34,076 nt of DNA from Thiotrichales bacterium (GCA_020341835.1 CP070838.1:2477465-2511540), one strand, 5' to 3'. Positions 1 through 34,076 are shown, numbered from the stretch's first letter. Made by a program: numbers and translations. The notes: a model not told the origin generated them from the sequence alone.

Positions 1-1010
1 ACCAGAGTCGCCAGCGGTATGGCGAAAAACACGCCCCATACACCCCACAGGCCGCCGAATACCAGCACCGAAACGATGATGGCAACCGGGTGCATATTGA
101 CCACCTCCGAAAACAGCAACGGCACCAGTACATTGGCATCCAGCGCCTGTACAATCAGATAGGCGATCATCACGTAGAGGAAATTATCGCTGGGGCCCCA
201 CTGGAACCAGGCGATCAATGCCACCGGTATCGTGACCACGATCGCGCCGACATAGGGAATGATCACTGACAGACCAATGAATATACTCAGCGTTGCCGCA
301 TAATTCAGCCCCATCAGACCAAGCGGTATATAGACAGCGATACCGATGATCAGAATCTCCAGCAGCTTGCCGCGAATATAGTTACCCATCTTGATATCAA
401 CGTCTTTCCAGACCTTGTAGGCAAGACCATGTTCCTTGGGCAGAAAACGCGTGAACCAGGTCACGATCTGATCCTTGTCCTTGAGCATGAAAAACACCAG
501 CAGTGGTATTACGATCAGGTACACCATCATCGTAAACAGGTTGCCCGCCGATGCGAGCGAGTAGGATACGGCTTTCTGACCGAATGCAACCAGCTCGTTA
601 TTTATCGTGGTAATGACTTCGTTGACCTGCACATCAGAAATCAGCGGGTATTTGTCCGGCAAGGCCATTATCTTCTGCTGAAGCTTGTCCAGGATATAGG
701 GAAAGTCGCGTACAAACGAGGTTATCTGGCGGGTCACCAGTGGCACCAGGCCAAGCAGCACGATCAACAACGTGGTGATAAACACAAACACGGTGAAAAT
801 AACCGACAGGATCCGGGGTACGCCGAGATTGGTGATCCGCCTGACAATCCCCTCGAGCGCATAGGCTATCACCAGACTGGCCAGTACCGGAGCCAGGATA
901 TCGCCCCAGTACAGCACGACGACCGAGCCCAGCACGATCATCAAAACAAGGATGACGGCCTGTGGATTCGAAAAATTTCGCTGGTACCAGGCCTTCAGGT
1001 ATTCGATCAT
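1..1010 (-). CDS. AI-2E family transporter (PerM/UPF0118), C-terminus outside window
   Basis: Integral inner-membrane protein of the AI-2E/PerM family, whose members export small molecules or act as ion antiporters; the substrate here is unknown. Reading the minus strand from ATG at 1010 gives 336 uninterrupted residues that run off the window edge. It begins MIEYLKAWYQRNF, then has two closely spaced hydrophobic segments (about residues 18-50 and 65-90), a hydrophilic stretch (about 95-150), and further hydrophobic segments from about 155. Family features seen include the LPLLVFFMLKDK segment, the PYVGAIVV segment and the QALDANVLVPLLFSE region near the end. The start codon directly follows the TGA of the upstream gene (TGAATG), so translation is probably coupled to the small gene at 1011-1358 and to the LysR gene. 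Only the last part of the protein is missing. The family is confident, the substrate is not. Confidence 0.9.
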   Translation of the reverse strand, partial: MIEYLKAWYQRNFSNPQAVILVLMIVLGSVVVLYWGDILAPVLASLVIAYALEGIVRRITNLGVPRILSVIFTVFVFITTLLIVLLGLVPLVTRQITSFVRDFPYILDKLQQKIMALPDKYPLISDVQVNEVITTINNELVAFGQKAVSYSLASAGNLFTMMVYLIVIPLLVFFMLKDKDQIVTWFTRFLPKEHGLAYKVWKDVDIKMGNYIRGKLLEILIIGIAVYIPLGLMGLNYAATLSIFIGLSVIIPYVGAIVVTIPVALIAWFQWGPSDNFLYVMIAYLIVQALDANVLVPLLFSEVVNMHPVAIIVSVLVFGGLWGVWGVFFAIPLATL

Positions 1011-1358
1011 TCAGTCAATATCCCGGAGTAATTTTCTGTACGTTTCCTCGAACAACGCTTCGATTTCATTGATCACTTCTTCTGCATCACGCCCCTTGAC
1101 CATATGGTCGGTCATCAGGTTCGAAGCGACCGCAAACACTTCCATACTGTCTATCATAGGATATGCCTGCTTCAGGCGCTTGATTGCGCCAACGACAGTT
1201 TCGTTCTCGGCTTTCGGAATATCGACCGGGTCAGCCAACGGCTGCGGCTCAACCCCGAACTTCGACTGCAGAAATTCCGCATAATCGAACAGGCTTTGCT
1301 GCCCTTCCTTGTTCAGTGCATTGAACAGATCAGCCAGGGCTTTAGCGTCACGTTTCAT
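1011..1358 (-). CDS. Conserved small hypothetical protein (115 aa)
   Basis: I do not recognise a named domain. The open frame extends upstream to 1397, but the start at 1358 is preferred: a GAGG Shine-Dalgarno lies 7 nt upstream of ATG, and the protein then starts MKRDAKALADLFNAL, free of overlap with the LysR gene (stop at 1382). The 115 residues are mostly predicted helix, acidic, with no signal peptide, membrane segment or cysteines. The N-terminal part (LADLFNALNKEGQQSLFDYAEFL) resembles the short helical region of small antitoxin-like DUF2281 proteins, but this is only a resemblance. It sits between a LysR regulator (23 nt upstream) and the AI-2E family transporter (start abutting its stop), so a three-gene operon is likely. 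Confidence 0.75.
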   Translation of the reverse strand: MKRDAKALADLFNALNKEGQQSLFDYAEFLQSKFGVEPQPLADPVDIPKAENETVVGAIKRLKQAYPMIDSMEVFAVASNLMTDHMVKGRDAEEVINEIEALFEETYRKLLRDID

Positions 1359-1381
1359 TGAACAACCTCGATTATGAGCAG

Positions 1382-2275
1382 CTACTCTTCTTTGCAAAAT
1401 TCCTGGGAAAAAGACAGCAACTGATCGGCTGCCCTTGATTTGAATTTATAACGCTGACGTACAAATGAAAAAGGTCTTTCCAGCGAGGGCTTCAACTCTA
1501 CTGCCGTGAGCGTACCCAGCTTGAGTTCCTTGATGATGGTTGAACGTGACACAATGGAGATGCCCATGCCCGCCTCAACAGCACCCTTGATGGCTTCCGG
1601 GCTGCTCAGCTCAAAACAGATGTTCAAGCCATCACCGTTACCGTATTTTTCGACGTAGCTGGTGATCACTTCCTGGGTACCCGAGCCATGTTCGCGGCAG
1701 ATAAACGGATATGAGATAAAGTCGTCCACCCGTAGTTTATTCTGGCTCGCCAGCACATGATCATTGGGCATGATCACGACCAGGTGATCCACTTTGCATT
1801 CCTCGACCACCAGGTTCTTGTTGTTGACCGAACCCTCGACGATGCCAAGGTCGATATCGTTGTTTTCGACCATGGAAACAATATCTTCGGTGTTGGACTC
1901 GCGTAAATTGATCATGACTTCGGGATACTTGGCTTTGAACTCGCCGATCAGCAGCGGCAGCATGTATTCCGCGATAGTGGTACTGGCGCCTAGTGTTACT
2001 GATCCGCTGACATCACCTGTCATTTCAGTGATACTTCGCGTCATGTCCTCGTAAAGTTTCAGTATCCGGTCAGAATAGGAATAAACCTGCTTGCCGACGT
2101 CCGTCAATGTCACCTTGTTATGGGTACGGTCGAACAAACGGGTGTTGAACTGTTCTTCCAGCTGGCGGATCTGGAAGGTCACGGCCGGCTGCGTCATATG
2201 CAGCTCCTCAGCCGCCTTGGTGAAATTCAGCAACCGGGCCACGGTATGGAAAATTTTAAGTCGCCTGTCCGCCAT
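1382..2275 (-). CDS. LysR-family transcriptional regulator (CysL/YeiE-like)
   Basis: DNA-binding transcriptional regulator, 297 aa, the usual LysR length. The N-terminal winged helix-turn-helix spans about residues 1-60 (TKAAEELHMTQPAVTFQIRQ is the typical recognition region, followed by LFDRTHNKVTLTDVG). The periplasmic-binding-protein-like effector domain runs from about residue 90 to the end (GASTTIAEYMLP; later GMGISIVSRS). The sequence most resembles the CysL/YeiE/CbbR branch, which responds to sulfur or carbon metabolites, but the effector cannot be read from sequence. ATG at 2275 has no strong Shine-Dalgarno. It is the first gene of a probable operon with the small protein and transporter downstream, and is divergent from the DUF4124 gene starting at 2358, so the 82-nt gap probably holds both promoters and an autoregulatory site. 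Confidence 0.9.
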   Translation of the reverse strand: MADRRLKIFHTVARLLNFTKAAEELHMTQPAVTFQIRQLEEQFNTRLFDRTHNKVTLTDVGKQVYSYSDRILKLYEDMTRSITEMTGDVSGSVTLGASTTIAEYMLPLLIGEFKAKYPEVMINLRESNTEDIVSMVENNDIDLGIVEGSVNNKNLVVEECKVDHLVVIMPNDHVLASQNKLRVDDFISYPFICREHGSGTQEVITSYVEKYGNGDGLNICFELSSPEAIKGAVEAGMGISIVSRSTIIKELKLGTLTAVELKPSLERPFSFVRQRYKFKSRAADQLLSFSQEFCKEE

Positions 2276-2357
2276 AACTAAACAATTCTGAAATGCTTTA
2301 TTTTTCGCCTGAAAATACTATGGTAACACTCATACAGGAAAAAAGGAGCGATGTTGC

Positions 2358-2879
2358 ATGTCAGCCTACAATAATAAATCCTCAACGGGCTCAGCACGCG
2401 GCCGATCCGCGGTCAGTGTATTCAAAAGGCTGATTTTCGCCATGTTTGGTATGGTTATCGCCCTGAGCACCAGTACAAGCTTCGCCGGTAAAATCTACAA
2501 GTGGACGGATGCTGAAGGCAATGTCCATTACGGCAGCGAAAAACCGGCCGATGCCGAAGCAGAGAAAATGAAAGTTGATACCGGCAAGACCGGCGTCGAC
2601 AGAGGTGCGAAAGCGCTCGATGACCTCAAACAGGAAGTCGATGACGAGGCCGAGCGGATCAAGGAAGAAGGCATTCCTGCACAACCACCGGTGCCGTCAC
2701 TGCCAATGAAGGAAGTCAAACGCCGCTGCGAGGCTGCGAAAAAGGATCTGGCAACGATCCAGTCCCGTGGTCAGCTCAGGGAGCGCGACGAGCAGGGTAA
2801 CACGCGTTATGTCAGCGAAGAAGAAAAACAGCGGCGCATCAAGGCTGCGCAAAAGCAGGTCCGGGAATACTGTAACTAA
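2358..2879 (+). CDS. DUF4124 domain-containing exported protein
   Basis: Secreted or periplasmic protein of unknown function, 173 aa. A long basic N-region (about residues 1-25) precedes a hydrophobic stretch (LIFAMFGMVIALSTSTSFA, ending near residue 43), read as a signal peptide. The mature part opens with the DUF4124 signature KIYKWTDAEGNVHYGSEKP, a short beta motif common in gammaproteobacterial envelope proteins. The rest is charged and helical (residues about 70-173), ends in a Lys/Arg-rich segment, and has two cysteines (in KRRCEAAKK and at the C-terminus, YCN). The start is supported by AGGAG 9 nt upstream. An ATG 7 nt earlier is in another frame. No partner gene is evident; the next plus-strand gene is 425 nt away across a repeat region. 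Confidence 0.85.
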   Translation: MSAYNNKSSTGSARGRSAVSVFKRLIFAMFGMVIALSTSTSFAGKIYKWTDAEGNVHYGSEKPADAEAEKMKVDTGKTGVDRGAKALDDLKQEVDDEAERIKEEGIPAQPPVPSLPMKEVKRRCEAAKKDLATIQSRGQLRERDEQGNTRYVSEEEKQRRIKAAQKQVREYCN

Positions 2880-3304
2880 AACCAACTTCGGCGACCGACA
2901 GGGGTATTAGTTGATTTGCCACAGAGACACAGAGATCACGGGGTTTTTTTGTCCACAGATGAACGCAGATAAACACGGATGTTTTTATGCTGTGGCTCCT
3001 GCGGATGATGACGTCCAGTATCGCTAACGTAGAAAAAATCATAGTCCGCGAAAAACGCAAACAACGCGAAAGCATTTGAACCTTTTACATTGTTTGTAAT
3101 TTTTGGCGTTCTTGGCGTTTTTCGCGGACAAATTACATATTTTATCCGTGTTTATCTGCGTTCATCTGTGGACTAAAAAGCGCTGTGTCCTGAGAATTCC
3201 TGCGAGAGCAAAAAACCAAAGCACTCCGCGTATCCAAATCCCACTGGATATTGCACGGCCACTCGGTTTAAATTCCTGCTGTCACAATCCGGAGGAATCA
3301 CGCC
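2880..3304. other. Intergenic region carrying nested inverted repeats
   Basis: This 425-nt stretch has no convincing gene. Short open frames here translate the dispersed repeat itself (for example a segment ending ICVHLW, typical of spurious proteins called from this repeat). The repeat arms are listed separately. The last about 20 nt contain the Shine-Dalgarno GGAGG of the tautomerase gene. Confidence 0.7.
2951..3173. repeat. Nested inverted repeat, outer arms 30 bp perfect
   Basis: Outer arms 2951-2980 and 3144-3173 are perfect reverse complements over 30 bp (the left arm begins GTCCACAGATGAACGC). Inside them, 3044-3058 and 3115-3129 form a second perfect 15-bp inverted pair (GTCCGCGAAAAACGC). 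The intervening DNA is AT-rich and non-coding. Sequences of this 'cacagatgaacgcagat' kind are found as dispersed repeats in many bacterial genomes. I see no transposase, so this may be a non-autonomous element or a recombination scar. Confidence 0.85.
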
Positions 3305-3643
3305 ATGCCCGTGCTGCAGATAACAACCAACAGAACTGTCGATAATACAGATCAACTTGCCGAACAGGCATCGAGCCTGACAGCAGAGATGCTCGGCAAG
3401 CCTGAAAGTTATGTCATGGTCAGTATCAACGATGATGCAAACCTGATCTTCGCCGGCACGAAGGATCCCTGTGCACACCTGATACTGAAAAGCCTGGGCC
3501 TGCCCGAATCCGAAACGCGCGCCTACTCGGAAAAACTCTGCGGCTTCATCGAGCAGCAGCTCGGCGTTCCACCTTCACGCACCTACATCGAATTCATCAG
3601 TCCTGAAAGACACATGTTTGGCTGGGATAAGCGGACGTTCTAA
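3305..3643 (+). CDS. Tautomerase-superfamily protein, MIF-like
   Basis: Small cytosolic protein of the macrophage migration inhibitory factor branch of the tautomerase superfamily, 112 aa (vertebrate MIF is about 115). Pro2, which becomes the N-terminal catalytic proline after Met removal, is present (MPVLQI). Other MIF-like landmarks are GKPESYVMV (the lysine that binds substrate in MIF), PCAHLILKSLG, YSEKLCGFIEQ, PSRTYIEF and the terminal GWDKRTF, aligning with the GWNNSTF end of MIF. The family tautomerises phenylpyruvate or dopachrome analogues in vitro; the physiological substrate in bacteria is usually unknown. The start is fixed by GGAGG about 9 nt upstream. It stands alone between two repeat-rich gaps, so no operon partner suggests a pathway. 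Confidence 0.9.
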   Translation: MPVLQITTNRTVDNTDQLAEQASSLTAEMLGKPESYVMVSINDDANLIFAGTKDPCAHLILKSLGLPESETRAYSEKLCGFIEQQLGVPPSRTYIEFISPERHMFGWDKRTF

Positions 3644-3653
3644 GATTTTTTTC

Positions 3654-3823
3654 ACCGCAGAGGCGCGGAGACGCAGAGGTTTTTAAAGATTCATTGTATT
3701 TCCCTGGATGCATTTAACCGCGGCGTTAGCCGTGAATACCTTGTGTAATCTCGAGAGCTATTCGCGGCTGAAGCCGCCCCTACAACTCATTCAAGAATCT
3801 CTGCGTCTCCGCGCCTCTGCGGT
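3654..3823. repeat. 25-bp inverted repeat enclosing a REP-like unit
   Basis: Arms 3654-3678 and 3799-3823 are perfect reverse complements over 25 bp (left arm begins ACCGCAGAGGCGCGGAG). This 'gcagaggcgcagagacgcagag' motif is a common dispersed repeat. Between the arms lies a separate REP-like palindrome at 3717-3785. The nesting suggests one repeat inserted into another, or a composite mobile unit. Confidence 0.85.
3717..3785. repeat. REP-like palindromic unit, degenerate left half
   Basis: The right half reads TTCGCGGCTGAAGCCGCCCC followed by TACAA (3761-3785), the same core as at 10898, 11064 and 28083. The left half (GCGGCGTTAGCCGTGAA near 3719-3735) is a decayed inverted copy. Together they form a head-to-head pair like a BIME. 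Confidence 0.7.
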
Positions 3824-3930
3824 TAATTCAATAATTAATCCTGGCGTGCATCCTGCCTGGACGGACTGTACTCTGCATCAGCACCCTCGTAAAATGGCGC
3901 CCAATTTATCCAGATGCCCACAGGGATCCC

Positions 3931-5643
3931 ATGTACCTTTCAAAATTTCCGCTGAACACGCTTAAAGAAACGCCCGCCGATGCCGAGATCATCAGCCATC
4001 GTCTGATGCTGCGCGCCGGCCTGATCCGCCGACTGGCTTCCGGCCTGTATACCTGGCTGCCGCTGGGACTACGCGTGCTGCAGAAAGTTGAAAACATCAT
4101 CCGCAGCGAGATGAACAATAGTGGCGCCATCGAAGTGCTGATGCCGTCGATTCAACCGGCTGAACTCTGGCAGGAATCGGGCCGCTGGGAACAGTATGGA
4201 CCCGAGCTGTTACGCCTGCACGACCGCCATGAGCGCGATTTCTGCTACGGGCCGACCCACGAGGAAATCATCACCGACCTGGCACGCAGGGAACTGACCA
4301 GTTACAAACAGTTACCGGTGAACTATTACCAGATACAGACCAAGTTCCGCGATGAAGTGCGTCCGCGCTTTGGCGTAATGCGTGCCCGTGAATTTATCAT
4401 GAAGGACGCCTATTCCTTCCATCTTGGACATGAGTCCTTGCAGGAAACCTATGATGTCATGTACCAGACTTACTCCAGTATCTTCAGTCGCCTGGGTCTG
4501 GAGTTCAGGGCGGTGATGGCAGACAGCGGCGCCATCGGCGGCAGCAGCTCGCACGAGTTCCACGTGCTGGCCGAGTCAGGGGAAGATGCCATTGCCTTCT
4601 CCAGCGACAGCGACTACGCAGCCAACATCGAAAAAGCGGAAGCGCTGGTATCGGACGAACCGAGGCCGGCAGCGGCTGCCAAAATGCAGACCGTTGATAC
4701 ACCGGATCAACACAGCATCGAGGACGTCTCCGCTTTTCTCAACACCGAACCGGCACAATGCCTCAAGACGCTGCTGGTCGACGGCGCCGAAGAAGGCAGC
4801 GTGGTTGCGCTGGTATTGCGCGGTGACCATGTACTGAACGAGATCAAGGCATCGCATCTCGATAACGTGGCAGCGCCACTGAGTTTTGCCAGCGACGAAC
4901 AGATCAAGCAGGTTGCCGGCTGCTCGGCGGGTTCACTGGGTCCGGTGGGCCTGGCTATCCCGGTGATCGCCGATCACGCCGCGCTGCAGGCAGCCGACTT
5001 TGTCTGTGGCGCCAATATCGACGGCAAGCACCTGACCGGCGTCAACTGGGAGCGCGACTGTCCGCTGCCGCAGGTCGCCGACCTGCGCAACGTCGTCGAT
5101 GGCGACCCCAGCCCGGATGGTAAAGGCACGCTTTCGATCGTGCGCGGTATCGAAGTCGGCCATATCTTCCAGCTCGGCAACAAGTACTCGGCCGCGATGG
5201 ACGCCAGCGTGCTCGACGAAAACGGCAAGAGCGTGGTCATGACCATGGGCTGTTACGGCATTGGCGTGACCCGCATCGTTGCAGCAGCGATTGAGCAGAA
5301 TCACGATGACAATGGCATTATCTGGCCGGACAATATTGCACCCTTCAGCGTCGCCATTGCACCGATCAATTTTCAGAATACTGACAGCGTGCGCGAAACC
5401 GCGATGCAGATTCATGACGAGCTCAGCGCTGCCGGCATCGAAGTTCTGCTGTACGACCAGAAAGCACGCCTCGGCGCCATGCTGGCCGACCTCGACCTGA
5501 TCGGCATTCCCCATCGAATTGTCGTTGGTGAACGCGGCCTTGCCGATGGCAATGTGGAATACAAGGCGCGTGCTGCCGAGAAAGGCAAGGACGTGCCTGC
5601 TGGCGATATCGTCTCGCTGTTGAAGGACACCATTCTGAACTGA
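3931..5643 (+). CDS. proS: Prolyl-tRNA synthetase (bacterial type, with editing domain)
   Basis: Charges tRNA-Pro with proline in the cytosol; class II aminoacyl-tRNA synthetase, 570 aa, matching the 570-aa bacterial ProS. Motif 1 region: [19 protein letters not shown] (about residues 37-55). Motif 2: [20 protein letters not shown] (about 137-156). Motif 3: [17 protein letters not shown] (about 437-453). An insertion between motifs 2 and 3 (about 225-405), containing CLKTLLVDG and [15 protein letters not shown], is the INS editing domain that clears Ala-tRNA-Pro. The C-terminal anticodon-binding domain follows ([10 protein letters not shown], then [15 protein letters not shown]). An AGGGA Shine-Dalgarno lies just upstream of ATG. 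The next gene starts 19 nt after the stop, so it may share the transcript. Confidence 0.97.
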
Positions 5644-5662
5644 GCAAACTATACTCAGGGGC

Positions 5663-6247
5663 ATGGATTTACGCTTCCTGATCATCGCCCCGCTGTTCGT
5701 GCTGCTGGCCGGCTTCGCTGCAGCAAATCCTGCCGTGCAGCCAGCAACCGATCCCGAGCTGCGCAGACTGCTGACCGAAGCCATCGAATCATCCGAAAGT
5801 TTCAACGACCGCTTTGATGCCGAAGTCTGGCTGTTCGACATGTCCAGCCGCATGCAACGCTACGTACCCGACAAGGGGTTCAGACTCGAACTGCTGAAGA
5901 ACATTCATCGCGAAGCCTCGCGCGTCGACCTGCCACCCGAACTGGTAATCGCGGTCATCGAAATCGAAAGCAGCTTTGACACCTTTGCGATATCAAAATC
6001 CGGCGCCCAGGGCCTGATGCAGGTCATGCCTTTCTGGCTGGATGAGATCGGTCACCCCGAAGACAACCTGGTCGATATGAATACCAACCTGCGCATGGGC
6101 TGCACCATCCTGAAATATTATATGGACATGGAGAAAAACAATTTGCGTGGCGCCCTGGCTCGATATAATGGCAGTTATGGTGATATCAAACATACCTACA
6201 GTAACAAGGTACTGGATGCCCTGAGAATTCGCTGGCACCAGAGGTAA
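5663..6247 (+). CDS. Lytic transglycosylase, SLT domain, exported
   Basis: Cleaves the glycan strand of peptidoglycan in the periplasm, forming 1,6-anhydroMurNAc ends. A signal peptide occupies residues 1 to about 21 (FLIIAPLFVLLAGFAAA). The SLT (lysozyme-like) domain spans about 85-180: the catalytic glutamate is Glu102 in the VIEIESSFD motif, followed by SGAQGLMQVMPFW (113-125) and ALARYNGSYGD (164-174). At 194 aa it is a minimal single-domain enzyme, close to MltE/EmtA-like SLT proteins in architecture. It starts 19 nt after proS and its stop is 1 nt before the Crp/Fnr gene, so the three genes may be co-transcribed, with no obvious functional link. Confidence 0.93.
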   Translation: MDLRFLIIAPLFVLLAGFAAANPAVQPATDPELRRLLTEAIESSESFNDRFDAEVWLFDMSSRMQRYVPDKGFRLELLKNIHREASRVDLPPELVIAVIEIESSFDTFAISKSGAQGLMQVMPFWLDEIGHPEDNLVDMNTNLRMGCTILKYYMDMEKNNLRGALARYNGSYGDIKHTYSNKVLDALRIRWHQR

Positions 6248-6248
6248 T

Positions 6249-6908
6249 ATGACGCAAAACTGGCAGCAGACATTTCCGCATCTGAGCGAGCTCAATGATG
6301 CGGTCATCGACCAATTGATGGAGAACGCCGCGACCATCAACCTCCCCGCCAGCACCACCGCATTTCACCAGGGCGACGCCTGCAGTCACTACCTGCTGAT
6401 ACTCAAAGGCAGTATCAAGGTAATGACGCGCGCGGAAAATGGTCGCGAGATCGTGCTCTACCGGCTCGGCGACGGCGACTCCTGCGTATTGACGACCTCC
6501 TGCCTGTTCGGCAATTCGCGCTATCCCGCCGAAGGCATTTCCGAAACCGACGTGACCGCACTGGCGATTCCTGCAAAACCGTTTAACGAGGCCATCAAGC
6601 AGTCCCAGCCTTTCCGGGAATTCGTGTTCAACTCGTTTTCATCCCATCTGGGCAGCCTGATTGCACTGGTCGAGGAAGTCGCGTTCGGCAAACTCGACAT
6701 ACGCCTGGCAAAACTGCTGCTGCAGGCATGCACTGAAAATGCTGCCCTCGAAACCACCCACCAGCAGCTGGCAACCGAACTCGGCAGCGCGCGCGAAGTC
6801 ATCAGCCGCCTGCTGAAGGATTTTGAATCCAGGGGCTGGGTCAAACTGTCCCGCGGCAGTATAAACATACTGGACAAACCATCGCTGGAGAACATCGCAG
6901 CTCTGTGA
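6249..6908 (+). CDS. Crp/Fnr-family transcriptional regulator
   Basis: Transcription factor of 219 aa. The N-terminal cyclic-nucleotide-binding-like beta-roll spans about residues 15-130 (FHQGDACSHYLLILKGSIKV; YRLGDGDSCVLTTSCLFG). The C-terminal winged helix spans about 145-215 (HQQLATELGSAREVISRLLK is the helix-turn-helix). It lacks the N-terminal cysteine cluster of FNR, so direct Fe-S oxygen sensing is not supported. The roll has cysteines only in GDAC, SC and TSC. AGAGG lies just before the ATG, which is 1 nt after the stop of the transglycosylase gene. Its targets are unknown; the two small membrane proteins immediately downstream are natural candidates, which is inference from position only. 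Confidence 0.92.
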   Translation: MTQNWQQTFPHLSELNDAVIDQLMENAATINLPASTTAFHQGDACSHYLLILKGSIKVMTRAENGREIVLYRLGDGDSCVLTTSCLFGNSRYPAEGISETDVTALAIPAKPFNEAIKQSQPFREFVFNSFSSHLGSLIALVEEVAFGKLDIRLAKLLLQACTENAALETTHQQLATELGSAREVISRLLKDFESRGWVKLSRGSINILDKPSLENIAAL

Positions 6909-6980
6909 CCCAGTCACCAACATTAAATTTCAATCAGCGTAAAATAGTAGTGTTACCAAGCATTTAAAGAGGATTTAGAA

Positions 6981-7169
6981 ATGAAGCAGAATGTCGGCGG
7001 CATCGATAGAGCACTGCGCGCCATCGTAGGCATCGTGTTGATCAGCCTGGTATTCATCGGCCCGCAGACGGTGTGGGGCTGGATTGGAATAATCCCGCTG
7101 GGTACTGCCATTATCGGCTGGTGCCCACCGTATTCACTGCTGGGTATCAGCACCTGCAAGACACAATAA
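6981..7169 (+). CDS. YgaP-type small membrane protein (DUF2892), copy 1
   Basis: Membrane protein of 62 aa with two hydrophobic segments (about residues 12-30 and 34-52) and the DUF2892 signature: NVGGIDRALRAIVG at the N-terminus, GWIGIIPLGTAIIGWCPPYS in the second segment, and the LLGIST end. The CPP motif and the terminal cysteine are typical of the family, which occurs alone or as the membrane tail of YgaP-like rhodanese proteins. Function is not established; a role next to thiol or sulfur chemistry is a guess from the fused forms. The Shine-Dalgarno AGAGGA lies 9 nt before ATG. The gene is followed by its own terminator (7194-7219) and then a paralogue. Confidence 0.9.
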   Translation: MKQNVGGIDRALRAIVGIVLISLVFIGPQTVWGWIGIIPLGTAIIGWCPPYSLLGISTCKTQ

Positions 7170-7193
7170 CAACCTGACACCAGCACGCTCGAC

Positions 7194-7219
7194 AAAAGCC
7201 CGGTCCTGCCGGGCTTTTT
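7194..7219 (+). terminator. Rho-independent terminator after DUF2892 copy 1
   Basis: The stem AGCCCGG (7197-7203) pairs with CCGGGCT (7209-7215) around a 5-nt loop and runs into TTTTT. It lies 25 nt after the stop of the first small membrane protein gene. Confidence 0.88.
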
Positions 7220-7336
7220 CACGTTATACAGTCAACCAGTTAATAAATTTTTCGGCTAGGTGACAATGTCACTGAGAATTATTCGCAGCCTGCGTACACT
7301 ATTTTCTGTAAACAACTTATCTGAGAGGAAATTGCA

Positions 7337-7528
7337 ATGAAACATAATGTAGGCAGCATCGACAGAATCCTGCGTGTCATCATCGGCCTGGGCCTGATCA
7401 GCATGGTGTTCGTTGGACCGCAGTCCGTATGGGGCTGGATTGGCATCGTACCTTTGGCAACAGGCCTGATAGGCTGGTGCCCGCCGTACGCGCTGCTGGG
7501 TATCAGTACCTGTGGTTTGAAAAACTAA
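7337..7528 (+). CDS. YgaP-type small membrane protein (DUF2892), copy 2
   Basis: Paralogue of the gene at 6981-7169: 63 aa, same layout, with most residues identical or similar (NVGSIDRILRVIIG, then GWIGIVPLATGLIGWCPPYA, then LLGISTC). Two membrane segments and the CPP motif are conserved. A GAGAGGA Shine-Dalgarno precedes ATG. The intervening terminator at 7194-7219 and the 167-nt gap mean each copy probably has its own promoter and can be controlled separately. The pair looks like a tandem duplication. Confidence 0.9.
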   Translation: MKHNVGSIDRILRVIIGLGLISMVFVGPQSVWGWIGIVPLATGLIGWCPPYALLGISTCGLKN

Positions 7529-7550
7529 CCCGATACCGCATTGACATGAA

Positions 7551-7577
7551 AAAGAGCCCGCTAGCGGGCTTTTTTTT
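7551..7577. terminator. Terminator between convergent genes
   Basis: AGCCCGC (7555-7561) pairs with GCGGGCT (7564-7570) around TA, followed by a run of seven T. On the other strand the flanking A-run becomes short, so it is strongest for the plus-strand gene. The DUF1223 gene on the minus strand ends inside the T-tract (stop 7576-7578). Confidence 0.88.
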
Positions 7578-8355
7578 ATTGCTCGAGTTCCAGTCTCACC
7601 ACCTGCAGTATATCGGGTGCACGTGATCGTTGTACAAACGCGACGATACCGGTGTCGTTGATTTTGTAGTCAGTCGTGGTGAATTCGGCGGTAATCGTCG
7701 CCTGCGCGTTATCGATCGGAAACGGCCCTTTCAAATCCCGGACCACGTAATCGTGCTTCAGCTGTTCACCCTCGTTCTCACCCTCCGTGACATCGGAACC
7801 GAGATCGTGCTCGTACATGGCAATGTAGGCAACGGCAGTCCCATCATCCTGTTTTACGCTGGTAACATCCAGGCCAACTGCAATCGAATCCGTATCAGGC
7901 ACGACTGACAGCTTGAGCTGGTATGGGGCTGCTTGCTGATTGGTGCGATTGATATCGATATAGAGCGATTTGTAATCTCGGAAGTCCCTGCCATTGAGCA
8001 TGTACTGTGGTGTATAAACGGTACGACTTTCCCCGAGCCTGACCTGCATGCGCTGACGGTCATCGAATCGCTTGTCGGCAAAGCGATCGCTCCAGCCCAG
8101 CTTGTCCCAGTAGGTCACGTGAAAGGCCAGCGGGATCATGCGCAACTCACTGACTTCAGCACGCCTGAGTTCACGCATGAACCTGTCAGCGGGTGGACAC
8201 GAACTGCAGCCTTCCGACGTATACAGCTCCAGCATCGCCACCCGGTGTGCCGGGCTATAGGCGGTCAATACCGACCGGCTTTCAGCCAGTGGCTGAAAGC
8301 CGGTGAGACACAGAAGGATCAAGCCGGCAAAGCGTATGTTCTTGTATTTTAACAT
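7576..8355 (-). CDS. DUF1223 family exported protein, thioredoxin-like fold
   Basis: Exported protein of 259 aa with an N-terminal signal peptide (about residues 1-25; hydrophobic core FAGLILLCLTGF). The DUF1223 hallmark follows at about residues 41-57: MLELYTSEGCSSCPPAD, with a CxxC pair in a thioredoxin-like position, then HVTYWDKLGWSDRFA and YTPQYMLNGRDFR. The C-terminal half is a beta-rich domain. The CSSC motif suggests disulfide or thiol chemistry in the envelope, but no activity is established for the family. The Shine-Dalgarno is weak. An odd feature is a perfect 14-bp hairpin (8274-8304) inside the coding sequence at about codons 18-28, listed separately. No neighbour suggests a pathway. 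Confidence 0.88.
   Translation of the reverse strand: MLKYKNIRFAGLILLCLTGFQPLAESRSVLTAYSPAHRVAMLELYTSEGCSSCPPADRFMRELRRAEVSELRMIPLAFHVTYWDKLGWSDRFADKRFDDRQRMQVRLGESRTVYTPQYMLNGRDFRDYKSLYIDINRTNQQAAPYQLKLSVVPDTDSIAVGLDVTSVKQDDGTAVAYIAMYEHDLGSDVTEGENEGEQLKHDYVVRDLKGPFPIDNAQATITAEFTTTDYKINDTGIVAFVQRSRAPDILQVVRLELEQ
8274..8304. repeat. Perfect 14-bp inverted repeat inside the DUF1223 gene
   Basis: ACCGGCTTTCAGCC (8274-8287) and GGCTGAAAGCCGGT (8291-8304) are exact reverse complements separated by 3 nt. In the mRNA this makes a strong hairpin spanning the codons at the end of the signal peptide. It is in frame and does not break the gene. Confidence 0.9.
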
Positions 8356-8583
8356 TCCGTCGAAACCACAAAGTCTGTACAGGCAAACCTGCAGCTAACA
8401 CAGGCTGCACGTGGCTCACAAAATACTAGCAATAATCCACGGTACGCCATACTGAACCAAGGTACAGAGCGTCCAACCGCACGTTATCTTCTGTACTGTC
8501 CATGTGATTGCCAGATCCTTAACAAGGCTAAAACGAATAACGATGGCGCCTGTGTAAACCCATCTACTCGTTCATGCGATAAT

Positions 8584-8608
8584 AAAAAACCCGGCTGAGC
8601 CGGGTTTT
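8584..8608 (-). terminator. Terminator after the EF-hand gene
   Basis: On the minus strand ACCCGGC (8605-8599) pairs with GCCGGGT (8595-8589) around a 3-nt loop and is followed by TTTTTT. It lies 27 nt after the stop of the EF-hand gene. The rest of the 8356-8634 gap shows no gene. Confidence 0.88.
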
Positions 8609-8634
8609 GGTAACTGGCAGTTTCAGGTACTGAT

Positions 8635-8880
8635 CTATTCGCAGTCTTCGTCCAGAAGAACCGAATATTCATTGATACTCAGCGCACCATCCTTGTTTTG
8701 ATCAAGCTCTGAAAATTTCTTTTTAACACCGGCTTCGGTGGCTTTACCGAACTCGTCTTCGTTCAGGGACTTGTTGCCATCGGCATCGATGTCCTTGAAC
8801 TTGGGTACTTCAGCCGCGTAGGCTGCACCACTCGAAAGTGCCAGCATACCGGCCAGTAAAAAAATCTTGCCTGCCTTCAT
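8635..8880 (-). CDS. Secreted EF-hand (calmodulin-like) protein
   Basis: Small exported protein with two calcium-binding EF-hand loops, 81 aa. An upstream ATG exists at 8898, but AGGAGAT lies inside that extension and is correctly spaced for the ATG at 8880, so 8880 is chosen. The signal peptide MKAGKIFLLAGMLALSSGA ends near an AYA-A cleavage site (about residue 22). EF loop 1 is DIDADGNKSLNEDE, with acidic/oxygen ligands at positions 1, 3, 5, 7 and Glu at 12. EF loop 2 is DQNKDGALSINE, ligands likewise complete. The protein ends DEDCE with a single cysteine. It presumably binds calcium in the periplasm or outside the cell; the partner is unknown. It is monocistronic, with a terminator at 8584-8608. 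Confidence 0.9.
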   Translation of the reverse strand: MKAGKIFLLAGMLALSSGAAYAAEVPKFKDIDADGNKSLNEDEFGKATEAGVKKKFSELDQNKDGALSINEYSVLLDEDCE

Positions 8881-9130
8881 TACATATATCTCCTGCATTT
8901 AGAGCTTCATTTCGGATAGTTTATATCATCAAATGCTAATTTTACAAAGATTCTCAATCACGTGGCTGTGATCGAGTTACACTTTGCTCGTTAAAATGAT
9001 GATTCTATTGTGCTGATAGTTGATCGGTATCGGCCTGTTCAAACTAACGACCGCCAAAAAAAGGACCAGGAAGCAGCCACACCAATTCGAAAACCAGACA
9101 TTTTGGCAGCAACTACAGGATACTGGACAG

Positions 9131-10186
9131 CTATATACCCGCGGCCTTCTTCGCCACACCGAACAACAACTTGCCCGAATCGGAAACATCAAACCATTCA
9201 GCAGGATCTTCCTTTCCGCTCGCCATTTTCTGGTAGGCACGCGACCATACCACAAAGGTCAGGCGCGCCTCACTGATAGCATCTTCCTTGGACTCGACTA
9301 TTTTGCGTAATTCTCTGTGGCTTTGCAGATACTCCTCGACATCAGGCTTCATTTGTTCGTAATTCTCGTTGACCAGGCGCAATTCCTCGGTAATTGCTTT
9401 ATGCAGTTGTGCCAGTTCACTAGTGCTCAGCGATTTCCTGTTTTCAGTTGCAGCCATTACTGAAAACATGCCATAGCTTTTCATTTTTTCAAGATAAGCC
9501 GGATCCCGGGTAACGCTGTATTGTGACAGATTGATCAGCGTTCTGAACATATCATCTTTTGCCGTGCGCATCTCATGATGCAATTCTTTCACGGCGCCGT
9601 ATTTTTTATCAATAGCTGCATCGGTCAATAATGCGACTTTATTCTTTTCTATCAGCAGTTGATCAAGCACGCGACCGGCATGGGCGCTGAACTCATTAAT
9701 CAATGGTAACAACAGGCGCAGGGCCTCAAGATAATCCTGGCTCTGGCGGACTCGCGCGATGACTGCCTTGGTATTTTCATCATCCCTGTTCGGATTGACC
9801 ACCACCTCGTCTTCTCTGACCAGGTCAACCAGCTCCAGAATAACATCAGCAAGCCTGTTCGCTTTCTCATTGTCAGTAACATTTTGTTCTGAAATCGAAA
9901 CGATCTGCATGGAATAAGCAACCACGGCAATTAACATATTCCCCGCCTGATTTTCCAGTTTCAAATAACGCCCGAATGGATCCTCTGCATCGATATAGCC
10001 CTCGATGTCTCGCAAGTAGAGATAATCCGCATCATCGAGGCTGTATTCAATCGAACCAATGAGATCGAGGGTTTGCTCGGCAAACGGCGCCAGGTTCTCG
10101 GACTCCTGCTTGACGAATTTGTCACAGCCAGCCAGTAAAACGGTCAATGACAAGGCAAGTAATAAATGTGCAAAACGAATCTTCAT
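9131..10186 (-). CDS. Hypothetical lipoprotein, all-helical
   Basis: Not a family I recognise. The open frame reaches 10258, but the ATG at 10186 is preferred: AGGAA lies 8 nt upstream, and the protein then begins with a lipoprotein signal peptide MKIRFAHLLLALSLTVLLAGC, with lipobox LAGC giving Cys21 as the acylated residue. The mature part (about 330 aa) is charged and almost entirely predicted helix, with heptad-like stretches (for example HKAITEELRLVNENYEQMK), suggesting an extended helical bundle tethered to a membrane. The residue after Cys is Asp, the E. coli inner-membrane retention signal, so inner-membrane anchoring is likely by that rule. No partner gene is evident on either side. 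Confidence 0.85.
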   Translation of the reverse strand: MKIRFAHLLLALSLTVLLAGCDKFVKQESENLAPFAEQTLDLIGSIEYSLDDADYLYLRDIEGYIDAEDPFGRYLKLENQAGNMLIAVVAYSMQIVSISEQNVTDNEKANRLADVILELVDLVREDEVVVNPNRDDENTKAVIARVRQSQDYLEALRLLLPLINEFSAHAGRVLDQLLIEKNKVALLTDAAIDKKYGAVKELHHEMRTAKDDMFRTLINLSQYSVTRDPAYLEKMKSYGMFSVMAATENRKSLSTSELAQLHKAITEELRLVNENYEQMKPDVEEYLQSHRELRKIVESKEDAISEARLTFVVWSRAYQKMASGKEDPAEWFDVSDSGKLLFGVAKKAAGI

Positions 10187-10336
10187 AATGCATTCCTGAC
10201 AAACAGCAGATTCTAACCAACTGCAAAAAAGGATACGCTTCGAGTCAAAATATTGCAAAAGAATCCGCCCGTTAACGCGTATGTCACCACATGCTTGATG
10301 CGGATAAATTATTCGCTGTGTGCATTCAACCGCTAT

Positions 10337-10744
10337 CTACTGATAATTTTCTGTGTTTCCGTTACTGATCTTCAGTATGGTTGACTTGTGTTTGCCATGT
10401 CTGGTCATGTTGAAGGTACCATCCCCGTTTTTTGTTACTACAAAACACAGGGGTCTGATTTTCCCGTTCCAGAGAATGCACAGGTGGTCCGAATCATCCA
10501 GAAACCAGCGGCCGTCTTTTCTTTTACCGCTGTCCCTGACCTGGATAATCTCTCCCTCGGGTGAGAAATAGTTGATACAAAGACTCTGGTCCTTCTCCTT
10601 GCGGCAGTTCGCGGTTTTATCGTAGACGAGTTCCTCGAGTTCGAAGCGATCGAGTGATTCCCCTGACCAGACCGGGAGTGCCGGTAGATAAAGAAGCACC
10701 GCGAGGAACACACTTGTGGGTCGCAGCATCAGATCAGTCCGCAT
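10337..10744 (-). CDS. Hypothetical exported protein (135 aa)
   Basis: Not recognised. A signal peptide covers about residues 1-27 (PTSVFLAVLLYLPALPVWSG). The mature part contains three cysteines (TANCRKEK, SLCINYF, HLCILW, plus RPLCFVV later, four in all), compatible with two disulfides in the periplasm, and a KDGRWFLDDSDHLCILWNGK segment typical of small beta-barrel secreted proteins. AGGAA lies 7 nt before ATG. It is isolated: the next gene downstream is the lipoprotein at 9131-10186 on the same strand, 150 nt away, and upstream lies a repeat-rich gap. Confidence 0.75.
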   Translation of the reverse strand: MRTDLMLRPTSVFLAVLLYLPALPVWSGESLDRFELEELVYDKTANCRKEKDQSLCINYFSPEGEIIQVRDSGKRKDGRWFLDDSDHLCILWNGKIRPLCFVVTKNGDGTFNMTRHGKHKSTILKISNGNTENYQ

Positions 10745-10870
10745 ATTGAATTCCTGATAATAAACCTGGCAGCCCTATTATCAACCAACGCTTCTGATTG
10801 ATCAAAGACCGTCCCGGGCTCGTTATGTGACCAACAACATCCCTGCACAGACAGGATGGTTGCAGGTAGC

Positions 10871-10915
10871 AGCGGCTTCAGCCGCGAACAACGGTCATTC
10901 GCGGCTGAAGCCGCT
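10871..10915. repeat. REP-like palindrome pair, 18-bp perfect arms
   Basis: AGCGGCTTCAGCCGCGAA (10871-10888) and its exact reverse complement (10898-10915) are separated by 9 nt. Each arm is itself nearly palindromic, as in REP elements of Pseudomonas-type genomes. Confidence 0.88.
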
Positions 10916-10946
10916 TGTATGGTAATGCCTATGTTGAAGGACTGTC

Positions 10947-10966
10947 ATGCCTGCGGACGCAGGCAT
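10947..10966. repeat. Short palindrome, 9-bp arms
   Basis: ATGCCTGCG and CGCAGGCAT flank GA; the sequence continues into ATCCAG. This matches the well-known dispersed motif of the form 'tcctgcgnnngcaggaatccag', a second repeat family in the gap. Confidence 0.65.
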
Positions 10967-11063
10967 CCAGTGTCTTTTTAAGCCGCTGGGTTCCAGCTAA
11001 CAACATGCTGGAACGACGATTATCAGAAAGCTCCCACCATCCTGGCTATGTTCTCGCGGGAAA

Positions 11064-11090
11064 TTCGCGGCTGAAGCCGCTCCTGCAGGA
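11064..11090. repeat. Solitary REP-like half unit
   Basis: TTCGCGGCTGAAGCCGCTCC and the following TGCAGGA match the right arm of the pair at 10898 and, inverted, the left arm at 10871. No inverted partner lies immediately next to it, so it is either a solo unit or the far end of a composite spanning about 10862-11090. Confidence 0.8.
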
Positions 11091-11144
11091 TCCGGTAAAA
11101 TTTATACCAATAACATTATTTGCGTATTTTGCGTTGTTCGCGGA

Positions 11145-13265
11145 CTAAACATTCATCGCAGCCCGGACACAACGCAGTACCTCGTAATCGTACATACCGT
11201 CGAGCGCCTCGTAGACCGGTTTGAGTTTTGCGCTGCTATCGTTGCTTGCGAGAATCGCATCCTGGATCGTACTGATCTCCTGCTCATTGATACTAACGAC
11301 GTCGTTTAACCGGATCTCACCCTGTTCGATACAGGTTGCCAGGTGGGAATAGATCGTTGAGGTCTTCAGATCACGTTCAGACGCTATCGATTCGATATCC
11401 ATACCGCTTTTGAATAACCTCAGGCTTTCAGCGGTTGTGTCTGTCGTCGCAGATTGCTGTTGTTCGTTATGTGCGTTGATGACAGCGAGAAAATCGTCGG
11501 CATATTTTTCGAGCTTACTGGCGCCAACACCGGTGATCCTCGAAAACTGTTCCTGAGTCTGCGGCTGCCGCTCGACCATCTCGACCAGGGTGGCGTCATG
11601 GAAGATCACATACGGCGGTACGTTATTGTCTTCGGCGAGCTGCTTGCGGCAGGCACGCAGGGCATCCCACAACTGGTTGTCGGATGCTTTTGACGTATTG
11701 AACGACTTGCGCCCCTTGCGTGCAGACCTGGCCTGCTTGCTGTCCTTGCGCAGCATCAGGGTCTGTTCGCCGCGCAGCACCGGACGACAGGTTTCGGTCA
11801 GGCACAGGTTGCCGTGGCCTTCGATATCGACACTGAGCAGCCCGTGAGCGATCAGTTGCCTGAATACGCTGCGCCACTGATGGCCATCGAGTTCATCACC
11901 AATGCCGTACACGCTCAGCCTGTCATGACCGAAGCTTTTGATGCGTTGATTGTCCTTGCCTGTCAGCACATCGACCAGGTAGTTCACGCCAAAGCGCTGC
12001 CCGGTACGATGCACCGCGGACAGGGCTTTCTGTGCCGCCACGGTCGCGTCCCAGGTTTCGACCGGTGACAGGCAGGTATCACAATTGCCGCAGGCCTGGT
12101 CCAGCTGCTCGCCAAAATAACGCAGCAGCGCCTGCCGCCGGCAGGAGGTCAGTTCGCAGAAGCCGAGCATCGACTGCAGCTTGTGCTGCTCGGTGCGCTT
12201 GTGCTTCTCGTCCGCATCGGAACCATCCATCATTTGCTTGAGCTTGATCACGTCCTGCAGGCCGTACATCATCCAGGCATCGGCGGGCAGGCCGTCCCGC
12301 CCGGCCCGGCCGGTTTCCTGGTAATAGGCTTCCAGGCTTTTCGGCATGTTCAGGTGGGCGACAAAGCGTACATCCGGTTTGTCGATGCCCATACCAAAGG
12401 CAATGGTTGCGACGATGATCACGCCCTCTTCCATCAGGAAGCGCTGCTGGTTGTGTTGCCGTACACTTGCAGACAGGCCGGCGTGGTACGGCAACGCGGT
12501 CAGCCCTTTCGAACACAGCCACTCGGCAGTCTGTTCGACCTTGTTGCGCGACAGGCAATAGACGATTCCGGCCTCCTGTTCGTGTTCATTCAATATGAAG
12601 CGCAACAATGCGTCCCGGGCATTGCCCTGGTTCTGGGCGATGCGGTAGCAGATATTGGGCCGGTCGAAGCTGGCAACGAACTGCTGCGCCGCGGACAGGT
12701 TCAGGCGGCTGATGATTTCATTGCGTGTGGGTCCGTCCGCCGTGGCCGTCAGGGCAACACGCGGTATCGACGGAAAGCGCTCGTGCAATATCGACAACTG
12801 GATGTACTCGGGACGAAAGTCGTGCCCCCATTGCGAAACACAGTGCGCCTCATCGATCGCGAACAGGGCGATGTCAATCTGCTCCAGCAGGTCGAGGAAC
12901 CCGGGCGCCATCACGCGCTCTGGCGCGACGTACAGCAGGTCACACTGCCCGGCGAGCAGTCGGTTTTCGACGTCCGCAGCCTGTGCGGCATCGAGCGTGG
13001 AATTCAGGTAAGCCGCACTGACACCGATCTGCTGCAGCGAGCTGACCTGATCGTGCATCAATGCGATCAACGGTGAGATCACGATACCGGTACCGTGGCG
13101 TGCGATTGCGGGTAACTGGTAGCAGAGGGACTTGCCACCGCCGGTGGGCATCAGCACGACGGCATCGTTGCCGGCGATCAGCTGCTGTATGACGGCAGCC
13201 TGGGATCCGCGAAATTCGCTGTACCCAAAGGTTGTTTTTAGTATCTGTAAGGCCCGGTCGTCCAT
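11145..13265 (-). CDS. recQ: ATP-dependent DNA helicase RecQ
   Basis: 3'-5' superfamily 2 DNA helicase for recombination and fork repair, 706 aa, longer than the 609-aa E. coli RecQ. Walker A is [14 protein letters not shown] (about 39-52), the Walker B box DEAH is at 138-141, and the aromatic loop [10 protein letters not shown] follows (145-154). Motif VI is [10 protein letters not shown]. The RQC region carries four zinc-binding cysteines ([10 protein letters not shown] and CGNCDTC). An HRDC domain is at about 515-600 ([27 protein letters not shown]). The extra C-terminal about 95 residues contain [20 protein letters not shown], a helix-turn-helix extension seen in other longer RecQ proteins. 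Its stop codon lies inside a dispersed repeat motif. It is flanked by short gaps and appears monocistronic. Confidence 0.96.
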
Positions 13266-13350
13266 GGCGGGATTATACCTGCTTCAGTCGCTCGACCCGA
13301 TCCAACCAGGAAACAAAAGACTCCAGCCAGCTGGAACTCGGATCACTGGA

Positions 13351-14304
13351 TCAGCTCTTTGTCAGGTCATCAACGCATCGGCCATAGATTGAAAACGGGC
13401 TCACCACATCCTGCCAGTTCGAGGTTTTCGTGCCGCTGTTTCCTGTGACAATCAGTGATCCGCTCTCGTTGTAGTCTCCAGCTGCACCGCCATTAAATTT
13501 GAACTTGTTTCCACAAAGCTGTCCATCATAATCGGCAACGCCATCGGTATAGTGGTAGCTACCATCAGGGTTCCGGGTAATGTCCAGGCTGATATCGGTT
13601 AGCGGGGTATCGGGGAATCCAACATTGTCGCAGGTGAATGTCCCAGTCCATGTGCCGACGATATCGACCGTGGGAGGAGCACAATCCTCAATATCCATAG
13701 CAACACCAGTCACGGTCAGAAACGCGGTAATTGGCGGTGTCGTCTTCACGCAAATCTCAAATGAACCTGCGTTGACAATATCAACGGCCGCCTGGCTAGG
13801 CGTCACTGAACCAGTAGTGCTCGTCAACGCCTGACCGATCGCTCCCGTTATGCTGTACGGACCGAAAACGTAGGGACTGTTGCAGACATTCGGATCTCCC
13901 GCATGTGAAATGTACGCGCTTATCTCGGCGGTTTCAGCGGCGAACGCCTCCTTGATCAGTGCATAAGCGAGCAAACGCAGGGTTTCAAGGTGACTGCCTC
14001 GGCTCGCGACGGGTGTGGCACTCAAGACTATATTCTCAAGCGTCTTCTCCAGGTTGACCGAGTAGTCGCCCTTTGAATGGATATCACCGGGAATGGTATA
14101 GGTGAATTTAATTTCAGTCGGTGTATTCTGTGTCAACTGCACATTTTTGACAGCTGCCCCCAGCGACGCAGTTGCAGTCGGGGTAGTCGCCTGAAGAACG
14201 GTACCCGAATCACTGCTGCATCCGGAAATTGATAGGGCAAGTGAACATAGCGAGAACAATACCTTGAATGCACCGGATATACTGACCTGTCTAAAACTCT
14301 GCAT
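13351..14304 (-). CDS. Hypothetical lipoprotein (317 aa)
   Basis: Not recognised. Open to 14367, but the start at 14304 is preferred: GGGGAGG lies 8 nt upstream, and the protein then begins MQSFRQVSISG with a hydrophobic stretch ending in the lipobox SISGC. The acylated cysteine is followed by SS, which by the E. coli rule favours outer-membrane sorting. The mature part has a Thr/Ala-rich linker, a central region with beta propensity (EIKFTYTIPGDIHSKGDYSV), and a C-terminal domain starting VGTWTGTFTCDN, which looks like the lipocalin-like or META-like beta module seen in many secreted proteins. Five cysteines follow the lipobox. Adjacent genes give no clue to its role. Confidence 0.82.
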   Translation of the reverse strand: MQSFRQVSISGAFKVLFSLCSLALSISGCSSDSGTVLQATTPTATASLGAAVKNVQLTQNTPTEIKFTYTIPGDIHSKGDYSVNLEKTLENIVLSATPVASRGSHLETLRLLAYALIKEAFAAETAEISAYISHAGDPNVCNSPYVFGPYSITGAIGQALTSTTGSVTPSQAAVDIVNAGSFEICVKTTPPITAFLTVTGVAMDIEDCAPPTVDIVGTWTGTFTCDNVGFPDTPLTDISLDITRNPDGSYHYTDGVADYDGQLCGNKFKFNGGAAGDYNESGSLIVTGNSGTKTSNWQDVVSPFSIYGRCVDDLTKS

Positions 14305-14517
14305 GGCAATAACCTCCCCTGTTGTATGAATGAATTGCTTCGACATTCGCTCCTCTACTGCCCACACTATAACACCGAGCAGCGCCGGATCACCACCTCA
14401 GCAGTTGCAGGATAGATCACGACTCGCCAGCCATACAGTGACCGCTCAGGTGCACATCAGCCAGATTCGAAAGCAGATTAGAAAATAGACACCACCGCGA
14501 AATGCCTGCGGCCAAGC

Positions 14518-14763
14518 TTAATGCACGCCTCCGGTATGTGTTTTGCGATGGCCTTTCTGATACCGTTCCCGGTCGTTTATGCGGTCATTGATCACTGCGA
14601 GTATCATCACCGAGCCTGCAAGCAAACCGATGAAGACCGGGAACCCGACCAGGAAACCCACAATACCGCTGACATCCAGCAACCTCATAACCAGCGACGC
14701 GATCAACGCCGCTAACGGCAAGACCAAGACGATGAACAACAAACCTGCGATTGCCCTAAACAT
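14518..14763 (-). CDS. Small two-helix membrane protein (81 aa)
   Basis: Unrecognised membrane protein. Two hydrophobic segments (about residues 5-27 and 33-58) are followed by a charged tail (RINDRERYQKGHRKTHTGG). GGAG 6 nt before ATG supports the start. The glycine-rich second segment (GIVGFLVGFPVFIGLLAG) suggests close helix packing. Neighbours are unrelated. The 280-nt gap upstream (14764-15043) shows no gene; its short plus-strand frames have no ribosome site or recognisable content. Confidence 0.75.
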   Translation of the reverse strand: MFRAIAGLLFIVLVLPLAALIASLVMRLLDVSGIVGFLVGFPVFIGLLAGSVMILAVINDRINDRERYQKGHRKTHTGGVH

Positions 14764-15043
14764 GTCATTCTCCAGTGTGTGCCTGATTCAACATCATATA
14801 CACACCCGGAGCAACAGAATTGACTTCATGCGCCAGTCACTTGTCGTAAAGCAGCGCGGTGCTCTGGCGCCTGGAGATGGCCTGGTGACGAGACAGGAAC
14901 CCGAAACGCGCGGAGCATATTTATCAATCGATTTGTTAAAACCAGTCGCTAACTCTTCGTAATCAAAGAAAATATTCTTACTTTACTTTCTTCGAAACAA
15001 CATTAAGGCTGACCATTAAAGCATGATACTGAACAACCTGTAT

Positions 15044-16255
15044 TTATCGCTTGTACGCGATGATGATGTCCATCACGTTGGTGTTGGTCGGACCCGGCTT
15101 GAACAGCTCACCGGTTGCCATCAACACCATGCCTGCGTTTGCCTTGTTCAGTTCCTGCTCAACATCGAAACCCATTTGCCTGATCGCCATCATGCTGCTG
15201 CCTGACACGACGGCACCCGCGCAAGACGTATTGCCATCGATACCGTCGGTACCTGCGACGAGCACCGAAAGCTCACCCATACCATCGATTGCCGTTGCCA
15301 GCGCCAGGGCCATCGCCTGATTTCTGCCACCGACACCGGGACGCTCAGGCAGCTCGACGGTGGTTTCACCGCCCCAGACATGAACGCCGGGCGGTGCATC
15401 ACGCAGGTAAGCGCCGAGCGCTCTTCCCTGCTCGATGGCATCACCCTGGATAAATTCTTCATGGAGAAAATGATCCAGCGCCTGGCAATGAGCCTCTTCT
15501 GCCGCAGCACGGATCGCGATTGCACTGCTGCCGATTACCCGCGTCTCGACCGGAGCGTATTGTTCATGCAGCCCCGGCTCAGTCGGCAACATCGATGCCA
15601 GCCAGTCATCGTGATCCGCTTCATCTTCACCGGACGGCACCAGCAGACCCGAGCCGATCACCGCAGCATCGTCGCCATAGACGTCTGAGATCAGCAACTG
15701 CGTGCAACGCAGATGCTGAACATATTGAAGCAGACCGCCGCCCTTGATCCTGGAGAATCGCCTGCGCCAGGCGTTCATTGTGCGTATGTCCTTACCCGAT
15801 GCGAGCAGGTGCTGATTGATCCGTTGCAGCTGTTCCAGCGAAACACCGTCGACCGGCACTTCAACCAGGCTCGACGCGCCGCCGGATACGAGCACCAGCA
15901 AGGCTGCGTCTTCAGCGATACGGTCGAGGAATTTTAACAGCGCGTCACCGGCATTCAGTGAAGACTGATCGGGCACAGGGTGAGCCGACTCGAAGATCCG
16001 TACCCTGCTGTCGCGCCTGAGTTCGCGCGGGATACTGGCCCGCGTTGTGATCAACAGGGCGCTGCTGATCGCCTTGCGGCTGTCCAGCGCACCCTGCAGC
16101 ATCGCTGCTGCTGCCTTGCCAACGGCGACACAATGGCTGAAGGCAGCCGATGGATTTTCGCGACACCATTGCTGTACCAGCCGACGGCCGTCGACGGCAT
16201 CAATAGCGGTTTCGTAAAGGTGAACCAGCAGTTCTCTTGCGGTGAGTTCGGTCAT
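15044..16255 (-). CDS. Glycerate 2-kinase (GckA/TtuD type, MOFRL family)
   Basis: Phosphorylates D-glycerate, probably to 2-phosphoglycerate, linking glyoxylate or tartronate-type carbon to glycolysis; cytosolic, 403 aa, a normal length. The N-terminal DUF4147 domain contains HCVAVGKAAAAML (about 41-53), ESAHPVPDQ and VSGGASSLVEVP (about 122-133). The C-terminal MOFRL domain has WGGETTVELP, GGRNQAMALALA, VAGTDGIDGNT and the terminal GPTNTNVMDIIIAYK. These proteins were once annotated hydroxypyruvate reductase; glycerate kinase is the activity shown for the family. ATG is preceded by a weak GGA. A REP-like repeat ends only 10-20 nt upstream of the gene, so its promoter must be in or beyond the repeat. 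Confidence 0.92.
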   Translation of the reverse strand: MTELTARELLVHLYETAIDAVDGRRLVQQWCRENPSAAFSHCVAVGKAAAAMLQGALDSRKAISSALLITTRASIPRELRRDSRVRIFESAHPVPDQSSLNAGDALLKFLDRIAEDAALLVLVSGGASSLVEVPVDGVSLEQLQRINQHLLASGKDIRTMNAWRRRFSRIKGGGLLQYVQHLRCTQLLISDVYGDDAAVIGSGLLVPSGEDEADHDDWLASMLPTEPGLHEQYAPVETRVIGSSAIAIRAAAEEAHCQALDHFLHEEFIQGDAIEQGRALGAYLRDAPPGVHVWGGETTVELPERPGVGGRNQAMALALATAIDGMGELSVLVAGTDGIDGNTSCAGAVVSGSSMMAIRQMGFDVEQELNKANAGMVLMATGELFKPGPTNTNVMDIIIAYKR

Positions 16256-16480
16256 TCCAAGCCAATCGTAGGAGCGACTTTAGTCGCGAATTCAGCAGAT
16301 TTTTCGCGACCAAAGTCGCTCCTACAGTGATTTCGTTCGGCGCCAGTCGAATAGCCCGTAGAATTGATGTGTACCGTGTCTTCGTCGAACTTTGTCCACC
16401 AGGCACCAAGGAATAGCGGCTGCAGCCAGGATGAAACGCAGTGGAATCCGGGCTACACATCTGCGGGCAATCAGCGATCT
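16256..16480. other. Repeat-bearing gap between metZ and the glycerate kinase gene
   Basis: No gene is supported. Besides the REP pair (16268-16325) it holds an imperfect hairpin 16424-16432/16446-16454 within a 'GGAATCCGGGCTAC' type dispersed motif, located about 30 nt after the metZ stop. It lacks a T-tract, so it is not called a terminator. Confidence 0.6.
16268..16325. repeat. REP-like palindrome pair with 23-bp arms
   Basis: Arms 16268-16290 and 16303-16325 are reverse complements with one mismatch (left arm begins GTAGGAGCGACTTTAGTCGC). The core is 'GCGACTTTAGTCGCGAA' rather than the 'GCGGCTTCAGCCGCGAA' of the other loci, with compensating changes on both sides of the inner stem, which supports selection for the hairpin. 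Confidence 0.88.
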
Positions 16481-17674
16481 TTATCCCAAACCTCTACTCA
16501 GGTCTGCCTTGATATCCTCGATATCTTCCAGACCAACGGCGATACGAATCAGGCGGTCCGAGATTCCGGCCGCCTCGCGTTGTTCCGGCGAAAGGCGGCC
16601 GTGCGTGGTGGTTGCGGGGTGCGTAATCATTGTCTTGGTGTCACCCAGATTGGCCGTGATCGAGATCATGCGCGTCGCATCCACCAGATTCCAGCCGGCC
16701 TCCTGGCCACCCTTGAGTTCGAACGAAACGATGCCGCCGAACCCGCTTTGCTGCTGTTTCGCCAGCGCATGCTGCGGATGACTTTCGAGGCCCGGGTAAT
16801 AGACCCGCTCCACCACGGCCTGCTGCTCCAGCCACTGTGCCAGCGCCAGTGCATTGTCGCAGTGAGCGCGCATGCGCAGTTCCAGCGTTTCCAGGCCCTT
16901 GAGAAAAACCCAGGCATTGAACGCGCTCATGGTCGGACCTGCAGTGCGCAGAAAACCAAAGACGGATTCACCGACGATGTCCTCTGTGCCGCATACCGCC
17001 CCACCCACGCAGCGACCCTGGCCATCGATGTACTTGGTGGCGGAATGAATGATGATGTCAGCCCCCAGTGCCAGCGGCTGCTGCAGGGCCGGCGTACAGA
17101 AACAGTTATCGACCGCCAGCAGACAGTCATTGCTGTGTGCGATTTTCGCCAGCGCAGCGATATCGACCAGTTCCGTCAACGGATTCGACGGCGTTTCCAG
17201 GAACAGCAGTTTTGTCTCGGGCCTGATCGCCTGCCGCCAGGCATCCAGATCCGACAGGTCGACAAAAGTGGTATCGATACCGAGTTTGCCGAGGAAGTGC
17301 TCGAACAGGACCGTCGTGGTACCGAAGATACTGCGTGAAGAGACGATGTGATCGCCGGTCTTGAGCAGGCCGATACAGGTTGCGGTAATCGCGGACATGC
17401 CTGATGCCGTGGCCACGCAACGCTCGGCGCCCTCCATCGCCGCCAGCCGTTCTTCGAAGGTCCGCACTGTCGGGTTGGTAAAACGCGAGTAGACATTACC
17501 CGGCTGTTCCCCGGAGAAGCGTGCTGCCGCTTCAGCCGCTGAGGCGAAGACATAACTGGAAGTCGGGAAAATCGGCTCGCTGTTTTCGCCCTCGCCGCTG
17601 CGCTCCTGTCCGGCACGCACCGCGCGTGTCGCAAACGCATAGTCTTCCGCTATTATTTTTTTTGAATCTGTCAT
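16481..17674 (-). CDS. metZ: O-succinylhomoserine sulfhydrylase
   Basis: PLP enzyme of direct-sulfhydrylation methionine synthesis, converting O-succinylhomoserine and sulfide to homocysteine in the cytosol. It is 397 aa, and Cys/Met-metabolism PLP family features are complete: YSRFTNPT (about 62-69), SGMSAITAT (91-99), the PLP-ring aspartate in AVDNCF (Asp189), and the Schiff-base lysine in HSATKYIDGQGR (Lys214). The closing NLGDTKTMITHPATTTH and AVGLEDIEDIKADL match the MetZ type of Pseudomonas. ATG starts 1 nt after the stop of the L,D-transpeptidase gene, so they are co-transcribed. In Pseudomonas metZ directly follows purF; here about 8 kb of other genes separate them. Confidence 0.94.
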   Translation of the reverse strand: MTDSKKIIAEDYAFATRAVRAGQERSGEGENSEPIFPTSSYVFASAAEAAARFSGEQPGNVYSRFTNPTVRTFEERLAAMEGAERCVATASGMSAITATCIGLLKTGDHIVSSRSIFGTTTVLFEHFLGKLGIDTTFVDLSDLDAWRQAIRPETKLLFLETPSNPLTELVDIAALAKIAHSNDCLLAVDNCFCTPALQQPLALGADIIIHSATKYIDGQGRCVGGAVCGTEDIVGESVFGFLRTAGPTMSAFNAWVFLKGLETLELRMRAHCDNALALAQWLEQQAVVERVYYPGLESHPQHALAKQQQSGFGGIVSFELKGGQEAGWNLVDATRMISITANLGDTKTMITHPATTTHGRLSPEQREAAGISDRLIRIAVGLEDIEDIKADLSRGLG

Positions 17675-17675
17675 C

Positions 17676-18158
17676 TTACTCTTCTATTAGTACCTCGGTT
17701 CCGATGTCAACCAGTCGGTACAGCTCAATCACATCCCGGTTAAGCATTCGAATGCAGCCGATTGATGCCGGTGTACCGATCTTGTCTTCCTCGCTGGTAC
17801 CATGAATGTATATGTAACGGTTGTACGTGTCCACATACCCACCCTGGTTTCTGCCGGGTTCCATACCCTCCAGCCACATGATGCGGCTGGTAATGACGTC
17901 CTCCGGCAGCTCAACACCCTGCTCGATGCAGTCCTGCAGCAGACCTTTTGGTTGACGGCCAATCATTACCATGTTGATCGGCATCGCACCACCAATCTTG
18001 TCCCTGATCCGGTGCAGGCCCAGCGGTGTTTTTTCACTGCCGTTTTCGTTGCCAACACCGTACTTCGACGTCGACACGGGATATTCACGCTCGATGTCGC
18101 CCTCGTCGTTCAGGACATACAGCTTCTGCTCGCCTACGTTAATACGGATGGAATACAT
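17676..18158 (-). CDS. L,D-transpeptidase (YkuD domain) without signal peptide
   Basis: Family enzymes form 3-3 cross-links or attach proteins to peptidoglycan. The protein is 160 aa and consists almost only of a YkuD domain: N-terminal strands IRINVGEQKLYVLND, then VSTSKYGVGNENGSEKTPLG, and the catalytic motif YIYIHGTSEEDKIGTPASIG with CIRM following, so His119, Ser132 and Cys135 are in place. No signal peptide or membrane segment precedes the domain, and the next ATG upstream is out of frame, so the protein as read would stay in the cytosol. That is unusual for this activity. It lies upstream of metZ with a 1-nt gap and 144 nt after the phospho-cassette, so it may be at the end of that transcript. 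Confidence 0.9.
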   Translation of the reverse strand: MYSIRINVGEQKLYVLNDEGDIEREYPVSTSKYGVGNENGSEKTPLGLHRIRDKIGGAMPINMVMIGRQPKGLLQDCIEQGVELPEDVITSRIMWLEGMEPGRNQGGYVDTYNRYIYIHGTSEEDKIGTPASIGCIRMLNRDVIELYRLVDIGTEVLIEE

Positions 18159-18302
18159 CAGACTTTTTCCGGTTTGGTTCAGAGAAGTTTACAGCACAAT
18201 CCAGGGTGGTTGCTGTTGCAAAGGCGGGTCGACGGGACTGCAGTGAATCAGCGAAAACACCGGTTATCAGTAAAAACGTCTTGAATACTGGCGGCAGGCG
18301 TA

Positions 18303-18575
18303 TCAGCAGTCCGATATCTTAAGCTGCTTTTTCAGCTTGTCAGCTTTACTGCCCTGCCAGGAAATGCGCACATCGAGCACATTAAGTTCTGCGTTGCTCG
18401 ATGCCTTGATGGCGAGGTTCAGCAGACCCGACGGTTCCAGAACAATTTCGTTGTCCTCATCACTGAACCTCAAGGTGCCTTTTTCCAGACCCTGTTGCAG
18501 AGACGATAGCAGTTCTACGATTGTCTCCCTGTCCTGCATCGACTCGTGACGAAAATCGTGATCGCCGTTTTTCAT
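18303..18575 (-). CDS. amphi-Trp domain protein (phospho-cassette gene 8)
   Basis: Small cytosolic protein, 90 aa, of the amphi-Trp family, which is defined computationally by an amphipathic pattern ending in a conserved tryptophan; no function is known. The open frame reaches 18611, but GGAG 6 nt before the ATG at 18575, and the 1-nt gap to the upstream stop (TGATATG), fix the start. Features seen are an N-terminal helix (RETIVELLSSLQQGLEKG), a strand pair (TLRFSDEDNEIVLEPSG), and a final strand VLDVRISWQ with the tryptophan near residue 74, then a basic tail. From memory this family is one of the small components of the GAK system that also includes the ATP-grasp and HprK-related kinase B encoded upstream. 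It could be a carrier or substrate of those enzymes; that is inference. Confidence 0.85.
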   Translation of the reverse strand: MKNGDHDFRHESMQDRETIVELLSSLQQGLEKGTLRFSDEDNEIVLEPSGLLNLAIKASSNAELNVLDVRISWQGSKADKLKKQLKISDC

Positions 18576-18576
18576 A

Positions 18577-19911
18577 TCACACTCCGCTTCCAAGTAAATT
18601 GTTCGGATCAAATACTTTCACGTAGGGATGATCCGTGCTGATACCGAGTATCTTTTTATCCGGCCGAATGATGGTCACCCCTGCACCAGCCCCTTTCAGG
18701 CCATCTCTGGCCCTGGAGTGCCTGTCCAGCGTGACATCACATTCGAAGTGGACGATACTTTTTCGCATGGTAATGCGCTGTCCGTTACGCATACTCTTGT
18801 GACCATGGACGATGACATGCATATCATTGGCATGCACCTGTCGTGCGCCTGCACCGGTCAATTGCCTGTCCCCGGGCCGGTACTTGGTCCGAATCGCGTT
18901 GGCCACCGGGCCATAATAAAACCGCATCGGATCACCCTTCAGCTGTTTCTTGAATTCGCGGTTAAGCTGCTTGACGCCATTCTGATCGATCAGGTGCGCA
19001 ATGTTGTTATCCAGCCCGGCATGGACAAACAGGAATGATCCCTTGCGCATCGCCAGGCGCATGCGTTTGTAGAACCAGCTGAACTCGCCTTTGTCACGCA
19101 GAAACAGGCGCTGCCACTGCAAGGCTGCAGCGTAGGCTCTGCGAATGGACAGTCCGGCCTCTTCACATCGCTGTTCAAAATCCACCTGTTTCTCCCTGAC
19201 GCGCTGCAGTTCCTTATCGATCACCTTTTGTGGCAGCAGTTCAGCGACTGCCAGCGGGAATTCATCGAACCATCGATCAGGCGGGTACAGACGCTGCCGG
19301 CATTGCTTTTTACCCGGCACATTCTTGAGGTGATGTGCGCGTCCGAGGTAGCGGTCGTTTAATTCCTTCAAAAACGGCACAGCCTTTGCGCCCATGCGTA
19401 TAAAGAAGTGCTCGCAGCCGGGTGCGTCACGACGGTTGACGCTGCGCATGCCGAGCATCACTCTGACATCGTGATTACCGGCCAGAATACGCATATCGGC
19501 GCCGCGTCGATGCAGTTTATTCAGGGTTTTCAACAATTCGAGATTACTCGGGCCCTTGTCGAAGCAGTCACCGCCGATCAGAAACTGCGCCCGCTTGCCC
19601 TCGCCGGTGAGCTTCAGCTGCCTGCGATCCCTGGCTTTTAGTCTGACACCGCCGGACGCAACCAGCGAGGCCGTCAGGGCCTCGGCATCCGCGTGCAGGT
19701 CACTGAAAAAGTAAACCGTTCTGCCCGGCCAGGACCATTCATACCTTTCAACCAGTTGCTGCAGTTGCTGCGCAGTCTGCCTATGGCTTTGCCTTCTTGA
19801 CTGCAACGAACGCTTTTTTCCGTGCAACCATGGCTGGGTTTCAAGCGGCAGCTGAACACCCGTGTATTTGACACCGCGATAGTTCGGTACAAGCTTGCGA
19901 TGATGATTCAT
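18577..19911 (-). CDS. PPP-like metallophosphoesterase (phospho-cassette gene 7)
   Basis: Calcineurin-like phosphatase of 444 aa. The metal-binding motifs are all present: FFSDLHAD (D-x-H, about residues 68-75), GGDCFDKGPS (113-122), and GNHD (145-148), followed far downstream by FVHAGLDNN and IVHGHKSM, giving the two histidine motifs. The motif spacing and the DKGP form of the second motif resemble PPP-type and diadenosine-tetraphosphatase-like enzymes rather than nucleases. An insertion of about 130 residues rich in Arg and Lys lies between GNHD and HAG. The substrate is unknown. It starts 2 nt after the histidine phosphatase stop and is followed by the amphi-Trp gene after 1 nt, so it is firmly within the cassette. 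Confidence 0.9.
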   Translation of the reverse strand: MNHHRKLVPNYRGVKYTGVQLPLETQPWLHGKKRSLQSRRQSHRQTAQQLQQLVERYEWSWPGRTVYFFSDLHADAEALTASLVASGGVRLKARDRRQLKLTGEGKRAQFLIGGDCFDKGPSNLELLKTLNKLHRRGADMRILAGNHDVRVMLGMRSVNRRDAPGCEHFFIRMGAKAVPFLKELNDRYLGRAHHLKNVPGKKQCRQRLYPPDRWFDEFPLAVAELLPQKVIDKELQRVREKQVDFEQRCEEAGLSIRRAYAAALQWQRLFLRDKGEFSWFYKRMRLAMRKGSFLFVHAGLDNNIAHLIDQNGVKQLNREFKKQLKGDPMRFYYGPVANAIRTKYRPGDRQLTGAGARQVHANDMHVIVHGHKSMRNGQRITMRKSIVHFECDVTLDRHSRARDGLKGAGAGVTIIRPDKKILGISTDHPYVKVFDPNNLLGSGV

Positions 19912-19913
19912 GA

Positions 19914-20615
19914 TCAGTCCAGCCCGTTACCTGCATCGCGAATTTTCCAGTCGCCACCCACGTGGTGCCAGCTGTCATCGTCCCGATACTCGATCAATAC
20001 CGGCTGTGCATGGTGCATGCTCAATTGGGCCAGTTGCTCGTATTCGAGCACACCCAGGTGAAACGCCGCATGACGAAACGCGGCGCCGTGGCCGACAAAC
20101 AGCTTGACGGTATCGACGTCGGCCGATGTTCTCAGCTTTTCCATTTGCTGCCGGAGGTGCCCCGCCACCCTTTCGCCAGCCTGGATCAACGACTCTGCAC
20201 CCTGAAATGGCAGACAGTAATAGCTGTTCGACTTCCAGTCTTTCGGCGGTTCTTCGTAACGTGGATCTTCAACGATAATTTTTTCGATCTGCTGGATCGT
20301 CAGGTTGGCCGCAGCACCGAGACCGCGCTCTGCCAATGCGTCGTAGCTGTCAATCAGCGTTGAAGGCATTTGATGTTGATACAGCCTTTCAACGAATACC
20401 AGTGCGGTTTGCCAGGCGCGCAGCATGTGCGAACTGTCGATTCGTTTCGCAACTGCCAGCTTGTTTTTTTCCAGTAACAGCGCGAAGTGATCGGCCGCTT
20501 CGAGCACGGTTTCACGCCCCTGCGCCGTCACGCCATAGGGCTGATGCGCGCTCGGTGTATCCGCTTGCTGGTGGTATTCACCATGACGTATCAGTGCTGC
20601 AATCACTCTTGCCAT
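19914..20615 (-). CDS. Histidine phosphatase family protein (phospho-cassette gene 6)
   Basis: Phosphatase of the phosphoglycerate-mutase-like superfamily, about 233 aa. The RHG catalytic motif is near the N-terminus (ALIRHGEYHQQ; the phospho-accepting histidine is about residue 11), with SSHMLRAWQTA supplying the usual arginine, and VGHGAAFRHAAF the second histidine. ATG at 20615 is preferred over 20627 because it places RHG at the normal distance and leaves only a 4-nt gap after the upstream stop; an overlapping start is possible. The substrate is unknown. Its genetic linkage to kinases and other phosphatases suggests that it removes phosphate from a product made in the same pathway. Confidence 0.88.
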   Translation of the reverse strand: MARVIAALIRHGEYHQQADTPSAHQPYGVTAQGRETVLEAADHFALLLEKNKLAVAKRIDSSHMLRAWQTALVFVERLYQHQMPSTLIDSYDALAERGLGAAANLTIQQIEKIIVEDPRYEEPPKDWKSNSYYCLPFQGAESLIQAGERVAGHLRQQMEKLRTSADVDTVKLFVGHGAAFRHAAFHLGVLEYEQLAQLSMHHAQPVLIEYRDDDSWHHVGGDWKIRDAGNGLD

Positions 20616-20619
20616 ACAA

Positions 20620-21588
20620 TCAACCATCCCGTTTAATGAAATCGGCCAGCGATTCGATCATCGGACACAATGACTGCTCCTTGACCAGACCGAGCGCCTC
20701 ATCGGTCGACACCCATTGTCTGCCGCGGTGGGTTTCTTCCCATTCACTGTCAGGCAGAACCTCCCTGACCTTCATAGCATAGACTTCGACGTCGCAGATT
20801 GCGCCCCACTTGGGGTACTGATAGCAGCCGAGCATGGATTTACTCACCGTGCCCCTGATACCCGCCTCTTCATAGGCCTCGCGTGCTGCCGATTTCTGTG
20901 CGGACAAACCCGGCTCATGGATCCCCTTCGGCACAACCCAGTGATTGCGTTTGCTCGAACCTATCAGCATGATCTCCAGGCGCTTGCCTTGCTTGCGATA
21001 CGGTATCACAGCCGACTGCCGGTAATAATAGGCCGGACGGTCGCGTTTTTCCCTGCCATCGGGCGCCGGAAACGGAAATTTTTTCGGCAGGTCGTCCGGC
21101 CGGGTCAATGATTTTAACTGGGCGCAGTCGAATTCAAGCTTCTTCCAGTTTCCCGGCATCACCAGACGCGCCAGCGTTGCGGCCGGCAGCAGTTTACCGT
21201 CATCCGGCAAGGGCGCCTTGCCACCCAGCAGGTACAGCATCAGTTCGGTCAGTCCGGGGTTATGACCCACGAGCATGATCCTTTCCGCTTTCTTCGGACA
21301 TCGCGCGAGCACATTCAGCAGTGATTTGAGACTGGCATTGTACAGCTCCCTGTCGCTAACAATCGACGACGCGTCCATACCCATGGCCTTGCACAATTTC
21401 TGCGTTGATACAAAAGCACGCTCTGCCGGCGAACTGATAATGTAATCCGGCCTGATGTTTTTCTGCCACAACCAGACACCCATGCGCTGACAACCGCGTT
21501 TGCCCCTGTCTGTAATCGGGCGAGTAAAATCATCGCCGTCGGACTTGACGGCTTTACCATGCCTGAAAATTAACAGTTCCCGTGCCAC
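20620..21588 (-). CDS. SixA-like phosphatase fused to Nudix hydrolase (phospho-cassette gene 5)
   Basis: Two hydrolase domains in one chain of 322 aa. Residues about 1-150: histidine phosphatase of SixA type, with FRHGKAV (RHG at 9-11), SSPAERAFVST (52-62) and VGHNPGL (107-113). A linker of about 30 residues follows. Residues about 185-320: Nudix domain; the box runs GIHEPGLSAQKSAAREAYEE then AGI, where the REAYEE-AG core (236-243) is intact but the first glutamate of the consensus is Leu. Start is GTG at 21588, 45 nt after the HprK-like gene, with AGG upstream. A Nudix plus histidine phosphatase pair is known from mycobacterial MutT1, there in the opposite order, acting on oxidised nucleotides and dinucleoside polyphosphates. 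Confidence 0.9.
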   Translation of the reverse strand: MARELLIFRHGKAVKSDGDDFTRPITDRGKRGCQRMGVWLWQKNIRPDYIISSPAERAFVSTQKLCKAMGMDASSIVSDRELYNASLKSLLNVLARCPKKAERIMLVGHNPGLTELMLYLLGGKAPLPDDGKLLPAATLARLVMPGNWKKLEFDCAQLKSLTRPDDLPKKFPFPAPDGREKRDRPAYYYRQSAVIPYRKQGKRLEIMLIGSSKRNHWVVPKGIHEPGLSAQKSAAREAYEEAGIRGTVSKSMLGCYQYPKWGAICDVEVYAMKVREVLPDSEWEETHRGRQWVSTDEALGLVKEQSLCPMIESLADFIKRDG

Positions 21589-21633
21589 GGACCGCCTACC
21601 TTTTCAATTGCCCGAAAATCATCAAACTTTCCA

Positions 21634-22734
21634 TCAGTCCATCAGTTGCTCGTGACAGATCGTTCCCAGCGCCTCGAAATCCACGCAGCCACTTGCCTCG
21701 AAGACCTCAATATCCGCCAGTGCCTGCAGATAGATATCAGCCTCAGGCATGTTGTCATCACGGTTGAAATAACCTCGGGCGTCAACATAGAACGGGCCGG
21801 ATGGTTTCATGATAGCCGCCAGCAGATCAGGACGCCGGTCCAGGTCAACCCTTTTAACATCGAGCTTTTCAGCCGCACCATGCTTCCAGTTCAATACCAG
21901 AAATCTGCGCAGGCCGGTTTCGTGCTGAATCCGGTTGCGCCCGTAGAGCTCGCCAATATGCGCATCATACTTGTCTTCGAGCTTCCAGAGTTCATCTTTA
22001 TCCAGCTGCAACAGCTGTGCACGCGACGCCTCATCGATCAGTGGAAACAGGCGCGGATTGTTCACGATCGTACCCGGGTTGATGCGCGGCAGCTTGGGAA
22101 TGCCGACGGCGTGCGTTTCGTCTGGCTGACGACGCACCAGCAACCTGTCGTTGGTTACAAAGCGCGTTACGTCGTCTTCGAGCAGGTTCAGCATCAGTGT
22201 CGATTTACCGCCCCCGGAAAGACCCGCGATAGCAAGGCCCTTGCCGTTACGCGACAATGCCGAGGCGTGGCAGAGCACATAGCCATCGTGCTGCAACCAG
22301 TTCAGAAACTGTGAATTGATGAAATTGATGACCTGGTTGTCATAGTCGAGACAGGGACCGGCGGCGATCAGGTCGTGATCGCTCTGCAGGAACAGCATAC
22401 CGGTACGCACCTTCTGCACCAGCCTGCCACCTGAAAAGTCATGGATAGCATCCTTGCGCCCGGTTTTGCCCGGTTCACGTTTCCAGTCGACAAATTCAAT
22501 ACCGGCATCAACGATATCACGATCGATCGCGGTAATCTGGGCCCGTGCGTGATCACACGAAGGCACCAGTACATGTGAGAAATAATCCCGCATGCGCTGC
22601 ATGAACAGCACCGAATTACTGCGAACACGCAGGCTATAATCCAGCAACTTTAAACACAGTGAGTCCGCCTGCAGTTCGGACTCACCCGTAAGCAACTGCT
22701 TCATACCTGCTATGGCATCGTTCACGGCATTCAT
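21634..22734 (-). CDS. HprK-related kinase B (phospho-cassette gene 4)
   Basis: P-loop kinase of the HPr kinase/phosphatase C-terminal type, about 366 aa from ATG 22734, chosen because the upstream stop and this ATG form TGATATG, the same arrangement as in front of the amphi-Trp gene. An alternative ATG at 22767 would overlap the ATP-grasp gene by 32 bp. The Walker A motif GLSGGGKST lies at about residues 171-179, after LCHASAL, the strand that precedes the P-loop in HprK; DDVTRFVTNDRLLV follows. No HPr or PTS gene is seen, so the target is unlikely to be classical HPr. Family HprK-related kinase B is known only from the GAK gene context, together with the ATP-grasp protein encoded just upstream. 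Confidence 0.9.
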   Translation of the reverse strand: MNAVNDAIAGMKQLLTGESELQADSLCLKLLDYSLRVRSNSVLFMQRMRDYFSHVLVPSCDHARAQITAIDRDIVDAGIEFVDWKREPGKTGRKDAIHDFSGGRLVQKVRTGMLFLQSDHDLIAAGPCLDYDNQVINFINSQFLNWLQHDGYVLCHASALSRNGKGLAIAGLSGGGKSTLMLNLLEDDVTRFVTNDRLLVRRQPDETHAVGIPKLPRINPGTIVNNPRLFPLIDEASRAQLLQLDKDELWKLEDKYDAHIGELYGRNRIQHETGLRRFLVLNWKHGAAEKLDVKRVDLDRRPDLLAAIMKPSGPFYVDARGYFNRDDNMPEADIYLQALADIEVFEASGCVDFEALGTICHEQLMD

Positions 22735-22735
22735 A

Positions 22736-23623
22736 TCAGGCGAGTTGTTCCAGTACGTATTCAACATAACGATCGGCCACGTTTATACCCAGCCCTTCTT
22801 TCGCACCGCGAAAACCGCCGAATGCCGACACCTCGAAAACGATCGGGCCATCTTCGGTTTCCGCCATGTCCACCGTGGTGTAATCCATATTGAACAGGCT
22901 TTGTGCATGCTGCGCGATCTCGATCCAGCTGCTGTCCGGTTCAGCTGCGGCATAACGCCCACCATGATGTATCGTCGTATTCCATGAATTACCTTCTGAC
23001 ACCCTGGCATAGGCACCCAGGTACTCCCCACCAAGAAAAACCATACCGAGATCCTGCCCGGGCAGCTGCATTTTTTTCTGGATATACATCATCGGGTGTT
23101 GCTTGTGGAATTCGGTTATCTGTTGATGACGAACCGGTGTGGGATCATTTGCATTAACCACAATCATGCCCCTCGCCTTGGTCGAGAACAGCGGCTTGAA
23201 TACCGCGCTGCCGTATTGCTGCACGACTGACTCGGCCTGCCCGGTATCTTCAGTGATCAGTGTAGGCGGCATCGGTATACCTGCATTGGCCATCGTTGCG
23301 GTACAGCTCAGGCGATCGATCAGGCGCAGCATGCTGAGCGCCGGGCTGAACACACGCACACCGTTCGCTTCGGCTACGCGCAACAGCTCAAGACGATCAA
23401 TCGAGTTGGGGCTGTATTCGCGACTGATTTTTTTCACGATAATCGCGTCAAGTGTGCACAGATCCTGGTCCCGGTAGAGTAATCTTTTGCCTGCAAGGTC
23501 AAGCGCAACCTCGGCCATGTCAATAACATGACGGGCGCCGGTTCCGGCCTCGACCGCATCAGCCAGTGTCTCAGTGGACCATTTTCCGGGCAGGCCAACC
23601 ACGCCGATTGCCGGGCTAGCCAC
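22736..23623 (-). CDS. GAK-system ATP-grasp enzyme, RimK-like (phospho-cassette gene 3)
   Basis: ATP-grasp ligase of 295 aa, probably forming an acyl-phosphate intermediate and an amide or ester bond. The start is GTG at 23623, fixed by GGAGG 6 nt upstream; it overlaps the preceding gene by 8 nt. Landmarks are IDRLSCTATMANAGIPMPPT (about 102-121), the ATP-binding lysine in AVFKPLFSTKARG (Lys143), YIQKKMQLPGQDLG (180-193), and the C-terminal metal region VDMAETEDGP then IVFEVSAFGGFRG. In RimK relatives the last metal site is usually E-x-N; here it reads EVS (Glu264, Ser266). The fold and the HprK-related partner match the GAK ATP-grasp family, of unknown substrate. Confidence 0.88.
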   Translation of the reverse strand: MASPAIGVVGLPGKWSTETLADAVEAGTGARHVIDMAEVALDLAGKRLLYRDQDLCTLDAIIVKKISREYSPNSIDRLELLRVAEANGVRVFSPALSMLRLIDRLSCTATMANAGIPMPPTLITEDTGQAESVVQQYGSAVFKPLFSTKARGMIVVNANDPTPVRHQQITEFHKQHPMMYIQKKMQLPGQDLGMVFLGGEYLGAYARVSEGNSWNTTIHHGGRYAAAEPDSSWIEIAQHAQSLFNMDYTTVDMAETEDGPIVFEVSAFGGFRGAKEGLGINVADRYVEYVLEQLA

Positions 23624-25256
23624 TGAATACCTCCATCACCGGTACCCGGTATTCAGCACTGCTGTCAGGCCCCAGCTTGACGATCTGTTCGAGCAGATAG
23701 CGGGCACGCAGAAACATACCACGCGCCAGGTTACGATCCAGGATAAAGCGCGTCGATGTTGCCAGCGATCGCATCAGCCCGAAGGCCAGGCGCATTTCGA
23801 AAGTCGTGTCCTTGTTTTTTGCCGCAAACTCTGCCGCGATGCAGTAGAACTGGTAGATCACCGCGGTAATCCGCTTTCGAATCTCGGGATCCAGAACCTG
23901 CAGGCGGTAATTCGACACCATGAACACGGATACATCCTGCACATAATCCATGTAGCGTGACCGGTGTAGATCGACATAACGAAGCTGCCCGTTATCGGCA
24001 TCATAGATGATATTGTCGATGTTGAAATCACCGTGAATATAGACCGAAAACGGCGCCTCCAGGCCGGACTCAATGACCGCGGCCTGGGCAGTGAGACTGG
24101 CGAATGACTCGATGGGATAACCGCAGATTGATTTGTTATGGTGCTGGAACTCCGGATGCACCGCGTAAACATCATTCAGGCGTTTCTCCAGCTGGCGCAT
24201 AAATCCGGCGCAAACCGGTTTGTCTGCCAGCGTTTCAGTCCAGACGCTATACAGGGTTTTCTTCAGTTCCTGTAAGGCTGCCTGCAGCATCTCGGTCGAC
24301 TCATTAAGCACGATTTGCTCGAAGGTTTGTCCGGACAGGTGCTCGATCAACAACGATGCCGATTTTCCCTTTTTTTTCCAGGAAAGAATCTGTGGCGCCA
24401 GCCCTGGGAAGACATCATGCCAGTTCTCCACACCCTTGCGTTCACGCTTGAGTTTCTTGGTATAGCCCTGTTTGAAAATCGCCGGATAACTGCCGCTTTC
24501 ACCATCGGATAACTGTACGCTGGATATAGCGGCGCCGGATCGTGTTTCAGCAACATTCCTGATCTGCATTTCCTCAGGATTGGCGCTGTCGGTGATTTTG
24601 CTGAAATCCTGCATGGCCTGAAAGCGCGTACTGTCCATCACCATGCCCAGGTTACTGGAGATTATCGACTCGCTGATCGTCAGCAGGCTGTCACCCATGC
24701 GTTCGATAGCGTAAGCGGAGAAGGACAGACTGAGCAGATTCTCGGCGTCGGATGTATCACGCAGCGATGCCGCGTTCTTCTTTAAAAATTTCCTGAACTT
24801 GCGTTCCAGTCTTCGCTGTATGCGGCCGATCTTGATTGCGATCTGGGTATCGTTCTCGAACAGTGCAGTATGCACCATGGCCACCGCCTCGATTACAAGA
24901 TCGATCTGGGATAACAGCCTCGGAAAATTTTTCTTTCCGGGATCTTCAAGATAGATAGACTGTTGTGCAAACTCCTCGCCAAGCTCTGCTATGCGTTCAA
25001 GCTCGGTCGCTATAATATCGATAGCGCGCACACGCAGCACCTCGGGGACATCCGAATTATCAGCTTCCACCAGATACCGGTAACAGGCTTCGTGAATGCG
25101 TTGTTTCAGGTTTGAAATATAGCCGCTGCGTTTAAAAATATTTTCTGCGGCTTCCGGCGAGGTGTCATCAAGGTAGAGCTTGATGCTTTCGAGTCGACTC
25201 ACCAGTTCGGTCTGGAGAAACTCGAGGTTATGCCGGATGGTCTGCTGCGGATCCAT
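23616..25256 (-). CDS. PhoU-like domain fused to APH-type kinase domain (phospho-cassette gene 2)
   Basis: Two-part protein of 546 aa. Residues about 1-225 form helical repeats with two PhoU signatures: ELERIAELGEEF (about 85-96) and AIERMGDSLLTI (about 183-194). Residues about 255-510 resemble the aminoglycoside phosphotransferase/choline kinase fold: an N-lobe strand YPAIFKQGYTKKLK, then SLLIEHLSG, and the catalytic Brenner loop YIHGDFNIDNIIYD (His408, Asp410, Asn415) followed by the Mg-binding aspartate in RYVDLHRSRY (Asp429). All catalytic residues appear present, so an active small-molecule or protein kinase is likely. PhoU domains usually bind metal clusters and regulate phosphate uptake. 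ATG follows the Nudix stop by 6 nt. I do not know this fusion from a described pathway. Confidence 0.86.
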   Translation of the reverse strand: MDPQQTIRHNLEFLQTELVSRLESIKLYLDDTSPEAAENIFKRSGYISNLKQRIHEACYRYLVEADNSDVPEVLRVRAIDIIATELERIAELGEEFAQQSIYLEDPGKKNFPRLLSQIDLVIEAVAMVHTALFENDTQIAIKIGRIQRRLERKFRKFLKKNAASLRDTSDAENLLSLSFSAYAIERMGDSLLTISESIISSNLGMVMDSTRFQAMQDFSKITDSANPEEMQIRNVAETRSGAAISSVQLSDGESGSYPAIFKQGYTKKLKRERKGVENWHDVFPGLAPQILSWKKKGKSASLLIEHLSGQTFEQIVLNESTEMLQAALQELKKTLYSVWTETLADKPVCAGFMRQLEKRLNDVYAVHPEFQHHNKSICGYPIESFASLTAQAAVIESGLEAPFSVYIHGDFNIDNIIYDADNGQLRYVDLHRSRYMDYVQDVSVFMVSNYRLQVLDPEIRKRITAVIYQFYCIAAEFAAKNKDTTFEMRLAFGLMRSLATSTRFILDRNLARGMFLRARYLLEQIVKLGPDSSAEYRVPVMEVFSG

Positions 25257-25262
25257 GATCGA

Positions 25263-25730
25263 TTAGATTAGCTGCCCTGCATAGACCCGCGACGAAACCT
25301 GACTCTGCAGTAATTTGGTGTAATCTGCCGGAACAAGATTGATATCCGCCAGTTGCCTGACAGGAACCCAGAGCACATCGACCTGATGCTTGTCCGGGCG
25401 TGGTCCATTCTGCGCTTGATAACTGTCGTCCACTGTACAGCTAAACAGGAACTCGACCAGCTGGCGCGTGGACGGTGGCACGGTCTGCCTCAACTTGAAA
25501 TAGTCACCAACGAACAGCAGATCAACGACCTTGACCTGCGTACCGATTTCCTCTTCGCATTCACGTCGTAACGCCTCGGTAAGCTGCTCACCCTGTTCCT
25601 GGGCACCACCGGGGAGTGCATAACGCTCACTGCCGTTTTCATCGACCTTGCGCTGCAGCAGTACTGCCCCGTTCCTGATAATAACCGCACGAACAGCGTT
25701 ACGTATTCCCGGAATCAGATTTTCCATCAT
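25263..25730 (-). CDS. Nudix hydrolase (phospho-cassette gene 1)
   Basis: Hydrolase cleaving a nucleoside-diphosphate-linked or other diphosphate substrate, about 155 aa from ATG 25730 (an upstream GTG at 25781 has no Shine-Dalgarno and is less likely). The Nudix box is a perfect consensus match: GAQEQGEQLTEALRRECEEE then IG, with G, E, RE, EE and G at the correct spacing. ALPGG precedes it and VEFLFSC follows, typical of ADP-ribose or nucleotide hydrolases, but substrate specificity cannot be read. It is separated from purF by 124 nt with no terminator seen, and followed by the PhoU/kinase fusion after 6 nt, so it is taken as the first cassette gene. Confidence 0.9.
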   Translation of the reverse strand: MMENLIPGIRNAVRAVIIRNGAVLLQRKVDENGSERYALPGGAQEQGEQLTEALRRECEEEIGTQVKVVDLLFVGDYFKLRQTVPPSTRQLVEFLFSCTVDDSYQAQNGPRPDKHQVDVLWVPVRQLADINLVPADYTKLLQSQVSSRVYAGQLI

Positions 25731-25854
25731 TCTGTCAACACTATGGTGGCATGCTGTATTAACAGTAACAGTTATTTGCACAGAATTAAAATGGTTTTCC
25801 GCCTTTCGTATGGCCTGATAGCCAAAGCCCGGGCAGGCGACGGGAGCGGTGGGA

Positions 25855-27357
25855 TCAGAGCTCGACAGTTTCTGCCGACTGACTGCCCCGGCGTTTCATC
25901 TTGGCCGCATCATTGCGCTGCAATTCCAGCCTGCGGAAATAATCTTCATCGATATCGTTGGTAACATATTCACCATCGAAACACGAGCAGTCAAACTTCT
26001 GCAGCATGTCGTTACCCTTCTGTACCGCCTCAATAAGGTCCTCAAGGTCCTGGTATATCAGCCAGTCTGCCCCAATCGCCTCAGCAATTTCTTCGACCGA
26101 ACGGTTGTGGGCAACAAACTCCTCCGGCGCCGGCATATCAATACCATAGACATTGGGATAACGCACCGGTGGTGCAGCCGACGCCATATAGACTTTTTTA
26201 GCCCCCGCCTCTCTTGCCATCTGGATGATCTGTTTTGACGTGGTACCACGCACAATCGAGTCATCGACCAGCAATACATTCTTCCCCTGAAACTCGAGGT
26301 CAATCGGGTTCAGTTTCTGGCGCACTGATTTTTTGCGCTCTGTCTGTCCCGGCATGATAAAGGTGCGGCCAATGTATCGGTTCTTGATAAAACCTTCGCG
26401 GTATTTCACGTTGAGGTGAAAGGCTACTTCAAGCGCTGATGTTCGGCTGGTATCAGGTATGGGTATAACAACGTCAATATCATGCTCGGGAAATTCGCGC
26501 AGAATCTTTTTGACCAGCTTCTGCCCCATTCTCAGCCGCGCCTTGTACACCGACACATCATCCATAATGGAATCTGGTCGCGCAAAATAGACGAACTCGA
26601 AAATGCACGGAACAAGACCGGGTTTGTCCGCACACTGACGGGTGTGGAGCGTCCCGTTCTGTTCGATAAAGACCGCTTCGCCCGGCATCAGATCACGCAC
26701 CAGTTCAAAACCCTGCGCCTGCAATGCAACACTTTCCGACGCAATCATGTAATCCGTACCGGCAGACGTTTCGCGCTTGCCGTAGACCGCAGGTCGTATG
26801 CCGTTCGGATCGCGGAATGCAAGCACACCCTTACCGACGATCATGGCAATAACCGCGTAACCACCCTTGCAGCGTTTATGCACTGCATTGACAGCGGTAA
26901 AAATATCTTCGGTATCGAATTCCGGCTTGGCCAGCAACTGGAGCTCGTGCGCAAACACATTGAGCAGCGCCTCGGTGTCGGACTCGGTATTCAGATGACG
27001 CATATCGTCCATGAACAGCTGTTCCTTGAGCGCATCGGTATTCGTCAGATTACCATTATGGGCAAGCGCAATACCGTAAGGCGAGTTCACATAGAAAGGC
27101 TGTGCTTCGAGCGAAGATGAGCAGCCTGCGGTCGGGTAACGCACATGGCCGATACCCATATTGCCGCGCAGTCGTTCCATGTGCTGTTTGAAAAACACAT
27201 CGCGTACGAGACCGTTGCCTTTACGCATGAAAAACCTGTCCTGCTCACAGGTCATGATGCCGGCGGCATCCTGTCCGCGGTGCTGCAACACGGACAATGA
27301 CTCGTACAGATCGAGATTGACCGGTGTATGACTGACTATACCAACAATGCCGCACAT
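25855..27357 (-). CDS. purF: Amidophosphoribosyltransferase
   Basis: First committed step of purine synthesis: transfers the glutamine amide nitrogen to PRPP, giving 5-phosphoribosylamine. Length is 500 aa, close to the 505-aa E. coli enzyme. The glutaminase domain starts with the nucleophile Cys2 ([14 protein letters not shown]), with [10 protein letters not shown] and LAHNGNLTN downstream. The phosphoribosyltransferase half has the PRPP loop [17 protein letters not shown]. The C-terminus ([16 protein letters not shown]) resembles the E. coli form rather than the Fe-S Bacillus form. It starts 3 nt after the cvpA stop, so the two are coupled, as in other gammaproteobacteria. Confidence 0.97.
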
Positions 27358-27360
27358 CGA

Positions 27361-27858
27361 CTAGACAACGCTCCTTTCAGCAGACGCCTTCATATCCGGT
27401 ATGTAATCCTGCATCCAGATCACCACGTTCTCGAAACGATGCAGCATCGCTGACTCCTGCCACCAGTCTTCCTCGGGCAGTTGCGGGAACTGGCTGGCTA
27501 CGATAACGAAGATGACAATGATCAGTGCACCCCTGAGAACACCAAAGCCGATACCGAGCACGCGGTCGATACTGGTCAGACCCGTCTTGATCAGGATACG
27601 TGTAACCAGGTGAGTCACCAGGGTACCTAGGACAAAGACGATAAGGAACAGCGTCGCAAACGAAATAGCCTGGCGTACTGCTTCCGATTCGATCGCCGCC
27701 GGCAACATCGGAGCCAGTTTCGGTGCGAAAGTCGCCGCGATCCAGGTTGCAATGATCCACTTGGCGAGCGAAATCGATTCTCTCATGAAACCACGCAACA
27801 AACCGAAAAGCGCTGACAGAACTATGATAAAAATGATGACGACATCGACGACGGTCAT
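27361..27858 (-). CDS. cvpA: CvpA family inner-membrane protein
   Basis: Membrane protein of 165 aa with four hydrophobic segments (about residues 4-20, 32-50, 63-85 and 102-122), opening TVVDVVIIFIIVLSALFGLLRG, cut here to the typical CvpA start VDVVIIFIIV, and containing GFMRESISLAKW and SIDRVLGIGFGVLRG. In E. coli it is needed for colicin V production and bile-salt or envelope stress tolerance; the mechanism is unresolved. It has a weak Shine-Dalgarno and is the first of the cvpA-purF pair. The 250-nt gap upstream contains a REP pair. Confidence 0.93.
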   Translation of the reverse strand: MTVVDVVIIFIIVLSALFGLLRGFMRESISLAKWIIATWIAATFAPKLAPMLPAAIESEAVRQAISFATLFLIVFVLGTLVTHLVTRILIKTGLTSIDRVLGIGFGVLRGALIIVIFVIVASQFPQLPEEDWWQESAMLHRFENVVIWMQDYIPDMKASAERSVV

Positions 27859-28108
27859 GGCACATCTGTGTGACGGCTGATAAAAACGGGATTATACGCG
27901 CTTGAAGACACGGAATAAACTTGTTTTATACCGTTGCCCAGGCACCAGCATCGACAAAAACAAGCATGAAAAGCAAGGACCGAAATAGCCCGCATTCAGG
28001 GTGATGTCTCTGCACCTCATCCGTATCGCAATTCTGCAGCAGCGGCTTTAGCCGCGAACACTATCCACACCAATACGTGCAATTCGCGGCTCAAGCCGCT
28101 GCTACAAT
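27859..28108. other. Gap between dedD and cvpA
   Basis: No gene is supported in these 250 nt. It contains the REP-like pair at 28036-28105 immediately after the dedD stop. Any cvpA-purF promoter would lie in about 27870-28030; no confident hexamer pair was identified. Confidence 0.6.
28036..28105. repeat. REP-like palindrome pair after dedD
   Basis: Arms 28036-28058 and 28083-28105 are reverse complements with two mismatches over 23 bp (cores AGCGGCTTTAGCCGCGAA and TTCGCGGCTCAAGCCGCT). The repeat ends 3 nt before the dedD stop codon on the opposite side, so it could act as a 3'-end stabiliser or a weak terminator of the dedD transcript. Confidence 0.85.
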
Positions 28109-28615
28109 TCAGGGGTGATTGACGATAAAGCCGTCAAGGCCCTCTTTTTTCTGCAGTGTCACTTTCAATTTTTCCAGCTTGCGCTTGTCGAGTTCCGGGC
28201 CGATCCGAACCCGGTAACTGGTTTTGCCGTTCCTGGTACGTGTTTCAACATAGGCGGTATAACCGTCCTTGCGAAGCTTGTCGCGCAAGGCGTAGGCATT
28301 GTCCTTGATAGTCACGGTTGAGACCTGCAGCGCGAATGCATTGGTCGGCTGTTTTAATGTTGTTCTTTTTTTGGGCTGAACCGGCTGCGGCCTGGTTTTC
28401 GCCACAGTCGTCGATTTTTGCGTGACATGCTTCGGTTCGACAGGCGCCAGCTCGATCTCGCTAAGTGGTGGAAATTCCGGTTCCGGCGGCATCGTGATGC
28501 TTCGGCTGTTACGTGACTTGAAACCCGAGCCATCGAGTAACACCGGGATGAATATCACCCCCAGCGCGACCAGCAGGATCGCACCGAGCAGACGTTGTTG
28601 CAAAGTTTTTTCCAA
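28109..28615 (-). CDS. dedD: SPOR-domain cell-division protein DedD
   Basis: Inner-membrane septal protein that binds denuded glycan at the division site through a SPOR domain; 168 aa. The open frame extends far upstream through folC, but that part is a shadow. The start is placed at TTG 28615, giving MEKTLQQRLLGAILLVALGV, which matches the usual DedD opening (short charged N-terminus then one membrane helix, about residues 9-30). AGG lies just upstream. A Pro/Thr/Lys-rich linker (about 35-85) follows, then the SPOR domain (about 90-168: FALQVSTVTIKDNAYALRD; TSYRVRIGPELDKRK). It starts about 28 nt after the folC stop, in the common folC-dedD-cvpA-purF order. Confidence 0.9.
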   Translation of the reverse strand: MEKTLQQRLLGAILLVALGVIFIPVLLDGSGFKSRNSRSITMPPEPEFPPLSEIELAPVEPKHVTQKSTTVAKTRPQPVQPKKRTTLKQPTNAFALQVSTVTIKDNAYALRDKLRKDGYTAYVETRTRNGKTSYRVRIGPELDKRKLEKLKVTLQKKEGLDGFIVNHP

Positions 28616-28643
28616 AAGACCTGTAAACCTGATTGTTGCTGAA

Positions 28644-29921
28644 TTAGTGAAGTTGAAGCGTATAAAACTGCATTGCTTCGGCGACGGTATAAAACGATCC
28701 GAAGATAATAATTCTGTCGTTTTGATCAGCGGCTGCCATGGCCTTTTCACAGGCTTCGGCAACCGTCGAAACAGCAATGAGTTTACCATCCGTGACCTGC
28801 TGTTCAACCGCTGCTGCCATATCCCCCGCTGAAAGACCACGCGGAACCGATTCAAGTCCGGACGTGTACCATACGTCAATCTCGCTCGACAGCAACGCAA
28901 TGACATCGGCCACCGGTTTGTCTGCCAGCATCGCGATGACGGCATGGGTTCTGGCGCGGCAGGGTCGGGATGCGAGCTGTGCTTGCAGCGCTGCTGCGGC
29001 CTGGCTGTTATGCGCCACATCCAGGATCACGTCCGGGTTCTGCCTGATCAGCTGAAAGCGGCCCGGCAATCGCACCTCCACCAGTCCGCGCCTGATCGCA
29101 TCATGACTGATCCGAAAGCCGGCCAGCGACCTCAAAGCCATGATAGCAGTCGCCGCATTGGACAACTGGAATTCACCGGCCAGCGCCGGCACAGGCAATG
29201 CATCGATACGGTGGCTGTCAGCATAAAAGCACCATTGATCACCCCCGGTTTCAGCGCCGAAGTGCTCGCCGATCCGTTTTAGCGCCACCCCGGTGTTAGC
29301 GGCGCGATCGAGCAGTGCCTGCGGCGGATCGGCATCACCGCAAACCGCAGCGCATCCCGGTTTGATAATCCCGGCTTTTTCGCGGGCGATCGTCTCCCGG
29401 TCACTGCCCAGCCAGTCGGTATGATCAATTGCGATGCTGGTAATGACCGCAACACTCGGTTGCAGGATATTGACTGCGTCGAGTCGACCTCCCAGCCCGA
29501 TCTCCATGATAACGAGATCCGGACGTGCCGCCCTGAACAAATCTATGGCGGCCAGCGTGCCGAACTCGAAATAGGTCAGCCCTACCCCATCCCGGGCCTG
29601 ATCAATGCGCTCAAAAGCCTCACACAGGTCAGAGTCGTCAATTTCAGCGCCATTGATTCGAATTCGTTCGTTATACCGTAATAAATGCGGCGACGTATAG
29701 CTGCAGGTCCGGTAGCCATCGGCCTGCGCCATCGCCTCAAGATAGGCAACCACCGATCCCTTGCCATTGGTACCCGCTACGGTAATCAACGGACAATCGA
29801 AATGATCATCGAAACCAGCCCGTTTCAGAACACGCGAAACGCGTTCAAGGCCGAGATCGATTTCTTTGGGATTCAGGCTTTCCTGCCAGGAAAGCCATTC
29901 AGCAAGGGTGTTAAAGCGCAA
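28644..29921 (-). CDS. folC: Folylpolyglutamate/dihydrofolate synthase
   Basis: Adds glutamate to dihydropteroate and folates; cytosolic, 425 aa, normal length. Landmarks are IDLGLERVSRVL (about 21-32), the P-loop ITVAGTNGKGSVVAYLE (46-62), the omega loop SYTSPHLLRYNERIRI, ITSIAIDHTDWLG, EKAGIIKPG and the late LDVAHNSQA. The start codon is TTG at 29921, 6 nt after the accD stop; no ATG is available in frame before the conserved region and no clear Shine-Dalgarno is seen, so translation is probably coupled to accD. Part of the accD-folC-dedD series. Confidence 0.95.
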   Translation of the reverse strand: MRFNTLAEWLSWQESLNPKEIDLGLERVSRVLKRAGFDDHFDCPLITVAGTNGKGSVVAYLEAMAQADGYRTCSYTSPHLLRYNERIRINGAEIDDSDLCEAFERIDQARDGVGLTYFEFGTLAAIDLFRAARPDLVIMEIGLGGRLDAVNILQPSVAVITSIAIDHTDWLGSDRETIAREKAGIIKPGCAAVCGDADPPQALLDRAANTGVALKRIGEHFGAETGGDQWCFYADSHRIDALPVPALAGEFQLSNAATAIMALRSLAGFRISHDAIRRGLVEVRLPGRFQLIRQNPDVILDVAHNSQAAAALQAQLASRPCRARTHAVIAMLADKPVADVIALLSSEIDVWYTSGLESVPRGLSAGDMAAAVEQQVTDGKLIAVSTVAEACEKAMAAADQNDRIIIFGSFYTVAEAMQFYTLQLH

Positions 29922-29927
29922 TGAAAT

Positions 29928-30797
29928 CTAGGGAGACTGAATCGCCGGCTTGTTCATCAACATCAGCAACAGGCTGGAAATCCGGTCGCGCAAATCGCGT
30001 CGGTCGAGGATCATATCGATCGCACCATGATCGAGCAGAAACTCGCTGCGCTGGAAACCTTCCGGCAGTTTTTCCCGCACGGTCTGTTCGATGACCCTCG
30101 GTCCGGCAAAACCGATCAGCGCCCTGGGTTCGGCAATGTTGACGTCGCCCAGCATCGCAAAACTGGCCGAAACGCCGCCCATGGTCGGGTCGGTCAGAAC
30201 CGATATGAAAGGAATCTTCCTGTTGGCCAGATGCGTCAGTACTGCACTGGTCTTGGCCATTTGCATCAGTGAAAACAACGCTTCCTGCATACGCGCACCG
30301 CCCGAGGCGGAAAAACACACCAGTGGAATATTCTCAGCCAGCGACACCTTCGCTGCCTGCGCGAACTTTTCGCCGACGACGGAGCCCATGGACCCACCCA
30401 TGAAACGGAAATCGAACGACGCGGCAACGACATCGACACCCCTGACCTTGCCCTTGATCACGATCAATGCATCTTTTTCATCGGTATTTTTTTGCGCCTG
30501 CAGCAGACGATCCCTGTACTTCTTGCTGTCCTTGAACTTGAGGGCGTCAACCGGCATATATTCGCTGGCGATTTCCTCGCGCGGCTCTTCATCAAGAAAC
30601 AGATCCAGGCGCCTGCGGCCATAGACGCGCATATGGTGATTACATTTCGGACAGACATCCTGATTGCGCTCGAGCTCGGCTCGATAGAGCACCGCGTTGC
30701 AGGCCGTGCATTTGGACCACAGACCTTCCGGTATAGCCTTCTTGGTGCCGCCTTCGGTGCGGATACGTGAAGGCATCAATTTTTCAAACCAGCTCAT
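29928..30797 (-). CDS. accD: Acetyl-CoA carboxylase carboxyltransferase subunit beta
   Basis: Forms with AccA the carboxyltransferase that makes malonyl-CoA for fatty acid synthesis. Length is 289 aa (E. coli 304). The N-terminal zinc ribbon has all four cysteines: Cys30 and Cys33 (KCTACNAV), Cys49 and Cys52 (VCPKCNHH). The crotonase-like core contains [37 protein letters not shown] (about residues 160-180), [14 protein letters not shown] and [17 protein letters not shown] lies 8 nt before ATG. It follows trpA after 17 nt and precedes folC after 6 nt. Confidence 0.97.
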
Positions 30798-30814
30798 GTT
30801 CGCTACCCCCGTAT

Positions 30815-31660
30815 TCAGGCCGTTCTTGTTATTTCGTCCACCGGGACGGCATCCATGGCTTCACGCATGGAACCCAGCAGTTCGCACACATCCCCGATGA
30901 TCCGTTCGATCTGGTCGGGAGTGTGCTTTTGATGTGCGGCCATACGTTTAACTATAGCACTCCCGACGACGACCGCATCAGAACAGGCCGAAACCCGTGC
31001 CGCCGTGTCTGCATCACTGATACCGAAACCAACACCGATCGGCAGATCGATGTGGCCGCGTATCATCTCGACCTGCTGCCTGACACTGTCGACATCGAGG
31101 TTGGCGGCACCGGTAACACCCTTGAGCGATACGTAGTAGACAAATCCACTGGCCACGGCACCGATTTTGGCAACGCGCTGGTCGGTACTGGTCGGTGCGA
31201 TCAGGAACACCGGGTCCAGCCCCGCGCCTTCGAGCGCCGAAATATAGCCTTCACCTTCCTCGGGCGGCATGTCGACGGTGATCACGCCGTCGATACCGGC
31301 TTCCGCGGCACGACGGGCGAAGGATTCATAACCGGCAACCTCGATCAGATTCAGGTAACCCATCATGATGATCGGTGTGACATCATCGAGCCTGCGGAAC
31401 GCGCTGACCGCGTCGAAGACATGCTCGAGCGTGATGTTAAATTCCAGCGCACGTTCCGCTGCAGCCTGAATCACCGGGCCATCAGCCATCGGATCGGAGA
31501 ACGGCGCACCCAGTTCGATGACATTGGCACCTGCCTTGACCATCGCGTGCATCAGCGGCACGGTCACCTGCGGATGCGGATCGCCCGTCATGATATAAGG
31601 AATCAGTGCCTTACGGCCTTCAGCCTGCAACCGCGCAAAGCAACCCTGTAGTCGACTCAC
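30815..31660 (-). CDS. trpA: Tryptophan synthase alpha chain
   Basis: Cleaves indole-3-glycerol phosphate to indole and passes it to TrpB. TIM barrel of 281 aa (E. coli 268). Catalytic residues are Glu49 ([18 protein letters not shown]) and Asp60 in the same motif. Further landmarks are [31 protein letters not shown], and the phosphate-binding [12 protein letters not shown]. The start codon is GTG at 31660, overlapping the trpB stop in GTGA, a classical coupling that matches the 1:1 stoichiometry of the complex. Confidence 0.97.
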
Positions 31661-32883
31661 AACTGTATACCCTCGATTTTAGCTATGGTGTTGATATCCT
31701 TGTCGCCGCGCCCGGAAAGATTGATGATCACGCTCTGTTCCGGACTCATCCCGGCCGCCAGCTGCACACCATAGGCAACTGCATGACTGGACTCGAGCGC
31801 CGGAATAATACCCTCGATACGTGTTAACCGATGAAACGCGTGCAGGGCAGCGTTGTCGGTAACCGCTGTGTAGTTGACCCTGCCGATGTCTTTCAACCAG
31901 GAGTGCTCGGGGCCGACGCCCGGATAATCCAGACCCGCTGACACCGAATGGGTTTCTATAATCTGGCCGCCGCTGTCTTCCATCAGATACGTCCGGTTAC
32001 CGTGCAAAACACCCGGTTTACCGGCACACAGCGGCGCAGCATGATGCCCTGTATCGAGCCCGTCACCGGCAGCCTCGACCCCGTACATGGCCACGGCTTC
32101 ATCATCCAGAAACGGATGGAACAGGCCAATCGCATTGGATCCGCCGCCAACGCAGGCAACCAGCGCGTCCGGCAACCGACCGGTCAATTCCTGGATCTGC
32201 TCGCGCGCCTCGCGACCGATTACTGACTGGAAATCCCTGACCATCTGTGGATAGGGGTGTGGCCCCGCGACCGTGCCGATGATATAAAAGGTGGTATCGA
32301 CGTTGGTCACCCAGTCGCGCATCGCTTCATTCAACGCATCCTTGAGTGTTTTCGAGCCCGAACTCACCGGTACGACCTCGGCACCCAGCAATTTCATGCG
32401 GTATACGTTCGGCGCCTGGCGCACGATGTCCTCGGCGCCCATATAGACGATGCATTCCATACCGAAACGCGCGGCCACGGTGGCCGTCGCCACGCCATGC
32501 TGGCCGGCGCCGGTTTCTGCAATCACCCTGTTCTTGCCCATGGCCCGGGCCAGCAATGCCTGGCCAATGGTGTTGTTTACCTTGTGGGCACCGGTATGAT
32601 TGAGGTCTTCGCGCTTCAGAAAAATCTGCGCACCACCGGTCTCCCGGGACAGGCGCTCGGCATGGTACAGCGGACTGGGGCGGCCCACATAATAGGCGAG
32701 ATCTGCGTCGAACTGTGCAAGGAAGTCGCTGTCATTGCTGAACTTATGGTAGGCATCGCTCAATTCGTCCAGCGCCTGCATCAGGGTTTCGGAAACGAAG
32801 CGACCACCATAAATGCCGAAATGCCCGCGCTCGTCCGGCATCGCGGAATAATCGATCGCCTGCTTCATGTTATCTGTCGGCAT
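31657..32883 (-). CDS. trpB: Tryptophan synthase beta chain
   Basis: PLP enzyme joining indole and serine to tryptophan; 408 aa (E. coli 397), TrpB1 type. The Schiff-base lysine is Lys101 ([11 protein letters not shown]); other motifs are [25 protein letters not shown] (phosphate binding), [13 protein letters not shown] and [12 protein letters not shown] at 32883 has GAGG 6 nt upstream and overlaps trpF by 14 nt; a second ATG at 32868, 1 nt after the trpF stop, is possible but has no Shine-Dalgarno of its own. The stop overlaps trpA in GTGA. Confidence 0.97.
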
Positions 32884-33502
32884 ACTCTACCTCGTTCATA
32901 AATGCCGACATCAGATCGACACTCTTGATTCCCTTGTCCTGCTCCACGCCACTGCTGACGTCCACTGCCCAGGGCCGCACCGTCCTGACGGCATCGGCCA
33001 CGTTATCTATCGACAGGCCGCCAGCCAGGATAACCGGTTTATCCAGCTGCGGAATGATGCGCCAGTCGAAGGCGTCACCGGTGCCGCCGGCCGCCCCCTG
33101 AGTGTGGCTGTCGAGCAACAGTCCCCGTGCCTGATCGAAGGCTTTTGACTGGCTGATCAGACCATCCCGGTCCAGTGATCCCATTGCCAGTGCCTTGATA
33201 TAAGGTCGTGCGAAGCGTTCACAGTAGGCCGGGTCTTCAGAACCATGAAATTGCAGCAGGTCAACCGGTACCCGTTCGAGGACATCGTTGACCAGTGACG
33301 GATCGGCATCCAGAAACAGCGCGACCGTGGTGACGAAAGCAGGCAACTGCCGGCAAATATCTGCAGCCTGTTGTACGCCGACGTGACGCGGGCTCCTGTG
33401 ATAGAAAACCAGCCCGATCGCATCAGCGCCCATCGCTGCCGCTGCAAGCGCATCATCAGCTCGGGTTATGCCACAGATTTTAACACGTGTACGCTGTTTC
33501 AA
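32870..33502 (-). CDS. trpF: Phosphoribosylanthranilate isomerase
   Basis: Amadori isomerisation step of tryptophan synthesis; TIM barrel of 210 aa, normal length. The catalytic cysteine is in [12 protein letters not shown] (Cys10), followed by [18 protein letters not shown], and the closing [12 protein letters not shown] and [14 protein letters not shown] (general acid aspartate and phosphate site). The start is TTG at 33502, with GAGAGA upstream; no ATG precedes the conserved VKICG in frame. It lies 38 nt after truA and overlaps trpB. Confidence 0.96.
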
Positions 33503-33540
33503 TGGTTTATCTCTCGTCGCCTGGCTGGCGATACCCGGGA

Positions 33541-34076
33541 TCAGCCCTCGAAACAGGGCACAACACCGGATAACGGCAGACCGAATTTATCCGGGTATTG
33601 TACCGCAACCAGGTAGAGACCTTCTGCCGGCGCCGTCGGTCCGGCCCGCGTACGGTCTTTCAACGCCAGCAGCTCGGCCAGCCAGCCCGCAGGCCGCTCC
33701 CCAGCACCCACCTTGAGCAGCGAGCCGGCGATGTTGCGCACCATATGATGGAGGAAGGCGTTAGCCCGTATGTCGATATAAACGAAGCCGCCGGCTGATG
33801 TCACCTCGATGGACTGCACGAAGCGCATCGCGTGCTCTGACTGACAGGCCGACGAGCGGAATGATGAGAAATCGTTTTCGCCGAGCAGAGCCTGCGCCGC
33901 CTCGTGCATCGCAGCGACATCCAGCTCATGATGCACCCAGGTGACTCGCCTGCTGTACAGCGCCGGCCTGGCCGGCCGTTGCTGGATCACGTAACGGTAG
34001 CTGCGCAGGGTCGCGCTGAAGCGTGCACTGAAATCGTCAGCGACCGCCCGCGCCCAGTGCACGCAGACGTCATCCG
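33541..34076 (-). CDS. truA: tRNA pseudouridine(38-40) synthase, N-terminus outside window
   Basis: Converts uridines 38, 39 and 40 of tRNA anticodon stems to pseudouridine. The window holds about 178 C-terminal residues; the frame is open to the right edge, and the catalytic aspartate expected in the missing N-terminal part cannot be checked. Landmarks are FSARFSATLRSYRYVI, FSSFRSSACQSEHA, IEVTSAGGFVYIDIRANAFL, HHMVRNIAGSLLKVGAGERP, and DRTRAGPTAPAEGLYL near the C-terminus. In Pseudomonas, truA sits before trpF between fimV and accD, as expected here. Confidence 0.95.
   Translation of the reverse strand, partial: DDVCVHWARAVADDFSARFSATLRSYRYVIQQRPARPALYSRRVTWVHHELDVAAMHEAAQALLGENDFSSFRSSACQSEHAMRFVQSIEVTSAGGFVYIDIRANAFLHHMVRNIAGSLLKVGAGERPAGWLAELLALKDRTRAGPTAPAEGLYLVAVQYPDKFGLPLSGVVPCFEG

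What the first reader, a model, noticed from the sequence alone, without database searches (positions are those of the whole stretch)
18303..25730. Eight-gene phospho-transfer cassette built around GAK-system proteins
Seen: eight minus-strand genes with mostly 1-6 nt junctions or overlaps. They encode two kinases (PhoU/APH-like fusion, HprK-related kinase B), one ATP-grasp ligase, five phosphatase or Nudix domains in four proteins, and a small amphi-Trp protein. Known: ATP-grasp, HprK-related kinase B and amphi-Trp are families of the computationally defined GAK system, whose function is unknown; its CofD-like and XXXCH members are absent here. Inferred: enzymes that add and remove phosphate on one shared target, perhaps a diphosphorylated small molecule or a modified amphi-Trp protein. 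This is the best candidate for an undescribed system in the window.
Basis: partly seen in the sequence, partly recalled or inferred. Interest (0 to 1): 0.88.

Follow-up and report, generated by a model that had tools for sequence, protein, structure and literature searches.

The report
Phosphate-linked kinase and phosphatase gene cassette
Eight neighbouring genes form a real, widely shared bacterial module of kinases, phosphatases and a ligase that databases name but nobody has explained, and its gene neighbours and control sites in related bacteria point to a role in storing or sensing phosphate.

Summary
Eight minus-strand genes (18303-25730) encode a Nudix hydrolase, PhoU-APH kinase, GAK ATP-grasp, HprK-related kinase B, SixA-Nudix, histidine phosphatase, PPP-type metallophosphatase and amphi-Trp protein. 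The grouping is not chance. Among 47 related loci with full flanks, 44 hold all six core families and 25 hold all eight. Gene order is mostly kept across Gamma-, Zeta- and Alphaproteobacteria and on Rhodobacterales plasmids. In 369 class genomes, all 12 with HprK-related kinase B also have the GAK ATP-grasp.

The new result is a phosphate link. Related cassettes sit beside a polyphosphate-binding CHAD protein with a ParA-like ATPase, Na/Pi and Pit transporters, PstS or PhoR, in several arrangements. PhoB-box-like sites precede 12 of 54 cassettes against 6 of 261 other genes. In the window's own genome the CHAD-ParA pair lies between PPK1 and the pst operon. The second Nudix domain is most like human DIPP1 among solved structures.

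Best reading: a phosphate-controlled phosphorylation/dephosphorylation module tied to polyphosphate. The substrate is unknown. The window's own copy has no upstream Pho box, and PPK1 is not significantly enriched with the system. CofD-like is absent here; XXXCH could not be judged.

The parts
25263..25730 (-). Nudix hydrolase (155 aa from ATG at 25730); first gene of the cassette; canonical Nudix box (G..E..REU.EE.G) intact
   Evidence: (PF00293 65.8 bits); found in 27 of 47 full-flank loci
23616..25256 (-). PhoU-like domain fused to an APH-type kinase (546 aa); kinase motif HGDxNxxN...D invariant in 21 homologues
   Evidence: PhoU 44.9 bits, APH 28.5 bits; best PDB: Pseudomonas PhoU 4q25, then APH(3'); 47 of 47 loci
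22736..23623 (-). GAK system ATP-grasp enzyme (295 aa, GTG start), RimK/MptN-like; metal-binding ExN replaced by ExS (FEVSAFGG) in all 13 aligned homologues
   Evidence: TIGR04356 436.3 bits, cut-off 300; best PDB: RimK-type ligases, LysX
21634..22767 (-). HprK-related kinase B (377 aa; a later ATG at 22734 is possible); Walker A GxGKST invariant; fold of ATP-dependent PEPCK / HprK
   Evidence: TIGR04355 335.7 bits, cut-off 200; pLDDT 93; PEPCK Z 16.2 over 300 residues; HprK C-domain Z 13.9
20620..21588 (-). SixA-like histidine phosphatase domain fused to a Nudix domain (322 aa); Nudix half closest in PDB to human DIPP1; SixA catalytic His lost in some homologues
   Evidence: SixA 4hbz E 1e-16; DIPP1 9t4k E 1e-12; 33 of 47 loci
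19914..20627 (-). Histidine phosphatase, branch 1 (237 aa); catalytic R14, H15, R70, E100, H180 invariant in 20 homologues
   Evidence: 45 of 47 loci
18577..19911 (-). Calcineurin/PPP-type metallophosphatase (444 aa); metal-site D71, H73, D115, N146-H147, H297, H371 invariant; nearest solved relative is ApaH (Ap4A hydrolase)
   Evidence: 45 of 47 loci
18303..18575 (-). amphi-Trp protein (90 aa from ATG at 18575; the longer 102-aa TTG form at 18611 is not shared by homologues); one helix plus four strands, no match among solved folds
   Evidence: (TIGR04354 57.7 bits, cut-off 31); 46 of 47 loci

Best explanation
The eight genes are one operon-like module: the GAK system in an enlarged form. Its most likely job is to add, remove and rearrange phosphate groups in response to phosphate supply, coupled to the cell's polyphosphate store. 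Inferred working: the PhoU-kinase fusion reads phosphate status through its PhoU half and phosphorylates a target. The PEPCK/HprK-type kinase phosphorylates it at a second site. The RimK-like ATP-grasp enzyme ligates or activates a carboxyl group on that target or on its carrier. The histidine phosphatase and PPP-type phosphatase remove single phosphates, and the two Nudix enzymes cleave phosphoanhydride (pyrophosphate) bonds. Amphi-Trp is the non-catalytic partner, either acceptor or adaptor. Shown here: linkage of the genes, intact catalytic residues, neighbourhood and Pho-box association in relatives. Inferred: sensing, order of reactions, substrate, and the role of amphi-Trp.
For: (1) Co-conservation: six-family core in 44 of 47 loci with full flanks; HprKB over cut-off in 12 of 369 class genomes, all 12 with GAK ATP-grasp (Fisher p 8e-21). 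(2) Phosphate/polyP neighbours in 24 of 88 distinct loci: CHAD+ParA, Na/Pi cotransporter with PhoU, PstS-like, PhoR, PiT+DUF47. CHAD lies inside or directly beside the operon in L101, L111, L120, L122 and G290 (L135+L036), and a second HprKB copy in G153 lies beside CHAD-ParA (L132). L122 also has CYTH. CHAD linkage needs 10 changes on the ATP-grasp tree for 11 loci, so it is not one inherited accident. (3) Genome profile: CHAD in 11 of 14 GAK+ and 93 of 355 GAK- genomes (p 1e-4). (4) Own genome: PPK1-CHAD-ParA-PstS-like-PhoU-permease run. (5) Pho-box-like sites upstream of 12 of 54 cassettes vs 6 of 261 controls (p 2e-6); 60 permuted motifs gave at most 4. Best case: CTGTCACATTGCTGTCAT, starting 40 nt before the CHAD-ParA-GAK operon of L120. 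(6) Nudix half closest to DIPP1, a family that cleaves PP-InsPs, Ap(n)A and polyP (PMC8064635, PMC6522730); CHAD binds polyP (PMC6537752).
Against: No Pho box lies upstream of the window's own cassette, and none at the scanned threshold beside the own ppk1-pst cluster. PPK1 is not significantly enriched with GAK (11/14 vs 207/355, p 0.11) and no match was listed for G098, G218 and G265. About three quarters of sampled loci show no phosphate gene nearby, though many are truncated. Family resemblance of Nudix, PPP and HP enzymes does not fix a substrate. The ATP-grasp enzyme resembles ligases, which polyP metabolism does not obviously need. Genomes are related, so the Fisher p values are not true probabilities.
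Confidence: 0.5

Rival explanations
1. Cofactor or small-metabolite pathway: the ATP-grasp enzyme (nearest named family MptN, a cofactor glutamate ligase) and the CofD-like protein (CofD makes the phosphodiester of F420) build an unknown phosphorylated cofactor. The kinases make its phosphorylated building block and the phosphatases/Nudix enzymes trim or salvage it.
For: grasp_GAK scores next best against MptN (148 bits) and RimK family (112); CofD_rel_GAK divergent and adjacent in 36 loci; HprKB fold aligns best with PEPCK, a small-molecule enzyme.
Against: CofD is absent here and next to only 21 of 47 full-flank cassettes. No oxidoreductase or other cofactor user was seen as a recurrent neighbour; recurrent neighbours are phosphate genes. 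Four hydrolases are more than a simple pathway needs.
Confidence: 0.2
2. Protein phospho-relay: amphi-Trp is the HPr-like substrate, phosphorylated by HprKB and/or PhoU-APH, modified by the ATP-grasp enzyme and dephosphorylated by the phosphatases.
For: amphi-Trp is present in 46 of 47 loci and is the only non-enzyme; it has an invariant Ser24 and a near-invariant His22; HprK and RimK families modify small proteins.
Against: The amphi-Trp model has no HPr fold match. Ser24 stands just before the long helix and may be structural. HprKB aligns with PEPCK as well as with HprK. The C-terminus of amphi-Trp is not conserved, which argues against C-terminal ligation.
Confidence: 0.18
3. Anti-phage defence system carried on mobile sites.
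For: Patchy distribution, plasmid copies, and a variable purF-ldt site in relatives.
Against: No relevant PADLOC match; one weak Nudix hit to a candidate family. Neighbours and control sites are phosphate-related.
Confidence: 0.02
4. Chance cluster of unrelated housekeeping enzymes in one genome.
For: Each domain family is common on its own.
Against: Same families, mostly same order, in dozens of genera of three classes and on plasmids.
Confidence: 0.01

Closest known systems
GAK system as named in NCBIfam/PGAP (TIGR04354, 04355, 04356, 04357, 04358)
   Same: amphi-Trp, HprK-related kinase B and GAK ATP-grasp are present over curated cut-offs; NCBI gives these names to the same genes on Rhodobacterales plasmids.
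   Different: No CofD-like member in this genome. Five further families (PhoU-APH, histidine phosphatase, PPP phosphatase, SixA-Nudix, Nudix), not part of the named set, are linked to it; the first three are as tightly linked as the named members.
Pho regulon / polyphosphate gene clusters (pst-phoU-phoR, ppk1, CHAD, CYTH)
   Same: Recurrent neighbours, Pho-box-like sites, a PhoU domain, and CHAD-ParA beside PPK1 and pst in the own genome.
   Different: None of the eight enzymes is a known polyP enzyme; PPK1 is not always present; the window's cassette has no Pho box.
Eukaryotic inositol pyrophosphate enzymes (PPIP5K: ATP-grasp kinase + histidine phosphatase; DIPP/Ddp1 Nudix)
   Same: Similar mix of enzyme classes; the Nudix half matches DIPP1 best in PDB; both tied to phosphate homeostasis (PMC8064635, PMC11323792).
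   Different: The ATP-grasp enzyme matches RimK-type ligases, not inositol kinases; the histidine phosphatase is branch 1; no inositol gene was seen nearby.
HPr kinase/phosphatase (HprK)
   Same: C-terminal P-loop kinase domain (Z 13.9).
   Different: Scores 18 bits against the HprK model with cut-off 240; the whole chain aligns with PEPCK.
RimK / MptN alpha-L-glutamate ligases
   Same: ATP-grasp fold and full-length alignment.
   Different: Below the cut-off of both families; ExN metal ligand replaced by ExS in all 13.

Membership tests
GAK system | GAK ATP-grasp enzyme (TIGR04356, cut-off 300 bits) | tested here: met
   436.3 bits
GAK system | HprK-related kinase B (TIGR04355, cut-off 200 bits) | tested here: met
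   335.7 bits
GAK system | amphi-Trp domain protein (TIGR04354, cut-off 31 bits) | tested here: met
   57.7 bits
GAK system | CofD-like member (TIGR04357); treated as accessory, because loci to which NCBI gives GAK names can lack it | tested here: not met
   no match in the whole own genome; adjacent in only 21 of 47 full-flank loci; absent beside the NCBI-named Tritonibacter plasmid locus
GAK system | XXXCH domain protein (TIGR04358); accessory | tested here: inconclusive
   no match in own genome, but the control genomes also gave none
HPr kinase/phosphatase (HprK) | Match to TIGR00679 over its cut-off (240 bits) | tested here: not met
   18.4 bits
RimK family glutamate ligase | Match to TIGR00768 over its cut-off (143.4 bits) | tested here: not met
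   111.9 bits
Pho regulon member | PhoB box upstream of the operon in this genome | tested here: not met
   best site upstream of the window's Nudix gene scores 4.0
Pho regulon member | PhoB-box-like sites enriched upstream of homologous operons | tested here: met
   12/54 vs 6/261, p 2e-6; permuted motifs at most 4
Pho regulon member | Transcription rises on phosphate starvation through PhoB | not testable with these tools
   needs RNA measurements
Polyphosphate metabolism module | Tight co-occurrence with polyphosphate kinase PPK1 | tested here: not met
   11/14 vs 207/355 genomes, p 0.11
Polyphosphate metabolism module | Recurrent linkage to polyP-binding CHAD proteins | tested here: met
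   10-11 distinct loci in several arrangements; CHAD in 11/14 vs 93/355 genomes
Anti-phage defence system | Match to known or candidate defence models | tested here: not met
   only the Nudix protein hits one candidate model weakly

The most novel reading that the evidence does not exclude
The module makes and breaks a bacterial polyphosphorylated or pyrophosphorylated signal, a counterpart of eukaryotic inositol pyrophosphates, that reports phosphate status and controls polyphosphate granules placed by a CHAD-ParA pair.
Probability: 0.1. Interest if true: 0.93.

Novelty: new variant of a known kind. Interest (0 to 1): 0.68.

Why it matters
The GAK system has had family names in NCBI's annotation but, as far as the held library shows, no function. 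The expanded gene set and the phosphate/polyphosphate link turn it into a testable problem with simple readouts (polyP content, Pi response). If right, many marine and symbiotic bacteria carry a third layer of phosphate control beside Pst/PhoBR and PPK/PPX, and the CHAD-ParA pair suggests active placement of polyphosphate granules.

Tried and rejected
Literature: five searches for GAK, amphi-Trp, HprK-related kinase and model accessions found no paper; a sixth mixed search found only unrelated papers. Search on ParA and polyP granules gave nothing specific. Fold search of amphi-Trp: no usable match, which does not show the fold is new. PPK1 profile: not significant. Pho box in the window and own ppk1 region: none convincing. 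Promoter/terminator scans in the window: no more than chance. Rfam: nothing. Defence models: nothing relevant. I looked for a bare insertion site: the same-family genomes hold other genes between purF and ldt, so no clean empty site was seen. I considered Ser24 of amphi-Trp as a proven phosphosite and rejected that, since it could be structural.

Full report
Observation. The eight ORFs exist as described. Pfam and NCBIfam give, in transcription order: Nudix hydrolase; PhoU domain fused to an APH-type kinase; GAK ATP-grasp enzyme (TIGR04356, 436 bits); HprK-related kinase B (TIGR04355, 336 bits); SixA-Nudix fusion; histidine phosphatase; calcineurin/PPP-type phosphatase; amphi-Trp protein (TIGR04354, 58 bits). 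Homologues show that amphi-Trp most likely starts at 18575 and Nudix at 25730. Only the HprKB/SixA-Nudix junction (45 nt) is wider than a few bases. The genes lie between purF (upstream) and an L,D-transpeptidase gene and metZ. No promoter or terminator signal stood above chance and no Rfam RNA was found.

Is it a unit? A profile search over 369 genomes of the class found GAK ATP-grasp over cut-off in 13, plus one frameshifted copy. HprK-related kinase B is over cut-off in 12, all within those 14 (Fisher p 8e-21). A scan of 84,980 species genomes returned 493 relatives, of which the best 80 loci were kept. The sample is therefore biased to close relatives and says little about distant GAK loci. 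After removing six duplicate loci, 88 remain. Of the 47 with enough flank, PhoU-APH is in 47, HprKB 46, amphi-Trp 46, histidine phosphatase 45, PPP phosphatase 45, SixA-Nudix 33, Nudix 27, CofD-like 21. The six-family core is complete in 44 and all eight families in 25. Order is mostly Nudix, PhoU-APH, ATP-grasp, HprKB, SixA-Nudix, HP, PPP, amphi-Trp, with several rearranged versions (L036, L039, L067, L098, L107, L112). Seven- and six-gene forms lacking SixA-Nudix sit on Rhodobacterales plasmids, where NCBI already uses the GAK names.

Enzymes. Catalytic residues are invariant in the histidine phosphatase, the PPP phosphatase, the APH kinase domain, the HprKB Walker A motif and the stand-alone Nudix box. 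The SixA half has lost its catalytic histidine in some homologues (RQG or HHG), and the first Glu of its Nudix box is Leu or another residue in place of Glu in the ten aligned sequences. The ATP-grasp enzyme has ExS in place of the usual ExN metal ligand in all 13 (the usual motif is general knowledge). Nearest solved relatives are RimK/LysX for the ATP-grasp, PhoU and APH(3') for the fusion, SixA and human DIPP1 for the SixA-Nudix fusion, and weakly ApaH for the PPP phosphatase. HprKB was modelled well (pLDDT 93) and aligns with ATP-dependent PEPCK over 300 residues (Z 16.2) and with the HprK kinase domain (Z 13.9). Amphi-Trp is one helix plus four strands with no usable match.

Phosphate link, neighbours. 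Clustering the remaining ORFs of the loci gave recurrent families: CofD_rel_GAK, divergent and adjacent (36 loci before removing duplicates); CHAD with a ParA-like ATPase (12-13); Na/Pi cotransporter with PhoU domain (13); PstS-like binding protein (8); PhoR (6); PiT with DUF47 (4); an extra histidine phosphatase (8) and an extra Nudix (7). Of 88 distinct loci, 24 have at least one phosphate or polyP gene. CHAD-ParA is linked in different ways: inside the operon before amphi-Trp (L101), after amphi-Trp (L111), before PhoU-APH (L120, L122, the latter with CYTH), between Nudix and PhoU-APH in G290 (CHAD without ParA; split over two contigs, L135 and L036), divergent behind CofD (L034, L035, L051, L065, L077), downstream (L098), and beside a second HprKB copy in G153 (L132). 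CHAD linkage needs 10 changes for 11 loci on the ATP-grasp tree, although truncated contigs inflate that number. CHAD is a polyP-binding module often found in polyP operons (PMC6537752). In the window's own genome the nearest CHAD-ParA pair is about 1.2 Mb away, in the run PPK1, CHAD, ParA, PstS-like, PhoU, permeases (G000:C1 about 1303600-1311528).

Phosphate link, control sites. I wrote a PhoB-box matrix from the E. coli consensus (CTGTCAT, 4 nt, CTGTCAT; my own knowledge) and scored upstream regions of cassette start genes and of other genes in the same loci. Sites scoring 12 or more precede 12 of 54 cassettes against 8 of 277 other genes; true phosphate genes give 5 of 23. With shared divergent regions removed it is 12 of 54 against 6 of 261 (p 2e-6), and 60 column-permuted matrices gave at most 4 in the cassette set. 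Some sites are on the opposite strand and may serve the divergent neighbour. The clearest cases are L096, L113 and L120, where a site scoring 21.8 starts 40 nt before the CHAD-ParA-GAK operon. The window's own cassette has no such site.

What speaks against. PPK1 is in 11 of 14 GAK+ and 207 of 355 GAK- genomes, not significant. The phosphate link rests on relatives, not on this copy. Genome comparisons are not corrected for relatedness. The substrate is not identified, and a cofactor pathway or a protein relay remain open.

Mechanism. I commit to a phosphate-responsive phosphorylation/dephosphorylation module tied to polyphosphate, with PhoU-APH as the likely sensor kinase, HprKB as a second kinase, the ATP-grasp enzyme as ligase, four hydrolases as the reverse arm and amphi-Trp as acceptor or adaptor (confidence 0.5 for the phosphate/polyP link with this division of labour; lower for any single step). 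The Nudix similarity to DIPP1, a family acting on PP-InsPs, Ap(n)A and polyP (PMC8064635, PMC6522730), leaves open a more radical reading, a bacterial pyrophosphorylated messenger (0.1).

Membership and novelty. It is a GAK system by three of three tested name-giving features; CofD-like is absent and XXXCH undecided. The eight-gene form and the phosphate link are, in the held library, undescribed; I rate it a new variant of a known kind.

Noticed in passing
G000:C1 about 1303600-1311528 (L133:3672-11529): PPK1, CHAD, ParA-like ATPase, PstS-like protein, PhoU (with a C-terminal LMW-phosphatase-like domain) and permease in one run: a candidate system for placing polyphosphate granules; CHAD-ParA pairs are also found in genomes without GAK (e.g. 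L142, L143).
   Followed up: partly
L132:6707-7054 (also L034, L035, L051, L060, L065, L072): Small helix-hairpin-helix protein with a long lysine/glycine-rich tail next to ParA and PstS; resembles in kind AlgP, the histone-like protein that spaces polyP granules in Pseudomonas (PMC9239181).
   Followed up: partly
L132:1721-2785: Second HprK-related kinase B in G153, away from its GAK cassette, beside extra Nudix, extra histidine phosphatase, CNNM, CHAD and ParA.
   Followed up: partly
L101:11105-12796: AAA ATPase and RloB-like pair, reminiscent of a defence gene pair, inserted inside a GAK operon between the PPP phosphatase and CHAD.
   Followed up: no
window 18158-25855: The interval between purF and the L,D-transpeptidase gene is a variable site: the cassette here and in L046, L047 and L049, different genes in same-family genomes G137 and G346.
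   Followed up: partly
L042:7727-10480: Reduced form in G297: amphi-Trp, APH kinase (no PhoU half recognised by Pfam) and ATP-grasp, with no HprKB over cut-off in that genome.
   Followed up: partly
L051: A contig labelled Halobacteria archaeon carries a proteobacterial-type GAK cassette and CHAD-ParA; the label or the bin is probably wrong.
   Followed up: no
L134: CHAD also pairs with DUF47-PiT phosphate transporter genes in a genome (G343) without GAK.
   Followed up: no
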